Shown here one piece after another: positions 1-64,000 of a DNA stretch of 64,000 bases. The DNA comes from Lactobacillus sp. CBA3606 (GTDB taxonomy: Bacteria > Bacillota > Bacilli > Lactobacillales > Lactobacillaceae). The DNA lies in NCBI RefSeq assembly GCF_002970935.1, contig NZ_CP027194.1, positions 806,001-870,000 on the forward strand, given 5' to 3'. The stretch's first letter is position 1, and each line of letters opens with the position of its first letter. The notes below the pieces were generated by a model, which made no database searches, was not told where the DNA came from, and was given only the letters and a program-made list of their open reading frames with translations. The translations under genes were made by a program, and so were the position numbers.

Positions 1-284
1 TCTTCAAAGTCAATTGGTAAGTGAAACCGTTCTGTTAATAGGTCACCATAATGTTGCGCCGCTTCAGCTCGGGGGCCTAAGGTATTGTTCATATTCTTAG
101 GTAATCCCAGCACAAAACCGCCAGCATCATGTTCTTTAATTAATTCTGCGACCCGGTCAAGTCCAAAGACTTCCTCGTCTTCATTGATACGAATGATTTC
201 GACCCCTTGAGCGGTCCAGCCGAAAGCATCACTAATCGCTATCCCAACCGTTCTAGAACCAACATCTAACCCCATTAACTTCAT
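1..284 (-). CDS. ruvX: Holliday junction resolvase-like nuclease RuvX/YqgF (3' part beyond window)
   Basis: Only the first 94 or so codons lie in the window. The protein opens with [14 protein letters not shown], the RNase H-fold DxGxxxxG motif of the YqgF/RuvX family, which carries a catalytic Asp at residue 7. The later stretch [13 protein letters not shown] matches the family's second conserved block. Members process 16S rRNA 5' ends and may resolve recombination junctions. The ATG overlaps the stop of the upstream ireB gene by four bases (ATGA), so the two are translationally coupled in the alaS-ireB-ruvX operon, an order common in Firmicutes. Family assignment is firm; the C-terminal half cannot be judged. 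Confidence 0.95.
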
Positions 285-550
285 GCATTAACATCCTTAT
301 CTGCCTTTAAATAAGACTTTACAAGTTCTTCAATAATTTCATCCCGCTGGTGCTTACGAATTAAATTACGCGCATCATTTAAGCGCGGGATATACGCTGG
401 ATCGCCGGACAGCAGATAACCAACAATCTGATTGATTGGGTTATAGCCTTTTTCTTGTAACGCTTCATAAACTGTCGTTAACGTATCATGGACATCCTTA
501 GCGCCGTCATTATCGAAGTTAAAATACATGGTTTTGTCTAATGAACTCAT
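281..550 (-). CDS. ireB: IreB family regulatory phosphoprotein (UPF0297)
   Basis: This small protein of 89 residues begins [12 protein letters not shown] and contains the conserved stretches [23 protein letters not shown] and [13 protein letters not shown]-like helix. It belongs to the IreB/YrzL family. In Enterococcus IreB is a substrate of the PASTA kinase IreK and affects cephalosporin tolerance; the Thr near the N-terminus (Thr7) is in the phosphorylated region of the family. I chose the ATG at 550 over a GTG at 559, because the GTG overlaps the GGGAGG ribosome binding site while the ATG sits 8 bases after it. It lies between alaS and ruvX, with its own candidate promoter. Confidence 0.92.
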
Positions 551-585
551 ATAAAGCACCTCCCGCTCGTTTCCGCTTCTAGTCT

Positions 586-614
586 ATTCTACTAAATGCT
601 TATATGAAGTACAA
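586..614 (-). promoter_or_regulatory. Candidate sigma-A promoter for ireB-ruvX
   Basis: On the minus strand TTGTAC (609-614) and TAGAAT (586-591) are separated by 17 bases and lie just upstream of the ireB ribosome binding site. No terminator is visible between alaS and this site, so ireB may also be read from the alaS transcript. Confidence 0.5.
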
Positions 615-657
615 TCAATCCACTTTGATGTAACACATTCGTAATAAAATATCAGCT

Positions 658-3300
658 TTATTGCGCTGCTAACCACTCATGAGCTGCTTTCAAAGCCGCT
701 GGTAAGCCGGCTGGATTTTTACCACCAGCTTGGGCCAAAGTTGGCCGGCCACCACCGCCACCACCGACTTTTGGTGCAATGGCTTTAATCAAATCACCAG
801 CTTTTAGTCCGGCTTTGACTTTGTCATCACTCACAGCGACTAATAAGTTAACCTTGTCGCCTAAGACCGTCCCTAGGACAAGCACATCAGAATAATGCTT
901 TGCTTGCCAAGTATCACTTAATTGTCGGAGTTGATCCATGCCAGAAACTTGCACTGCTTGAGCAATCAAAGTTGTCGCATTAATTGTGTCAACTTGTTCA
1001 AAGACCGCCCCGGCCTGTTGCTTGGCTAGCTTGCTCTCTAAAGCAGCCCGTTGCTGTTGTTCGGCTTTTAAGTCAGCCTGTAACTGGCTAACCCGGTCTG
1101 GTGTATCTGCTAATTTTGGTGCCTTAACTTGACTCGCAATCGTCTTCAACAACTGTTCCTCATTAGATAATAATTCAAAGGCTTCTTTGGAAGTAACGGC
1201 TTCAATCCGCCGAACACCCGCGCCAACCCCGGATTCAGAAACAAGCTTGAATAAGCCTAGTTCACTACTGTTCTTAACGTGAGTCCCACCATCAAATTCA
1301 ATTGAATAGTCACCAATTGAAACGACTCGGACCACTTTACCGTACTTCTCAGTAAAGACGGCAATGGCTCCCATCTTATGACCCGTTTCTTGATCAGTTT
1401 GAATGGCACTCACTGGTAGCGCCGCCCAAATCTTATCGTTGACGATTTGTTCAACCTTAGCTAATTCCTCAGCTGTTACTTGACCAAAGTGGGTAAAATC
1501 AAAGCGCAGGTAGTCGGGTTCAACTAAAGAACCCGCCTGTTGCGTATGTTCACCGAGCACGTCGCGTAACGCCTGGTCCAATAAATGAGTCGCGGTATGA
1601 TTCTTTTCGACCTTTGCATGGAACGCCAAGTCGACATTTAACGTGTAAGTAGTCCCTTTGTGCATCGGTTTTAAGACTTCCACCGTATGCAAGTGTTGCT
1701 TGTTAGGTGCATTTTGGACATCCGTCACCTTGGCAACTGTCTGACCATCGGCATCTAAAATCACGCCACGGTCAGCAACTTGACCCCCCATTTCAGCATA
1801 GAAAGGCGTTTTGCTAAAAATCATCTCAGCGGTGCCGCTGCTAAGGTCGTCAACCAAGGTGTCATCAACAATAATAGCCGCTAATTGACCAGCGACATCC
1901 GTCAATTCATCGTAACCGACATACTCACTCGGTGTCTTAATATCCATCAATAAGCCACGTTGAACCCCCATAGATTTGGCGCCACTACGGGCATTCCGAG
2001 CCCGGTCACGTTGCGCTTTCATTTCAACTTCAAACCCAGCTTCGTCAACGGCTAACGCTTCATCGCCGGCATATTCTTTGGTTAATTCAAAGGGAAAACC
2101 GTACGTATCGTATAATTTAAACGCTGCCGCACCAGATAAGGTCGTCTCATTGGCCGCTTTCGTGCTGGCAATCAAGTCATTTAGTAAACTCAAGCCATCA
2201 TTTAACGTTTCATTAAAGCGACTTTCTTCAGAACGCACAATTTTTGCAATATAATCACTATTCTTTAAGACATCCGGATAGTGTGATTGCATGATTTCGC
2301 CCACAATCGGCACTAATTGGTCTAAAAAGGCATCTTTCAGGCCCAACTTTTGACCATGCAAAATAGCCCGGCGAATTAAGCGACGAATGACGTAGCCTCG
2401 TCCTTCATTAGAAGGCAAGGCGCCATCACTGATGGCAAACGTAATAGTCCGTGCATGATCCGCAATGACCTTAAACGACACATCGTCCTGGTCATTTTCA
2501 CCATAATGCTTATCGGCACTGAGCGCTTCCGTCTTATGAATAATCGGTAAGAATAAATCCGTTTCAAAGTTAGTGGGCGCATTTTGGAAGATTGACACGA
2601 CCCGTTCAAGCCCCATCCCCGTATCAATGTTCTTTCGGGGTAGTGGTTCATAAGTGCCTTCCGGCGTATGGTTAAATTGTGAAAAGACGATATTCCAAAC
2701 TTCTAAGTACCGTTCATTTTCACCACCGGGATAATTTTCTGGATCATCCGCTGCGAGATTATTAAAACTTTCGCCACGATCATAAAAGATTTCAGAATCT
2801 GGACCAGAAGGGCCCTGACCAATATCCCAGAAGTTATCTTCAACTTTAATAATGTGGTCCGGCGCAACGCCGGTAGCTTCCCAAAACTTAGCGGCATCCG
2901 TATCTTTAGGATAGACCGTCATATAGAGTTTCTCTGGGTCCCAGCCAAACCATTTTGGCGACGTCAACAATTCCCAAGCCCAAGCAATCGCTTCTTTTTT
3001 GAAGTAATCCCCCACTGAGAAGTTTCCCAGCATTTCAAATAGCGTATGATGCCGTGCGGTCCGGCCCACGTTTTCAATATCATTGGTGCGGATACTCTTT
3101 TGTGAACTCGTCATGCGGGGATTATCTGGCACAACTGACCCATCAAAATACTTCTTCATCGTTGCCACACCGGAGTTAATCCATAATAACGTTGGATCAT
3201 CAACGGGAACTAACGACGCACTAGGCACAATGGTATGGCCCTTTTCATGGAAAAAGTCCAAATACATTTGCCGAATTTCACTACTGCTTAATTTTTTCAT
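658..3300 (-). CDS. alaS: Alanyl-tRNA synthetase
   Basis: This 880-residue protein charges tRNA-Ala with alanine in the cytoplasm. The order is the class II catalytic domain (about 1-240, starting [15 protein letters not shown]), the tRNA-recognition region, the editing domain with its zinc/hydrolysis motif HTATH near residue 567, and the C-terminal domain ending in a poly-glycine stretch followed by [12 protein letters not shown] near residue 855. The length is normal for the family (about 875-880). The gene follows an Ala T-box leader, so expression should rise when uncharged tRNA-Ala accumulates. ireB and ruvX follow downstream. Confidence 0.98.
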
Positions 3301-3550
3301 TGCTTCATAGCACCTTTCTTGGTTAGGTCTAAATTATGGCAAAAAAACACCGTTGCTAGCAAAGACGCTGTTAACGCGGTACCACTCTGCTTGCAACGAT
3401 GTATTCGTTTACCTCTTAAGCTCATTAACGCTGAGAAACGGACTAGTTCACTAGTCAGTCGAACCCAAGGGAGCATGCGCGACACACCGCGTTTCTTGCA
3501 GCCAAACAAAACGTCTCTAAATCGGTGTCAGCCTCGCACATATCCTTACT
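3301..3550 (-). promoter_or_regulatory. T-box leader of alaS (Ala)
   Basis: The minus strand carries the T-box signature AGAGTGGTACCGCG (complement 3375-3388), followed by a GC-containing stem and a T-run at about 3338-3350 before the alaS start. The UGGU bulge fits tRNA-Ala with discriminator A73. Upstream lie a distal AGAGA motif and a stem I. My hand fold puts a GCT (Ala) triplet at about 3472-3474 in the specifier position, but this fold is less clear than for the valS and His leaders. T-boxes bind uncharged tRNA and switch off a terminator. Confidence 0.9.
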
Positions 3551-3555
3551 CTAAA

Positions 3556-3584
3556 AGTATAGAAAACTTAAGCCGTATTGTCAA
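3556..3584 (-). promoter_or_regulatory. Sigma-A promoter of alaS
   Basis: A consensus TTGACA (3579-3584) and TATACT (3556-3561) are spaced by exactly 17 bases on the minus strand, directly upstream of the T-box leader. It begins only 18 bases after the stop codon of the upstream UvrA-like gene, and no terminator lies between. Confidence 0.85.
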
Positions 3585-3602
3585 CTAAGCAACTGTTAAA
3601 CC

Positions 3603-5867
3603 TTAAGCGTCCAGCCAAGCTTTTAAGGCGACCCCCGTCCGTGATGTCGCCACCTTAATGGCGGCTTTCGGCGTCCCACTATACTGAATTTGACCGCCAT
3701 ATTGACCGGCATCCGGCCCTACGTCAATTAACCAGTCCGCTTGACTAATAATGGCTAGATTATGTTCAATGATAATAAGTGAGTTACCGGCCGCAACCAA
3801 TTCATTGAAGAGCTTCAATAAGCGTGCGGTATCTTGTAAATGTAACCCCGCTGTGGGTTCATCTAACAAATAGATGGTCCCCTGCTTACCCAGTTCCACA
3901 GCTAACTTCAAGCGTTGCAATTCACCACCAGATAACGTCGTCAACGGTTGGGCCAAGGTCAAATAACCCAAGCCGACCCGATCTAAATTCGCTAATTGAC
4001 GTGCTAATTTCGGCGACTCTTTGAAAAACTTAGCCGCCGCAGTCACAGATAGCTGGAGCACAGCTGCAATATTTTGACCATGATACAGATACTGTAGGGC
4101 CGTTTGATTATAACGTTGGCCTTGGCACAACTCACAAGTTTGCACGACCGGGTCCATAAACGCCATATTGGTAATCGTGACCCCTTTCCCCTTACAACGT
4201 GGACAAGCACCCTTCCCATTATAGCTGAACCAACCGGTCGCCACTTGATTCGCTTGACCAAATAACTTCCGAATCTCATCTAAAAGACCTAGGTAAGTCG
4301 CGGGGGTCGACCGAATATTAATCCCCACGGGGGCTTGGGCCAAATCGATATAATCGCTAGTCAATTGTGACCGCAAGGCTGTCACCAACGAGCTTTTGCC
4401 AGAGCCAGCCACCCCGGAGATGACCGTCATCACCCCTAAGGGGACCGCCACGCTCACATCTTTTAAATTATTCGCGTGGACATGCGTTAACGCCAATTGA
4501 CCGGTAGGCTGACGTTCCGGGCCAAACTGATGTGGTCGTCGCAGCCAATCCCCAGTTAACGTCTTTGAGGTTAACAAGTCCTGATAAGTTCCCGTAAAGG
4601 TAACGGTCCCGCCAGCTCGACCGGCTTTCGGTCCCATCTCCACGACATAATCCGCCAATGAAATCATGGCTGGATTATGTTCGACTACGAGAATCGTATT
4701 CCCTTTTTCTTTTAATTTAGTTAGTGCTTGCCGAATCAGCTGAATATCGTGTGGATGTAGCCCAACACTCGGTTCATCCAAGATATACACCATATCGACC
4801 AACGAACTAGTCAGGTACTTGGCAATCTTAATCCGTTGAGCCTCACCACCAGAAAGTGAGCTGGTCCCACGATCTAACGTTAAATAACCCAACCCGATAT
4901 CAATCAATGATTGAATTTTCGTCGCCAATTCACGAACAATCTCCGTCGCTAGCGGTGCTGTAATGCCGTTCAAAAATTGCAACACATGTTGCAAGTCCAT
5001 CGCCGTGACCGTCGCAATATTTTGACCGTTAATCCGATTCGTTAAAACCTCTGCACGCAACCGAGTGCCATGACAGACAGGACAAGCCTGTCGCGTCACA
5101 ATTGCGCCAATTGCAGCTTTATGATGTTCCGCTTCCTTTTTTCCAATAATTGACCGTTGAATCCGGGGCACCACCCCTTCATATAACGCAGTTCGGGGAA
5201 AGCCTTCCCCAGGCTGTTTGAGCGTCTGTTGCGGGGCATGCATCAACAATTCATATTCCGCCGGGGTATAATCCTTAATGGGTTTATCATTATCAAATAG
5301 CCCACTAGTCGCATACCGCCGCCAGCGCCATGTATTCGGCTCGAAGCTAACAAACGTGATTGCGCCCGTATTCAATGATTTTTCAGGATCAATCAACTGC
5401 GTCTCATCAATATCATCCACATAACCTAACCCCTGACAATTGGGGCACATCCCCTGTGGTAAGTTAAACGAGAACGTATCAGAATAACCGATAAACGGTT
5501 GCCCAACCCGTGAAAATAGCAGCCGTACCAAGGAATAGATACCAGTATACGTCGCCAACGTCGACCGGGCATTCTTACCTAACCGTTGCTGGGCAATTAC
5601 AATCGCCACCGGCAAATGATCAATGCGATCAACATGCGGTTGCCCATATTTTGGCAAATATTGTTGGGTAAAGCTTGGAAAGGTTTCATTCAATTCACGT
5701 CTGGATGCCGCCGCAATCGTATCAAATACCAACGACGACTTCCCCGATCCCGATAAGCCAACGAAAACAGTCGTCCGATATTTGGGAATCCGTAAACTAA
5801 CCTGTTGTAAGTTATTTTGCGTCGCCCGATGCACATCAATGGACCCATCTTCAAATACTGATTGCAT
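3603..5867 (-). CDS. UvrA-like ABC ATPase (shortened UvrA paralogue)
   Basis: This 754-residue protein has two ABC ATPase halves. Walker A motifs are GLSGSGKSS (about residue 37) and GVAGSGKSS (about 489), and signatures are LSGGEAQR (about 337) and LSGGELQR (about 645). CxxC zinc pairs occur as CPNC (about 141), CPVC (about 259) and CPRC (about 554). Canonical UvrA has about 940-950 residues; the first Walker A here is followed within about 90 residues by the end of the inserted region, so the UvrB-binding domain appears to be missing. Such short paralogues are found next to normal uvrA genes elsewhere and have been linked to drug or DNA-damage tolerance, without a firm role. The ATG at 5867 has a GAGAGGGG binding site. 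Confidence 0.88.
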   Translation of the reverse strand: MQSVFEDGSIDVHRATQNNLQQVSLRIPKYRTTVFVGLSGSGKSSLVFDTIAAASRRELNETFPSFTQQYLPKYGQPHVDRIDHLPVAIVIAQQRLGKNARSTLATYTGIYSLVRLLFSRVGQPFIGYSDTFSFNLPQGMCPNCQGLGYVDDIDETQLIDPEKSLNTGAITFVSFEPNTWRWRRYATSGLFDNDKPIKDYTPAEYELLMHAPQQTLKQPGEGFPRTALYEGVVPRIQRSIIGKKEAEHHKAAIGAIVTRQACPVCHGTRLRAEVLTNRINGQNIATVTAMDLQHVLQFLNGITAPLATEIVRELATKIQSLIDIGLGYLTLDRGTSSLSGGEAQRIKIAKYLTSSLVDMVYILDEPSVGLHPHDIQLIRQALTKLKEKGNTILVVEHNPAMISLADYVVEMGPKAGRAGGTVTFTGTYQDLLTSKTLTGDWLRRPHQFGPERQPTGQLALTHVHANNLKDVSVAVPLGVMTVISGVAGSGKSSLVTALRSQLTSDYIDLAQAPVGINIRSTPATYLGLLDEIRKLFGQANQVATGWFSYNGKGACPRCKGKGVTITNMAFMDPVVQTCELCQGQRYNQTALQYLYHGQNIAAVLQLSVTAAAKFFKESPKLARQLANLDRVGLGYLTLAQPLTTLSGGELQRLKLAVELGKQGTIYLLDEPTAGLHLQDTARLLKLFNELVAAGNSLIIIEHNLAIISQADWLIDVGPDAGQYGGQIQYSGTPKAAIKVATSRTGVALKAWLDA

Positions 5868-5952
5868 GCCAAACCCCTCTCTTTTTCAAACCAATTCACG
5901 TTGCGATTAAACACCGCCGCTCAACGAATTAACAGCACTATTGCATGTTTTA

Positions 5953-5975
5953 ATTATAAGACTGGTCGCCTGAAT
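5953..5975 (-). promoter_or_regulatory. Weak candidate promoter for the UvrA-like gene
   Basis: TATAAT occurs on the minus strand at 5953-5958. A poor -35 (TTAACC) lies 17 bases upstream. The TATAAT is perfect but the -35 is weak, so this is tentative. Confidence 0.35.
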
Positions 5976-5980
5976 GGTTA

Positions 5981-6044
5981 AGTAAAAGGGCCACTAGTTA
6001 ACCAATTTGCAATGAGCAATTGATTAATTAACGGTCCCTTTACT
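5981..6044. repeat. 64-bp imperfect inverted repeat, possible cshB terminator
   Basis: Two arms of about 30 bases (5981-6010 and 6016-6044) pair with a few mismatches around the short loop AATGA. It lies directly after cshB. Read on the minus strand it ends CCCTTTTACTT, so it could terminate the nrnA-cshB transcript, but the T-run is interrupted and the stem is longer and richer in A/T than a usual terminator. Confidence 0.6.
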
Positions 6045-6059
6045 GACAATACATTTACT

Positions 6060-7403
6060 TTAGCCCTTACGATCTTTCCGGGCTTTCCGAGCTGAAGCTC
6101 GTTGTTCAATTCGGCGATCCATCCGCGCTTTATCCGAAATTTTAGTCCGAATACGACGTCGATAGCCGGGCTTGATCTTTTTCTTAGCTTTCTTAACATA
6201 CCCAACCAAAGTTGGATCAAGCTTTTCTTGATGCTTGCCCCGCTTTTCACGACGGTTACGGTCATAAGAATCCACGATTTCGTCATCCCGAATCGCTTTC
6301 GGTTTGAACTTAATTCCTAAGGCTTCCACAGCACTGACCTTGTCTTCTTCACCTGGACTGTAAAGCGTAATTGCGGTCCCAGCCATCCCATTACGACCAG
6401 TCCGGCCAACCCGATGAATAAAGAATTCTAAGTCAGTTGGAATATCATCATTAATGACATGTGAAACCCCTTCAATATCAATCCCACGCGCAGCCAAATC
6501 AGTTGCCACAACGAATTGATACTTCAGGTTTTGCACGTCACGCATCACCCGCTTACGTTCACGTGGTTTCACGTCACCGTGAATCATCGCTACCGTTAAG
6601 CCTTGTTGCTTCAAGTAACGGGTGATTTCTTGAACCCGTTCTTTCGTATTGGCAAAGACCAAGACGAGGTAAGGTTCACCAATCGTCAGCAACCGATAAA
6701 TAATACTATTCTTGTCATGACTCTTCGTCGAAATCAGCCAATTATCAATGGTTGGACTAATGACCGATTCAACTGGGATTGCTTCCATCACGGGATTATT
6801 CATATACTTCTTCAAGAATGGCGTTAATTTTTGCGGCATCGTTGCCGAAAAGACTAACATTTGTAAGTCGGCTGGCATCCGGCCGGCAATTTGATCGACC
6901 ACATTTAAGAAGCCTAAATCAAGTGTCATATCGGCTTCATCCACAACAAGTTGACTTGCGGTATGCACATTCAAAGCTTGTGAACGCATCAAGTCTAAAA
7001 TTCGACCCGGTGTCCCAATAATTAATTGCGGTTGATGCCGATTTAATTTATTGATTTGTTCCTGTTTATCCGTCCCACCAACATACAATCCAATGTGAAT
7101 TGCTTTGGGGCTATGTTGGACTAACTGCTTTGCGGCAGCTTGAATCTGGTAAGCCAGTTCACGACTGGGCGTCGTAATTACGGCTTGAACCCGCCGTTCT
7201 TCAGGATCAATACGATTGAGCATTGGTAATAAGAACGTGTGGGTTTTCCCACTCCCAGTGGCTGATTGACCGATAACACTCCGACCCGCTGTAATCACGG
7301 GAATCAATTTTTCTTGAACTTTAGTTGGAGTAACAAAATTAATTTCTTGTAACGCCTGCATCAAAAACGGCTGCAGGTTAAATGCCTTGAAACTTGCGGT
7401 CAT
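6060..7403 (-). CDS. cshB: DEAD-box RNA helicase, CshB type
   Basis: This 447-residue ATP-dependent RNA helicase shows the motifs in order: SATGSGKT (Walker A, about 47), TPSRELA, GTPGR, VDEAD (about 153), SAT, ATDLAARGID and HRVGRTGR (about 333). The long lysine/arginine-rich tail (about 385-447) is typical of CshB (YqfR), which acts in ribosome assembly, RNA turnover and cold adaptation. The sequence around GGTDKQ, DLQMLVFSAT and VKPRERKRVM matches my memory of B. subtilis CshB closely. It starts two bases after the nrnA stop, so the two form an operon. Confidence 0.92.
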   Translation of the reverse strand: MTASFKAFNLQPFLMQALQEINFVTPTKVQEKLIPVITAGRSVIGQSATGSGKTHTFLLPMLNRIDPEERRVQAVITTPSRELAYQIQAAAKQLVQHSPKAIHIGLYVGGTDKQEQINKLNRHQPQLIIGTPGRILDLMRSQALNVHTASQLVVDEADMTLDLGFLNVVDQIAGRMPADLQMLVFSATMPQKLTPFLKKYMNNPVMEAIPVESVISPTIDNWLISTKSHDKNSIIYRLLTIGEPYLVLVFANTKERVQEITRYLKQQGLTVAMIHGDVKPRERKRVMRDVQNLKYQFVVATDLAARGIDIEGVSHVINDDIPTDLEFFIHRVGRTGRNGMAGTAITLYSPGEEDKVSAVEALGIKFKPKAIRDDEIVDSYDRNRREKRGKHQEKLDPTLVGYVKKAKKKIKPGYRRRIRTKISDKARMDRRIEQRASARKARKDRKG

Positions 7404-7405
7404 AG

Positions 7406-8362
7406 TTAAACCTCTTTCTCATATTGACGAGCAACTTGGTCGAGTTCACGCACAACTTGCTCAATTTCTTGTTGATTTTGCGCTTTAGCACCACTCGCCA
7501 TTGGATGACCACCACCATCATGATTTTTAGCCAATTCATTGATAGCAGGGCCTTTGGACCGTAATCTGATTCGGAAGTCGCCCTCTTTTTGTTGTAAGAA
7601 GATTGCCCAAGTCTTAACCGTATCAATCCGACCGGGTAAGGGCACAACGCCCGCAGTACTAGCATCACCAATATCAAAGGACGCCATAATATCATTCGTT
7701 AAAATAACATAAGCCGCTCCAGAATCCAGTTGCGTCAAATGCTCATAAACGTACGCTGACAACCGAGCCACTGGTAACGTGATAGTATCTTCAATCCGAT
7801 TAACCGCAGTTGCGTCTGCGCCGGCTTCCATTAAAGCCGCTGCTGCTCGCATCGTACTAGGTTTCGTTGCTGAATATAAGAAACGGCCGGTATCGCCAAC
7901 AATCCCCGCATACAGTAATCGGGCAGCATTCGCCGTCAAGGTTAATTCTGCCTGACAAGCGGCGTAGAAGTCATAGACCAATTCACTGGTACTAGACGCA
8001 TCGACATCGACCCATTGCGGGTCACCAAAGGCATCGTCATTAGGATGATGGTCAATTTTAACTAACGTTTGGCCGCTATTATAAAACTCCCCATCAATCC
8101 GTGGCTGATTAGCCGTATCTAAAACTAAGACTAAGGCCCCTTCATAGTCAGCTTCGGTGATGTCATCCATCTGACCGAGCCAGTCGAATCCATGATACTG
8201 TTTACCAGGCGTTAACACACGTTTGGTTGGAAAACTAGTCTTAATAATATCAGCCAATCCTAATTGGCTCCCAATCGCATCAGGATCGGGGCGTTGATGG
8301 CGTTGAATAATAATGGTTTTTGCTTGTTTAATTAAATTAAAAATTTCTGTTTGGACGGTCAT
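7406..8362 (-). CDS. nrnA: DHH-family nanoRNase / pAp phosphatase NrnA
   Basis: The protein has 318 residues with the DHH phosphoesterase order: RPDPDAIGSQ (24-33), DTANQPRID (about 82), DHHPNDD (about 104) and the DHHA1 signature GGGHPMASGAK (about 283). NrnA degrades very short RNAs (2-5 nt) and 3'-phosphoadenosine 5'-phosphate. Length fits the family (about 313-320). It is the first gene of an operon with cshB, which joins two RNA-turnover functions. A promoter is visible just upstream. Confidence 0.92.
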   Translation of the reverse strand: MTVQTEIFNLIKQAKTIIIQRHQRPDPDAIGSQLGLADIIKTSFPTKRVLTPGKQYHGFDWLGQMDDITEADYEGALVLVLDTANQPRIDGEFYNSGQTLVKIDHHPNDDAFGDPQWVDVDASSTSELVYDFYAACQAELTLTANAARLLYAGIVGDTGRFLYSATKPSTMRAAAALMEAGADATAVNRIEDTITLPVARLSAYVYEHLTQLDSGAAYVILTNDIMASFDIGDASTAGVVPLPGRIDTVKTWAIFLQQKEGDFRIRLRSKGPAINELAKNHDGGGHPMASGAKAQNQQEIEQVVRELDQVARQYEKEV

Positions 8363-8419
8363 AATGATCCTTCCTATTCCAATATTTACTGGTGGCTCAA
8401 ATTCGTGTCACAGTACTTT

Positions 8420-8448
8420 AGTATACCGAACAATTGCCCTCACGCCAA
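8420..8448 (-). promoter_or_regulatory. Promoter of nrnA-cshB
   Basis: TTGGCG (8443-8448) and TATACT (8420-8425) are 17 bases apart on the minus strand. They lie between the dinB stop and nrnA. Confidence 0.6.
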
Positions 8449-8453
8449 ATTAA

Positions 8454-9587
8454 TTAATTATCACCTGGATATAATGGCAACGTTAAGTTTTCAAATGCGA
8501 GGGGCGCCAGTCCGGTTAACGTAATGCCTAACAGTCGAATCCCGGTATCAAAGTGCTCATCAACGACGGTATCAAAGATTTCCTCGGCATACTGATCAAA
8601 GACCTCCGCATCATTAGGTAAGAATTCAGTAAACGTTTGTCGCTTCGTAATCGTCACAAAGTCGCCATAACGTAATTTTAGGACCAACGTTTTCCCATGT
8701 CGTTGGTGTGATTGCATCGTTGCCGTTACTAACTTAGCTAACTGTTTTAAATGAGCTCGGACTTCGGTTTGGGTCTGCAAGAATGGCCCAAAAGTCCGTT
8801 CCTTGCCAATTGATTTACGTTCACGTTGATATTCCACTGGCCGATCATCGCTCCCGCGCACCCGGCGATACAAAATATAGCCGAGCTTACCGAAGTGTTG
8901 AATTAAATCCATTTCAGTACGGGCCGCTAAATCTCGTCCCGTCTTAATCCCTAAATCATGCATCTTCGGCACCGTTTTCTTACCGACACCTCGAAACTTT
9001 TCAATCGGTTCTCGTAATAAGAAGGCAGTCGCATCGTTAGGCAATACAATCGTTACGCCTGCAGGCTTACGATAATCTGAGGCTAACTTAGCGATGAATT
9101 TATTGTAAGAAATTCCTGTTGAACAAGTTAAATGCGTTTTATGCCAAATCTCGCGTTGTAGTTGATGAGCCAGCTGAACTGCACTATGGATGCCAGGCTT
9201 ATTAACGGTCACGTCTAAGTAAGCTTCGTCAAAAGCAATCGGTTCCACCATATCCGTATATTCATGAAAAATCTCATGAATTTGCGCTGACACCTCACGA
9301 TACAACGGAAAGTTAGGCGTCTTAAACACGGCCTTTGAACAAAGCTCTAGGGCCTTTTGAGCGGGCATGGCCGAATGAATCCCATATTGGCGCGCCACAT
9401 AATTAGCCGTAGTTACGACACCACGACCACCGGTTTGACGGGGATCATGGGCGATAACCAGCGGTTGGGTGCAGTAAGCCGGCTGCTCCCGTTCTTCAAT
9501 CGACGCATAAAAAGCATCCATATCGACATGAATAATTTTACGACTAGTATCAATATTAATGGGTGCGGCAATGATTGCTGTGGCCAT
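8454..9587 (-). CDS. dinB: DNA polymerase IV (Y-family)
   Basis: This 377-residue translesion polymerase has the catalytic motif [11 protein letters not shown] (22-32), the second acidic motif FDEAYLDV (about 119), the helix-hairpin-helix region around FRGVGKKT, and the little-finger domain to the end. It extends primers past lesions and from mismatched ends. The ATG follows AGGAGGGG by five bases, giving an N-terminal stretch of about 16 residues before the conserved [12 protein letters not shown] LexA-like box lies inside the promoter, which suggests SOS control. Confidence 0.96.
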
Positions 9588-9609
9588 CTGATCCCCTCCT
9601 AATCACTCC

Positions 9610-9639
9610 ATTATACACAAACGTGTGTTCTGAACGCAA
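9610..9639 (-). promoter_or_regulatory. dinB promoter with an embedded LexA (SOS) box
   Basis: TTGCGT (9634-9639) and TATAAT (9610-9615) are 18 bases apart on the minus strand. Between them lies AGAACACACGTTTG (9618-9631), close to the Gram-positive LexA consensus CGAACnnnnGTTCG. A repressor bound here would block the promoter. Confidence 0.75.
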
Positions 9640-9656
9640 TCAGGAAACCCTTTAAT

Positions 9657-9691
9657 AATGAAAAGAGCCCGAGATTTAAAATCCCAGACTC
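9657..9691 (-). terminator. Rho-independent terminator after the surface-protein gene
   Basis: A 13-bp stem with G-T pairs (arms 9665-9677 and 9679-9691) is followed on the minus strand by TTTT. It lies 20 bases after the stop codon. Confidence 0.85.
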
Positions 9692-9712
9692 TCAACGTAA
9701 CATCGTTCAAAA

Positions 9713-12700
9713 TTAATGTCGTTTCAAGAAATAATAACCAAACCCACCAATCAATCCTAGACTAACCACTGCAGCCATCGCAATCACTGCGGCACGGGTT
9801 GTCGCCGAGTTCGTCTTAGTCGCTACCTTAGCCTTAGTTGGCGCAATCGCAGCGGCTTTAGTCTTAGGTGTCGTGGTTGACTTAGCTCGCGCCACGGTCC
9901 CGGCTGACTTCGTCGCTTTAGCTTTGGTTGCTTCGGTCGTTTTAACCGCGGCGGTAGCCTGAGCTTGCGCCGTTGCTAGGGTCACTTGTGGGGCTTTAGC
10001 TACCGTTGTTGGAGTCGCAGTAATAGTGCCCACTGGCTGTGATGCAGCGGCCGTAACTGCCGTTGAGGTCGCAGTAGTTGCCCTGACCGGTGTTGTAACT
10101 GCCTTAGTCGCTGCCATCGGTATCACGGTTGCTTGGTACCGACGTTGACCAGTCTTAGTTGCAGTTCGAACAGTGTCGGTCGACTTAGTCTCCTGACTAA
10201 CTGTACTTTCGCTCCCAGTAACCGGCGTCTGTGAATCAGATTCACTAGGTTGCTTAGCCGGCGCCGTAATCACTGGTTTAGCTGGCTTTGAGGCCGCTAC
10301 CACCGTGATGATTGCCGTGCTAGTCTGCGTTTGACTATGACTATCCGTATAACGATACGTCACGTGATAACGTCCGGGTTGCGTGGTGTTTACATTGCCC
10401 GTTACCGTCACATCGGCCAGCGTAATGGCTTGACCATTGGCATCAACCCCACCGTTAAAGTTCGCTGCTTGCTGCCACGTGTCATTAACCGCTAATGTAC
10501 TATTATTAACGGTAAATGACCGTGCTGGCGCTAATACGGTAACATAAGTTGCTTGTGTGATCACATTGCCTTGGCGATCCGTATACGAATAGGTCACCTT
10601 GGTCGTTCCCGGTTGGCGCGTGTTAATTTGCTTATCCACTGTGACCGCTGAATAATTTAGTGCCTGTCCAGTAATCGTGGTGCCGGCAAAATCAGTTTGT
10701 GGTGACCAACTAGCACCATTTTCAACCGTCACCGTCGCTGGCACCGTGAGGCTGGCTTTAGAAGCCACAACCGTCACGGTCGCCGTTTCAGTCTGTGTCT
10801 GCTGATGCCGATCCGTATAGGTATAGGTCACCTGATAAGTACCAGGCTGGTTCGTTTTAACTTGATCCGCCCCGGTTACCGTCACATTAGCCAACGTGAT
10901 AGCTTGCCCATCGGCAGCTACCCCGGCCGTGGCAAAGTTAGCCGCTGGCAACCAGGTTGTCTTTGGACCAGCGATGAGCGTCTGATTCTTAACGGTAAAT
11001 CCCTTAGCTGGCGCTAACACCGTAACTTTAGTGGTACCGGTCTTAACGTTCCCTTGACTATCGGTGTACGTATAAGTCACCGAATAAGTCCCGGCTTGCG
11101 TGGTTTTAACTGGATTATCCACTGAAACTGCCGCATAATCCAACTGATTACCAACCGCATCGGTCCCAGTAAAGGCCGTTGCTGGTGTCCAATCAGCGCC
11201 ATTTTCAATCGTCGTGGTCGTTGGCACCGTCACACTGGCCTGAGAAGCCACGACCGTAATCGTCGCCGTTGCTGTCTGGGTCTGTTGGTGACTATCCGTA
11301 TAGGTATACGTCACTTGATACGTCCCTGGTTTGGTCGAATCGACTGCGCCAGCTACTTGCACGTTTGCCAACGTAATCGCCGTGCCATTCGCATCTAAAC
11401 CAGCGGCGCCAAAACTATCCGCTTGTGACCATGTAGCTTTAGGGCCAGCAATTACCGTAGTATCTTTCACAGTGAACCCTTGGGCCGGCGCTAAGACGGT
11501 CACTTTGGTAATACCAGTCTTAACGTTACCTTGACTATCCGTGTATGAATACGTAACTGTATAGGTCCCGGCTTGCGTGGTTTTGACTGGATTATCGACC
11601 GTCACGGCCGCATAAGCCAATGCCTTACCAGTAACATCCGTCCCGGCAAAATCGGTTGCTGGAGACCAATCTGTGCCATTTTCAATGGTAGTCGTGGTTG
11701 GCACCGTTACACCGGCCTGAGAAGCAACGACCGTAATTGTCACCGTTTCAGTCTGGATCTGCTGGTGACTATCGGTATAGGTGTAGGTCACTTGATAAGT
11801 GCCTGGCTTGGTTGAATCCACTTGACCAGTCACTCGAACGTTTGCCAACGTGATGGCTGTCCCATTGGCATCTAAGCCAGCACTATCAAAGTTATCGGCT
11901 TGGGCCCAAGTGGTTTTAGGACCCGCAATTAACGTACTATCTTTGACCGTAAAGGCTTTTGCCGGTGCTAAGACGGTAACCTGTGTCGTGACTGGCGCTA
12001 TAACGTTGCCTTGACTATCTGTGTATGAATAAGTCACCGTATAAGTCCCGGCTTGCGTCATATTAACTGGATTATCCACCGAAACTGCTGCATAATCCAA
12101 CTGATGACCTGCCGCATCGTTCCCAGTAAAGTCCGTTGCGGGTGTCCAATCAGCGCCATTTTCAACCGTAGTAGTCGTGGGCACCTTCAAACCAGCTTTA
12201 GAAACGGCCACTGTAATCGTCACCGTGTCAGTCTGCGTTTTTTTGTGACTATCCGTATAGGTATAAGTCACTTGATAAGTGCCCGCTTTAGTTGGATCAA
12301 CGGTGCCACTCACTTGCACGTTTGCCAACGTAATCGCAGTCCCATTGGCATCTAAGCCAGCACTAGCAAAATTATTGGCTTGCGACCAAGTGGTTTTAGG
12401 ACCCGCAATTAACGTACTATCGTTGACCGTAAAGGGTTTTGCCGGTGCTAAGACGGTAACCTGGGTCGTGACTGGCGCTATAACATTACCTTGACTATCC
12501 GTGTATGAATAAGTCACCGTATAAGTCCCAGCCTGCGTCATATTAACTGGATTATCGACCGTCACGGCCGCATAATCCAACTTTTTGCCAGCCGCATCGT
12601 GCCCGTCAAAGTTCGTCGCTGGTGTCCAATCAGCGCCATTTTCAACCGTAGTAGCGGTTGGCACCTTCACACTGGCTTGAGAAGCCACTAAGGTTACTAT

Positions 12701-15385
12701 CCCAGTCGCTTCAAACACATAACCATTTTGATCAGTATAGTGATAAAGCACCGAGTAAGCACCAAGATGGTCAGTATCAAAGACTGGCATCGCCCCAGCC
12801 GTAGCGGTCGCATCATTTTGACGCGTCCAAGTCGTCGTGATATTAGCTAGCACCAGTGGACCACCCACTCTGCCATCTTGACCACTAACAACTGGTTGCC
12901 ACGACGTCGCTGGTCCGACAATCAGTTGTTGATCACTAACACTAAATGTGGTGCGCCGAAAAGTCACATTTTTAAGCTCATCATGCTCTTGATAATAATC
13001 AGGATCAATCATCTGTTGCGTGGTATAAATCGTCGAGTTCACATCATCAACACTAGCAGTCCATACATCATCAGTTATTTCAGCGGGAAGGTTCATATCC
13101 GCAGTTAAAAAATAACTACTTGGTAATTTCAAAGTGGCTAGAGCAGTCATCCCCTTAAACATATCAGCAGACCCAGTACCGTTATCAAGGATCCAGGGTT
13201 TAACTATCACATTTGTCATAACTAAACTAGACAAATCTAACGTAGCCAACTTCGCATCTCCTTGGAACATGCGTTTAGTCCCAACCAAGTTATCACTAGT
13301 GACCCAACCGGTTAAATCAAGCGTCGTTAAATTGGATAGCCCTGCAAAAATATCTGACAATAGCGACACATTACTGACATCCCAGCCTGATAAATCAATG
13401 GTTGTTAAATTGACCGAATTCGAAAAAAGACCTGCTAAGTTCGTTACCTGCCTGACATCCCAGCCCGATAAATCAACGGTTGTTAAATTGGCCAAATTCG
13501 AAAAAAGACCTGCTATGCTCGTTACCTGGCTGACATCCCAGCCTACTAAATCAACGGTTGTTAACTTGTCATCTCCCTGAAACATAGCAGTCATGTTAGT
13601 GTTTCCGAACTGGTCAGTATAGAGCTTGAATTTACAATTGACAGCAGATAACTTAGTTAAGCTCGGAAGCTCCTTAAACGTACTTAAAAAATCATTGAGA
13701 TCACGAAAGTCTGCACCATCTATATTTAGTTCAGTCAGCTTATTAGCATTGCTGAGCCAGTCGGACGGATTGGAATTAAAGATAATATTAGAGGCTATAA
13801 CTGTTTTCACTTCACTGTTTGCAAACATTCTCGGGGAGAATGCAATGTTCCAACCAGAGATATTAACCGTTTTAAGATTCTTCGTATCTGCAAACAAATT
13901 ATCAGCCGAGATAGCCTTATCAAAATTCCAGCCGGTTAAATCAATATCACTATCCGCAAATGTTGCTCCCTGAAACGTTTGTGGTAGAAATATATTTTGC
14001 TGACTTGAAAATGAATCCGCTAACGGCAGACTTTCGACTATCTTTGCAGTAACGCCAGTTGCCCCTTGAAACATCCCGCCGAAATAGACATCACCTCCAC
14101 TATTTTCAAAACTCCAGTTTGATATATCAATCGAACTTACATTAGCATTCTGAAACATTCGATCTAACATAAACACTTTAGCCGTATTCCACTTTGACAC
14201 ATCAATGTGCTGTAATTGGACATCACCAGAAAACATCTCGCTCATGTCCATGAGATTAGGACCCCAATTAGTGAAAATGTCATCCACCGTTACTAATTTA
14301 GCATCATTGGCAAACATCTTGGTGGTGATATTAATCTTACTACCATCAAAAGAACCAGCCGCCGTTTTCGTAACAACTGTTAGATTCTGATTGTTAGAAA
14401 ACAATGAGCCCATGATTGTTGCCCCAAATACAGCACCTTCAAAGCTAATTTTTTTAATCGCATCATTCCCCTGCCAACGATTATCAGGTAGCGGATCATA
14501 CTCAGCAGCAACATCATCAAGAGCTGAATTAACCAAGGTACCGCCCTGAATATGCAAAACCCCTTCGCTATCTAACGTCCAGTCCACTGTCCCATAGGTA
14601 CCACTTTCAACGGTTGTCACGGCCGTCATGGCTGATTTCACTTGCGGCTTAACCGTTGCGACTGCGGCCACCGCCGTGCTTGTCGGTAATACCGTGGTGG
14701 CAGTAGTCGTCACGGCACTATCGGTTGTCGCCACACTGGTGACACCGTCACTAGCCACTACGGCAGAACTGGTAGCTGATACTTCACTAGTGGCTACAGC
14801 ACTGGTACTACTAACCGAACTAGCAGCAGTTGAAATAGGCGTCACTGCACTGGTACTGCTGACCGAACTAGCAGTAGTTGAAATAGGCGTCACCGCACTG
14901 GCACTACTACTGGCTGACGTGGCATTGGTTGCAACCGTCGCCTGACTAGTGGTTCCTGCCTGACTGGTCACAGAATTACTACTGGCTGTCACAGTCTTAG
15001 CAGTTGCTACCGAACTTGTTACTGCAATCTGACTAGTTCTAGTTGCAACGCTACTGGTAGCGGCACTGGTTGTCGTACTCGTGGTACTAGTACTGGCAGC
15101 ACTAACTGCAGTGGTACTCGTTGCACTAGCACTAGTACTGCTAATCGCACTAGCAGCGCTGGTTGAACTTGTCGCCGCACTACTGGCAACAACCGTCGTA
15201 CTACTTTGACTAGCTGCACTGACAGTCGCCGTCACACTGCTACTCTCAGTACTCGTCTGATTAGTAGCCGCCCGAACAGTCATCGTATTCAATTGCCAAG
15301 TGGTCATCATAATCCCGGCAAATACCCAAAAACGCCCTTTTTTGTACATTTTGTAAGTTAACTTATCATCTTTTATTTGGCGCAT
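9713..15385 (-). CDS. Large cell-surface protein: KxYKxGKxW signal, Ser/Thr stalk, BspA-like leucine-rich repeats, Ig-like modules
   Basis: This protein of about 1,890 residues is secreted. It starts with KMYKKGRFW, a KxYKxGKxW signal, then a hydrophobic segment and a likely cleavage after VRAA. Residues about 40-265 are almost only Ser, Thr, Ala and Val. Residues about 300-810 hold BspA-type (DUF285) leucine-rich repeats such as LTTVDLSGWDVS and MFQG. Residues about 830-1700 hold eleven Ig-like modules of about 75-80 residues, one single and then five alternating A/B pairs. A Thr/Ala/Lys-rich wall-spanning region follows, with a last membrane helix and the tail FLKRH. I see no LPxTG-like motif before that helix. 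BspA repeats and such Ig modules occur in adhesins, so adhesion is likely but not shown. The start may be GTG 15388 (7 bases after GGGGG) or ATG 15385. Confidence 0.9.
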   Translation of the reverse strand: MRQIKDDKLTYKMYKKGRFWVFAGIMMTTWQLNTMTVRAATNQTSTESSSVTATVSAASQSSTTVVASSAATSSTSAASAISSTSASATSTTAVSAASTSTTSTTTSAATSSVATRTSQIAVTSSVATAKTVTASSNSVTSQAGTTSQATVATNATSASSSASAVTPISTTASSVSSTSAVTPISTAASSVSSTSAVATSEVSATSSAVVASDGVTSVATTDSAVTTTATTVLPTSTAVAAVATVKPQVKSAMTAVTTVESGTYGTVDWTLDSEGVLHIQGGTLVNSALDDVAAEYDPLPDNRWQGNDAIKKISFEGAVFGATIMGSLFSNNQNLTVVTKTAAGSFDGSKINITTKMFANDAKLVTVDDIFTNWGPNLMDMSEMFSGDVQLQHIDVSKWNTAKVFMLDRMFQNANVSSIDISNWSFENSGGDVYFGGMFQGATGVTAKIVESLPLADSFSSQQNIFLPQTFQGATFADSDIDLTGWNFDKAISADNLFADTKNLKTVNISGWNIAFSPRMFANSEVKTVIASNIIFNSNPSDWLSNANKLTELNIDGADFRDLNDFLSTFKELPSLTKLSAVNCKFKLYTDQFGNTNMTAMFQGDDKLTTVDLVGWDVSQVTSIAGLFSNLANLTTVDLSGWDVRQVTNLAGLFSNSVNLTTIDLSGWDVSNVSLLSDIFAGLSNLTTLDLTGWVTSDNLVGTKRMFQGDAKLATLDLSSLVMTNVIVKPWILDNGTGSADMFKGMTALATLKLPSSYFLTADMNLPAEITDDVWTASVDDVNSTIYTTQQMIDPDYYQEHDELKNVTFRRTTFSVSDQQLIVGPATSWQPVVSGQDGRVGGPLVLANITTTWTRQNDATATAGAMPVFDTDHLGAYSVLYHYTDQNGYVFEATGIVTLVASQASVKVPTATTVENGADWTPATNFDGHDAAGKKLDYAAVTVDNPVNMTQAGTYTVTYSYTDSQGNVIAPVTTQVTVLAPAKPFTVNDSTLIAGPKTTWSQANNFASAGLDANGTAITLANVQVSGTVDPTKAGTYQVTYTYTDSHKKTQTDTVTITVAVSKAGLKVPTTTTVENGADWTPATDFTGNDAAGHQLDYAAVSVDNPVNMTQAGTYTVTYSYTDSQGNVIAPVTTQVTVLAPAKAFTVKDSTLIAGPKTTWAQADNFDSAGLDANGTAITLANVRVTGQVDSTKPGTYQVTYTYTDSHQQIQTETVTITVVASQAGVTVPTTTTIENGTDWSPATDFAGTDVTGKALAYAAVTVDNPVKTTQAGTYTVTYSYTDSQGNVKTGITKVTVLAPAQGFTVKDTTVIAGPKATWSQADSFGAAGLDANGTAITLANVQVAGAVDSTKPGTYQVTYTYTDSHQQTQTATATITVVASQASVTVPTTTTIENGADWTPATAFTGTDAVGNQLDYAAVSVDNPVKTTQAGTYSVTYTYTDSQGNVKTGTTKVTVLAPAKGFTVKNQTLIAGPKTTWLPAANFATAGVAADGQAITLANVTVTGADQVKTNQPGTYQVTYTYTDRHQQTQTETATVTVVASKASLTVPATVTVENGASWSPQTDFAGTTITGQALNYSAVTVDKQINTRQPGTTKVTYSYTDRQGNVITQATYVTVLAPARSFTVNNSTLAVNDTWQQAANFNGGVDANGQAITLADVTVTGNVNTTQPGRYHVTYRYTDSHSQTQTSTAIITVVAASKPAKPVITAPAKQPSESDSQTPVTGSESTVSQETKSTDTVRTATKTGQRRYQATVIPMAATKAVTTPVRATTATSTAVTAAASQPVGTITATPTTVAKAPQVTLATAQAQATAAVKTTEATKAKATKSAGTVARAKSTTTPKTKAAAIAPTKAKVATKTNSATTRAAVIAMAAVVSLGLIGGFGYYFLKRH
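10290..12690 (-). repeat. Tandem Ig-like module repeats (about 470-bp unit, five pairs)
   Basis: Within the surface gene, units starting near VPTTTTVENGADW (A) and FTVKDSTLIAGPKTTW (B) alternate five times. The DNA copies are similar enough to align by eye, for example identical stretches near 11,900 and 12,400. The last pair (lowest coordinates) is the most diverged. Confidence 0.85.
13331..13560 (-). repeat. 75-bp tandem repeats inside the BspA-like region
   Basis: Three adjacent 25-residue units reading like TTVDLSGWDVRQVTNLAGLF are nearly identical at DNA level. The segments at about 13,397-13,470 and 13,472-13,545 share long identical runs, which points to recent duplication. Confidence 0.8.
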
Positions 15386-15477
15386 CACTTATCAACCCCC
15401 GCATTAATGACTACCCTATCTTTAAGCTTAAAAATTGTTTAAGTTATATTTAGTTCAAGGGTACCACAATTAATAGC

Positions 15478-15516
15478 ATTATAAACAAAATATTATTAAA
15501 TAATTTTAATAATATT
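15478..15516 (-). promoter_or_regulatory. Surface-gene promoter region with a perfect 12+12 palindrome
   Basis: A TATAAT occurs on the minus strand at 15478-15483. Directly upstream, 15489-15516 is a perfect inverted repeat with 12-base arms around TAAT, covering where the -35 element would be. No good -35 sequence is visible, so the promoter may need an activator, or a repressor may bind the palindrome. The leader to the start codon is about 85 bases. Confidence 0.5.
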
Positions 15517-15586
15517 GAGGTTCCAATGATAATCTAGTTATCGCCTTAATTATCGCTTATTAGACCCATTTTCATCCATTAAAGAC

Positions 15587-15625
15587 CAAAAAAATAAGCT
15601 CAAATCCGCTAACGGACTTGAACTC
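15587..15625 (-). terminator. Rho-independent terminator after yajC
   Basis: The stem arms 15597-15608 and 15613-15625 are followed on the minus strand by TTATTTTTTT, a typical terminator just downstream of yajC. Confidence 0.85.
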
Positions 15626-15638
15626 ATTATCAATTAAC

Positions 15639-16046
15639 TTATTTAGCTTCAGAATCGTCAGCAGCACTATCCGCACTAGTAGCGGCACTGTCAACGTTAC
15701 TAGCAGCTGAATCAATATGACTTTCAGCACTAGTGGCAACTTCAGCATCGGCTTTTGGTGCAGCCGTTGCAGCGGCGTCAGCTTCGTTTGGCGCAATCTT
15801 AGCAATCGCACTTAAATCGAAAACTAAGAAAATCCCGTCGCAATCTAACGTGACAGTCTTATCAGCTTCGTTGACTTCATCAACGACACCGTGTAACCGA
15901 CCAATCGTCGCAACTTTATCGCCGCGTTTGATTTTGCTTAACATTTGTTGATGTTGTTGTTGTTGTTTCCGTTGTGGCCGGATCATGAAGAAGTACAAAA
16001 ATGCGAACATAACCACAATGAAAAGAACTGATGTTAGTTGACCCAT
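15639..16046 (-). CDS. yajC: Sec translocon accessory subunit YajC
   Basis: The protein has 135 residues: one membrane helix (about 5-22), the family motif FFMIRPQRKQQQ, and a cytoplasmic domain containing IKRGDKVATIGRLHGVV. It associates with SecDF/SecYEG in protein export. The last 50 residues form an Ala/Ser/Asp-rich acidic tail, longer than in most YajC proteins (about 100 residues), and probably disordered. It follows queA and tgt, a usual arrangement. Confidence 0.95.
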   Translation of the reverse strand: MGQLTSVLFIVVMFAFLYFFMIRPQRKQQQQHQQMLSKIKRGDKVATIGRLHGVVDEVNEADKTVTLDCDGIFLVFDLSAIAKIAPNEADAAATAAPKADAEVATSAESHIDSAASNVDSAATSADSAADDSEAK

Positions 16047-16117
16047 TAAATATCGCTCCTAATCTATGTTTGACTATCTTTAACTTTAACAAATTACACT
16101 TAAAATTACTAGTATGA

Positions 16118-17272
<1,155 letters not shown>

Positions 17273-17304
17273 TTAACTGTTGCGTCAAACCATTAAGTCA
17301 CGAA

Positions 17305-17330
17305 AGCGTCTGAGAGTTGCCCCAGACGCT
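17305..17330 (-). terminator. Hairpin between queA and tgt (weak terminator)
   Basis: Eight-base arms (17305-17312 and 17323-17330) form a GC-rich stem. On the minus strand only TTTCGT follows, so it may be partial termination or an mRNA-stability hairpin within the operon. Confidence 0.45.
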
Positions 17331-17353
17331 GACTTTGCTGCAAAATACGCGTT

Positions 17354-18388
17354 TTAATGAATAAACATGGCATCGCCAAAACTAAAGAAACGATACTTTT
17401 CATCAATGGCGTGTTGATACGCGTTTAAAATCATGTCCCGGCCCGTGAAAGCTGCGACTAACATCACTAGGGTTGACTTTGGTAAATGGAAGTTCGTAAT
17501 AAAAGCATCAACCACTTGCCACTCATAACCGGGCTTGATGAAAATATCGGTCCAGCCAGAATCAGCCTTGATTTCTCCATGAAATTTCGTCCCGATCGTT
17601 TCAAGCGTCCGAATTGACGTCGTCCCCGTTGCAATAATCCGACCACCATTTTTCCGCACGTCATTTAACGTCTTGGCAGCGGCCGCATCTAATTGATAGA
17701 ATTCACTGTGCATTTTATGATCTTCGATTTTATCTTCTTCAACCGGGCGGAACGTGCCTAGGCCAACATGCAAGGTTAAATAAACTAACTTAATCCCTTT
17801 ATCCTGTACCTTTTGTAAGAGTTCTTTTGTCCAATGCAAGCCCGCAGTTGGCGCTGCCGCTGACCCATTTTCCTTGGCATAAACGGTCTGATAACGATCT
17901 GGATCGTCTAACTTTTCTTTGATATACGGTGGTAATGGCGCTTCACCTAAGGCTTCGAGGATTTCCATAAAGATGCCATCGTAATGAAATTCAATCAGCC
18001 GAATCCCATCTTCTTTTTCAGCCGTGACCGTCGCTGTTAATTGACCGTCGCCAAAAGAAATCACGGTCCCAACGTGCGCCCGCTTAGCAGGTTTCATTAA
18101 GGTTTCCCATTCGTCACCTTCAGTATTGTGTAATAACAAGACCTCTGCATGACCCCCAGTTTCGGGCTTAACGCCGTACAACCGTGCAGGCATGACCCGC
18201 GAGTTGTTCATAACCACGGCATCGCCGGGATTTAAGTCATCGATAATGTCATAAAAATGTTTATCTTGCATGACACCCGTTTGGCGATTCAAATCAAGCA
18301 ACCGCGACGTATCACGTTGTTTGATGGGTGTTTGGGCAATCAATTCATGTGGTAACTCATAATCAAAATCTTCAAGTGTTAAGCTCAT
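17354..18388 (-). CDS. queA: S-adenosylmethionine:tRNA ribosyltransferase-isomerase
   Basis: The 344-residue protein begins [21 protein letters not shown] and contains the family blocks [23 protein letters not shown] and [10 protein letters not shown]. It transfers the ribosyl part of SAM to the modified base at tRNA position 34 to give epoxyqueuosine. I chose the ATG at 18388 rather than the adjacent GTG at 18391, because it lies eight bases from AGAGG. It sits between ruvB and tgt. Confidence 0.97.
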
Positions 18389-18408
18389 CACTGGGACCTC
18401 TTATCTTT

Positions 18409-19419
18409 TTATTTAGTTTCGGGGTATGGGAACCCTAAATGTTGATACCCTTTGATGGTGACCACCCGGCCACGCTGCGTCCGTTTTAGGAACCCAATTT
18501 GAAGTAAATAAGGCTCCACCACTTCCGCAATCGTATCCGTTTCTTCACCAATATTGGCTGCCAATGTTGCTAAGCCGACCGGACCACCATCGTAATATTC
18601 TAACATGGTCCGCAATAATTTGTTATCCGTTTCGTCTAAACCGGCTTCATCGACCCGCAGATAGGTGAGGGATTGGTCAACGATCACGTCATCAATCGCC
18701 GTTTGGTCAGCGACTTCTGCAAAATCACGAATCCGCTTGAATAATCGATTCGCAATCCGCGGCGTGCCTCGTGATCGCCGGGCAATCTCATGCGCACCGG
18801 AAGGCTTGATACTTGTCTGAAAAATAGCGGCCGTCCGTTTGACGATGTCTTCGAGATCACTGACTGCATAATAAGCCATATGTTCAACAATCCCAAACCG
18901 ATCGCGCAGTGGCGCTGATAACATGCCGGCCCGCGTGGTCGCCCCGATTAAAGTAAAGGGTGGCAGCGGAAAATGCACGGGATGCGCCGTCGGACCTTGA
19001 CCGACAACGATGTCGACAAAGAAATCTTCCATTGCTGAATAAAGCATTTCTTCCACAATCTTAGGCAAGCGATGAATTTCATCGATGAATAAAATATCCC
19101 CCGGTTCAAGTTCATTTAATAAGGCTACTAAATCGCCGGGCTTTTCAATCGCCGGACCACTAGTCGTCCGGATATTAACTGCCATCTCATTAGCAATAAC
19201 CATCGCCAAGGTGGTCTTACCTAAGCCAGGTGGGCCATACAGTAGAACATGATCTAACGATTCTTCGCGTTTTTGAGCTGCTTCAATATACACACTCAGT
19301 TCATGCTTCACCCGATCTTGACCAATGTATTGGGCTAACCGTTGCGGACGCAGCGACTTTTCTAAAGAAGCTTCGGTGGCATCCGTTTTGTCCCCCGATA
19401 ATAAGTTGTCGTCGTCCAT
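18409..19419 (-). CDS. ruvB: Holliday junction branch-migration ATPase RuvB
   Basis: This 336-residue AAA+ motor has Walker [10 protein letters not shown], Walker B FIDEIHRL, the sensor region [10 protein letters not shown] with arginine finger PLRDRFG, and a C-terminal winged-helix domain with FLKRTQRGR. With RuvA it drives branch migration of Holliday junctions. It begins 10 bases after ruvA, and a LexA-like box lies before ruvA. Confidence 0.98.
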
Positions 19420-19429
19420 CCAATCCCTC

Positions 19430-20038
19430 CTACTTCGTCAATAACCGTAATCCTTCGCTCAATAAGTCATTAGTGTCCACGGTCTCAGCTTGGCTAAAGT
19501 CTTCTAAAGCCTTGGTAATCTTTTTGACCTCACGCTGTGAATAACCCAAGGCGGTCAAGGCAGCTAACGCATCCGCTAGGGCCCCAGTATCCGCCGTTGT
19601 CGCGACGTCTAGCTCGGTCTGACCAGTAATATCGACGTTCAAGTCGTTTAACTTCCCTTTTAAATCTAAAACAATCTGTTGGGCCGTCTTCTTACCAACC
19701 CCGGGAAAACGCGTTAAATAAGTCGCATTTTCTTGATTGATGGCTTGAATCAGCCCCGAATGGTCATTATTCGCTAAAATCGCCAATGCCGACTTCGGAC
19801 CGATACCAGAAACCCCCAAAAGCTTTTCAAATAACGCCTTTTCGTCGGCATCATAAAAGCCAAACAACGACATGGCACTCTCGCTGACCGCTTGATGGAT
19901 ATACATCTTAACGGGTTCAGATGCGACTTGATAACGATACGGATTGGCCGTCAACACTTTATACCCGATACCCGCCACTTCAATCACAACAAAGCTGGGG
20001 GTCACATCAGTAATTTGGCCGAAAAAATATTCATACAC
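19430..20038 (-). CDS. ruvA: Holliday junction DNA-binding protein RuvA
   Basis: The protein has 202 residues: an OB-fold N-terminal domain ([11 protein letters not shown]), tandem helix-hairpin-helix motifs ([24 protein letters not shown]) and a C-terminal RuvB-binding domain ([12 protein letters not shown]). The start is GTG at 20038 after an AAAGGAG site. It is the first gene of ruvAB and probably leads into queA-tgt-yajC. Confidence 0.97.
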
Positions 20039-20060
20039 GGTTGTTAAGCTCCTTTAAAAT

Positions 20061-20074
20061 AAAACGTATGTTTG
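20061..20074 (-). promoter_or_regulatory. LexA-like box upstream of ruvAB
   Basis: The minus-strand sequence CAAACATACGTTTT resembles CGAACnnnnGTTCG, with changes in the outer bases. It lies between a possible -10 (TACAAT, 20084-20089) and the ruvA ribosome binding site, a place where repressor binding would matter. Confidence 0.5.
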
Positions 20075-20159
20075 CTTGCTAAATTGTACCACAATTACGT
20101 GGTCGCTTAATACCGCTAGTCTTTCAAATCCCGATAATTTCAAATCCGGCCGACCAGAC

Positions 20160-20189
20160 TTGCCGAATTGCGACCAAACATGCTATGCT
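20160..20189 (+). promoter_or_regulatory. Promoter of the plus-strand unknown gene
   Basis: TTGCCG (20160-20165) and TATGCT (20184-20189) are 18 bases apart. A TGC just before the -10 gives an extended -10. Confidence 0.5.
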
Positions 20190-20213
20190 CAGGACCTCAG
20201 GAGGTTATTTTCT

Positions 20214-20729
20214 ATGCAATTAAATCCTTTTACCGCCGTCTTACCCAGTGCGTCTGGCTTAACCAAATTAACAGCTGGGACCACACCCTGGGCAGCGGCT
20301 GATGACCACGTCCAAGCTGGTGCCAGTTATTATTGGTACGAACTGACTCAAAATGGGATTCATCAATGGCGCCTCATCGCCCAATGGCCAACCGACGTCA
20401 CTGTCACCAGTATGGTCCCCGGGCTGATGAATACCGTGCTCTATCCGCAACAACCCGTCATTGAAATGTTAATTGATGATTGGGTCGGTCACTTTCCCAA
20501 AGCCTTGGAATTCACCGATACAGTCGGCGTCACCCATCGCCTTTGGCAGATTACCGATACCGACGTTAATGCCGACATCACAGCGGCCATGGCACCAGTG
20601 GCACCCCGTCAAAGTTGGTTAACTACGACCAGCACTCCGCTAGTCATGCTAGTTGCCGACCAAGAATGGGCCAAATTCAAGACGCCCGTCACGATTCCAG
20701 ACCATTTAATTAATCTGTTCAAAGCTTAA
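20214..20729 (+). CDS. Protein of unknown function (171 residues)
   Basis: I do not recognise this protein. The ATG at 20214 is nine bases after a strong AGGAGG; the frame is open further upstream but without a binding site. It has no signal peptide, membrane helix or cysteine, is acidic, and is rich in Trp (nine), Thr and Pro. Stretches such as GASYYWYELTQNGIHQWRLIAQWP and LIDDWVGHFPKALEFTD suggest a folded beta-rich cytoplasmic domain. It stands alone between ruvA (divergent) and yfhO (convergent), with its own promoter and terminator. Codon use resembles its neighbours, so it is not an obvious recent import. Confidence 0.85.
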   Translation: MQLNPFTAVLPSASGLTKLTAGTTPWAAADDHVQAGASYYWYELTQNGIHQWRLIAQWPTDVTVTSMVPGLMNTVLYPQQPVIEMLIDDWVGHFPKALEFTDTVGVTHRLWQITDTDVNADITAAMAPVAPRQSWLTTTSTPLVMLVADQEWAKFKTPVTIPDHLINLFKA

Positions 20730-20734
20730 CCGAC

Positions 20735-20766
20735 AAGACCGATGGCACCTAGCGTCGGTCTTTTTT
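20735..20766. terminator. Bidirectional terminator between the unknown gene and yfhO
   Basis: Eight-base arms (20735-20742 and 20755-20762) are followed by a plus-strand T-run. The last codons of the convergent yfhO gene end inside the loop, so this mainly serves the plus-strand gene. Confidence 0.8.
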
Positions 20767-23700
20767 GCGCCACCAACGCCAACTAAGCCAACCCATTAGC
20801 CCGACACTGATCACCCCACTGAGGACGCTTAACCCCAGCCCAAGCTTTAAGCCGGGCGTGCGATAAGTCAACTTAATCACGTGTTTGCCAGCCGCTAAGC
20901 GGGCCCCAACAAAGGCTTTGTTGACTACTTGGGTGGCGGTCGTGCGCCCATCTACTTGTAATTGCCAACCAGTTGAATATGGGATACTCGTCGTTAACAC
21001 CGTGGGTTTAGTCGTCGTGGTCGTCCCGGTTACTTGATTAGCACCAACCTTTAAGTGCGCTAAGCCTTGGCGTTGCAGGTGGTGAGTTTGTCGGGTATAA
21101 CTTTTACCGAACGGCACAGCAACTAATTCGGCCTGCTTGAACTTTAACCCTTGAACCTGAGTAAAGTTTAAGGTAATAACTTTGCGCGCATGGGTGCTGT
21201 ACCCCAAATTGATGACTGCTGATTTCCGGGGCTCATAATCGGACATGTTAGTCGTCCCTAATTGACTAAAGCTAGCGAGATTATCCGTCGTTTGCGCCGT
21301 CAAAGTATAGCCACTGGCACTTAAATTCCCCTTCAAGCCATCGCGCAACCGATTTATTTGATCAATCTTAGTATTGGGACGAGCTGTTAACGTACTGGTC
21401 TGCTGGCTGACTGTCATGGCATGTTGAATCGAAGACCGTTGATAAGTGATGCCTTTTAGCACCAAATAAAGTTCCGTCCGTCGATACTTTTTTGGTTGTT
21501 TAATCGTTAAAGTCACCGGTAACGCGTGGCCTTGAACATCACTGGTTAACGCAGTCAAACCGTTTTGATTGGCCGCTTGGTTTTGAGCAACTATCTTTTG
21601 GTTGGCCGCCACTAAGGCCAAAACCGATTTTGTTGGCTTAGTCATCCCCGTTGCCGGGGCCAAGCTTTGACGTTGTTCCGGCGTTAACATGCTGGTCGTC
21701 GCTGGCAACTTCGATAAGACATTGTTCGAACTGCCAGTTGCGTGTTGATTGCGATAAATGATGACCTTATCCGTCGAATCTAACGTCGTTGTATCATCAG
21801 TTTGGGCCGTATAAGCCACCGCTTTACGCTGTGACCGTGGTCGAACTGTCGTGACGCCTTTAGCGGGGGTCGTCGTTAAGGCCCCCTGCAATAACGCTTG
21901 TTCTCGGTCAACCGCTGATAAATGGTTAAAGGCGGTCTTTGTCAGTTGCTGTGTCTGCGTATAGACCAATGGTAATGCGCTTTTAGACGCTAACAACACG
22001 GTGCCGGTATGGTTACTCAAGCCATATATAAATTGATCCGCATAGATCTTAGGCAACCCTTTGGCCGTCTTAACGACCCGATAACCAGCTGGTAGGGCTT
22101 GCCCTTTCAACTGATCTTCACGAACAAACAAATAGCGCACCCCTAATAGATTACTTAAAGTCGTCCGCTGATCCAACGTTCCTAACGGTGAATTCATCGC
22201 ATAATCCGCATTGCCTAAAGCTTGGCTCAATTGCCCAACATACGCATTTTGTACGGAAAAATACGACCCCACGGTATGAGTGCCTAAAACCATTGGAATA
22301 TCACTTTCCGCCGACCGCATCGTATAGTAATTGGGGCCTAAGGCGGTGCGATAAAAGCCCCGTTGTGGGAGGTTAGCTTGAGCGCCATCTAGGTATCCAT
22401 GAACCCATTTCATTGCCGTGCCCTGCCGCAACTGTTCACTACTTCCAGAAGTCGTATTAATACTCAGCCAACCCAAGCCATTATTAGCTAAGTTCAGCGT
22501 GACCATCCCCATCAGCAACCACTTAAATTGGCGTTGTGATAGTTTCAGACTTGTTTTAGCTAACAGTAACCCCATTAATGCCAATAAAATCAAATAAGTG
22601 GCAATATCATGTTTACGAATATTTAAATAAAACCCATTAATGAGCCAGATGACCCCTAGTAACCCACAGCTGATGCCAGCAAGCCATTTTAAATCAGCCA
22701 CGGTGAGCTGTGGTAACTGATCGACAAAAATCATCGTGGCATAGGCAAACACCAAGGTTGCCATCAATAACCACCGATTAGATGGCGTCGATAAAACATT
22801 GAAAACCGCCGCAAATGCGGGCACCAAGATTCCCACTAACATCGCGAGTAAGACCCAATTCAAATAACGATAACGTTTGAAATGCCGTAAGGTGTAAATC
22901 GCCCCAATAAAACTAATACTACTGAGCCCCAAAGTGACCCAATATTGCACGCTACCACCATTAGTTAATAATCGGTTCGGCAAATTAACGTAATAGTTGA
23001 TGGGATACGTCCACAGCCCATTGGCAAAATCAAAACTCGTCCGCGTTGCATGGAACATCGCTAAAATGGTTGGCACTAAAATCACCCCGGCCATCGTCAC
23101 ACCGAGTGTCACCGCCACTAACAAGCGCCAGAACAACCCCCAAAATGACCGGAGTTGCGCCCCACTTGACCGCAAGTGACCATAGCGGACAAGCGCATAA
23201 ATCAGGCTGCCTAACGCTAATAAATAAGCAAAGTAAAAGTTACTCATAATCACAATTGCGGTAATCAAGCTCAATGGTAACCAGTGGTGCCCCCGCAAGA
23301 CCCGTTCAATGGCCCAACAAAGGAGTGGAAACCAAATCATGGGTAACAAAAAGAACGGATGATGCATGCCGACATAAAACGTATAGCCCGTAAAGGTATA
23401 CGTCAAAGTCCCAATCAAACGACTAAAGCGACTGAAATGAAACTGCCGACTAAACCCTAAAAAGGCCAGACCGACCACGTATAACCGCAAAATAATTAAT
23501 GCTTGATAACCAAATTCTAGTTTGGCTGGTGGAATCAAGGCCACCAAATAATTAAACGGATCACCGACCACATAATAAGCAAACGTTGTTAATCGATCAG
23601 CACCTAACCCTAGGTTCCACGACCAACTGAACAAACTTTGCTGACCGCTTTGCAAGATGTGCTGAAATTCCAACAAAATTGGAAAATGTTGCGCCATGCC

Positions 23701-23820
23701 ATCGACTTCCCAAATCAAAGTCCGGCCGGCCAAAAATAAACTGCCAAATGTAATCGTCGCGATGACTGCAAATAAGCCCGTGTACCACACCCATAGCGGC
23801 ATTTTTCGTAATTTAAGCAA
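20749..23820 (-). CDS. yfhO: YfhO-family polytopic membrane protein (putative GT-C glycosyltransferase)
   Basis: This protein of about 1,023 residues has roughly a dozen membrane helices in its first half, a large extracytoplasmic region (about 480-980) and a last helix before the basic tail WRRWWRKKDRR-like end. The first external loop carries WEVDGMAQHFPILLEF, where GT-C enzymes keep a catalytic acid. YfhO proteins of Bacillus and Listeria add sugars to lipoteichoic acid, so the same role is likely here; acceptor and sugar are unknown. I chose a TTG start at 23820, seven bases after AAAGGGG, because the TTG at 23856 has no binding site. Coding strand faces the unknown gene. Confidence 0.87.
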   Translation of the reverse strand: MLKLRKMPLWVWYTGLFAVIATITFGSLFLAGRTLIWEVDGMAQHFPILLEFQHILQSGQQSLFSWSWNLGLGADRLTTFAYYVVGDPFNYLVALIPPAKLEFGYQALIILRLYVVGLAFLGFSRQFHFSRFSRLIGTLTYTFTGYTFYVGMHHPFFLLPMIWFPLLCWAIERVLRGHHWLPLSLITAIVIMSNFYFAYLLALGSLIYALVRYGHLRSSGAQLRSFWGLFWRLLVAVTLGVTMAGVILVPTILAMFHATRTSFDFANGLWTYPINYYVNLPNRLLTNGGSVQYWVTLGLSSISFIGAIYTLRHFKRYRYLNWVLLAMLVGILVPAFAAVFNVLSTPSNRWLLMATLVFAYATMIFVDQLPQLTVADLKWLAGISCGLLGVIWLINGFYLNIRKHDIATYLILLALMGLLLAKTSLKLSQRQFKWLLMGMVTLNLANNGLGWLSINTTSGSSEQLRQGTAMKWVHGYLDGAQANLPQRGFYRTALGPNYYTMRSAESDIPMVLGTHTVGSYFSVQNAYVGQLSQALGNADYAMNSPLGTLDQRTTLSNLLGVRYLFVREDQLKGQALPAGYRVVKTAKGLPKIYADQFIYGLSNHTGTVLLASKSALPLVYTQTQQLTKTAFNHLSAVDREQALLQGALTTTPAKGVTTVRPRSQRKAVAYTAQTDDTTTLDSTDKVIIYRNQHATGSSNNVLSKLPATTSMLTPEQRQSLAPATGMTKPTKSVLALVAANQKIVAQNQAANQNGLTALTSDVQGHALPVTLTIKQPKKYRRTELYLVLKGITYQRSSIQHAMTVSQQTSTLTARPNTKIDQINRLRDGLKGNLSASGYTLTAQTTDNLASFSQLGTTNMSDYEPRKSAVINLGYSTHARKVITLNFTQVQGLKFKQAELVAVPFGKSYTRQTHHLQRQGLAHLKVGANQVTGTTTTTKPTVLTTSIPYSTGWQLQVDGRTTATQVVNKAFVGARLAAGKHVIKLTYRTPGLKLGLGLSVLSGVISVGLMGWLSWRWWRKKDRR

Positions 23821-23967
23821 AATCTGGTCCCCTTTATTAATTGTGGCACGCCACAATCCCCATTCTATATGCGTTAAAATAATGGTTTAATTTTACCATG
23901 AAACCATTAATCGTCACTAATTTGCTGCCAATCTTTAGGGTTTTCTACTGATTCAATTTGTATGTGC

Positions 23968-24003
23968 AAAAAAAACGAGTTTGAGCAGACCCCCAAACTC
24001 GTT
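23968..24003 (-). terminator. Rho-independent terminator after mutL
   Basis: Ten-base perfect arms (23974-23983 and 23994-24003) are followed on the minus strand by eight T. It lies 9 bases after the mutL stop. Confidence 0.9.
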
Positions 24004-24011
24004 ACTGCCTA

Positions 24012-25979
24012 TCATAGCTGTTGCGCATCGTGATTATCTTGAATGCGTTTGAACATCTTTTCCATATCGGAATTGGTAAAGTGAACCGTCACCGGCCGAC
24101 CATGCGGGCAGTTAAACGGATTTTCACAACTTGGTAACTTGGCTAATAACGCTTGTGCTTGCCGATCATCTAAATGATGATTGGCTTTAATGGCCCGTTT
24201 ACACGACATCATAATCGCCGCTTTTTCGCGGAATTGCGCAACGGTTAGCTTAGCATCTTGGAGCAACCAATCCACCATTTCTTTAATCGTCTCGGTCTCT
24301 TGACCGGCTTTAAACCACGTTGGATGGGTATGGACGATAAAACTATTACCCCCAAAAGCTTCTAAGTTAAGTCCCAGCGCTGCTAGTAACGGCAACTTCT
24401 CTTGGATTTTCAAGACATCACTAGTCGGATAATCTAGAATAATCGGAACTAACAAGTTCTGCTGATTCGGACTGACCTCACCAATCGCTTGCCGATAATA
24501 CTCATAATTAATCCGCTCCTGCGCTGCATGTTGATCCAAGATATACATCCCATCTTCCGCTTCCGCCAATAAATACGTACCATGCATTTGGCCTAAATAG
24601 CGTAACGCCGGAAAACGTTCCGCAGCTGGGGCCGTCGTCGTGGCTGGTTGAATCGCAACCGATGTTGGTGCAACTGGTTGTGACTGTGCTGGTCCAAATG
24701 GCTGGACACCGGCTTCCGACTGATACTTTTCATCAAACTGAGTAACCGCTGGTGTCGTTAATTCGGCCTGATCACTAATCATAATCGGTGTGGTCGCTGT
24801 CTTGGGTGCGGCACTCGTGGCTGCTGAAGTAACCGCACGGGTTGGACTAGCCGCCGTCGCAGTCATTGGCGCCGTTGAAGTGGTCAATTGCGGTGCATGC
24901 TGTGAAGAAGCCGCATTCAAGTCAATCGCTAATTGATCGGTATTCAGCCGTTCGCGTCGATGACTGCCCAGATTAGTTAACGCCGATGGAATTAAATTAA
25001 TTTGGGCTAACCGGTCAGTAATCGTCGTACTAATCAGCTTAGCTAGTTCAGGCTCTTGGCTTAACCGGACTTCTTGTTTCGTCGGATGCACATTCACATC
25101 CACTAACAAGGGGTCCATCGTCAACGCAATGACCGCAATCGGATAACGACCGACCATTAATTTTGAGCCATAGCCTTTGATAATGGCCTTCGTGAGTTGC
25201 TGATTTTTAATGGCACGACCATTGATTAAGAGCGAAATATATTGCCGACTCGCACGGGTCAATTCAGGTAACGCAATGTAGCCGGTCACCTGATAGTCCG
25301 CCGTGGCGCCTTTAATGGCAACCATCTTACGGGCATTTTGGACACCATAAATTCCGGCAATCACCTGCTGTAAATCCCCACGGCCAGCCGTTTTCAGTAA
25401 CTCCTTTTGATTATGCACTAAGCGAAAGGCCACGGCTGGATAGCTCAACGCTAACCGATTGACCACATCTAAAAGATTGGCTAATTCAGTTTGGGCTGAC
25501 TTCAAATATTTTAACCGTGCCGGCGTATTAAAAAACAACTCGGTGACCGTAATATCGGTCCCTTGCCGCAATGGCGCTGGTTTTTGTTGTAGGAGTTTGC
25601 CCCCACGATAATGAATCTGGGTCCCCGTCTCACCCGTACTCGTCTGCAAGACGACATCCGCAACTGACGCAATACTGGGTAACGCTTCGCCCCGAAATCC
25701 GAGTGAATGCACGCGAAACAAGTCTTCACGTGATGTGATTTTACTCGTCGCATGCCGCTTAAATGCCGTTAAAACGTCATCGGCTGCAATCCCCGTGCCA
25801 TCATCAATCACCCGAATGGATTGGACACCCGCTTCTGTGACTAAGACATCAATCCGCGTGGCCTGTGCGTCCAACGCATTTTCAACCAGTTCTTTCACTA
25901 CCGATGCCGGTCGTTCCACAACTTCCCCAGCGGCAATTTGATCCGCTAAAACGGATGATAATTCATGGATTTTTCCCAT
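24012..25979 (-). CDS. mutL: DNA mismatch repair protein MutL
   Basis: This 655-residue protein has the GHKL ATPase motifs ELVENALDA (about 31), DDGTGI (about 60) and [10 protein letters not shown] (about 94), a disordered Thr/Ala/Pro-rich linker (about 350-450), and a C-terminal endonuclease/dimer domain. The metal-binding motif [12 protein letters not shown] shows it is the nicking type found in bacteria without Mut[12 protein letters not shown] and CPHGRPVTV complete the site. It follows mutS by 26 bases. Confidence 0.98.
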
Positions 25980-26005
25980 CGCAATCGGCCTCTTTTTCTA
26001 AAAAC

Positions 26006-28627
26006 TTACTTCTCTAATTTCTGTTGCCATTTATATAACTGAGTCATGACATCCATTGGCGTCATGGCCATCAGATTCAACGTCTTCATTTGTTGGAGTA
26101 TTTTTTCACCCTTGGTATCCGTTAATGTGGGTTCACTAAACAGCGAAAGTTGGGCTTCCGCAGCGGGCGCCGGTTCGCTAACCGTTGGCGTTGGGGTCAC
26201 GGGCGCAACCGCTGGCGATTCAGCCGGTTCAGCCGTCGTCGCCGTTGTGGCCTGACTTTCCAAGTGCGTCAAAATCGTGTTCGCACGGTTGAGTAAGTTC
26301 GTTGGCATCCCCGCTAGCTTCGCAACATGGACCCCGTAAGATTTATCGGCCGCGCCGGGTTCAACTTTATGCAAAAAGACTAACTCGCCATTTTGTTCCG
26401 TCGCCCCAACGTGCACATTTTGTAACCCCGTCAATTCCTGATCTAGAGTCGTTAATTCATGGTAATGGGTCGAAAACAACGTCTTAGCATGGATATGGTT
26501 ATGCACAAACTCAATAATCGCTTGTGCTAACGCCATCCCATCATAAGTCGCCGTGCCCCGACCAATTTCATCAAATAAAATGAGGCTGTTCGCCGTCGCA
26601 TGCTGTAACGCATTGTTTGCTTCTTGCATTTCAACCATAAAGGTACTCTGCCCAGAAATCAGATCATCCGTCGCCCCAATACGGGTAAAGATTTGATCAA
26701 AAATCGGTAACTGCGCTGATTTCGCTGGCACAAAGCACCCAATTTGCGCCATGATAACTGTCAACGCTAATTGACGCATATACGTGCTTTTCCCAGACAT
26801 ATTGGGTCCCGTGATGAGTAAAACTGTTTCGTCAGGGGTCATTTTGACATCGTTTGGCACATAGCTCTGGTTCCCCATCACCTTTTCAACCACCGGATGA
26901 CGACCATCCACAATCTGCAAATCATGCGACTTAGTCAACGTTGGCCGGACAAATTGATAATCTTCACTCACAACCGCAAAACTTTGGAGCACATCAATTG
27001 CGGCCACGGCCTTAGCCAAGGTCTGAAGCCGTTTGATAGCCCCTTTAACCGTCTCACGAACCTTCGTAAAGAGTTCATACTCAACCTGGGTAGAATGGCT
27101 CTCAGCTTCTAAGATTAAGCTTTCATGGGCTTTAAGCTCCGGTGTGCTAAACCGTTCGGCATTCGTTAACGTTTGCTTGCGTTCATAACGGTCGGCGGGG
27201 AGCTGGGCCAAGTTAGCCTTAGTCACTTCAATATAGTAGCCAAAAACCCGGTTAAAGCCAATTTTTAACGTTTTAATGCCGGTTGTCGCCCGTTCTTGGG
27301 CTTCAAGTTCAGCAATCCACTTCTTCCCATTATTCATGGCATCCCGATACTTATCAAGTTGTGGATCGTAACCGTCCTTAATCACACCCCCATCGGTTAC
27401 CGACAAGGGCGCTTCTTCAACAATCGCTTGTTCAATCAAGTCCGCTACATCTTCGACCGGGTCTAACCGACTCACTTCATCCTTAAAGACCGTCGCATCC
27501 AACGCCGATAAAATATACCGTAATTTTGGAATTTGCCGTAAAGAAGTCTTTAATTGAATCAGGTCCCGACCATTCACGCTCCCAAACGCAACGCGCCCAG
27601 CCAGTCGTTCTAAATCATAAACTTTCACCAATTCTTCTTGTAAATTACTGCGTTCGAAATAATGATCTAATAACGCTGCAACTTTATTTTGCCGGGTTTC
27701 AATATCAGCCTGCACAATCAGGGGCCGTTCTAACCACTGCTTCAACAACCGCCCACCCATGGCCGTTTTAGTTTCATCTAATAACCACAGTAAGGTACCT
27801 TGTTTCTTCCCGGTCCGAATTGAGCGCATTAATTCCAAATTATATTTAGAATTATGATCTAATTTCAAGAAATACGATGGTTCATATGCAATTGCCTTTT
27901 GTAAGTGCGCTAAGCTACGTTTTTGTGTCACGTTGATATACATTAGCAGGTGCGCAACCACTTGCTTTTCAAGGTTAACCGTCAAATCTTGGGTTAAATA
28001 GCTTAATTCCGCTTGTAATTCAACTTGATTTTGTTCCGAAATCAAAATATCAAGGGCCTTAATCTGCTGCCGTAAGGGGGCCGTGACCGAATCGTCCACC
28101 ACGATTTCTTTCGTTTGCAGACTGGTCAACTCATTGATTAAGGCATCATTGGTCGTTAACAGGCTGGTTTTAAGTTCACCCGTCGATAAATCGGCATAGG
28201 CAAACCCGTATTGTCCCTGTGCTTGCACCAAAGCCGTCAAGTAATTATTGGACTTGGCCTGTTCGGCACCACGTTCCAGCGTCGTCCCAGGCGTCACTAA
28301 TTGAATGACTTCTCGTTTAACCATGCCTTTAGCCAGTTTGGGATCTTCCATCTGCTCACAAATCGCAACTTTATAGCCCTTATCAACTAAAATATCAATA
28401 TAATTTTGAACCGCCCGATGTGGCACCCCACACATGGGAATCGGGTTGGCCGCCGAATGATTCCGTGTGGTCAACGTTAACTCTAAGAGCTGGGCCCCTT
28501 TAATCGCATCGTCAAAAAACATTTCATAAAAATCACCGAGCCGATAAAACAAAAATGCATCTGGGTATTGATCTTTAACTGCAAAGTATTGACGCATCAT
28601 CGGCGTATCTTTGGTCTTTTGTGGCAC
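26006..28627 (-). CDS. mutS: DNA mismatch repair protein MutS
   Basis: The 873-residue protein recognises mismatches. The N-terminal clamp has [11 protein letters not shown] with the Phe-x-Glu wedge (about 33-38), the ATPase has [13 protein letters not shown] (about 607), the Walker [16 protein letters not shown], and the C-terminal tail includes a Pro/Ala/Thr-rich linker before the final helix. Length is normal. It heads a mutS-mutL operon, with ymdB just upstream at 26 bases. Confidence 0.98.
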
Positions 28628-28653
28628 TGTTGTTCCTACTTTCTATTTGAAAA

Positions 28654-29460
28654 TTAATCATCAAAATATGGGTGATCGGGATTAATTAAAATACGTTGAA
28701 TCTTTTTCGCATGGCCTGTTTTACCATCCACATCAATCAAGCAACCAGATAAGACGGCCGGACTATCTTCTTGTACGTTAAAACGCGTCGGCATCTGTTC
28801 TAAAAAGCGTCCAATCACATTCTCACGTGTCATCCCTAGAATTCCATTATAAGGACCTGTAAAACCAACGTCACTTAAAAAGGCCGTTCCGGCTGGTAGG
28901 ACCCGATTGTCACTCGTTTGAACATGGGTATGCGTCCCAATAACCGCACTAACTTGCCCATCGAGATACCACGCCATCGCTTCTTTTTCACTAGTTGTCT
29001 CCGCATGCAGATCAATAAAAATATTAGGGGTCTGTTCCCGTAATTCTTTAATGAGTGGGGCCACAGTCAAAAATGGATTCGCAAGATTTTGTCCCATGAA
29101 AACATTGCCTTGTAAGTTAATAACGGCTAATTTTTCGGTATTGACGTTCACCATCGTATAACCGGTACCCGGGGTCGTTGCAGTTGGAAAGTTCAACGGC
29201 CGCACTAGCTTTTTCGCATCGCCAATGAAGTCAAAGATTTCATCATTATCCCAAGTATGATTGCCCATCGTGATTACATCGGCGCCCGCAGTTAAAAAGT
29301 CCTTATAGACTTCCCGATTAATCCCACGACCACGGGTTGAGTTTTCACCATTAACAATGGTCACTTGGGGCTTGTAACGCCGCTTCAGCTTTGGCAAATA
29401 CATCTCAATTGCCGCCTGACCGACATTACCCATTACATCACCTACAAATAGAATTCGCAT
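28654..29460 (-). CDS. ymdB: YmdB-type metallophosphoesterase (2',3'-cyclic nucleotide phosphodiesterase)
   Basis: The protein has 268 residues with metal-ligand motifs FVGDVMGN (5-12), NGENS (about 39), MGNHTWDN (about 66), DLHAETTSEK and GTHTHVQT. In Bacillus YmdB hydrolyses 2',3'-cyclic nucleotides, affects biofilm and motility decisions, and lies next to rny as it does here. A terminator separates it from rny, so it probably has its own promoter. Confidence 0.93.
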   Translation of the reverse strand: MRILFVGDVMGNVGQAAIEMYLPKLKRRYKPQVTIVNGENSTRGRGINREVYKDFLTAGADVITMGNHTWDNDEIFDFIGDAKKLVRPLNFPTATTPGTGYTMVNVNTEKLAVINLQGNVFMGQNLANPFLTVAPLIKELREQTPNIFIDLHAETTSEKEAMAWYLDGQVSAVIGTHTHVQTSDNRVLPAGTAFLSDVGFTGPYNGILGMTRENVIGRFLEQMPTRFNVQEDSPAVLSGCLIDVDGKTGHAKKIQRILINPDHPYFDD

Positions 29461-29543
29461 ATATTGCTCCCTTGTTTAAGTTATATCAATTATTTTAGCA
29501 TTAATTTCCATCGAAAAGTGAATTCATTCTTTAGCTTAGACGC

Positions 29544-29581
29544 AAAAAAAATAAGTTTAAGACAAAATTGTCTTAAACTTA
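29544..29581 (-). terminator. Rho-independent terminator after rny
   Basis: Fourteen-base perfect arms (29552-29565 and 29568-29581) are followed on the minus strand by eight T, directly after the rny stop. Confidence 0.92.
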
Positions 29582-29589
29582 CTGCCAAA

Positions 29590-31149
29590 TTATTTAGCGT
29601 AATCAACTGCGCGAATTTCACGAATCACTGTTACTTTAATGTGACCTGGATATTCAAGTTCATTTTCAATTTGCTTTTTAATATCGTGTGCCAAAACAGT
29701 TGCCTGTAAATCAGAAATCTCTTTTGGTTTAACGATAACTCGAATTTCACGACCCGCTTGAATTGCATAGCTCTTCTTGACGCCATCCTCATCATTCGCA
29801 ATCGCTTCAAGTTTTTCAAGTCGATGGATATAATTCTCCAACGATTCGCTTCGAGCGCCTGGACGTGCCGCAGAAATAGCATCCGCAGTCGCGACCAAGA
29901 CTGCAATAATTGATTTTGCTTCAACATCCCCATGATGGGACGCAATCGTATTGATTACAGTTGGACTTTCTTTATACTTAGTTGTCAATTCCACGCCAAT
30001 TTCAACGTGAGAGCCTTCGATCTCGTGATCGACGGCTTTACCAATATCGTGTAATAACCCTGCGCGTTTCGCTACAGTAACATCTTCACCAAGTTCAGCG
30101 GCCAAAACGCCCGCCAACTTCGCAACTTCAATTGAATGATTTAAGACATTTTGACCATAACTGGTCCGATAATTCAATCGGCCCACCATCTTAATCAAAT
30201 CAGGATGCATGCCATGCAATCCTAAGTCAAAGACGGTTTGTTCCCCAGTCTCACGAATCTTTTCATCCATTTCTTTCCGGGCTTTTTCAACCATCTCTTC
30301 AATCCGTGCCGGATGAATCCGACCATCTTGAATTAATTTTTCGAGCGCAATTTTAGCAATTTCGCGTCGAATTGGGTCAAATCCACTCAAAACGACCGCT
30401 TCTGGGGTATCATCAATGATTAAATCAATCCCCGTAAGCGTTTCAAGCGTCCGAATATTTCGACCTTCACGGCCAATAATGCGGCCCTTCATGTCGTCAT
30501 TTGGCAAGGAAACCACTGAGACGGTGGTTTCAGAAACCATATCCGCCGCACTTTGCTGAATCGCTTGCACGATTAAGTTTTTGGCTTCCTTTTCAGATTG
30601 CGATTTAACTTCGTCCGTACTTTCTTTGATCATCACGGCCCGCTCATGCGTTAATTGATCCCGCGTTTGCGTTAAAATCCGTTCCCGCGCTTGGTCTTGT
30701 GACAAGGCGGCGACCTTTTCTAATTCAGCTTGACGTTGCGTGATTAGTGAAGCTGCACTTTGTTGCTGTTGTTCAACCCGTTTTTGCTCATTGGCAATTT
30801 TATCTTCCTTTTTGCCTAAAGCGTCCTCGCGTTTTTCAAAAGTATTCTCTTTGTGGTCCAAAGTTTCTTCGCGTTGTAACAACCGGTCTTCCTGCTTTTG
30901 CACTTCATTCCGGCGTTGCTTCAACTCGTTTTCTACTTCAGATCGATAACGGTGACTCTCTTCTTTGGATTCGAGAATCTTTTCCTTTTTTTGAGTCTCC
31001 GCTGCTCTTTTAGCCTCAGAAATAATACCTTCGGCGGTGTTCTTGGCCACGTCCAACTTTTTCTCTTGGACATTCTTACGAACATAATAACCAATCCCAT
31101 AGCCGACAACAATTGCGATGACTGCGAGGATTATACCGAAAACATTCAT
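29590..31149 (-). CDS. rny: Ribonuclease Y
   Basis: This 519-residue membrane-anchored endoribonuclease initiates mRNA decay. It has one N-terminal helix (about 3-25), a long charged coiled coil (about 30-190), a KH domain with [15 protein letters not shown] (about 214), and an HD domain with [12 protein letters not shown] (about 362). Length matches B. subtilis RNase Y. Promoter and terminator flank it, so it is a single-gene unit. Confidence 0.98.
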
Positions 31150-31238
31150 GTTTCCACCTCCGCATCACCAAAATCCAGTTAACATAAAATCAACTACAAA
31201 TTTTCAGATGTTATATTTTGATTACTTACACACTTGTT

Positions 31239-31267
31239 ATTCTAATGTTTGAAACTAGCAGTGTCAA
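31239..31267 (-). promoter_or_regulatory. Promoter of rny
   Basis: A consensus TTGACA (31262-31267) and TAGAAT (31239-31244) are 17 bases apart on the minus strand, about 90 bases before the rny start. Confidence 0.85.
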
Positions 31268-31432
31268 CTTAAAGTCTTATGTGAAGCCATTATTTTCCCG
31301 GTCCTCCGACCATCGATGACCAATTGAGCAGCCGCTAAATCCTGTTTTCCATCAATCGTGTGTTGCCTAAAAGTAATGCTACCGCTGACTAATGGTTCGT
31401 TTTAATTGCCACAATGTTGGCATCGAATTTTG
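31264..31432 (-). pseudogene. Possible relic of a small zinc-ribbon-like gene
   Basis: The stretch between recA and rny (31150-31482) has no intact gene. One minus-strand frame reads HKIRCQHCGN, a TAA stop, then about 43 open codons beginning NEPLVSGSITFRQ and ending MASHKTLS with a TGA that overlaps the rny -35. The CxxCG motif, the even codon use and the clean end look like a former small protein of about 56 residues. No start codon with a binding site is visible. Short open stretches can occur by chance, so this is tentative. Confidence 0.3.
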
Positions 31433-31437
31433 TGTCA

Positions 31438-31471
31438 CAAAAAAGACGCTTGGAAATTTATCCAAGCGTCT
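31438..31471 (-). terminator. Rho-independent terminator after recA
   Basis: Ten-base arms (31444-31453 and 31462-31471) are followed on the minus strand by six T, 11 bases after the recA stop. Confidence 0.9.
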
Positions 31472-31482
31472 CGAGATTAACT

Positions 31483-32610
31483 TTATTTATCTTTTTTAGT
31501 GTCATCTAAATCAAGCTTAATGGCCGCTTTTTTGTCCGGTGCTTTACCCGCAGCTTTATCGTTAGCTGCCTTTGGTTCAGTCCGCTTACCGTCCACAGCT
31601 TCAGTCTCTTCATCAGCAGAAGCATCCATCCCATAAGCATTCCGAACTTTCTGACGAATTTCGGTCATGACATCTGGATGTTCAACCAAGTATTTCTTCG
31701 CATTTTCACGGCCTTGACCAATCCGGTCTTCACCATAAGAATACCAAGAGCCACTCTTCTTAACGATGTCTTTATCAGCAGCCATATCCACGATTTCACC
31801 TGTTTGTGAAATCCCGTGACCGTACATGATATCAACTTCAGCTCGTTTGAATGGTGGCGCAACCTTGTTCTTGACAACCTTGATTCGAACACGGTTCCCA
31901 ATAATATCGGTTCCGTCTTTGATTTGTTCGGCACGCCGTACTTCCAACCGAACGGTTGCGTAGAACTTCAAAGCCCGACCACCTGGGGTAACTTCAGGAT
32001 TACCAAACATAACCCCAACTTTTTCACGAATTTGATTAATAAATAAGGCAATGGTCTTAGTCTTATTCAACGTCCCAGATAATTTCCGTAACGCTTGTGA
32101 CATTAAACGGGCTTGTAACCCAACGTGTGCGTCACCCATTTCGCCTTCAATTTCAGCACGTGGCACCAAGGCCGCCACTGAATCGACAACTAAAATGTCA
32201 ACTGCCCCACTAGAAACCAAGGCATCCGCAATTTCGAGCCCTTGTTCACCAGTATCTGGTTGTGAAAGCAATAAGTCATCAATGTTAACGCCTAGATGTT
32301 CCGCATAAACGGGATCTAACGCATTTTCAGCATCGATATATGCAGCCGTCCCGCCTTGCTTTTGCACTTCTGCAACTGCGTGCAACGCAACGGTCGTCTT
32401 ACCAGAACTTTCAGGACCATAGATTTCAACGATGCGGCCGCGGGGATACCCACCAACACCTAAAGCATCATCGAGGGCTAGCGACCCACTAGAAATGGTC
32501 GAGATTGCTGTATTAGCAGCATCCCCCATTCGCATAATAGCGCCTTTCCCGAAGTTCTTTTCAATTTTTTTTAAGGCAGCATCTAGTGCCGCTTGCCGTG
32601 CATCAGCCAA
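31483..32610 (-). CDS. recA: Recombinase RecA
   Basis: This 375-residue strand-exchange protein and LexA co-protease has Walker A GPESSGKT (about 65), Walker [11 protein letters not shown] (about 140), loop [13 protein letters not shown] with the ATP-coupling region, and [16 protein letters not shown]. The acidic and lysine-rich tail after residue 325 is longer than in many species. The start is TTG at 32610, seven bases after AAAGGAGG. The promoter carries a perfect LexA box. Confidence 0.99.
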
Positions 32611-32648
32611 ATTATTTCCTCCTTTGGTTCTCGCTCTTAACTCTTAAT

Positions 32649-32677
32649 ATCATAGCGGTTCATTTACATAAATGCAA
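32649..32677 (-). promoter_or_regulatory. Promoter of recA
   Basis: TTGCAT (32672-32677) and TATGAT (32649-32654) are spaced by 17 bases on the minus strand. The LexA box lies 8 bases upstream of the -35. Confidence 0.7.
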
Positions 32678-32685
32678 GCAAAAAG

Positions 32686-32699
32686 CGAACAAAAGTTCG
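32686..32699. promoter_or_regulatory. Perfect LexA/SOS box of recA
   Basis: CGAACAAAAGTTCG is an exact match to CGAACnnnnGTTCG. It lies between the cinA stop (32702) and the recA promoter, so recA is expected to be repressed by LexA. Confidence 0.88.
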
Positions 32700-32701
32700 G
32701 T

Positions 32702-33964
32702 TTATTTTTTGGTCCCTTGATCAGCAGCCAATGTCCGCCGTAATAAATCAAGTCCAGCCATCACACTACGCTCACGAATCTTTTGGCGATCCCCCGCAAA
32801 GTGATATTGCTTGGCAATCGTTGGTTGGTCACGATAAGCTAGACCAATCCAAACTGTGCCAGCTGGTTGACCTTCAAGCTCATCTGGACCGGCAACGCCC
32901 GTAAAGCTCAAGGCGATATCCGTCTTCAATTGGGCCCGGCCACCTACTGCCATCGCCATCGCCGTTGCTTCAGAGACCACGCCAGCTTGATCAATCGTCG
33001 CTTGTGGCACCCCAGCTAATTGGTGCTTAGCCGTGTTGGCATACGTGACGAGGCCACCGGGAAAGATAGCTGAAACTCCGGGAATCCCCCCAATGGTACT
33101 CTGAAATAATCCTGCGGTCAGACTTTCAACCGCCGTCAGCTGCAACTGCCGCGCAATCATTGTCTCAATAACAACTTGGGCCAATGAATTGTCATCACCG
33201 TAACCATAAAAGTAATCGCCAACCTGGGCCTTAATTTGGGCTTCCACTGTATCTAAGGCCGCAGTCGCATCAGCTTGGGTCGCGGATTGCGCACTCAATC
33301 GCAACGTCACCTCATTTGTTTTGGCATAAGGCGCAATCGTAACGGCTTGTTGCGTCGCAATCAAGTCCTGTAATTCCGTCACCAATTGTGACTCACCAAT
33401 CCCGAAAAAGCGTAAAACACGCGAATAGATTTGTGCTTGTTGCCCATACGCTTGCTGCAGTCTAGGTTTAGCTTCCGTATCAAACATCTTTGTCATTTCC
33501 CGTGGCGGACCTGGCAATAAGACAAAGTCCGCTGTATCCGGATTTTGATAAAAGGCCCCGACGGCTAGCCCATTATGATTAGTCAGCGGTTGTGCACCTT
33601 TTGGATAAAGTGCTTGTAACCGATTATTTGCAGTCATCACTTTACCTGTTTGGGCAAACCGTTGCTCAATCACTTGCATCGCTGGCGCATCTTCAACTAA
33701 TGGGACGCCTAGATAAGCTGCTAAAGTTTGTTTCGTCAAATCATCCTTGGTCGGCCCTAGTCCCCCCGCTAAAATCACAAGATCATTACGTTTCGCCGCA
33801 ATCGCAATCACGGCTGTTAAGCGGGCGGGATTATCGCCTACTACCGTTTGATAATAGCTATCAATGCCTAATTCAGCTAGTCCCTGTGCAATATGAGTAC
33901 TATTGGTATTCGTAATCTGGCCGAGTAAAATCTCAGTACCGACCGCAATAATTTCTGCTTGCAT
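32702..33964 (-). CDS. cinA: CinA family protein (nicotinamide mononucleotide deamidase / competence-damage inducible)
   Basis: The 420-residue protein has an N-terminal MoCF-like domain (MQAEIIAVGTEILLGQITNTN, LAGGLGPTKDD) and a C-terminal PncC domain with AVESLTAGLFQSTIGGIPG (about 265-290) and SFTGVAGPDE. PncC recycles nicotinamide mononucleotide; the N-terminal part is linked to ADP-ribose hydrolysis. In Gram-positive bacteria cinA often precedes recA, as here. A TATAAT is visible upstream at about 34,010 but its -35 is poor. Confidence 0.95.
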   Translation of the reverse strand: MQAEIIAVGTEILLGQITNTNSTHIAQGLAELGIDSYYQTVVGDNPARLTAVIAIAAKRNDLVILAGGLGPTKDDLTKQTLAAYLGVPLVEDAPAMQVIEQRFAQTGKVMTANNRLQALYPKGAQPLTNHNGLAVGAFYQNPDTADFVLLPGPPREMTKMFDTEAKPRLQQAYGQQAQIYSRVLRFFGIGESQLVTELQDLIATQQAVTIAPYAKTNEVTLRLSAQSATQADATAALDTVEAQIKAQVGDYFYGYGDDNSLAQVVIETMIARQLQLTAVESLTAGLFQSTIGGIPGVSAIFPGGLVTYANTAKHQLAGVPQATIDQAGVVSEATAMAMAVGGRAQLKTDIALSFTGVAGPDELEGQPAGTVWIGLAYRDQPTIAKQYHFAGDRQKIRERSVMAGLDLLRRTLAADQGTKK

Positions 33965-34061
33965 TAATTCAATGGCCTCCTGGTAACCCGTTTTTTGTGG
34001 TTACATTAATTATATACGAAATTAATTTGATTCGACACTCAAAGGATTGCGCATGTCAATC

Positions 34062-34103
34062 GAAAAAGTTCCGTTAAGCCAGTCTGGCCTAACGGAACTT
34101 TCT
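34062..34103 (-). terminator. Rho-independent terminator after pgsA
   Basis: Long arms (about 34065-34080 and 34086-34102) pair with one mismatch, and TTTTTC follows on the minus strand. It isolates cinA from pgsA. Confidence 0.88.
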
Positions 34104-34108
34104 TATTT

Positions 34109-34693
34109 TTATTTAAAACCGTCTGCAAAAACGTCGCGATTTTGGACAAAATAATCAATGCCCGAGTAAATCACGAAGAAGAGACAGATATACAACATAA
34201 TGCTGGCAAACGGAATATTAATCGCCGCAAACAAGACATTGTTAAGCAGTAAAAAGATAATCGCAATCATTTGCGTCGTGGTTTTAATCTTACCTGGCAT
34301 GGCAGCGGCCATGACCTGACCGTTATTTTCAACGATTAAGAGCCGTAGCCCAGTCACCGCTAATTCCCGACACATAATAATCGCTACAACCCAATCAGGG
34401 GCCATGTTCAAGCGAACCAGCACAATAAACGCAGTCATCACTAGCATTTTGTCGGCCAAGGGGTCCGCAAACTTCCCAAAATTAGTCACTAAATGGTTGC
34501 GTCGCGCAATCTTCCCATCCGCTAAATCGGTCAATGACGCCCCGGCGAAAATAATCGTCGCAATGACTTGGGTCACTGGAATCGTGGTCCCCGCCCAAAC
34601 AACTTGGCCCCAACTTAATGGTAGGACCATAATTAATAAGAAAACGGGAATCAAGATAATGCGAAAAACGGTTAATTTATTGGGTAAATTCAA
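34109..34693 (-). CDS. pgsA: CDP-diacylglycerol-glycerol-3-phosphate 3-phosphatidyltransferase
   Basis: The protein has 194 residues with about five membrane helices. It carries the CDP-alcohol phosphotransferase motif DGKIARR...GKFADPLADK, with the conserved Asp and Gly residues in place. It makes phosphatidylglycerol phosphate, the committed step to phosphatidylglycerol and lipoteichoic acid anchors. It follows the RodZ-like gene by 22 bases. Confidence 0.97.
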   Translation of the reverse strand: MNLPNKLTVFRIILIPVFLLIMVLPLSWGQVVWAGTTIPVTQVIATIIFAGASLTDLADGKIARRNHLVTNFGKFADPLADKMLVMTAFIVLVRLNMAPDWVVAIIMCRELAVTGLRLLIVENNGQVMAAAMPGKIKTTTQMIAIIFLLLNNVLFAAINIPFASIMLYICLFFVIYSGIDYFVQNRDVFADGFK

Positions 34694-34715
34694 AATACTA
34701 GCTCCTCTACAACGT

Positions 34716-35609
34716 TTATTTAATGGTTAACGTAATCGTCCGAACTTGGGTCGAACTATTCTTAGGATTGAAGTTAAACTGCTTGCCGTTGATCGTCACC
34801 GACGTCGCCGCAGCGTTCCCAAATTGGAACTTAACCGTGCTGGCATTAGTTGGTAATGTCAACGTATGCGTGCCATCCGCAGTCAAAGTCCCTTGCCAAG
34901 TTTGCGTGCCATCAGTTGTCACTGACGTCCACGCTGCTTTGCTAGCCTTAACAACAACTTTGTTTTTATCCGCACCATTCGTCAACGTATAGGCACTATC
35001 ACTGCTCCCATTGGCTTTAATCGTTTGTTCAGTCGTTGACTTTTTAGAACTGGTCTTCGCTGCACGACTACTGCTAGCAGCTTTTTTAGCGCTAGCGGCC
35101 GTTTGCTTACTGCTGGTGTTCTTCGAGCTAGAAACCTCGACCGATGAACTGCTAGCGGTATCAGCTGAGTTGGCCCCGACGTGGGTCCGGACAGCCATAA
35201 ACCAGATAAATAGTAAAATTAAGACAACAATCGCCGTCACAATAATCGTGGGTAAATAGTTCCGCACCCGACTACCGGTACTGGTAGGTTGTTCTCGTGA
35301 TTCAGTCCGTGTTGGTTGGGCCTCATCAACATTTTGTACAAAAGTTTCGGCATGGGTCTTCGGTAATTCATCGCGATATTCTTCCAATAACGCATTCCCG
35401 TCTAAATCGACCGTGTCGGCGTATTGTTTAATAAAAGCCCGGACGTAAAAATCGCCTGGTAACTTATCAAACTGTTCGTCTTCAATCGCAATCAAATAAC
35501 GTTTTTGAATCTTGGTGATTTGTTGTAAATCATCAATCGTCAAACCTTTCGTTGTTCGTGCGGCCTTTAAACGGGCCCCAATATTGCTTTTTTCTTCATT
35601 TTCACTCAT
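34716..35609 (-). CDS. RodZ-like membrane protein with helix-turn-helix domain (YmfM type)
   Basis: The 297-residue protein has an N-terminal HTH/XRE domain (about 8-75, IGARLKAARTTKGLTIDDLQ), a cytoplasmic linker, one membrane helix (about 122-146), a Ser/Ala/Lys-rich extracellular linker (about 155-200) and a C-terminal beta domain (DUF4115, ending ...VRTITLTIK). RodZ links MreB to the membrane and cell-wall machinery. Its place before pgsA and after ymfF/ymfH matches the Bacillus ymfM region. Confidence 0.92.
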   Translation of the reverse strand: MSENEEKSNIGARLKAARTTKGLTIDDLQQITKIQKRYLIAIEDEQFDKLPGDFYVRAFIKQYADTVDLDGNALLEEYRDELPKTHAETFVQNVDEAQPTRTESREQPTSTGSRVRNYLPTIIVTAIVVLILLFIWFMAVRTHVGANSADTASSSSVEVSSSKNTSSKQTAASAKKAASSSRAAKTSSKKSTTEQTIKANGSSDSAYTLTNGADKNKVVVKASKAAWTSVTTDGTQTWQGTLTADGTHTLTLPTNASTVKFQFGNAAATSVTINGKQFNFNPKNSSTQVRTITLTIK

Positions 35610-35715
35610 TTGACTTTTTTCGCCACCCTAAGTCTAGTTTTCAAAATCTTTCGCTTCATAGTATATCACAGCCAACTCAATAGTCGACTAAGACGAAACG
35701 AAATTTCACGGTTCC

Positions 35716-37017
35716 TTAACCCTTTGCTGCTGGTCGGATTTGATATTCACTAATCGCTTGCGACGTGAGTAGTTGGGCCGCAATTGCTTCGATATCAGTT
35801 AAGGTCAAGCTGTCGATAATTGCGGGTTCATCAAAAAGCGTCGCTGGGCCATAAAGGCGTTGATCATAACGGCTCGCAATTGCTTCCAGTGAATTCGCCA
35901 TAAAGACCACGCGCCCAATCATCTCCTGCTTCACCACGGCTAATAACTCATTTTGGTCCAACACTGCCGTTTGCCAATGTTCAATAACCTCAATAATGGC
36001 CGCATCAAAAGCGGCAGGATCATCAGTTTCACCACTAAATGTAATGAAGTTAAAGCCATTTTGTAGCTCAAAATCATACCCAAAGGTATCATCAATAATC
36101 CCTTGGTCGTATAAGCGTAAATAATTTTTAGAGGTATCGCCAAATAATAATTCTAATAAAACGTTAACCCCCGCACGATATTTAAGCGCTGCTAGGCCAG
36201 GTTCAATCGGGGTTAACCCTTTAACACCGACAATGGCTTTGGCCCGGTTAACTGGCATATCAATGGTCCGATAAGGGATAATATCATGCCCATCTGTAGC
36301 AGTCGCTGGAATCTTCCGTTCAATTGGTTGGAAGTCATCAAAATGCTTGGCCGCTTGATTAGTCGTAATCCAGTCCAAAACTTCGTCAGGGTCCAACTTG
36401 CCGACCACAAATAAAGTCATATTTTCAGGATGATAAAAAGTCCGATAGGCCGCATATAGATCAGCCGCCGTAATCTTAGCGATGGACGCAGTTGTCCCGG
36501 CAATATCGTATTGGAGCGGATGATTAGGATACAAGTTACCAATCATCCCAAAATACAATCGCCAACTAGGATCGTCATCATACATTTCAATTTCCTGGCC
36601 AATGATCCCCTTTTCTTTATCAACCGTGGCTGGTGTAAAGTAGGGTGCTTGCACAAAATCAAGTAAGGTGACTAAATTTTCACGTAAGTTTTGCGTCGCA
36701 GAAAATAAATAACTCGTGCGAGTGAAACTGGTAAACGCATTAGCACTGGCGCCGTATTGCCCAAACGTTTGGAAAGCATCATGGTCAGCTTTTTCAAACA
36801 TTTTATGTTCAAGAAAATGGGCAATGCCATCTGGAAAACGGTGCATTTCAGTGTCCCCGGCTGGGACAAAAGTATTGTCAATTGAGCCATAATTGGTCGT
36901 AAACGTGGCATAAGTCTTATGGAAATCTGCCTTTGGTAGCAGCATGACCGTCAACCCGTTCGCAAGTTTAGTTTGGTAGCTCACTTCATTAAATTGCTCA
37001 TATTTTTTTACTTGCAT
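35716..37017 (-). CDS. ymfH: M16-family metallopeptidase YmfH
   Basis: This 433-residue insulinase-type protein has the inverted zinc motif HFLEH (67-71) followed by KMFEK, and a downstream Glu region (EIEMYDDDPSW). The ATG overlaps the end of ymfF by 10 bases, so they are co-translated. In bacteria YmfH (catalytic) and YmfF (non-catalytic) are thought to act as a pair, possibly on peptides. The substrate is unknown. Confidence 0.92.
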   Translation of the reverse strand: MQVKKYEQFNEVSYQTKLANGLTVMLLPKADFHKTYATFTTNYGSIDNTFVPAGDTEMHRFPDGIAHFLEHKMFEKADHDAFQTFGQYGASANAFTSFTRTSYLFSATQNLRENLVTLLDFVQAPYFTPATVDKEKGIIGQEIEMYDDDPSWRLYFGMIGNLYPNHPLQYDIAGTTASIAKITAADLYAAYRTFYHPENMTLFVVGKLDPDEVLDWITTNQAAKHFDDFQPIERKIPATATDGHDIIPYRTIDMPVNRAKAIVGVKGLTPIEPGLAALKYRAGVNVLLELLFGDTSKNYLRLYDQGIIDDTFGYDFELQNGFNFITFSGETDDPAAFDAAIIEVIEHWQTAVLDQNELLAVVKQEMIGRVVFMANSLEAIASRYDQRLYGPATLFDEPAIIDSLTLTDIEAIAAQLLTSQAISEYQIRPAAKG

Positions 37018-38279
37018 GCTGTCGCCCCACTTAAAAAGAACCCTCGGTTTAAGGTAACTAACTGCGCAACGGCCTGAATTTGGTCGCGCGTGACGGCCTT
37101 AATCTGGCGTAACCATTCCGCATCCGTCACCGTTTGTTGGGTTAAGTCATCAATCAAAGCCTGAATAGCAAACGTCCGCTGACTATCTAAACTTGATTCA
37201 AAATCATTAATCAAGCCGAGTTTCACTTGGTTCACCAACTCATCCGTAAAGTCCCCGGCTTGAATCGCCGTTAATTGGGCCGCAATAATAGCTAGGACTT
37301 GGTCATGGTTTTGCCCATCAATCCCGGCCTGCACCTTCATAACACCCCGAAAAGTATCTAATGAACTGCTGGCGTAATAAGCTAAACTGGCTTTTTCCCG
37401 CACGTTCATAAAGAGCTTGGATAACGGTGACCCACCAAATAGTTCATTAAAAACTAACGCCGCATAATAATGCTCATCACGATAAAAGACTGGGAAATCA
37501 TAACCTAAGTTCAACTTAGCTTGGCTCAAAGCTTGCACTTCACTAGTTTCCACGTAAGTCCCCGTATTTTGGTGGCGATAAAAAGCGGCGGGTTTGGTCG
37601 TCACTGGTCGATCTTGAAACCCAACCGCTTGCCATTGCGCTAAGACGGCGGCCTCATCCAAATCACCCATCATGATAATATCCACTTGATCAGTCGCTAA
37701 CAGCTGCTGATAATACGTGTAGACGCCCGTTGCCGTTAAAGTTGCTAAATCGGCGACTGTCCCATAACTTGGCATCTGTTGCGCAATATCGTCGGCAAAT
37801 AAAGCGGCATTTAATTGTTGCGCGGCATAATACTGCTTGTCATCGTCGACTGACTTGATTGAAGCTTGCAAATTCGTCACTTGGCGGGCAAACGTCGGCT
37901 CATCAAAATGGCCCGCTTGCGCTAATGGCCGAAAAATCACATTTTGTAAGAATTGAATTGCTTGCGCAGTTAACGGCTGCTCGGTCGCTAAGAAACGCTC
38001 GTTTGGCACCGTAATGGCTAATTGTAAGCTGTGGGTCGGTCCCTTGCGACTGACACCAGCACCAAATGCCGCCCCATACATACCAGCTAAGGCATGGGCC
38101 AACGCCCGTTGATCGGGATAATCTGCGGCGCTCGTTTCTAATAAGTTGGCTAATAACGCCCGTTGAGTAATTGTCGCCCGGTTAATGGGTGTTCGAAAAT
38201 TAACAATAATTTGATTGGTTTTGAATTGATGACTCATAACGGTCGTCACTTGTACCCCTGCTGCTAACTGAGATTGCAA
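37008..38279 (-). CDS. ymfF: M16-family peptidase-like protein YmfF (no zinc motif)
   Basis: The protein has 423 residues with the M16 fold signature ALLANLLETSAADYPDQRALAHAL but no HxxEH, so it is likely the inactive partner of YmfH. It contains the conserved stretch ELFGGSPLSKLFMNVREKASLAYYASS. The start is TTG at 38279, seven bases after AAGGAGG. A promoter with TTGCGT and TATTAT (17 spacing, about 38311-38339) lies upstream, divergent from the aspartate kinase. Confidence 0.92.
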   Translation of the reverse strand: MQSQLAAGVQVTTVMSHQFKTNQIIVNFRTPINRATITQRALLANLLETSAADYPDQRALAHALAGMYGAAFGAGVSRKGPTHSLQLAITVPNERFLATEQPLTAQAIQFLQNVIFRPLAQAGHFDEPTFARQVTNLQASIKSVDDDKQYYAAQQLNAALFADDIAQQMPSYGTVADLATLTATGVYTYYQQLLATDQVDIIMMGDLDEAAVLAQWQAVGFQDRPVTTKPAAFYRHQNTGTYVETSEVQALSQAKLNLGYDFPVFYRDEHYYAALVFNELFGGSPLSKLFMNVREKASLAYYASSSLDTFRGVMKVQAGIDGQNHDQVLAIIAAQLTAIQAGDFTDELVNQVKLGLINDFESSLDSQRTFAIQALIDDLTQQTVTDAEWLRQIKAVTRDQIQAVAQLVTLNRGFFLSGATACK

Positions 38280-38310
38280 ATTAAAATCCTCCTTGCATAT
38301 GTACTAAATA

Positions 38311-38339
38311 ATAAGCGAAAGGCTCTGCCGACGCAACTC
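38311..38339 (-). promoter_or_regulatory. Promoter of ymfF-ymfH-rodZ-pgsA
   Basis: TTGCGT and TATTAT on the minus strand are 17 bases apart. They sit about 35-60 bases upstream of the ymfF start. Confidence 0.55.
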
Positions 38340-38350
38340 TCCACTTTGAA

Positions 38351-38379
38351 ACACCGGCTAAATCATTTAGCTGCGGTGA
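38351..38379. repeat. Inverted repeat between divergent ymfF and aspartate kinase promoters
   Basis: CACCGGCTAAA and TTTAGC-TG-CGGTG pair around TCA. It sits upstream of both promoters, so it is more likely an operator or chance structure than a terminator. Confidence 0.4.
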
Positions 38380-38430
38380 CCAGTGACGGTTTTTATTTGA
38401 ATATGAGATTTTTATGAGTCGAGAATAACA

Positions 38431-38459
38431 TTGCAAACTCGGGGTTTGTCTGCTATTCT
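38431..38459 (+). promoter_or_regulatory. Promoter of the aspartate kinase gene
   Basis: TTGCAA (38431-38436) and TATTCT (38454-38459) are 17 bases apart. The predicted leader is under 35 bases, too short for a lysine riboswitch. Confidence 0.55.
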
Positions 38460-38493
38460 TTTCAGTATTGATATAATCGAGGAGCGATTTAAT

Positions 38494-39849
38494 GTGAAAG
38501 TAATTAAATTTGGTGGCAGTTCCCTTGCCAACAGTACCCAACTGAAAAAAGTGCTGTCAATCGTCAAAGCTGATGACCAACGGCGTTATGTGATTGTTTC
38601 AGCCCCCGGTAAACGGTTTGACGGCGATACCAAAGTAACTGACTTGCTTATCCAATACGCGCGCTTGACGATTCATCACCAAGCCACGACCGCCATTGTC
38701 CAGACGATTATCGACCGCTACGCCGAAATTGGTCATGGATTTAACGTTCCGGAGGCACAATTGACCCCCATCTTCACGACCATTAAGAACCTGCCAAACC
38801 AACCTTACGCTGACAATACGTATTTAATGGCCGCCTTTAAGGCCCATGGTGAACGGCTTAATGCGCAATTAGTTGCCGCGGTGTTCCAACAAACGGGACT
38901 CGATGCCCGTTATTTAGATCCTAAAGACGCTGGGATGGTCGTCACCGACGTTCCTGATGATGCCCAGTTCATTGCTAGTAGCTATGCCAATTTGGCTAAA
39001 TGGGCCGCTAGTGAACAGATTCTAGTCATTCCCGGCTTCTTCGCTTACAATCGCAACGGACAGATCTGTACGTTCTCACGGGGAGGCTCCGATATTACTG
39101 GCGCCATCGTTGCCCGTGGCGTACAGGCCGACCGTTATGAGAACTTTACGGATGTGGATGCCATCTATGCCGTTAATCCGAAGCTGGTTCACCAGCCAGC
39201 TGCCATTAGTGAGATGACGTTCCGTGAAATGCGGGAACTCTCCTACGCTGGCTTCTCGGTTTTTCATGACGAAGCTTTGATTCCAGCCATTGAAGGCAAT
39301 ATTACCGTTAATGTCAAGAATACCAATCATCCGGAAGCCCCGGGAACCCTAATTAAGTCTACCCGTGCCAGCAATACCACTTATCCGGTGACTGGGATTG
39401 CAAGTTCTTCGAGTTTTTGCTCATTATACTTGCGCAAATATCTTTTAAACAAAGAAGTTGGCTTTGGCCGCAAAATTCTAACGATTTTAGAAGACCACCA
39501 CGTTAGTTATGAACATATGCCATCTGGGATTGATGACCTCACCATTATCTTCGACGAACATCAGCTAACGACGGCCCTAGAAACTGAATTAACGGCCGAG
39601 ATTGCAGCGGCTGTGCAACCAGATGAGCTTTATTTCACCCATGACTATTCCATTCTAATGCTAGTTGGGGAAAATATGCGGAACCGAGTCGGCATCATGT
39701 CCCGCGCTGCGACAGCCCTAGCGCAGCATGCTATTAAATTAATTATGGTTAATCAAGGGGCCTCCGAAATTTCAATCATGTTCGGTGTCCATGACCGTGA
39801 TGCCGACCAAGCAGTTATTGCCTTATATCATGAATTCTTTAAAGCTTAG
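38494..39849 (+). CDS. Aspartate kinase
   Basis: The 451-residue enzyme phosphorylates aspartate, the first step toward lysine, threonine, methionine and diaminopimelate. It begins MKVIKFGGSSLANS, the nucleotide-binding motif, and carries FSRGGSDITGAIVA and the aspartate-binding ENFTDVDAIYAVNP, with two ACT domains at about 310-451. Length and domain order resemble B. subtilis YclM, the lysine-plus-threonine-sensitive type. I chose the GTG at 38494 after GAGGAG; the frame is open further upstream but without signals. It has its own promoter and terminator. Confidence 0.95.
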   Translation: MKVIKFGGSSLANSTQLKKVLSIVKADDQRRYVIVSAPGKRFDGDTKVTDLLIQYARLTIHHQATTAIVQTIIDRYAEIGHGFNVPEAQLTPIFTTIKNLPNQPYADNTYLMAAFKAHGERLNAQLVAAVFQQTGLDARYLDPKDAGMVVTDVPDDAQFIASSYANLAKWAASEQILVIPGFFAYNRNGQICTFSRGGSDITGAIVARGVQADRYENFTDVDAIYAVNPKLVHQPAAISEMTFREMRELSYAGFSVFHDEALIPAIEGNITVNVKNTNHPEAPGTLIKSTRASNTTYPVTGIASSSSFCSLYLRKYLLNKEVGFGRKILTILEDHHVSYEHMPSGIDDLTIIFDEHQLTTALETELTAEIAAAVQPDELYFTHDYSILMLVGENMRNRVGIMSRAATALAQHAIKLIMVNQGASEISIMFGVHDRDADQAVIALYHEFFKA

Positions 39850-39888
39850 CCCTTACGTTTACTGTTAGTATCCGCTTGATGACTAATG

Positions 39889-39936
39889 CAAAACAGTCGC
39901 TGCAAGAAGATAACTTCTTGCAGCGACTGTTTTTTG
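39889..39936. terminator. Bidirectional terminator between aspartate kinase and the transporter
   Basis: Perfect 18-base arms (39892-39909 and 39914-39931) are followed by T on the plus strand and by TTTT on the minus strand. It serves both convergent units. Confidence 0.93.
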
Positions 39937-39975
39937 GCTCATACCCTTTATAACTAGTCCGCGTTGGGTTAAGTC

Positions 39976-40810
39976 CTAGTTAGTCGTACCAAACCATTTT
40001 TCATTAATTTTAGCTAAGGTCCCATTCGCTTTCAAGGTCTTTAAGCCAGCGTTGATTTTGCTTTTCATCGTCCGATCCCCTTTACGGAGACCGACAGCAA
40101 AGTCTTCGGACTTGAAGTTACCTTGGGTCTCTTGGTAATTCGCTGAATTGGCTTCGTGCTTAATATAATAATTGGCATACACATTATCAATCAGTAACCC
40201 TTGAATCCGACCAGCATTTAAATCTAAAAAGGCATTATTAAACGTATCATATTGTACCGGTGTCTTTTTAGCGATTTTGTCTTTTAACAGCTTCGGATTA
40301 TTTTCGAGTGATTCATAACCCGATGACCCCGACTGAACGCCTAAAGTCTTCCCCGTCATATCATTAAAGGAACTGATTTTATTTTTCTTCAATGAAACTA
40401 AAATCTGCTTATTCTTTAAATAAGTGTTGCTAAAAGCAACCACTTTTTCACGTTGGGGATTTTTCGTGTAGCCATTCCAGATCAAATCAATCGTGCCGTT
40501 GCGCAGTTCCGTCGCATTCATCGACCAATCAATCGTTTGGAAGTTCACTTTAATCCCATATAATTTGAAGACTGCCCGCTGCCCGGGCTAAATCAACGTC
40601 ATAGCCGACTAACTTCCCGGACTTTTCACGAAACCCCATTGGCACAAAGCTGTCATCTAAACCAACAATGACATAGCCTCGTTTTTTTACTTTCGCCCAG
40701 GTATCTTGGGTGTTAGCGCGTTGGGTCACATTTTCGCAACCTGATAAGGTCCCGACGACCCCCACCAACATGACCACTAGTAAGCACATTGAAATTATTC
40801 TTTTTTTCAT
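39976..40810 (-). pseudogene. Amino-acid ABC transporter substrate-binding lipoprotein, frameshifted
   Basis: The first part (40810 to about 40585) encodes a lipoprotein signal with lipobox LSGC and the start of a type 3 binding protein (GYVIVGLDDSFVPMGFR, GYDVDLARA). It then runs out of frame into a TAA at 40550-40552. The remainder is in another frame (NFQTIDWSMNATELRNGTIDLIWNGYT to the end). A 7-bp tandem duplication at 40572-40585 is the cause: removing one copy restores DLARAVFKLYGIKVNFQTIDW and a single protein of 275 residues, normal for the family. As it stands the importer lacks an intact binding protein. A GTG just after the stop could restart the second part without a signal peptide. 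Confidence 0.92.
40572..40585 (-). repeat. 7-bp tandem duplication that breaks the binding-protein gene
   Basis: CGGGCAG occurs twice in a row on the minus strand. One copy fits the conserved protein; the second adds seven bases and shifts the frame. Confidence 0.95.
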
Positions 40811-40821
40811 TCCAAGGCCCC

Positions 40822-41463
40822 CTATTTGGTCGTATTTGGTTCAACGTGTAATACATCATCCGCAATATTTTGCGCAAAGGTCAAATCATGAGTGACAACA
40901 ATTTGCGTCATCCCATCGGCTTTTAAGCCTAAAATTAATTTTTCAACCGCTTGGCGCAAGTTAGGATCTAAAGCCGACGTCGGTTCATCGTAACAAAGAA
41001 TATTTGGTTTCATCGCCAAGGCCCGGGCAATAGCAACCCGCTGTTGTTGCCCACCAGAGAGTTGGTAAGGATATTGATCAGCGTGATCGCCTAAGTCCAA
41101 ACGTGCTAATAATTTTTTGGCCTGCTGATTAGCAGCCGCCGTATTCTCTTTTAAGACCATCGTTGGTGCCAACGCAATATTTTGTAGCACAGTCAAATGT
41201 GGAAATAATTCAAAGTTTTGAAAGACAACCCCAATCACACTCTCGTTACTCCGATTCGTGTAAGGATCAAAGGCTTGACCATCCACTAAGAACTGGCCGC
41301 TATCGACTTGTTCCAACCCGGTAATACACCGTAACAAGGTCGTTTTACCGGCTCCTGAAGGCCCGACAATACTTAAAATTTCACCATCTTTAACGGTTAA
41401 ATCCAATTGCTTGATAATGGTCCGATTTCCAAAGCTTTTTGTAATCTGTTTAAGTTCTAACAT
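40822..41463 (-). CDS. Polar amino acid ABC transporter, ATP-binding protein
   Basis: This 213-residue ATPase has Walker A GPSGAGKTT (34-42), Q-loop VFQNFELFPHLTVLQN, signature LSGGQQQRVAIARALA and Walker B ILCYDEPTSALDP. It is the GlnQ type and is somewhat shorter than the usual 240 residues, ending soon after the H-loop (VVTHDLTFAQ). It lies between permease and binding protein in the T-box-controlled operon, so histidine import is the best guess. Confidence 0.95.
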   Translation of the reverse strand: MLELKQITKSFGNRTIIKQLDLTVKDGEILSIVGPSGAGKTTLLRCITGLEQVDSGQFLVDGQAFDPYTNRSNESVIGVVFQNFELFPHLTVLQNIALAPTMVLKENTAAANQQAKKLLARLDLGDHADQYPYQLSGGQQQRVAIARALAMKPNILCYDEPTSALDPNLRQAVEKLILGLKADGMTQIVVTHDLTFAQNIADDVLHVEPNTTK

Positions 41464-41475
41464 GGCAAGGCCTCC

Positions 41476-42117
41476 TTATTTCCAGTAACTGTAACGTTTC
41501 TCAACTTGACGTAACACGAAGGTCGTTACCCCGGTTAGTAACAAGTAAATGACTCCGACTAAGACTAATGGTACTAAGGTGACATCTCTAGCTGTAGCAA
41601 CATTGCCGGCTCGTAATAAGTCGCCTAAACCAATGACATAGACTAACGATGAATCCTTGACCAAATTAATCACTTCATTACCCACGGATGGTAATACAAT
41701 CTTAACCACTTGGGGAATGATAATCTTACGAATCGTTTGCGGATAACTCAACCGTAAGACCCGTGCACTTTCATACTGCCCATTATCGATTGATTGTAAC
41801 CCACCACGGAAGATTTCGGCGAAGTACGCCGCGTAATTCAAGATAAAGGCGAACAAGGCCGCATCATATCGTTGGAAGACCACGCCAATTAAAGGTAGGC
41901 CATAAAATACGAAAATCAATTGGAGCAACAATGGCGTGCCACGCATCAGCCAAACATAAAAGGTCAACACCCATTGTAGTGGCTTAATATTTGAAATTAA
42001 GCCTAAACTGATCAATAACCCCAATGGAATCGATCCAATTAACGTCCAAATAAAGATCTGTAGCGTCATGCCGGCGCCGGATAATAATGATGGCAAAATT
42101 TCTGAAATATAATGCAT
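41476..42117 (-). CDS. Polar amino acid ABC transporter, permease
   Basis: This 213-residue HisM/GlnP-type permease begins MHYISEILPSLLSGAGMTLQ and has about five membrane helices. The cytoplasmic EAA loop ESARVLRLSYPQTIRKIIIPQ contacts the ATPase. I chose the ATG at 42117, eight bases after GGGAGGG, over an upstream in-frame start inside the leader. It is first in the importer operon. Confidence 0.95.
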   Translation of the reverse strand: MHYISEILPSLLSGAGMTLQIFIWTLIGSIPLGLLISLGLISNIKPLQWVLTFYVWLMRGTPLLLQLIFVFYGLPLIGVVFQRYDAALFAFILNYAAYFAEIFRGGLQSIDNGQYESARVLRLSYPQTIRKIIIPQVVKIVLPSVGNEVINLVKDSSLVYVIGLGDLLRAGNVATARDVTLVPLVLVGVIYLLLTGVTTFVLRQVEKRYSYWK

Positions 42118-42151
42118 AAGCTTAACCCTCCCAAATTTAATTAACAGTAAC

Positions 42152-42186
42152 AAAAAAGTCCCCTTGAGAAAAAATCTCAAGAGGAC
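42152..42186 (-). terminator. T-box terminator 2
   Basis: Twelve-base arms (42158-42169 and 42175-42186) are followed on the minus strand by six T, just before the permease gene. Confidence 0.88.
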
Positions 42187-42251
42187 GTCTATGCGCGGTG
42201 CCACCTCACTTCGCAGTAACTTCACAGTCACTGCCTCAGGGAGTTCAGTGA

Positions 42252-42296
42252 TAATAAAAAAAATCGTCCCTAGGTCTAAAACCTAAGAGGACGATT
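42252..42296 (-). terminator. T-box terminator 1
   Basis: Arms around 42262-42275 and 42281-42296 are followed on the minus strand by eight T. Confidence 0.88.
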
Positions 42297-42527
42297 AATA
42301 TCGCGGTACCACCTCAACTTTATCAATTGCTCACGCAACTGAACTCAGCGAGTTTATCACTAAACTCCACCGCTAACGAGGCCAACCGGAACAGCTTACT
42401 TGGTTCAGCCGTTCAACTCACAGATGTGGTTCGTTGTTTAAACGTGATCGACTTTCCAGCCCCGTCGACTCTCTGCGCTCCGTCTAACCAACTACTCTTC
42501 TGTTCTTTGTTTTTTAATGTTGTTCTC

Positions 42528-42556
42528 ATATTAACCAAAACTTAACACAACGTCAA
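42528..42556 (-). promoter_or_regulatory. Promoter of the importer operon
   Basis: TTGACG (42551-42556) and TAATAT (42528-42533) are 17 bases apart on the minus strand, just after the minD stop. No terminator separates it from minD. Confidence 0.75.
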
Positions 42557-42564
42557 GTCTTTTT

Positions 42565-43371
42565 TTATTTATTTCGATGGAAAATTCCCGTAATCCGTGA
42601 CCAGACCCCTGGCTTTTGGGTTTCGAGATTCATTAAGGGCACCGTTTCGCCCTCTAAACGCCGGGCAATATTTCGATAACCTTGCGCCGCCGCATTCTTT
42701 GGATCTAACACAATGGGTTCACCATTATTAGAAGTCCGAATCACTGCATCATCATCAAAAACAATCCCTAATAAATCAATGGACAAATGATGGGTAATCT
42801 CATCAATATCCATCGTTTCACCATCTTGCATCATCCGCCGCCGAATCCGATTAATCACTAACTTAGGCGCTTCCGCTAATGGATATTGTTCCAATAAGCC
42901 TACGACCCGGTCAGCATCCCGAATAGCCGAGATTTCAGGCGTTGAAACAATAATCGCCGCATCTGCCCCGGCAATCGCGTTCATAAAGCCACGCTCAATC
43001 CCAGCTGGACAATCTAATAGGACATAGTCAAAATCAGGCTTCAATTCGGCAACTAAAGCTTTAACTTGGTCCGGATTCAAAGAATCCTTATCCGCATTTT
43101 GGGCCGCTGGTAGTAAGAATAATAAATCATCAAAACGTTTATCTTTAACTAATGCTTGCCGTAACTGAGCCCGATTTTCAACCACGTCGACAATGTCATA
43201 CAAGATTCGATTATCGAGTCCTAAAATGACGTCCAGATTACGCAAGCCAATATCTAAATCAACTAAGCAAACTTTTTTGCCCATTAAGGCTAACGCCGTC
43301 CCAAGATTGGCCGTCGTAGTTGTTTTACCAACGCCACCTTTACCTGAGGTAACGACAATTGCTTTTCCCAT
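42565..43371 (-). CDS. minD: Septum-site determining ATPase MinD
   Basis: The 268-residue ParA-type ATPase has the deviant Walker A GKGGVGKTTTT (about 10), VDLDIGLRNLD and LLDCPAGIE. The last helix (GVWSRITGIFHRNK) is the amphipathic membrane anchor. With MinC it prevents division at the poles. The ATG at 43371 follows GGAGGA by eight bases and overlaps the minC stop by one base. Confidence 0.97.
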   Translation of the reverse strand: MGKAIVVTSGKGGVGKTTTTANLGTALALMGKKVCLVDLDIGLRNLDVILGLDNRILYDIVDVVENRAQLRQALVKDKRFDDLLFLLPAAQNADKDSLNPDQVKALVAELKPDFDYVLLDCPAGIERGFMNAIAGADAAIIVSTPEISAIRDADRVVGLLEQYPLAEAPKLVINRIRRRMMQDGETMDIDEITHHLSIDLLGIVFDDDAVIRTSNNGEPIVLDPKNAAAQGYRNIARRLEGETVPLMNLETQKPGVWSRITGIFHRNK

Positions 43372-44039
43372 CAAAGATGTCCTCCATTCCGCGTGAATAA
43401 TTTTGGTCGTACACGTTTTAGCTGATTCAAAGGTTGATAATCAAGCGCTTGAATATCGTTAATATAAACCACATTCGTGCCCGTCGCAATCTTCTCTAAG
43501 TCAACCAATTCTAATAACTCACCGACCCGCACTCGAGGAACCGTTGCGAGGTCGCTCACAATCACGGCATCATTATGATCAGGATAGCCAGCCTCTAATC
43601 CACCAGCCACTTCACCCATGACAAAAATACTACCGGTTGCGCGTAAGATACCACCCTCGTGAATCTTACCGAAAAATAACACGTCCCCCGTCACCGCAAT
43701 TACTTGCCCATTACGGATGATTTGATTCACCAAGTGGACCGTATTGCGATCAATCATGGCCAAGGCATCCGCCGTCACAATGACATCCGCCGTTAATTTA
43801 TGAATACTAAACAACGGATAACGATTGACCAACTGGGTCACTTGTTTAGTTTGGTCAGCTGTTAACAGCCGACCTTCGGTACTCATATCAAAAGAGATTT
43901 GTTTTTCAGTCGTATTGTCAACTTGCATCCGGGTTAACAAGGCCTTCAGATCAACCATGATTTCATCGAAACTGGCGGCTTGACGAAAAATCAAGTCATA
44001 GCCATCATTGCTGGCTTTTAAAACCACACTTTGCTGCAT
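43371..44039 (-). CDS. minC: Septum-site determining protein MinC
   Basis: The 222-residue inhibitor of FtsZ assembly has an N-terminal domain (about 1-100) and the C-terminal beta-helix with QIIRNGQVIAVTGDVLFFGKIHEGG and ATGSIFVMGEVAGGLEAGY, which binds MinD and the divisome. It is co-translated with minD and follows mreD by 23 bases. Confidence 0.96.
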   Translation of the reverse strand: MQQSVVLKASNDGYDLIFRQAASFDEIMVDLKALLTRMQVDNTTEKQISFDMSTEGRLLTADQTKQVTQLVNRYPLFSIHKLTADVIVTADALAMIDRNTVHLVNQIIRNGQVIAVTGDVLFFGKIHEGGILRATGSIFVMGEVAGGLEAGYPDHNDAVIVSDLATVPRVRVGELLELVDLEKIATGTNVVYINDIQALDYQPLNQLKRVRPKLFTRNGGHL

Positions 44040-44062
44040 GTTAATTCCTTTCCACCGACTAA

Positions 44063-44581
44063 TTAATTAACCCTTAGATACAACTGCCGTACCGGATAAT
44101 ACAAAACAACGAAAATAGCTAAGTTGACGGCAATCGTCGGGCCTAGCGTATAGACCGCAAAGTCAGTTATGTTACTGGTAATCACTTTCCCAACTAAGTA
44201 CCAAATGTACACAAATGATTCAACAATCGTCAAATTGATGATGTAAACCATCAGCATGGTCAAAAAATTCAAATCTAACCACGGCTTAAATTGACGACAG
44301 AGGTACACCACTAATGGCAAAGCAAGTAGGTAGACGCCAAAAACGCCCGTATAGAACCAATCAAAAACCAAGCCCGCAAAGGCCGACCAGATGCCGATAG
44401 CCAGTTCATTTCGATCATCTAAAAAGACAGCGAACACCAGCCATAATAGGACTAAATGCAACACACTGGAATAAGGATATTTAAATAAACTACCAGCAAA
44501 CACGTTGGACATTGACCCATCTAAAAACAAGGCAATGAATAGGCCCACTGGGAAGATTATTTTTAACCGTGAATACCTCAA
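44063..44581 (-). CDS. mreD: Rod shape-determining protein MreD
   Basis: The 172-residue protein has about five membrane helices and little else, typical of MreD (GLVFDWFYTGVFGVYLLALPLVV). It belongs to the elongasome with MreB, MreC and RodZ. It starts 16 bases after mreC. Confidence 0.95.
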   Translation of the reverse strand: MRYSRLKIIFPVGLFIALFLDGSMSNVFAGSLFKYPYSSVLHLVLLWLVFAVFLDDRNELAIGIWSAFAGLVFDWFYTGVFGVYLLALPLVVYLCRQFKPWLDLNFLTMLMVYIINLTIVESFVYIWYLVGKVITSNITDFAVYTLGPTIAVNLAIFVVLYYPVRQLYLRVN

Positions 44582-44597
44582 TATGATGGCCCTCCCC

Positions 44598-45443
44598 TTA
44601 TTGTTCGGCGACCGTTACGACCGTCAAATCACTAAGGTCAGCAGCGGGGGTTATCTCAACTTCAGAGGCTAACCCATAATCATCTTGTTTAACTTTGGCA
44701 ACAGTGCCGACGTATAAGCCCTTAGGGGTAATCCCACCAAGCCCACTCGTAACCACCTTGTCACCCTTTTTAATCTTAACTTTAGACGTCACCGACCCCA
44801 TTTCAAGCAGGTTGGTACTCTTATCATAGCCAGAAACGATTCCATTAACGGTCGCGCCTTTGCTAGTCGTAATCTGAATGGCAAACTTATCGGCCGTCGA
44901 ACTCGTATTTGAAATGAGTTCCACCTTAGAATTAGTTTGATTAACTTCAACGACCCGGCCAATTAAGCCCGTTTGTGACATGACTGGCATATTCTTCTTA
45001 ACTCCGGCCGTAGCCCCTTTTGAAATCACCACTTGGTTCATCCAAGACGATGGCGTCCGGGTTAAGACATTTGCAGTCACAGCCGTATAATCGGTCAGTG
45101 AGTCATTCAATTTTAGCTCTTTACGTAACTGTTTATTTTCAGCAGTCGTCGTTTGGGCCGTGACCTTAGCTTGCGCTAATTGGTCAACTTGTTTCTTTAA
45201 CTTTTGATTTTCTTGATAAGTGTTCAGTAAGTCGGACACTGAATTAGTCGCACTTTGTAAGCCATTGACCGGCCAAGCAATGACTCGGTCAACCGCCCCC
45301 GCCACATCGTTCCCAAATTGTTGGACCAATGGTGGCGTTGACTTACGGTCACGAACAGCGACAGAAACGCTCATCAAGCCGAAACTGATAATTAATAAGA
45401 TAATGACAATCACCAATTTACGGTTAGAGAAAAACTTTTGCAT
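44598..45443 (-). CDS. mreC: Rod shape-determining protein MreC
   Basis: The protein has 281 residues with an N-terminal membrane helix (about 8-28), a coiled coil (about 65-105, NTYQENQKLKKQVDQL) and the beta-rich MreC core. I chose the ATG at 45443 (MQKFFSNRKLVIVII) because it follows GGGGG by six bases; a longer open frame has no binding site. A hairpin separates it from mreB. Confidence 0.96.
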   Translation of the reverse strand: MQKFFSNRKLVIVIILLIISFGLMSVSVAVRDRKSTPPLVQQFGNDVAGAVDRVIAWPVNGLQSATNSVSDLLNTYQENQKLKKQVDQLAQAKVTAQTTTAENKQLRKELKLNDSLTDYTAVTANVLTRTPSSWMNQVVISKGATAGVKKNMPVMSQTGLIGRVVEVNQTNSKVELISNTSSTADKFAIQITTSKGATVNGIVSGYDKSTNLLEMGSVTSKVKIKKGDKVVTSGLGGITPKGLYVGTVAKVKQDDYGLASEVEITPAADLSDLTVVTVAEQ

Positions 45444-45485
45444 AATGAACCCCCGGTCGAAAATCCTATGATTTAACAATAAATA

Positions 45486-45507
45486 AGCGGGAAGTCATCT
45501 TCCCGCT
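45486..45507 (-). terminator. Hairpin between mreB and mreC
   Basis: Nine-base perfect arms (45486-45494 and 45499-45507) are followed on the minus strand by TATTTATT. It may be a partial terminator that keeps mreB expression above mreCD. Confidence 0.6.
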
Positions 45508-45513
45508 CACCTG

Positions 45514-46527
45514 TTATCGCTTTTTCATAACGTCGATGCTCTTGAGTGATTCGCCAGTTCCAACGGCCACACAATCGAGTGGTTCGTTAGCAATGAACAC
45601 TGGCACTTTAGTTTCGTCAGCAATCACTTCGGAAAGATTCTTTAATAAGGCGCCACCACCGGTTAACACAATCCCATGATCAATTACATCAGAGGCAATT
45701 TCGGGAGAGGTTTCTTCTAAGGTTTCTTTAATGGCTGAAACCACTTCAGAAACAATTTCTTGAATGGCTTCGGCAACGTCAACTGCGGAGATTTCAACGG
45801 TCTTTGGTAAGCCTGAAATCAAATCACGGCCACGAATTGTTGAGCCTTCAATGTCAGCTGCGGCCGCTAATGAAGCTGAACCAACATCAATCTTCAATTG
45901 TTCAGCGGTCCGTTCACCGATTAACAAGTTAAATTTTTGCCGAACATGATAGATGATTGAATCATCGATCTTATCGCCAGCCATTCGAATGGACCGACTA
46001 GACACAATGCCGCCTAACGAAATGGTCGCAACATCGGTCGTACCACCACCAATATCAACCACCATGCTACCGGTTGGATCCATGACTGGCAAGCCAGCCC
46101 CAATCGCTGCAGCAAATGGTTCTTCAATGACGTAAGCGTCACGCGCACCAGCAACCCGAGTTGCATCAATGACGGCCCGCTTTTCAACTTCAGTTACACC
46201 GCTTGGTACACAAACCATGACATATGGTTTACCGTTTGAACGGCCCAATGTCTTCTGAATAAAGTATTTCATCATCGCAACGGTGGTATCATAATCCGCA
46301 ATGACCCCATCTTTCATTGGTCGAATTGCCACGATACTTGCTGGGGTTCTCCCGATCATATCTCGTGCTTCTGAGCCAACTGATACAATTTCGCCAGTTT
46401 TCGTGTTCTTCGCAACTACGGATGGTTCCCGTAACACGATTCCCTTGCCGTCAACATACACGATTGTATTGGCCGTACCGAGATCAATCCCGATATTTTT
46501 TGTCCCAAATCCGAACACTACATTCAT
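45514..46527 (-). CDS. mreB: Rod shape-determining actin homologue MreB
   Basis: The 337-residue actin-like ATPase has phosphate 1 [14 protein letters not shown], phosphate 2 [13 protein letters not shown] and the adenosine motif [13 protein letters not shown]. Filaments guide cell-wall synthesis in rods. It is first in the mreBCD-minCD cluster. Confidence 0.98.
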
Positions 46528-46572
46528 CCCTTCATCATTTACAATTTAATTTATTTATTAGTCATAATAGTA

Positions 46573-46590
46573 AGTATTATAGCATAGTAG
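46573..46590 (-). promoter_or_regulatory. Candidate extended -10 promoter of mreB
   Basis: TGCTATAAT on the minus strand (46576-46584) is an extended -10; the -35 is poor. It gives a leader of about 45 bases. The rest of 46528-46740 is A/T-rich with no gene. Confidence 0.5.
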
Positions 46591-46678
46591 CTCAGCATTA
46601 AAAATACTGCCTAAATCCTAGCATACCGTAATCTATAAAAAAATACAGTCCCATTATTGAACTTAGATAAAATTTAAC

Positions 46679-46725
46679 AAAAAAATGGCGTTAAGTCGAG
46701 TGATTACCCGTCCTAACCCCATTTA
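46679..46725 (-). terminator. Rho-independent terminator after radC
   Basis: Arms at about 46683-46693 and 46714-46724 pair with one mismatch around a long loop, and seven T follow on the minus strand. Confidence 0.75.
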
Positions 46726-46740
46726 TTTTAACACATTATA

Positions 46741-47370
46741 TTATGAACCTATATTACAATTTAATAAGCCCCGCTCCGCAAAACTAATGTAATCCGTCGC
46801 TCCTATCACAAAACTATCCAACACTGGTACTCCCAATAAATTGCCACTAGCCACTAAGCGTTGGGTCATTTCTGTATCTTTTGACGACGGTTCCGGATCG
46901 CCACTCGGATGATTATGGGCAATCACAATCCGTGCCGTTGGACTGCCTAACGCTACCCGAAAAATTTCACGCGGATGGACCGGACACGCATTCAAGGTGC
47001 CTTGAAACACCACTTGTTGTTTAATAATTTGATTTTTAGTATTCAAACACACTAAAACTAATTGTTCTTGGTCAAGCCCGGTAAAAGCCTGTATCAATTG
47101 CGCGCCTAGTTGCTGAGTCCCATAGACTTGGCCGAGCTTAATGCGAGATTGTTGTTGTAACAACTGACCACACCGAATTGCCACTAATAAGCTTTGCCAC
47201 AACGGCTCAGTTGCAGGTTGCAGCCCCCACTCATTCACTGCTTGTGCTGGATAAGTCGTTTCAAACGCCACGGTCGCCGTTTGTGCCGCGGCAGGCGTTA
47301 AAAAGCCATTGAAAAATTGTTGAATTAACGCGTGAATCTGCGTCGGTTGTTCGTCGGTTAATAAACTCAT
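46741..47370 (-). CDS. radC: RadC-like JAB-domain protein
   Basis: The 209-residue protein has the JAMM metal motif HNHPSGDPEPSSKD (about 145-158) preceded by IVIA. The N-terminal helical region is present, but the early part is diverged from typical RadC. Despite its name, a repair role has not been proven for this family. It lies between folC and mreB, as in many Firmicutes. Confidence 0.9.
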   Translation of the reverse strand: MSLLTDEQPTQIHALIQQFFNGFLTPAAAQTATVAFETTYPAQAVNEWGLQPATEPLWQSLLVAIRCGQLLQQQSRIKLGQVYGTQQLGAQLIQAFTGLDQEQLVLVCLNTKNQIIKQQVVFQGTLNACPVHPREIFRVALGSPTARIVIAHNHPSGDPEPSSKDTEMTQRLVASGNLLGVPVLDSFVIGATDYISFAERGLLNCNIGS

Positions 47371-47414
47371 CTAAAAGCCCCCTATTCGATATAGGTCAAC
47401 TCCGTAACATCAGT

Positions 47415-48728
47415 CTATTCTGCTTTAAAGTAAGCCCGCACAGCCGAAATAAAATAAAGTGATCCCGTCATTAATAACACATCGTCGCTCGACATCTCAC
47501 TGGTGACATGTACTAACGCCGACTGCCAATCGGCAAAGATCGGCGCGGCATACCCGGTTGGTAGTTCGGCTTCCAAAGTTGCGGGCGCTGTGACCTGGCG
47601 GGTATTGGGCCCGGCAAATTGGGTCAATACCAATTGAACATTAGCCAACTGCGCCAACGTCTGAATCATTTTAGTATGTTGTTTGTCTGCTAAAACTGCA
47701 AAAATGACGTACACGGTTTGTTGCTTAAAACGAGTCTTTAAGGTCGTCGCTAATTCCTGAACAGCTGGTTCATTATGCGCACCATCAATTAAAATCAACG
47801 GTGACGCATTCAACCGTTCAAAGCGCCCCGGCCAAATCGTTTGTGCCAAGGCTTGCCGCACGTCGCGTGCTTGGACGGGAAGTGCTTGTTGCTGATGGTA
47901 CGTCAAGTAAGCTGCGAGCGCAAGTGCCGCATTGTCCACTTGATAATCACCCAGTAACGGGGTCGTCAATGCTTTAAAATGCTGCGCCATACCATTAAAA
48001 TCAAACCGTTCTTCCCATCCTTGTGGCGGTAACAACCGTGTCGTAAAGTCACGACCCAGGGTTTGCAAGGGCGCCGCTTTTTTAGCAGCCGTCTCAACCA
48101 TAACAGTCTGCGCTTCTGCGGGTAAGCGGCCCACCATAACTGGCACGCCGGCTTTAATAATTCCTGCTTTCTGCGTCGCAATTGCAGTTAAAGTGTGACC
48201 AAGAATCTGCATATGATCGTACCCAATTGTGGTAATGACACTTACTTTAGGCGTGAAGACATTAGTAGAGTCGTACAGACCACCTAGACCCACTTCAACA
48301 ATGGCAATATCAATCGGTTGCGTCGCAAAATAACAAAACATCATGGCAGTAATAATTTCAAATTCTGTCGGCCCCCCCGTTGGTAACGTCGCATCTAATC
48401 TCGCCACCACCGGCTGAATCATTTGAACCAATGCAACCAAATCAGCGTCACTAATCGGCTGACCATCAACACTAATTCGTTCATTGAAACGTGTAATAAA
48501 TGGCGAGGTAAAGGTTCCCACCGTCAAGCCATCGGCCATAAATAAGTCGCGTAAATTAGCAACGGTCGAGCCTTTACCATTGGTCCCCGCCACATGAATA
48601 CCATTCACCTTTAACTGTGGATCACCCAGTTCGTGCAAGAATCGACGCATGCGATCTAGCGTCGGCAATTTTTTAAACTTGGTGCGCCCATGAATAAATG
48701 CCAACGCCGTTGTATAATCGGTTATCAT
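47415..48728 (-). CDS. folC: Folylpolyglutamate / dihydrofolate synthase
   Basis: The 437-residue Mur-ligase family enzyme has the P-loop VAGTNGKGST (about 47), the Mur motif IVEVGLGGLYDSTN, and LIDGAHNEPA. It adds glutamates to folates. It follows valS by 78 bases with a terminator between, although valS and folC are often co-transcribed. Confidence 0.95.
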   Translation of the reverse strand: MITDYTTALAFIHGRTKFKKLPTLDRMRRFLHELGDPQLKVNGIHVAGTNGKGSTVANLRDLFMADGLTVGTFTSPFITRFNERISVDGQPISDADLVALVQMIQPVVARLDATLPTGGPTEFEIITAMMFCYFATQPIDIAIVEVGLGGLYDSTNVFTPKVSVITTIGYDHMQILGHTLTAIATQKAGIIKAGVPVMVGRLPAEAQTVMVETAAKKAAPLQTLGRDFTTRLLPPQGWEERFDFNGMAQHFKALTTPLLGDYQVDNAALALAAYLTYHQQQALPVQARDVRQALAQTIWPGRFERLNASPLILIDGAHNEPAVQELATTLKTRFKQQTVYVIFAVLADKQHTKMIQTLAQLANVQLVLTQFAGPNTRQVTAPATLEAELPTGYAAPIFADWQSALVHVTSEMSSDDVLLMTGSLYFISAVRAYFKAE

Positions 48729-48755
48729 TCCGCTTAACTCCTTTCAAACTTAGCA

Positions 48756-48799
48756 AAAAAGGCCCCGCGACACCTTCCAGTGACCCGTAGCCTTTTTCG
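48756..48799 (-). terminator. Rho-independent terminator after valS
   Basis: A long stem with a few mismatches (arms about 48757-48775 and 48781-48799) is followed on the minus strand by six T. folC starts 28 bases further on and may be read by read-through. Confidence 0.8.
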
Positions 48800-48806
48800 G
48801 TAAACT

Positions 48807-51476
48807 TTAAGCTTGCGCTTTAATATCAATTAATCGTTGTTTCGTAGCAGCTAACTTAGTCTTATTATCGGCTAACTTAGCTTGTTCACTAGCGACAACA
48901 GCCGCTGGTGCATTTGCCACAAATCGTTCGTTGCCTAACTTCTTAGTTGCCCGAGTGACTTCACTTTCAAATCTTGCTTGTTCTTTTTCAAGTTTCGCAA
49001 TTTCATCATTTAAGTCAACCAGTTCAGCTAATGGCATGTAAACCTCGGCGTCACTAATCACTTGGGTCATGGACAACTTCGGTGCCACCACCGCTGCGCC
49101 AATTGACAAGCTCTTCGGATGGGCAAAGCGTTGAATATAATCTTCATTAGTCTTGAAGACCGTCTGTAAACGCGTGCTATCTGTTTTAACCAGAATATCA
49201 ACTGCTGATGACAACTTGGCGTTAGCTTCAGCTCGAATACTCCGAACCGCGGTAATCAATTCGATCAAAGCGGCCATGTCTGTTTCAGCAGTGGCGTCAT
49301 CAAATTCGGGATGATCGACTGGATAAGCGGCGACCATGAGAGATTTACCCACGTGTGGCATGGATAACCAGATCTTTTCGGTAACGAATGGCATGATTGG
49401 CTGTAGTAAGCGGAGCACTTGATCCAAGACATAAGCCAAAACATTTTGCGTGTTCTGCTTTGCTTGGGCGTCGTCACCCGTTAAGGTGGCCTTACTCATT
49501 TCAATGTACCAGTCACAAAAGTCATTCCAGATAAAGTTATATAAGGCCCGACCAGCTTCACCGAAATCAAATTTTTCAAAGGTCGCGGTAACTTGTTTGA
49601 CCGTCGTATTCAAGCGACTTAAAATCCACTTATCTGCTAAGGTCCAGTCCGCTTTCGCGGGCAAGGTTGGCGCGGTCATATCACCTAAGTTCATGATGAC
49701 GTAACGGCTCGCATTCCAAATCTTGTTAATGAAGTTCCAAGCTGCATCCATCTTTGTATAACTGAAACGCACATCTTGCCCAGCGGTCGAGCCATTTGAT
49801 AGGAACCAACGGAGGGCATCCGCACCATACTTTTGAATAACATCCATTGGATCAATCCCATTACCTAAGGATTTACTCATTTTACGTCCTTGTTCATCAC
49901 GAATTAAGCCATGCAATAAGACGTGTTGGAATGGCCGTTTGCCAGTAAATTCAAGGCTTTGGAACATCATCCGTGAAACCCAGAAGAAGATAATATCGTA
50001 ACCGGTGACTAAGGTATTCGTTGGGAAGTATCGCTTGAAATCAGCAGCATCTTCATCCGGCCAGCCCATGGTTGAAAATGGCCAGAGTGCACTTGAGAAC
50101 CAAGTATCGAGCACATCTGGATCTTGTTCCCAGTTTTCAATGTCCTTTGGCGGTTCAACATCTACGTAGGTTTCGCCAGTCTTTTTATTGTACCAAGCAG
50201 GAATCTGATGTCCCCACCAAAGTTGCCGTGAGATAACCCAGTCATGGACGTTTTCCATCCATTGATTGAACGTCTCTTCAAAGCGATCGGGCACAAAATC
50301 AACTTTATTAGCGGTTTTTTGATTCTTCAACGCTTGTTCAGCTAATGGCTTCATCTTCACAAACCATTGCGTTGATAACCGCGCTTCAACTTGAACCCCA
50401 GTCCGTTCAGAATGACCAACACTATGCACAATTGGGTCAATCTTAAGCATTAAGTCTTGGGCTTCCAAATCCTTAACCATCGCCTTACGCGCTTCAAAAC
50501 GATCCATGCCGACGTATTTACCGGCATTTTCATTCATGGAAGCATCTTCATTCATGGTATTAATCCGCTTTAAATCATGCCGATTCCCCACTTTAAAGTC
50601 ATTCGGATCATGTGCTGGCGTGATTTTAACCATCCCAGTCCCAAATTCAGGATCAACATAGGCATCCGCAATAATCGGAATTTCACGGTCTGCTAATGGC
50701 AAAATAACTTGCTTACCCACAAGTTCCTTGTAGCGTTCATCGCTTGGATTAACCGCGACGGCGGTATCGCCCATCATGGTTTCTGGTCGCGTCGTCGCAA
50801 TTTCAATATAGTGCTTGCCATTGAACGTATAGTCCTGATCTGCAAAGGGATACTTCACATGGTAAAAGGCCCCTTGGTCATCCTTATGAATAACTTCAAT
50901 ATCCGACAAGGCTGTTCGCGCCTGTGGATCCCAGTTAATGATGTATTCGCCCCGATAAATCAGGCCTTTTTTGTAAAGGGTCACGAAGACTTTTTTAACA
51001 GCCGCTGACACGCCTTCATCCATCGTGAAACGTTCACGTGAATAATCTAATGACAAGCCTAGTTTTGACCATTGTTGCTTAATAACACTGGCATATTCAT
51101 CTTTCCAGTCCCAAACTTGTTGCACAAACTTTTCTCGGCCCAGGTCATAACGACTGATACCCTGTTTGCGTAATTTAGCTTCAACTTTAGCTTGCGTGGC
51201 GATCCCAGCATGATCCATCCCCGGCAACCAGAGCGTATCATAGCCTTGCATCCGTTTTTGGCGAATAATAATATCTTGTAACGCCGTATCCCAAGCATGA
51301 CCTAAATGTAACTTACCTGTGACATTGGGTGGGGGTAAAACGATGGAATAAGGTTGTGCTTTTTTATCGCCCGAAGGCTTGAATAAATCTTCATCGAGCC
51401 AAGTCTGATACCGACCCGCTTCCACGGCAGTCGGATCATATTTGGTTGGCATATCAGTCGTAACTTCTTCTGACAT
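48807..51476 (-). CDS. valS: Valyl-tRNA synthetase
   Basis: This 889-residue class I synthetase has [16 protein letters not shown] (HIGH motif), the editing insertion, KMSKS in [14 protein letters not shown], the anticodon-binding domain, and the C-terminal coiled-coil arm (about 820-889) typical of ValRS. I chose the ATG at 51476 because the upstream GTG is one base from the AAAGGAC site. The Val T-box upstream controls it. Confidence 0.98.
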
Positions 51477-51494
51477 ATGGAACACGTCCTTTCA

Positions 51495-51885
51495 ATTTTG
51501 GGTCAAAAAAAAGACCACTCCTCCTAGAAATACTAGGACGAATGGACTTCGCGGTACCACCTAATTTTGAAGAGCGTAGCCACTGGCGTTCAGCTACCGA
51601 GCAACGCCTAACTAATGCAATTACTCGGTGTTTTTCCGAGTGGTTACATTAGTGTAGCGTGCACAGGTCGCTGCCAGTGGCTGCGCGTTTCGACCATTCA
51701 GTCAAAACCTCTTCACACTTAAACTTTATTGTTAACGAACGCGTTATCCGTCCGGTCACCCCTACGACTCATTCAGGGCAACAGCTCGCAAGCTACCTTC
51801 ACCTAAAAACGCCGAAAACTTCCAACTCCCGTTTTCTTTCTGCAGACGTCCTTTTAGGCTACTCTCTTGCTCATTGCTGGCTGAC
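51495..51885 (-). promoter_or_regulatory. T-box leader of valS (Val)
   Basis: Stem I has 5' AGAGTA and 3' GAAGGTAG loops, flanked by GCAAG/CTTGC pairing. The specifier is GTA (51794-51796), valine. The T-box AGGTGGTACCGCG is at 51550-51562, with UGGU matching A73, and the terminator follows at 51505-51546. Between stem I and the T-box the leader contains an extra strong hairpin (about 51623-51642). The leader fills the gene-free stretch 51477-51920. Confidence 0.93.
51505..51546 (-). terminator. T-box terminator of valS
   Basis: A stem of 13 or so pairs with loop TATTT is followed on the minus strand by eight T. Confidence 0.88.
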
Positions 51886-51888
51886 ACT

Positions 51889-51917
51889 ATTGTAATGAAT
51901 TTAATCACTACCGTCAA
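51889..51917 (-). promoter_or_regulatory. Promoter of valS
   Basis: TTGACG (51912-51917) and TACAAT (51889-51894) are 17 bases apart on the minus strand, starting 4 bases after the tpx stop. Confidence 0.8.
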
Positions 51918-51920
51918 TGG

Positions 51921-52415
51921 TTATTCAAATTGTTTTAAGGCGTCTAAAGCCGCCACATAGTTTGGTTCATGACTTAAATCAGGCACGATTTCATGATAAA
52001 CAATCTTCCCGGCCGCATCAGCCACATAGATGGCCCGGGTTAATGTCCCGTTATTTGGCAAGTAAAGGTTGGTTGCATACCCAAAAGAAAGGTCTTCATC
52101 TGACACCACGGTCAGATTCTTAACGCCTTCTTTAGCACACCAGCCAGCTTGATCGGCAATCGCGTTATTTGAAATGGCTAAGAAGCGGACCCCTGGATAC
52201 TGGTCAGCTTGTTGGTTAAACTTCCGCGTTTGGATTGAGCAAACCCGGGTATCAATATCCGGCATCACACTAAACAAAACTGGTTTACCTAATAAATCTT
52301 TGGTTTTAAGCTTTTCGTCGTGGGTCGTAAATACTTTAAATTTTGGCAATTGGTCGCCATCGGCTAATGGTTCCCCGACTAAATCTAACGGCTGATCATG
52401 AGATAATACTTGCAC
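51921..52415 (-). CDS. tpx: Thiol peroxidase (2-Cys peroxiredoxin, Tpx)
   Basis: The 164-residue peroxidase reduces hydroperoxides with thioredoxin. The peroxidatic Cys is in PDIDTRVCSIQTRKF (about 59) and the resolving Cys in AGWCAKEG (about 93), the usual atypical 2-Cys spacing. I chose GTG at 52415 (MQVLSHDQPLDLVGEP) because it is eight bases after GGGG and aligns with family starts. Confidence 0.95.
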   Translation of the reverse strand: MQVLSHDQPLDLVGEPLADGDQLPKFKVFTTHDEKLKTKDLLGKPVLFSVMPDIDTRVCSIQTRKFNQQADQYPGVRFLAISNNAIADQAGWCAKEGVKNLTVVSDEDLSFGYATNLYLPNNGTLTRAIYVADAAGKIVYHEIVPDLSHEPNYVAALDALKQFE

Positions 52416-52515
52416 ATCCAACACCCCTTCATAACTTGATTACACTGACACATACTAGTTTCAGTTAGCATAAGTTAAATGTACCGCAAAGTTGCAGGAG
52501 TCGCAAATAATAACT

Positions 52516-53796
52516 TTAGGAATTGATGAATTTTTGATTAATTTTAGCTGAATTTAAGATCTGTTTTTGGGCCCGTTTCGCAAAGGTGGTCGCGACAGTC
52601 TGCTGGTTTTGACCTTGAATCAATTGCCACCATTGACCAGCTACCGTTTGACTAGGGGTTCTTAACTGCTCTGCTAAATGAGTCAATAAGGGCTCATAAC
52701 CAGGCAATTTAAATTGCTGGACCACGGCTTGTAGCATTTGCATCAACCAATGGCCTTCTGTGCTAAACAGCATCGGCGCTAGTGGTGCCGTCAGCGCCGT
52801 CTGCTGATTGCGTTGGTCACCAACCGCCACCCAGTCATCAGCTGCTTGCGGCTCATCTAAAATCAACATGGTGATGAGAAACAGCTGTAAGAATTGCACC
52901 TGCGATAGCCTAATCCCGGTCACTGCCATGGGATTCAAATCCAAATGCCGGATTTCCAAATACTGAACGCCCGTCCGTTTAACATCAGTAATCCGCTGAC
53001 CACCACGCAACCGCACTGCGCCATAAAATTCCTGCATGCCACTTAACTTACCTTGATCAACTAATGCCTGTAAGTCACCCCAATAATGATCAAATGATGC
53101 GTATGATACTTTAATGGTGGCTTGATTATGATACCCATAATGACTATTACGAATGCTGCGGACCGGTCCTTTGGGGCCAGCATGGGGGTCGAAGAAATGT
53201 GACTCACTAATTGGCGTCGCACCGAATAAATAGGTCACAAACCACCGATATCGCAAATAATTGCGTGCCATTTTTAAATACATCGCCGTCTTAAAAGCTG
53301 ATAAAGTGGCGTAGCCCGTTTGTTGCTGAAATAACCGGTCCATCAAGCGTGGTGAAAACTCATAGTTAAAGTGCACGCCACATAACATTTGTCGGCGCCG
53401 ACCATATCTCTGCGCTAAATGTTGGCGATAGGCGACGGCTCGGGCATCAGCCAATTGTGCAATAGGAATATCTGCCGATAATACCGGTAACGCCGGTGGC
53501 ATACTCAACGGCCAAATCAGTTCGTCTGGCGTCAGGGCACGTTGCGTTGTCTGATGTAAGTTCATCAAGCTTGCCATGAGGGCCGTGGGTGACGTTGTGA
53601 TGGGCGTGACTAACTCTAATTGTGTTTCGGCAAAATCACGGCCAATCCCTAATTCATCGTACAACTCTGTGGGAAATGCCGTCAGCGCCAATCGCCCCGC
53701 TGGGATTATCCGCTGCCCTTCCCGTTCAATACCGAATCGGCCAGCTAGTAATGTCGTTGCAGTTGCCTTGGCTCGTAACAACGGTGTCAAGTCCAT
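52516..53796 (-). CDS. gshA: Stand-alone glutamate-cysteine ligase (GshA type)
   Basis: The 426-residue protein resembles the N-terminal half of GshF in this same window. Shared blocks are AETQLELVTP, ALTPDELIWPLSMPP, CGVHFNYEFSPRLMDRLF, AMYLKMARNYLRYRW and YLEIRHLDLNPMAVTG. The ATP/metal motif FGIEREGQR is intact. It would make gamma-glutamylcysteine or a related dipeptide. I chose the ATG at 53796, eight bases after GGAGG. It has no partner ATP-grasp domain and stands alone. Confidence 0.82.
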   Translation of the reverse strand: MDLTPLLRAKATATTLLAGRFGIEREGQRIIPAGRLALTAFPTELYDELGIGRDFAETQLELVTPITTSPTALMASLMNLHQTTQRALTPDELIWPLSMPPALPVLSADIPIAQLADARAVAYRQHLAQRYGRRRQMLCGVHFNYEFSPRLMDRLFQQQTGYATLSAFKTAMYLKMARNYLRYRWFVTYLFGATPISESHFFDPHAGPKGPVRSIRNSHYGYHNQATIKVSYASFDHYWGDLQALVDQGKLSGMQEFYGAVRLRGGQRITDVKRTGVQYLEIRHLDLNPMAVTGIRLSQVQFLQLFLITMLILDEPQAADDWVAVGDQRNQQTALTAPLAPMLFSTEGHWLMQMLQAVVQQFKLPGYEPLLTHLAEQLRTPSQTVAGQWWQLIQGQNQQTVATTFAKRAQKQILNSAKINQKFINS

Positions 53797-53988
53797 CTTC
53801 GCCACCTCCGTCTCTTACTCAGTTGGAATAATGGCATTAGTTTATCATTTTTCAGACATAACTTTAGTAATATTGTATCGATTAACCAGACTTGGTTCAG
53901 CGAACTAAAAAACAGCTTGGTTAACAAGCAATATCGTAATAGACCCCAGTTAGTCCCACTGATTCGTGCTTTGAAAACTAAATTTTGC

Positions 53989-54023
53989 TAAAAAAACGAG
54001 CTCGGGATAATCCCAAGCTCGTT
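53989..54023 (-). terminator. Rho-independent terminator downstream of thiI and the repeat region
   Basis: Thirteen-base arms (53995-54007 and 54011-54023) are followed on the minus strand by seven T. The thiI transcript would pass through 275 bases of repeats to end here. Confidence 0.88.
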
Positions 54024-54072
54024 GCTTAACCATTTAAATTTGTGTGGTCACTATGTTCAGAAACAATCTACA

Positions 54073-54152
54073 TTGCCGAAACGTGCTCACCACCACTGCC
54101 CCCTAGGCTTAGGGACGTCACGAGCACCATGCTTAGAACCGCATGATACTCG
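54073..54152. repeat. 80-bp direct repeat, copy 1 (truncated palindrome)
   Basis: It is the same length as copy 2 with about 7 differences, all in a 20-base block. It keeps the GTGCTCACCACCAC arm and the inner loop, but the second outer arm is missing and replaced by AACCCGGATGGTG and a T-run. Confidence 0.9.
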
Positions 54153-54170
54153 AACCCGGATGGTGTTTTT

Positions 54171-54250
54171 TTGCCGAAACGTGCTCACCACCACTGCCTC
54201 CTGGGCATAGCCTAGTCACGAGCACCATGCTTAGAACCGCATGATACTCG
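54171..54250. repeat. 80-bp direct repeat, copy 2
   Basis: It starts TTGCCGAAACGTGCTCACC like copy 1 and ends GCATGATACTCG. It forms the left part of the long hairpin at 54181-54291. Confidence 0.92.
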
Positions 54251-54291
54251 TGACTAGGCTATGCTCGGAAGCAACCCGTGGTGGTGAGCAC
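54181..54291. repeat. 111-bp palindrome after thiI
   Basis: Outer perfect arms of 14 bases (54181-54194 and 54278-54291) and inner perfect arms of 18 bases (54205-54222 and 54247-54264) nest around a loop that itself contains CATGC/GCATG. It begins 8 bases after the thiI stop. No gene is visible in 53797-54298. Confidence 0.92.
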
Positions 54292-54298
54292 TCTTGTC

Positions 54299-55516
54299 TT
54301 ACAACAATTCCGCAAAAACATCTTCCTGGGCATTCATATAATTCTCGCCCGGTTTGATTTCGCTAATCTTAATCCCGTCCATTGCCCGTTGCATTAGACC
54401 TGCCACGTCAATTCGTTCTTCATATGAACGTGACCGGTCGAGCTTAGGATGGGTCTTCGGTGCTGGCGGTGCAAAAATCGTACAGCAGTCTTCAAATGGC
54501 ATGATTGATAAATTATACGTATCAATCTTTTCTGCCACTTTAATGATTTCAGTCTTGTCCATTGAAATCACTGGCCGCAATACAGGAAGTGCCGTCACAT
54601 CATTGATTGCAATCATACTGTCCATCGTCTGTGAAGCCACTTGACCTAAAGATTCACCATTAAAAATGGCCTTACCATGGCGTTCCCGTGTAATGGCATC
54701 CATTAGACGCATCATTAACCGTCGTTGGACCGTCATTAAATAACCTTCAGGGACTTTTTCTTTGATTTCTTCTTGAATTTCCGTAAATGGAATCTGGATA
54801 AACTTCACACTACCAGAATAACTCGCTAACGTTGAAGCCAATTGCTTGGCTTTAGCTAACGCTTGTTCACTCGTATATGGCGGACTGAAGAAATGCACCA
54901 TCTCCATATCAACCCCACGCTTCATGCCCAAGTACCCGGCAACTGGTGAATCAATCCCACCAGAAAGCATCAGCATCCCTTTACCAGCAGTGCCAACGGG
55001 TAAGCCCCCGGCACCATTAATGGTCTCAGAAGATAGGAAAATGCCGTTCATGCGAACTTCTACGCGAATGACAATATCAGGATGTTGCATCTTCACTTGA
55101 ATACCAGCAACGTGATCTAAAATCTGACCACCTAACATGTCATTGATTTCGTTCGTGTCGTATTCAAAATGATGATCAGAACGACGGGTATTAACTTTAA
55201 ACGTCATCCCAGGCTTAAATTGCGCTTGCACCATGGCAATCGCCGTTGCATAAACCTCGTCCATATCTTGAGCGACCCGAATACTTGGTGAAAAGTTTTG
55301 AATCCCAAAAACCAATTGTAACCGGTCCATGACACCTTGCGCATCTTCATCATGTAATGAAATGTGCATCCGGTCACGGTCAGCATGTACTTTTAACGTC
55401 GGAAAGTCGTGGAGCGCTTTGCGGACGTTACGGCCTAAGCTATCAATAAAGTTGCGGCGATTCTTGCCCTTAGTTGATAGTTCACCATAACGCACCATAA
55501 TTTCAGTATATTGCAT
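54299..55516 (-). CDS. thiI: tRNA 4-thiouridine synthase ThiI
   Basis: The 405-residue protein has an N-terminal ferredoxin-like and THUMP region, and an ATP PP-loop [21 protein letters not shown] (about 180). It lacks the rhodanese domain seen in E. coli, as in Bacillus. It adds sulfur to U8 of tRNA. It follows a cysteine desulfurase by 17 bases, which supplies the sulfur. Confidence 0.97.
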
Positions 55517-55533
55517 TAACAGGTTCCTTTCAG

Positions 55534-56688
55534 TTATGCGTCAGCATTGATCTTAGAAAATTTTTGATAGAGGTTATCAAAGACACGATTAAATTCATCC
55601 GCTTCGGCCAACGTATTGTTCTCATCTAAACTAATCCGAATAGCACTCGTGGCAATTGCTTCTGGCACTTGCATCGCCATTAGCGTACTGGAGGCCAGAT
55701 GTTTTTTAGATGAACAAGCACTCGTCGTCGAAATATAAATGCCTTGGTCTTCGAACGCATGCACGATGGTTTCACCACGGACCCCATTAATCGTAAAACA
55801 CAAAATATGCGGTGCAAAGCCAGCCGTTGGTTGACTAAAAATAGTCACTTTCGGGAGGTCCTTGATATGGTCATAGACGCGTTGCTTGATGGCTCGTTCA
55901 CGAGCAACTTTAGCCGTTTCATCCGTTAATAAGAGCCGCAGCGCTTTTGCCATACCAGCAATTGCGGGCACGTTTTCTGTTCCCGAACGCCAGTTATCTT
56001 CTTGACCGCCACCTGTCATTAATGGCGCTAACTTGCGACCTTGACGGGCATAGATAAAGCCCACGCCACGAGGCGCATGAAATTTGTGCCCCGAAAACGT
56101 CACAAAATCAACCCGATCATTCATAATCAAGTTTTGAATCCCTTTGCCAATTCCTTGGACGGCATCCACATGAAAATGAATCTTAGGATAAGGTTTTAAA
56201 ATCTCAGCGACATCTAACAACGGTTGAATCGTACCAATTTCATTATTGACCGCCATTACTGACACCAAAATCGTATCCGGGCGAATCGCCGCTTTTAAGT
56301 CGGCGGGATTAATCCGGCCTTCTTGGTCGACCGGTAAGTACGTAATATCAAAACCCAAATCAGCCAATTGTGCCATTGAGTTATGAATTGCGGGGTGTTC
56401 AACTGCAGTGGTAATGAGGTGTTTTCCAAAACTTCGCTTTTCAATGGCAGTTCCTTTAACGACCCAATTATCGCCTTCAGTTCCCCCAGAGGTAAAGAAG
56501 ATTTCACTAGTTTTCGCGCCAATCAAATCTGCAATTTGGTGTCGTGATTGTTCCAACAAATGAAACGCATTTTCACCAAAATTGTGCAAACTTGATGGGT
56601 TACCCCAAACCTTTTGCGACACCTTAGCATAGGTTTCAACCACAGCTGGGGCAGCTTGCGTCGTCGCACTATTATCAAAATAAATCAT
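55534..56688 (-). CDS. Cysteine desulfurase paired with ThiI (NifZ-like)
   Basis: The 384-residue PLP enzyme starts [14 protein letters not shown]. It has the PLP Lys in [15 protein letters not shown] (about 201) and the active Cys in [10 protein letters not shown] (about 325). It takes sulfur from cysteine. Its partner is ThiI directly downstream, as with Bacillus NifZ, so tRNA thiolation is likely. I chose the ATG at 56688 after GAAGG. Confidence 0.93.
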
Positions 56689-56837
56689 ACATGAGCCTTC
56701 ACTTTCCAAAAAAGTCGTGCTAAGCACTTACTTTCGATAAGAATTCTTTGCAATTATACCAAATAATCACGTTGAAACAAGTCCTGCTGTCTGACCGTTC
56801 ACCAGTCAGACACCCAATGACACCACTACTTTCTCAA

Positions 56838-56864
56838 TAAAAAACCACCGTCACCGGTGGTTTT
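56838..56864 (-). terminator. Rho-independent terminator after ezrA
   Basis: Eight-base GC-rich arms (56843-56850 and 56855-56862) are followed on the minus strand by TTTTTTATT. It begins within a few bases of the ezrA stop. Confidence 0.85.
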
Positions 56865-56865
56865 A

Positions 56866-58575
56866 CTACTCAACATCATCTTTTTTTTGCGCATAATAAC
56901 TGTCTTCAATTCGTTTATAAGCACCTGGATCGACCTTGTCAATCGCCGTCGCAATCACTTCTAGGCTATGGGCATAGTCATGGCCCTCATTAAACAATTG
57001 CTGAGCCGACACACTAGCTGCTTGAACCTCTTCATGATTCGTTTTATAACGGTTTGCATACTGTAATAGTTGTTCGGCTAAAATCGCTGAATCCATTAAA
57101 TCAGTCGTTTTTTCTTTTAAGGTTGCCAAGTCGGCTTGAATCACAATCAATTGTTTCGTAATGTCATCCATATTAATCACTAACTTATTAATATCGTGAT
57201 CTAAGCGTTCGATTTCTTTGCTGACAACAAAAAAGTAATCCAAATAGTCTTGCGGTAGCCCAGGCAAGTTTAGATTTTCCACTTGCCGTTTAACGGCATG
57301 GATTTCGAAATCAAAGCGTTGCAACGTTGATTGGGCTTTGGATTCCTCAGCCGCTAAGCCAGCAACCCCTTTATCAATCGCCACTTGTTCTTCCTCAATC
57401 CCTTTTAACTGCGCTGCTTGATCTGTGTAATGCGCCGCAATTTGGCTATAGACCGCTTGCTTACTCGTAATGGCCGTAACATCGGCCTGATAAACGGACT
57501 CAATATTTTTCAACTGTTCATTAAGTTCCCGCGTCCGTTCAACTTCATGGTCATTCAATGTGTAACTTTGTGCTAACCGATCCAATTCAATCTGTAACCG
57601 ATGATTTTGGTTTATCGCATGGGTTAAAAATTGACTGATTTCAGCTTGCTTTTCATCAACGACCGCTTTGGCATCAATCTCTACCTGTAGCACATCATAG
57701 ATATGGTCAATCCGCTTTTCAATGGCATGATTACCAGCTTCAGCCTCGGCAACCTTTAGCTCGCCAAGTAACGCCGTGTTCGCATCAATAGCTTGCTTTA
57801 AGGACTGAATTTCAGGTTCGATTGTAGCCACTTCAAAATGAAAATGTTGGTCCACTAATTGCTGGTATCCCATCGCTAATTCTTTGATTTGATCGGGGAA
57901 CCCAGTGACCAAATCCTTATAGATTGGTGGAATCCGGTCAATATCTGCTTCTAAGGCACTCGTATCATGCCGCAACTGATCCAATACTTGTTCAGCTGCG
58001 TCATGATCACCGGCTTTGGCTAACTGTGAAAAACGATCAAAATCACTTTCAAGATTAGCGAGGCGATCTTCCAATTGGTCGATACTTGGCCCAAACGAAA
58101 AGTTTTGTGATAGCAATGTTTTCCGTAAATTCTGATATTTCTTTTCTAATTGTGCGACCGCTTGCCGATGGGCTTGGTCAGCGTCATCTAACGCTTTGAG
58201 TCCTTGTCGCGTCTCATCAATACTGGTCTCGACAATGGTTAAGGCCTGACTGGCTTTTTTTAGATTCTGTCGTGCCTCGACAAATTTGATTTTGCGCGTC
58301 AATTCTTTGGTTTGCGTCAACTGTTCACTGATTGCAGGTAACCGATCATTTTGAACCACTTGATCGTCATTTTGCAGCGTTGCCAACTTTTCTAACGACC
58401 CACCGGTTAACCCTAGTCTTTCGATTTTTTCAAAATCAGTTGCTTGCGCAGCGGCGACTAACGCTTGCTGCTGCGACGTTAGCTGCTGAATTTGTTTATC
58501 TATGTACAGTTGAAAGCCTTTGATCGCAGCGTAAATCACAATCGCGACAACCACAATACCGATTGCTACTTGCAT
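56866..58575 (-). CDS. ezrA: Septation ring formation regulator EzrA
   Basis: The 569-residue protein has an N-terminal membrane helix (about 3-20) and long spectrin-like coiled-coil repeats over the rest. EzrA restrains FtsZ ring assembly and couples division to wall synthesis. Length matches the family (about 562-570). It is divergent from the sulfoxide reductase gene. Confidence 0.95.
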   Translation of the reverse strand: MQVAIGIVVVAIVIYAAIKGFQLYIDKQIQQLTSQQQALVAAAQATDFEKIERLGLTGGSLEKLATLQNDDQVVQNDRLPAISEQLTQTKELTRKIKFVEARQNLKKASQALTIVETSIDETRQGLKALDDADQAHRQAVAQLEKKYQNLRKTLLSQNFSFGPSIDQLEDRLANLESDFDRFSQLAKAGDHDAAEQVLDQLRHDTSALEADIDRIPPIYKDLVTGFPDQIKELAMGYQQLVDQHFHFEVATIEPEIQSLKQAIDANTALLGELKVAEAEAGNHAIEKRIDHIYDVLQVEIDAKAVVDEKQAEISQFLTHAINQNHRLQIELDRLAQSYTLNDHEVERTRELNEQLKNIESVYQADVTAITSKQAVYSQIAAHYTDQAAQLKGIEEEQVAIDKGVAGLAAEESKAQSTLQRFDFEIHAVKRQVENLNLPGLPQDYLDYFFVVSKEIERLDHDINKLVINMDDITKQLIVIQADLATLKEKTTDLMDSAILAEQLLQYANRYKTNHEEVQAASVSAQQLFNEGHDYAHSLEVIATAIDKVDPGAYKRIEDSYYAQKKDDVE

Positions 58576-58648
58576 ATAAATGCCCCTTACTTAATTTAAA
58601 TTACTGTATAATAGTTTAGTTGGTGGTTCACCCTGTCGAACCGCAACC

Positions 58649-58677
58649 TTGCATTTTGCTATCAATCCAATTAAAAT
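58649..58677 (+). promoter_or_regulatory. Promoter of the methionine sulfoxide reductase gene
   Basis: TTGCAT (58649-58654) and TAAAAT (58672-58677) are 17 bases apart. On the minus strand TGCTATAAT in the same region can serve ezrA. Confidence 0.55.
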
Positions 58678-58747
58678 CTAACACAAATTATAGCATAGTC
58701 GCAATTATCAAACAGTATGAATTTACTAACTTCTAGGAGGATTTTTT

Positions 58748-59209
58748 ATGTCAACGACCGAAACTTCACTTATGAACCAACAATTAGATGCGCTACTCTA
58801 CGAAGAAACCAACTTAATCGCGAATTTAGCGAACGCTAGTGCCCTCATTAAGACGACTGATACTAATCTTAATTGGGCCGGCTTTTACTTATATAATAGT
58901 AAAACCGACCAGCTTGACTTGGGACCATTCCAGGGTAAAGTCGCTTGTATGCATATTAAAAGTGGCGCTGGGGTGGTCGGCACGGCCTTTGATGAACAGT
59001 CGAGTCGCCGGGTCGCCGATGTTCATCAATTTCCTGGTCACATTGCTTGTGATAGTGCCAGTAATTCAGAATTAGTCGTGCCCATCACAAAAGACGGCCG
59101 TAAAATCGGCGTTTTAGACTTAGATTCACCTGATCTTGATCACTTCAGTGCTGCCGCTGAAGCTGAAATGGTCGAATTTGTCACTATTTTAACGCAACAC
59201 ATTGACTAA
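58748..59209 (+). CDS. GAF-domain free methionine-(R)-sulfoxide reductase (fRMsr)
   Basis: The 153-residue single GAF domain carries WAGFYLY, GPFQGKVACMHI and ADVHQFPGHIACDSASNSE, which are strong family marks. It reduces free methionine-R-sulfoxide. Two of the three usual cysteines are present (KVACMHI and HIACDSAS), but the middle one of GVCGTA is replaced by Val (GVVGTAF). It has its own promoter and a GGAGG site. Confidence 0.92.
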   Translation: MSTTETSLMNQQLDALLYEETNLIANLANASALIKTTDTNLNWAGFYLYNSKTDQLDLGPFQGKVACMHIKSGAGVVGTAFDEQSSRRVADVHQFPGHIACDSASNSELVVPITKDGRKIGVLDLDSPDLDHFSAAAEAEMVEFVTILTQHID

Positions 59210-59231
59210 TCAGACCTTAGCATGCTATGCT
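59202..59231 (+). promoter_or_regulatory. Promoter of rpsD
   Basis: TTGACT (59202-59207) overlaps the end of the upstream gene. TATGCT (59226-59231) is 18 bases away and has a TGC extended -10. Confidence 0.6.
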
Positions 59232-59237
59232 ACTTAT

Positions 59238-59402
59238 TGTGTAAAATAATGCAGCAGTAAGTGGTAAGCTCGTCAACAGATTGGTGCCAGTAATGGTCGG
59301 TTAGTAACCTGCGGCTGCAATGGCGAAAACTGCAGTCTAATCTGAACGAATATCGAACTTACATCGGATTATTTTACTCCAACTAAAATTTATTGGAGGA
59401 TA
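59238..59402 (+). promoter_or_regulatory. Structured rpsD leader, likely S4 autoregulatory site
   Basis: About 170 bases separate the promoter from rpsD. They contain several GC-rich complementary segments (such as GCGGCTGCAATGGCGAAAACTGCAG) and end in TTGGAGGA. Firmicutes S4 binds its own mRNA leader to repress translation. I infer the same from position and length; the exact pseudoknot was not folded. Confidence 0.6.
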
Positions 59403-59408
59403 CAACAT

Positions 59409-60017
59409 ATGTCTCGTTATACAGGTCCAAGTTGGAAGATCTCCCGTCGTTTGGGAATGTCTCTTTCAGGTACTGGTAAAGAATTAGCTCGTCGTCCTTA
59501 TGCTCCTGGTGATCATGGTCAAGGTCGTCACCCAAAGCTTTCTGAATACGGTACGCAATTACGTGAAAAGCAAAAGTTACGGATGATGTACGGTTTAACT
59601 GAACGTCAATTCTCTAACTTATTCCTTAAAGCTGGTAAGATTCGCGAAGGTAAGCATGGGGTTAACTTCATGATCTTACTCGAACGTCGTTTAGACAACA
59701 TGGTTTATCGTTTAGGTTTGGCTACTACTCGTCGCCAAGCTCGTCAATTGGTAAACCATGGTCACATCACTGTTGATGGCAAACGTGTTGACATTCCTTC
59801 ATACGAAGTTAAAGTCGGCCAAGTTATCTCAGTTCGTGACAAGTCTAAGAAGTTAATCGTGATTACGGGTGCTGTTGAAGCCGTCGTTTCACGTCCTAAC
59901 TTTGTTTCATTCGATGCTGATAAGCTCGAAGGTTCATTGACTCGTTTACCAGAACGTGAAGAACTTGAAGCAGATATCGACGAATCACTTATCGTTGAAT
60001 ACTACAACAAACTTTAA
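59409..60017 (+). CDS. rpsD: 30S ribosomal protein S4
   Basis: The 202-residue primary 16S rRNA-binding protein begins [26 protein letters not shown], with an S4 domain at [30 protein letters not shown]. Codon use is strongly biased (mostly CGT for Arg), unlike its neighbours, as expected for high expression. As in many Firmicutes the gene is outside the main ribosomal clusters. Confidence 0.99.
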
Positions 60018-60029
60018 TTTCCGGTCGTT

Positions 60030-60061
60030 AAAAACACGTCGCATTCGCGGCGTGTTTTTTT
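60030..60061. terminator. Terminator between rpsD and yktB
   Basis: The stem ACACGTCGC/GCGGCGTGT is followed by seven T on the plus strand. A-runs on the other side make it partly bidirectional for the convergent yktB. Confidence 0.9.
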
Positions 60062-60065
60062 GTGT

Positions 60066-60680
60066 CTAGGATTCTAAAGCCTGCCTGATGGCCACATAAA
60101 TGGGACTTAACGTCACCAGTGTCTGCTTTAGATACGCTAACTGGTCAGCGTTATTTTGCAATAATAGTGACGTTAGGCTTAAGCTACGCCCAATTAATAA
60201 TTCGCTATGCCGATACTGGTCAAACGTCGTAATCGCCTTAGTGATATTGGTCGGTGTGGCTGGTTCAGTCTGAGCAACCGTATGATTATTACTAATCACA
60301 TAATCAGCGGGTAACGGTGCCAACCAAGTCTGTAAGTCAGCTGACGTCACTTGTGCTTGCAGTGCCGCCTTCCCTTCATCCAACAAATCTAAATAAATGA
60401 AGAGCCGATCCGGCCATAGCCCCAGTTCGAAATGCGGTAACGCTTTATACCGCCGGCGCTCATCACTAAAGGCGACCCAAGTATCAACCGGTGGATTTTT
60501 ATAGCGGCGCAAATGTTGCGCGACGTGGGCATAAAACGGTCGCCCCGTTTGCGCCGTCAAGATTGGCATCAATTGAACGGCTAGGGCGTCAAACTTTGGA
60601 TCAATGACTGTTTTAATTAAGTGCATTCGCCCCGCTAAAGTTGGCTCATCAAAAATCTTGAAATCACTTGCTGTAAACAT
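60066..60680 (-). CDS. yktB: YktB family protein (DUF1054, UPF0637)
   Basis: The 204-residue protein begins MFTASDFKIFDEPTLAGRM and contains HVAQHLRRYKNPPVDTWVAFSDERRRYKALPHFELGLW, the core of the family. Structures of the family are known, but no function. It has no signal or membrane segments. Confidence 0.9.
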   Translation of the reverse strand: MFTASDFKIFDEPTLAGRMHLIKTVIDPKFDALAVQLMPILTAQTGRPFYAHVAQHLRRYKNPPVDTWVAFSDERRRYKALPHFELGLWPDRLFIYLDLLDEGKAALQAQVTSADLQTWLAPLPADYVISNNHTVAQTEPATPTNITKAITTFDQYRHSELLIGRSLSLTSLLLQNNADQLAYLKQTLVTLSPIYVAIRQALES

Positions 60681-60759
60681 GGTTATCCCCCTCTATCCAT
60701 CGCTTTTGCCTACAGAACATGCTACAATACTATGATAATCGGAGAAAGGATGTTTGACA

Positions 60760-61221
60760 ATGGCTGACACAGATAAGCAACCCGTTGATCGACTACAAAC
60801 CGCGATGCATGGGACCCCTGAACTGCATCCAGATCAACAACATAAATATTTAGGCACGTTTCGCGAGCGGGTTGAACTTGCCGTCACCGTCTACCAAATC
60901 AAGCGCCATCACTACGTTGATCAATTGAATCAAGCGTTTCAGGCGCACCCAGATTATCGCCTCTTAATTAATGGCAATCTTGACCAAGATATTCTGGGAC
61001 CTTATCTAAGGGCAGTTGCCCAGACGGACGTGCAATTCACCATCAAAACGGACGCTGTTTACCGGACTGAGGATACTAACTATGCCCTCGTCTTTGCCGC
61101 GCCGACCGCGATTAATCAACCCAACATTGATATTGACCAGTGTTACCAACCGGTCAATGACACCCCTAACAAGCCTACTAAATCAACTGGTTTGTTCGGA
61201 CACTTTAAAAAGTTACTCTAA
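60760..61221 (+). CDS. yueI: YueI family protein (DUF1694)
   Basis: The 153-residue cytoplasmic protein carries YLGTFRERVELAVTV and DYRLLINGNLDQDILGPYL, marks of the YueI family. Its function is unknown. I chose the ATG at 60760, nine bases after AAAGGA. It sits between yktB (divergent) and gshF (convergent). Confidence 0.9.
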   Translation: MADTDKQPVDRLQTAMHGTPELHPDQQHKYLGTFRERVELAVTVYQIKRHHYVDQLNQAFQAHPDYRLLINGNLDQDILGPYLRAVAQTDVQFTIKTDAVYRTEDTNYALVFAAPTAINQPNIDIDQCYQPVNDTPNKPTKSTGLFGHFKKLL

Positions 61222-61262
61222 AAAAAACAAGCTTGGGTTGCACCCAGGCTTGTTTTTTTATG
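61220..61262. terminator. Bidirectional terminator between yueI and gshF
   Basis: The arms AACAAGCTTGGGT and ACCCAGGCTTGTT pair with a G-T pair around TGC. T-runs lie on both sides. Confidence 0.92.
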
Positions 61263-61288
61263 GCATTAATTTGATTTTACCCCACCAT

Positions 61289-63538
61289 TTATGCAGGAAA
61301 CAATTGATCTAATAATTGGGTAGCGACCGGTTGTGCTGTCCCAAACATCGGGAAACAATGCGGATAAAGTAGCGGTGCCGCATGAATCCCCAAGTAAACA
61401 GCCATTTCTGGATGTTCCGGCGTTAATGCGGCATAGAGATTAGGAATCATAACATCAATTCCCGCCACCTGCAGCTTCAAAGCCGCCGCTAACGCTTCTA
61501 CCGCCTCAATATACGAATGATGCATATCTGCCGTAACATCTAAGCCATCGGCACCATTACCAAAGGTCGCATCTTCACGTAACAAGATTTGGGTGCCCCG
61601 ACCAACGACTTGATCTAAATCCAACTGATAAGATGCTAACCGATATCGTTCGACGGTCCCCAGCTTAAGCGTTGATTGGGGCGCTTTAAATGCCGGTCCC
61701 CGTAAGGCCCGGGCATTTTTTCGATCCAATAACGTTTGTACCGTTGCACGACCATCGCCAACAATATTGGCTGGAATCCGTTCAAGAATTGCCGTGACAC
61801 GGCCGCCAATCACCATGAACCGATAGCTTGACCCCACGATTAGTTCTTCGGCCATCACACTTTTAGTTTGTTCGAATAGTTGCTGGACCACTTGTTCAAA
61901 TAATTGCCGTTCGGGCATGATGCGAAAGGCAACCACGGCATGGGCTTGATCGGTCGCTTTCAAGACAATGCCGCCGCCACGCACATAGCGATCATAATCT
62001 TTAATCAACTGATTAGCCGTGTGATAAGTTTGCGAGGCCGGCACCGCAACGCCCTGCTCCGCCATAATTTGCTTAGCCGCAACTTTATGCGTTAAAACAG
62101 TCGTTAACGCTTGCGGATTCAAGTCGGTCCCACTCCCATTAACCACTAATTGCGCCCGTTCACCTTGGGTCAATCGTAAAATATCTGCCGTAGCTGATAC
62201 CACATCCACTTTAATGCCCCGCGCCAATGCGGGCTCGATTAATAGTTGACTCGATAAACTCAAATCCGTAAAACCAGGTAACTCAAATGGCGTCGTTTGC
62301 GTCGCAGTCTGATAAGTTTTGGCGCGTTCAAGTGCCCAAGCTAAAGCATCAGGCGCCATCGCAATTTGGGCACTCAATGTCTGCTTGGGGTCCGCAATGC
62401 GCGATTTTAACGCCGTTAACAGCGCGACATCACTGGCTGGTAACCCCTGCGCCGTAGCAAAATCCCGTAATGCATCCAAAACTTGCCGCGCCGGTTCAGC
62501 TTGAGCACTCGCCGTCGTCGGATTTTCAGACGTTACTTGCGTCATTAGTTGTGCTGCCTGCGTGTTAACCTGACCAACCATCGCAGTCGGTAAAGCCGGC
62601 ATCATCACAAAGTAATTGGCTAACAAGCGCATGAACGCCAACACTTGGGGATTAACCCCAGTTGCTTGGGTTGGGTCTAAATCCAGTCCTCTAAATTCTA
62701 AGTAGTACACCCCTTGCTGACCAAGCTCGGTTAACTGACCGTTGCTTCGTAGCCGAACCGGACCCGCAAAGTCACGCGCCGTCGCCAATGTGCCCTGCCG
62801 AACTGCTGCTTGAATCTTCGTCACATACCGGTCAATTGAGCTATAATCACCAGCAACCTGGTTGTGCCGATTGACCGGTGCCTGGACACTCGTTCGTTGC
62901 CGTTTCGACTGCGTGTCTGTCACCATTAAGGTCGGCGTGGCACCGAACAGATACTGAATCAGCCAGTCCATACGGACGAAACCTTGAGCGACCTTCAAAT
63001 AAATGGCATTCCGAAATTCAACATAACTGGCATACTGTTGATGGAATTTTTCAGTATATAAACGCATAAATAATTGTTCATTAAAACTTAAATTAACGTG
63101 AACCCCGGTCGTCATCAACTTCGTTATATCCCCGGTCTGTGCCTGTTTTTGACGGCGTTTGAAACCGGCCGCATCGGCATCGGCCAACGGAATCTGGGAC
63201 TGATCTGCCGGTAGAATCGGCGTACTAGATAATGGCCATAAATACTCATCTGCTGCCAACGCCCGGCGCGCCGTTGTATTCAACCCCGTCAAGTAAGCCA
63301 TTAATGGTTTAATGGCCGCAAACGCTGGCGTAGTTAACTTTAACTGGGTCTGGGCAAACCCATTGTGCAATTGCTGATTTTTCCGCTGATTGCCAAATGC
63401 CTTCGGATAAGGCTGGGGGCTTAATTCACCTTGCCCATTGACCCGGTGCATCGTAACTTCTAACCCTAAGTTCATCTGGTGTACCAGGGGAACTAATTGA
63501 TAGTGCTCAATCGCTTGCCCAACTGCATCTAATTTCAT
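61289..63538 (-). CDS. gshF: Bifunctional glutamate-cysteine ligase / glutathione synthetase
   Basis: The 749-residue fusion has a GshA-like N-terminal part (about 1-450; TTARRALAADEYLWPLSSTP, TTGVHVNLSF, YLKVAQGFVRMDW, LEFRGLDLDPTQATG) and an ATP-grasp C-terminal part (about 490-749; VKVAAKQIMAEQGV-like start, GGGIVLKATDQAHAV, RFMVIGGRVTAILERIPANIVGDGR). It makes glutathione in two steps without a separate gshB. The N-terminal GxExE-type motif reads GLEVTMHRV rather than GIEREGQR. A second ligase (gshA) is 7.5 kb away. Confidence 0.95.
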   Translation of the reverse strand: MKLDAVGQAIEHYQLVPLVHQMNLGLEVTMHRVNGQGELSPQPYPKAFGNQRKNQQLHNGFAQTQLKLTTPAFAAIKPLMAYLTGLNTTARRALAADEYLWPLSSTPILPADQSQIPLADADAAGFKRRQKQAQTGDITKLMTTGVHVNLSFNEQLFMRLYTEKFHQQYASYVEFRNAIYLKVAQGFVRMDWLIQYLFGATPTLMVTDTQSKRQRTSVQAPVNRHNQVAGDYSSIDRYVTKIQAAVRQGTLATARDFAGPVRLRSNGQLTELGQQGVYYLEFRGLDLDPTQATGVNPQVLAFMRLLANYFVMMPALPTAMVGQVNTQAAQLMTQVTSENPTTASAQAEPARQVLDALRDFATAQGLPASDVALLTALKSRIADPKQTLSAQIAMAPDALAWALERAKTYQTATQTTPFELPGFTDLSLSSQLLIEPALARGIKVDVVSATADILRLTQGERAQLVVNGSGTDLNPQALTTVLTHKVAAKQIMAEQGVAVPASQTYHTANQLIKDYDRYVRGGGIVLKATDQAHAVVAFRIMPERQLFEQVVQQLFEQTKSVMAEELIVGSSYRFMVIGGRVTAILERIPANIVGDGRATVQTLLDRKNARALRGPAFKAPQSTLKLGTVERYRLASYQLDLDQVVGRGTQILLREDATFGNGADGLDVTADMHHSYIEAVEALAAALKLQVAGIDVMIPNLYAALTPEHPEMAVYLGIHAAPLLYPHCFPMFGTAQPVATQLLDQLFPA

Positions 63539-63672
63539 TTTATCAATCCTTATCTATTTTATAATTTTATTGCTGGTAACTGGCCCTAACGTTAAACCGA
63601 ATCTTTCAGGGTATCTCCCCTTAAATGTTATAATAATTGGGACTAGTTTTGCAAGAACAAGGAGGAGAACGG

Positions 63673-64000
63673 ATGCAACAACCATTAGCTTATCGGATGC
63701 GACCCCAAACTATTGAAGAAGTCGTTGGTCAACGCCAACTGGTTGGTCCCGGTAAGATTATCGCCCGCATGGTCACGGCCAAACGCCTCTCATCAATGAT
63801 TCTATACGGTCCGCCCGGTACTGGCAAGACCAGTATTGCGAGTGCCATCGCTGGCTCAACCAAATATGCGTTCCGCATGCTGAACGCCGCAACCGATAGC
63901 AAGAAACAATTACAAATTGTTGCCGAAGAAGCTAAGATGAGTGGGACCGTCATTTTATTACTGGATGAAATCCATCGGCTTGATAAAACCAAACAAGATT
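63673..64000 (+). CDS. rarA: Replication-associated recombination ATPase RarA/MgsA (N-terminal part)
   Basis: The first 109 codons are present. They begin MQQPLAYRMRPQTIEEVVGQRQLVGPG and carry Walker A GPPGTGKTS and Walker B LLLDEIHRL, typical of the RarA clamp-loader-like family that acts at stalled forks. The ATG follows AAGGAGGAGAACGG. A TATAAT is visible about 40 bases upstream. The gene runs off the window. Confidence 0.95.
   Translation, partial: MQQPLAYRMRPQTIEEVVGQRQLVGPGKIIARMVTAKRLSSMILYGPPGTGKTSIASAIAGSTKYAFRMLNAATDSKKQLQIVAEEAKMSGTVILLLDEIHRLDKTKQD

Follow-up and report, generated by a model that had tools for sequence, protein, structure and literature searches.

The solute-binding-protein gene of an amino-acid importer in Lactobacillus sp. 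CBA3606 contains an exact 7-bp tandem duplication, which shifts the reading frame and leaves the gene in two open reading frames (ORFs). From the sequence, we predict that this is an ordinary and very recent loss-of-function mutation, possibly acquired in culture. We assign this reading a probability of about 0.8; the mutation is known from one assembly.

Structure of the interrupted gene

The window analyzed here is a stretch of 64,000 nucleotides, and the duplication lies at positions 40572..40585 within it. There the coding (minus) strand reads CGGGCAGCGGGCAG, that is, two adjoining copies of CGGGCAG, forming a 14-mer found once in the window. The minus-strand ORF that contains the 5' part of the gene (40550..40810, 86 aa) terminates in ...DLARAAGSLQIIWD, with its final residues out of frame. 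The remaining gene is open in another frame, the original one, from 40548 to 39976 on the minus strand (39976..40548, 190 aa), and opens with a GTG one base past the stop. These observations bore out the proposal of the first-pass annotation that a 7-bp duplication breaks the importer's binding-protein gene. The shift falls at approximately 28% of the gene length.

The 86-aa ORF, which holds the signal and the start of the binding domain, matched positions 1-32 of the Pfam profile PF00497 (E 2.8e-6), and the 190-aa ORF matched positions 41-132 of the 132 in the profile (E 4.1e-24). Because these matches are complementary, the two ORFs were read as parts of a single gene whose frame changes between them. 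Their joint coverage of the profile and the permease and ATPase genes alongside are both as expected of a family-3 solute-binding protein. The motif LSGC in the 86-aa ORF is presumably the lipobox of a lipoprotein-type signal. Microhomology at the borders of the repeat was considered and rejected, as the flanking bases on the plus strand (A before, G after) do not extend the unit.

Importer genes and their neighborhood

On the minus strand of the window, the genes are ordered minC, minD, permease, ATPase and family-3 solute-binding protein, after which comes a convergent aspartokinase-like gene on the plus strand; the names minC, minD and aspartokinase are our assignments from the translations. 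The ATPase gene (40822..41463, minus strand) is uninterrupted, and the models nearest to it are of the GlnQ type, below their cut-off. The permease gene (41476..42231, minus strand), identified by a match to the HEQRo_perm_3TM domain, is also uninterrupted. Since the tblastn matches of the permease begin only at residue 19-39 in 21 of the 23 named related loci, its true start may lie downstream of the annotated GTG. Between the convergent aspartokinase-like and binding-protein genes, a 20-bp perfect inverted repeat with an ATAA loop was read by eye at 39890..39933. It is probably a two-way terminator, and it was absent from the six terminator-like sites returned by a pattern scan.

Regarding the ligand, all listed NCBIfam matches of both halves scored below their curated cut-offs, as fragments would. 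The best-scoring solved relatives of both halves were the SBP_bac_3 proteins 3hv1 and 4ohn of the Protein Data Bank (E 2.6e-58 and 5.7e-56, respectively, for the 190-aa part), which are intact proteins, whereas the binding protein described here is broken into two ORFs. The genome carries five uninterrupted PF00497 genes in addition to the broken one, which was counted as two matches, and the sister genome carries seven, including the orthologue of the broken gene. Across 21 genomes of the genus, the number of SBP_bac_3 matches per genome ranged from five to eight.

The intact gene in related genomes

The sister genome (G019) is 90% identical over the binding-protein gene and has the heptamer once, within an otherwise near-identical stretch. 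It was predicted in the first-pass annotation that a single copy would restore reading, and the sister gene indeed reads through as DLARAVFKLYGIKVNFQTIDW. The sister orthologue (G019:C1:576266-576943) covers PF00497 positions 1-131, and all 190 residues of the 190-aa part are identical in it (190/190); in the nearest named genomes, from which the genus was inferred to be Lactiplantibacillus, copies of this part are up to 93% identical.

A wider comparison of the locus across relatives included 43 related loci from two partly overlapping sets. A scan of public genomes supplied 23 named loci, 15 of them taken as belonging to the same genus (one labelled uncultured Lactobacillus) and eight from Levilactobacillus, Liquorilactobacillus, Ligilactobacillus and Limosilactobacillus. 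A search of 21 genomes of the genus, with one match each, supplied 20 loci besides our own, the sister included. In every one of the 43 loci, the binding-protein gene ran without interruption in a single frame, which spans 279-301 codons when measured from the stop before it. None of them was split, and an exact 7-bp tandem pair was found in none within the 75-base stretch around the site. A frame that is broken in one genome and uninterrupted in all relatives compared is the pattern of a recent pseudogene. It follows that the ancestral state is an uninterrupted gene with a single copy, and that the duplication is peculiar to the present genome. All 23 named loci, like the sister, also have the permease, ATPase and binding-protein genes in this order. 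The gene minD preceded the importer genes in 22 of the 23 and was not found in the remaining one (L023).

Chance level of short tandem pairs and comparison of indels

Five exact 7-bp pairs were counted in the window; 20 first-order Markov simulations gave 4.05 on average (range 0-9), and the idea that the tandem pair is statistically remarkable by itself was therefore rejected. In 600 kb of the genome there were 30 such pairs, 22 falling within sequence that aligns to the sister and eight outside it. The alignment was free of gaps at 21 of the 22 pairs. The pair at 40572-40585 is thus the only one that faces a gap in the sister, which argues that the duplication is real as an event.

The own-sister comparison covered 451 kb of these 600 kb, with five pieces lying more than 8 kb off the diagonal (approximately 73 kb) left out. 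Within the alignment pieces it yielded 486 indels, including 125 of at least 4 bp. Exact tandem gains of at least 4 bp accounted for only two of the 486, rotation of the unit being allowed, and this count holds inside the pieces only, as indels between pieces, such as that of a 97/98-bp array at 54073-54250, were not counted. The other tandem gain is of 6 bp, in frame, and lies within a large repeat-rich ORF.

Age of the break

Over 274 codons, the binding-protein gene differs from that of the sister by two nonsynonymous and 72 synonymous changes (dN/dS 0.005), and no further frameshift or in-frame stop was present among the codons compared. The description of a single minimal break in a gene that is otherwise kept was thus accurate. 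Amongst 301 undisturbed genes, selected as having at least 150 codons compared and no non-triplet indel, the median dN/dS was 0.029 and the first quartile 0.0145; 26 of the 301 had values as low or lower. Seven other genes of this genome longer than 150 aa with a mid-frame break had dN/dS values of 0.03-0.12, making the binding-protein gene the least decayed.

If the gene had been unconstrained along the whole of its own branch, approximately 150 nonsynonymous changes would be expected. The time for which it has been broken was bounded to approximately 4% of the branch, with values of 2-7% across the range of settings, assuming a synonymous-site share of 24.5% and counting both amino-acid differences as own, neither being polarised to a lineage. 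The same bound obtained by hand with the measured 647 nonsynonymous sites and a dS of 0.60 was approximately 3%. Because two nonsynonymous differences limit the unconstrained time to approximately 3-4% of the branch, the break is either very recent, and may then have been acquired in culture, or it is not real. Such little decay after the break is also what a recent pseudogene would show, and the youth of the break had been judged correctly at first pass.

Assessment of alternative explanations

A break that is not real would mean that the isolate carries one copy of the heptamer and an intact gene, and that the second copy is a sequencing or assembly error. We consider this unlikely, and less likely than a mutation. 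The coding sequence flanking the break is more conserved than most genes, as if the gene were intact, and across the 451 kb aligned (G000:C1:622700-1094100) this genome had ten mid-gene frameshift breaks vs one in the sister. These counts derive from 20 flagged ORFs (16 broken in this genome, four in the sister), after removal of nine (six and three, respectively) in which the indel lies within a tenth of either end and may reflect differences in start or end sites; two of the ten ORFs, of 126 and 111 aa, are possibly not genes. Other than that in the binding-protein gene, the mid-gene breaks are nearly all single-base, and their excess could reflect a larger number of pseudogenes or an assembly that is less polished, here one of four contigs that is 99.99% complete. 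They call for caution over errors of single bases. The assembly does not, on the other hand, make such duplications habitually, since none of the other placed 7-bp pairs faces a gap in the sister and the only other tandem gain is in frame, with no second out-of-frame one. To our knowledge, an exact 7-bp gain in a non-repetitive context is also not a typical base-calling error, which counts against this explanation.

The first-pass annotation had also raised the possibility that the break is reversible, with slippage between one and two copies alternately activating and silencing the importer among the cells of a population. A minority of cells would then keep or regain the single copy, giving a slow, newborn switch selected by alternation of poor and rich media. 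We found this on/off switch unsupported and consider it very improbable, so that of "recent or reversible" the first part stood, on the two nonsynonymous vs 72 synonymous differences, and the second did not. Preservation of the remaining gene as if under selection would be expected of a gene that is mostly on, although recency accounts for it equally well. An amino-acid importer is not, as far as we know, a typical contingency locus, and this too speaks against a switch. In favor of a switch, the nearest precedent found is the interconversion of a 6-bp repeat in Salmonella mutL, described together with repeat-number mutators in E. coli mutL (PMC2955026). The tract at 40572-40585 has two copies only, rather than the multiple copies of a hypermutable tract, and with 0 of 43 related loci carrying the pair there is no older repeat that could have given rise to a switch, no variation in copy number at the site among related genomes and no visible history of expansion or contraction between species. 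In the repeat classes given in PMC4235727, two to four tetramer copies are proto-mutable (1e-9 to 1e-7 per division), two pentamer copies are mutable (1e-7 to 1e-5), and phase variation is assigned to hypermutable tracts. A mutator background was rejected as a cause, as the matches to MutS (open frame of 878 aa) and MutL (661 aa) are uninterrupted and give no sign of one. One-off reversion by loss of a copy is possible at the low rate of any short direct repeat, which would not make the locus a switch. Among the papers listed by a search of the literature, there was no direct precedent for a 7-bp or similarly short bacterial tandem duplication acting as a switch. More improbable again is a functional split protein, in which translation would stop and restart so that both ORFs are translated. 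The stop TAA at 40552-40550 is indeed followed after one base by the GTG that opens the 190-aa ORF, but this GTG is an ordinary valine codon in the intact sister gene, and the 190-aa part begins within the mature domain and would have no export signal. A split gene as a trait of the family was rejected, as the locus is split in none of the 43 relatives. Finally, the two copies might have been left behind by a transposable element that duplicated 7 bp of its target on insertion and has since departed. The exact copies overlap the palindrome GCCCGGGC; there is, however, no extra base between or beside them relative to the sister, and local slippage takes fewer steps than insertion and departure of an element, leaving this origin scarcely credible.

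Proposed origin and consequences of the mutation

Under our preferred reading of a recent loss-of-function mutation, a one-off 7-bp tandem duplication would have arisen in a single lineage, strain or culture of Lactiplantibacillus, through slippage during replication or some comparable local mistake in copying. The 86-aa product would contain no more than the initial quarter of the binding domain, so that the importer would presumably no longer capture its ligand; with the second ORF lacking an export signal, the importer would be left with no binding protein. Judging from the gene order, the two upstream genes should be free of polar effects, the binding-protein gene being the last of the group. 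The loss is probably tolerated, given the richness of culture media and the presence of further amino-acid importers, and overall amino-acid uptake would be unlikely to fail because five uninterrupted SBP_bac_3 genes remain.

As it stands, the mutation matters little, being another recent frameshift that removes the binding protein of one importer. It can be of use in annotation, where the two ORFs should be treated as one broken gene, and in predicting the amino-acid uptake of the strain. Only a demonstration of mixed copy number would give it greater importance, as this would be a phase-variable locus caught at birth.

Comparison with known systems

Bacterial frameshift pseudogenes that arise from short tandem duplications are a known kind. 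The present case resembles them in that a non-triplet direct repeat was gained in coding sequence in one genome only, with the relatives intact. Nothing substantial sets it apart from them, except that the gene has so far kept an unusually high degree of conservation, which points to a very young event.

In Salmonella mutL, the working allele has three copies of a 6-bp repeat and a defective one has two (PMC2955026). The unit is likewise GC-rich and of similar length, and a change in copy number alters one gene. Three in-frame copies are common to Salmonella, Escherichia and Shigella, and one is lost or gained (PMC2955026); here, in contrast, only one copy is present in the relatives, and its doubling shifts the reading frame. 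Contingency loci, in which simple sequence repeats bring about translational phase variation (PMC4235727), share a non-triplet repeat within coding sequence, and differ from the present locus, which has two copies, no tract in 43 of 43 relatives and an importer rather than a surface antigen. Frameshift scars in Mycobacterium tuberculosis (PMC8339072) are similar in that a frameshifting indel silences a gene and may later be compensated. Unlike those scars, the break described here has no compensating indel and is known from one genome. Loosely comparable is a Xenorhabdus regulator gene with tandem duplications of 26-116 bp, for which PMC6786866 reports that the working sequence was never seen restored.

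Other repeats in the window

The 97/98-bp tandem repeat mentioned above is intergenic (window 54073-54250) and has 1.8 copies here, and its counterpart in the sister (L070 340-806) has 4.8 copies with a 98% match. The copy number of this array therefore differs between the two species. It adjoins a gene at 54299-55516 that we take to be thiI-like. An Rfam search of 53800-54400 returned only microRNA matches far below their gathering scores, which were taken as chance hairpins. A large ORF of the window contains roughly four copies of a repeat of approximately 480 bp at window positions 10686-12688. It encodes 1891 aa here and 1999 aa in the sister, and its product is probably a surface protein.
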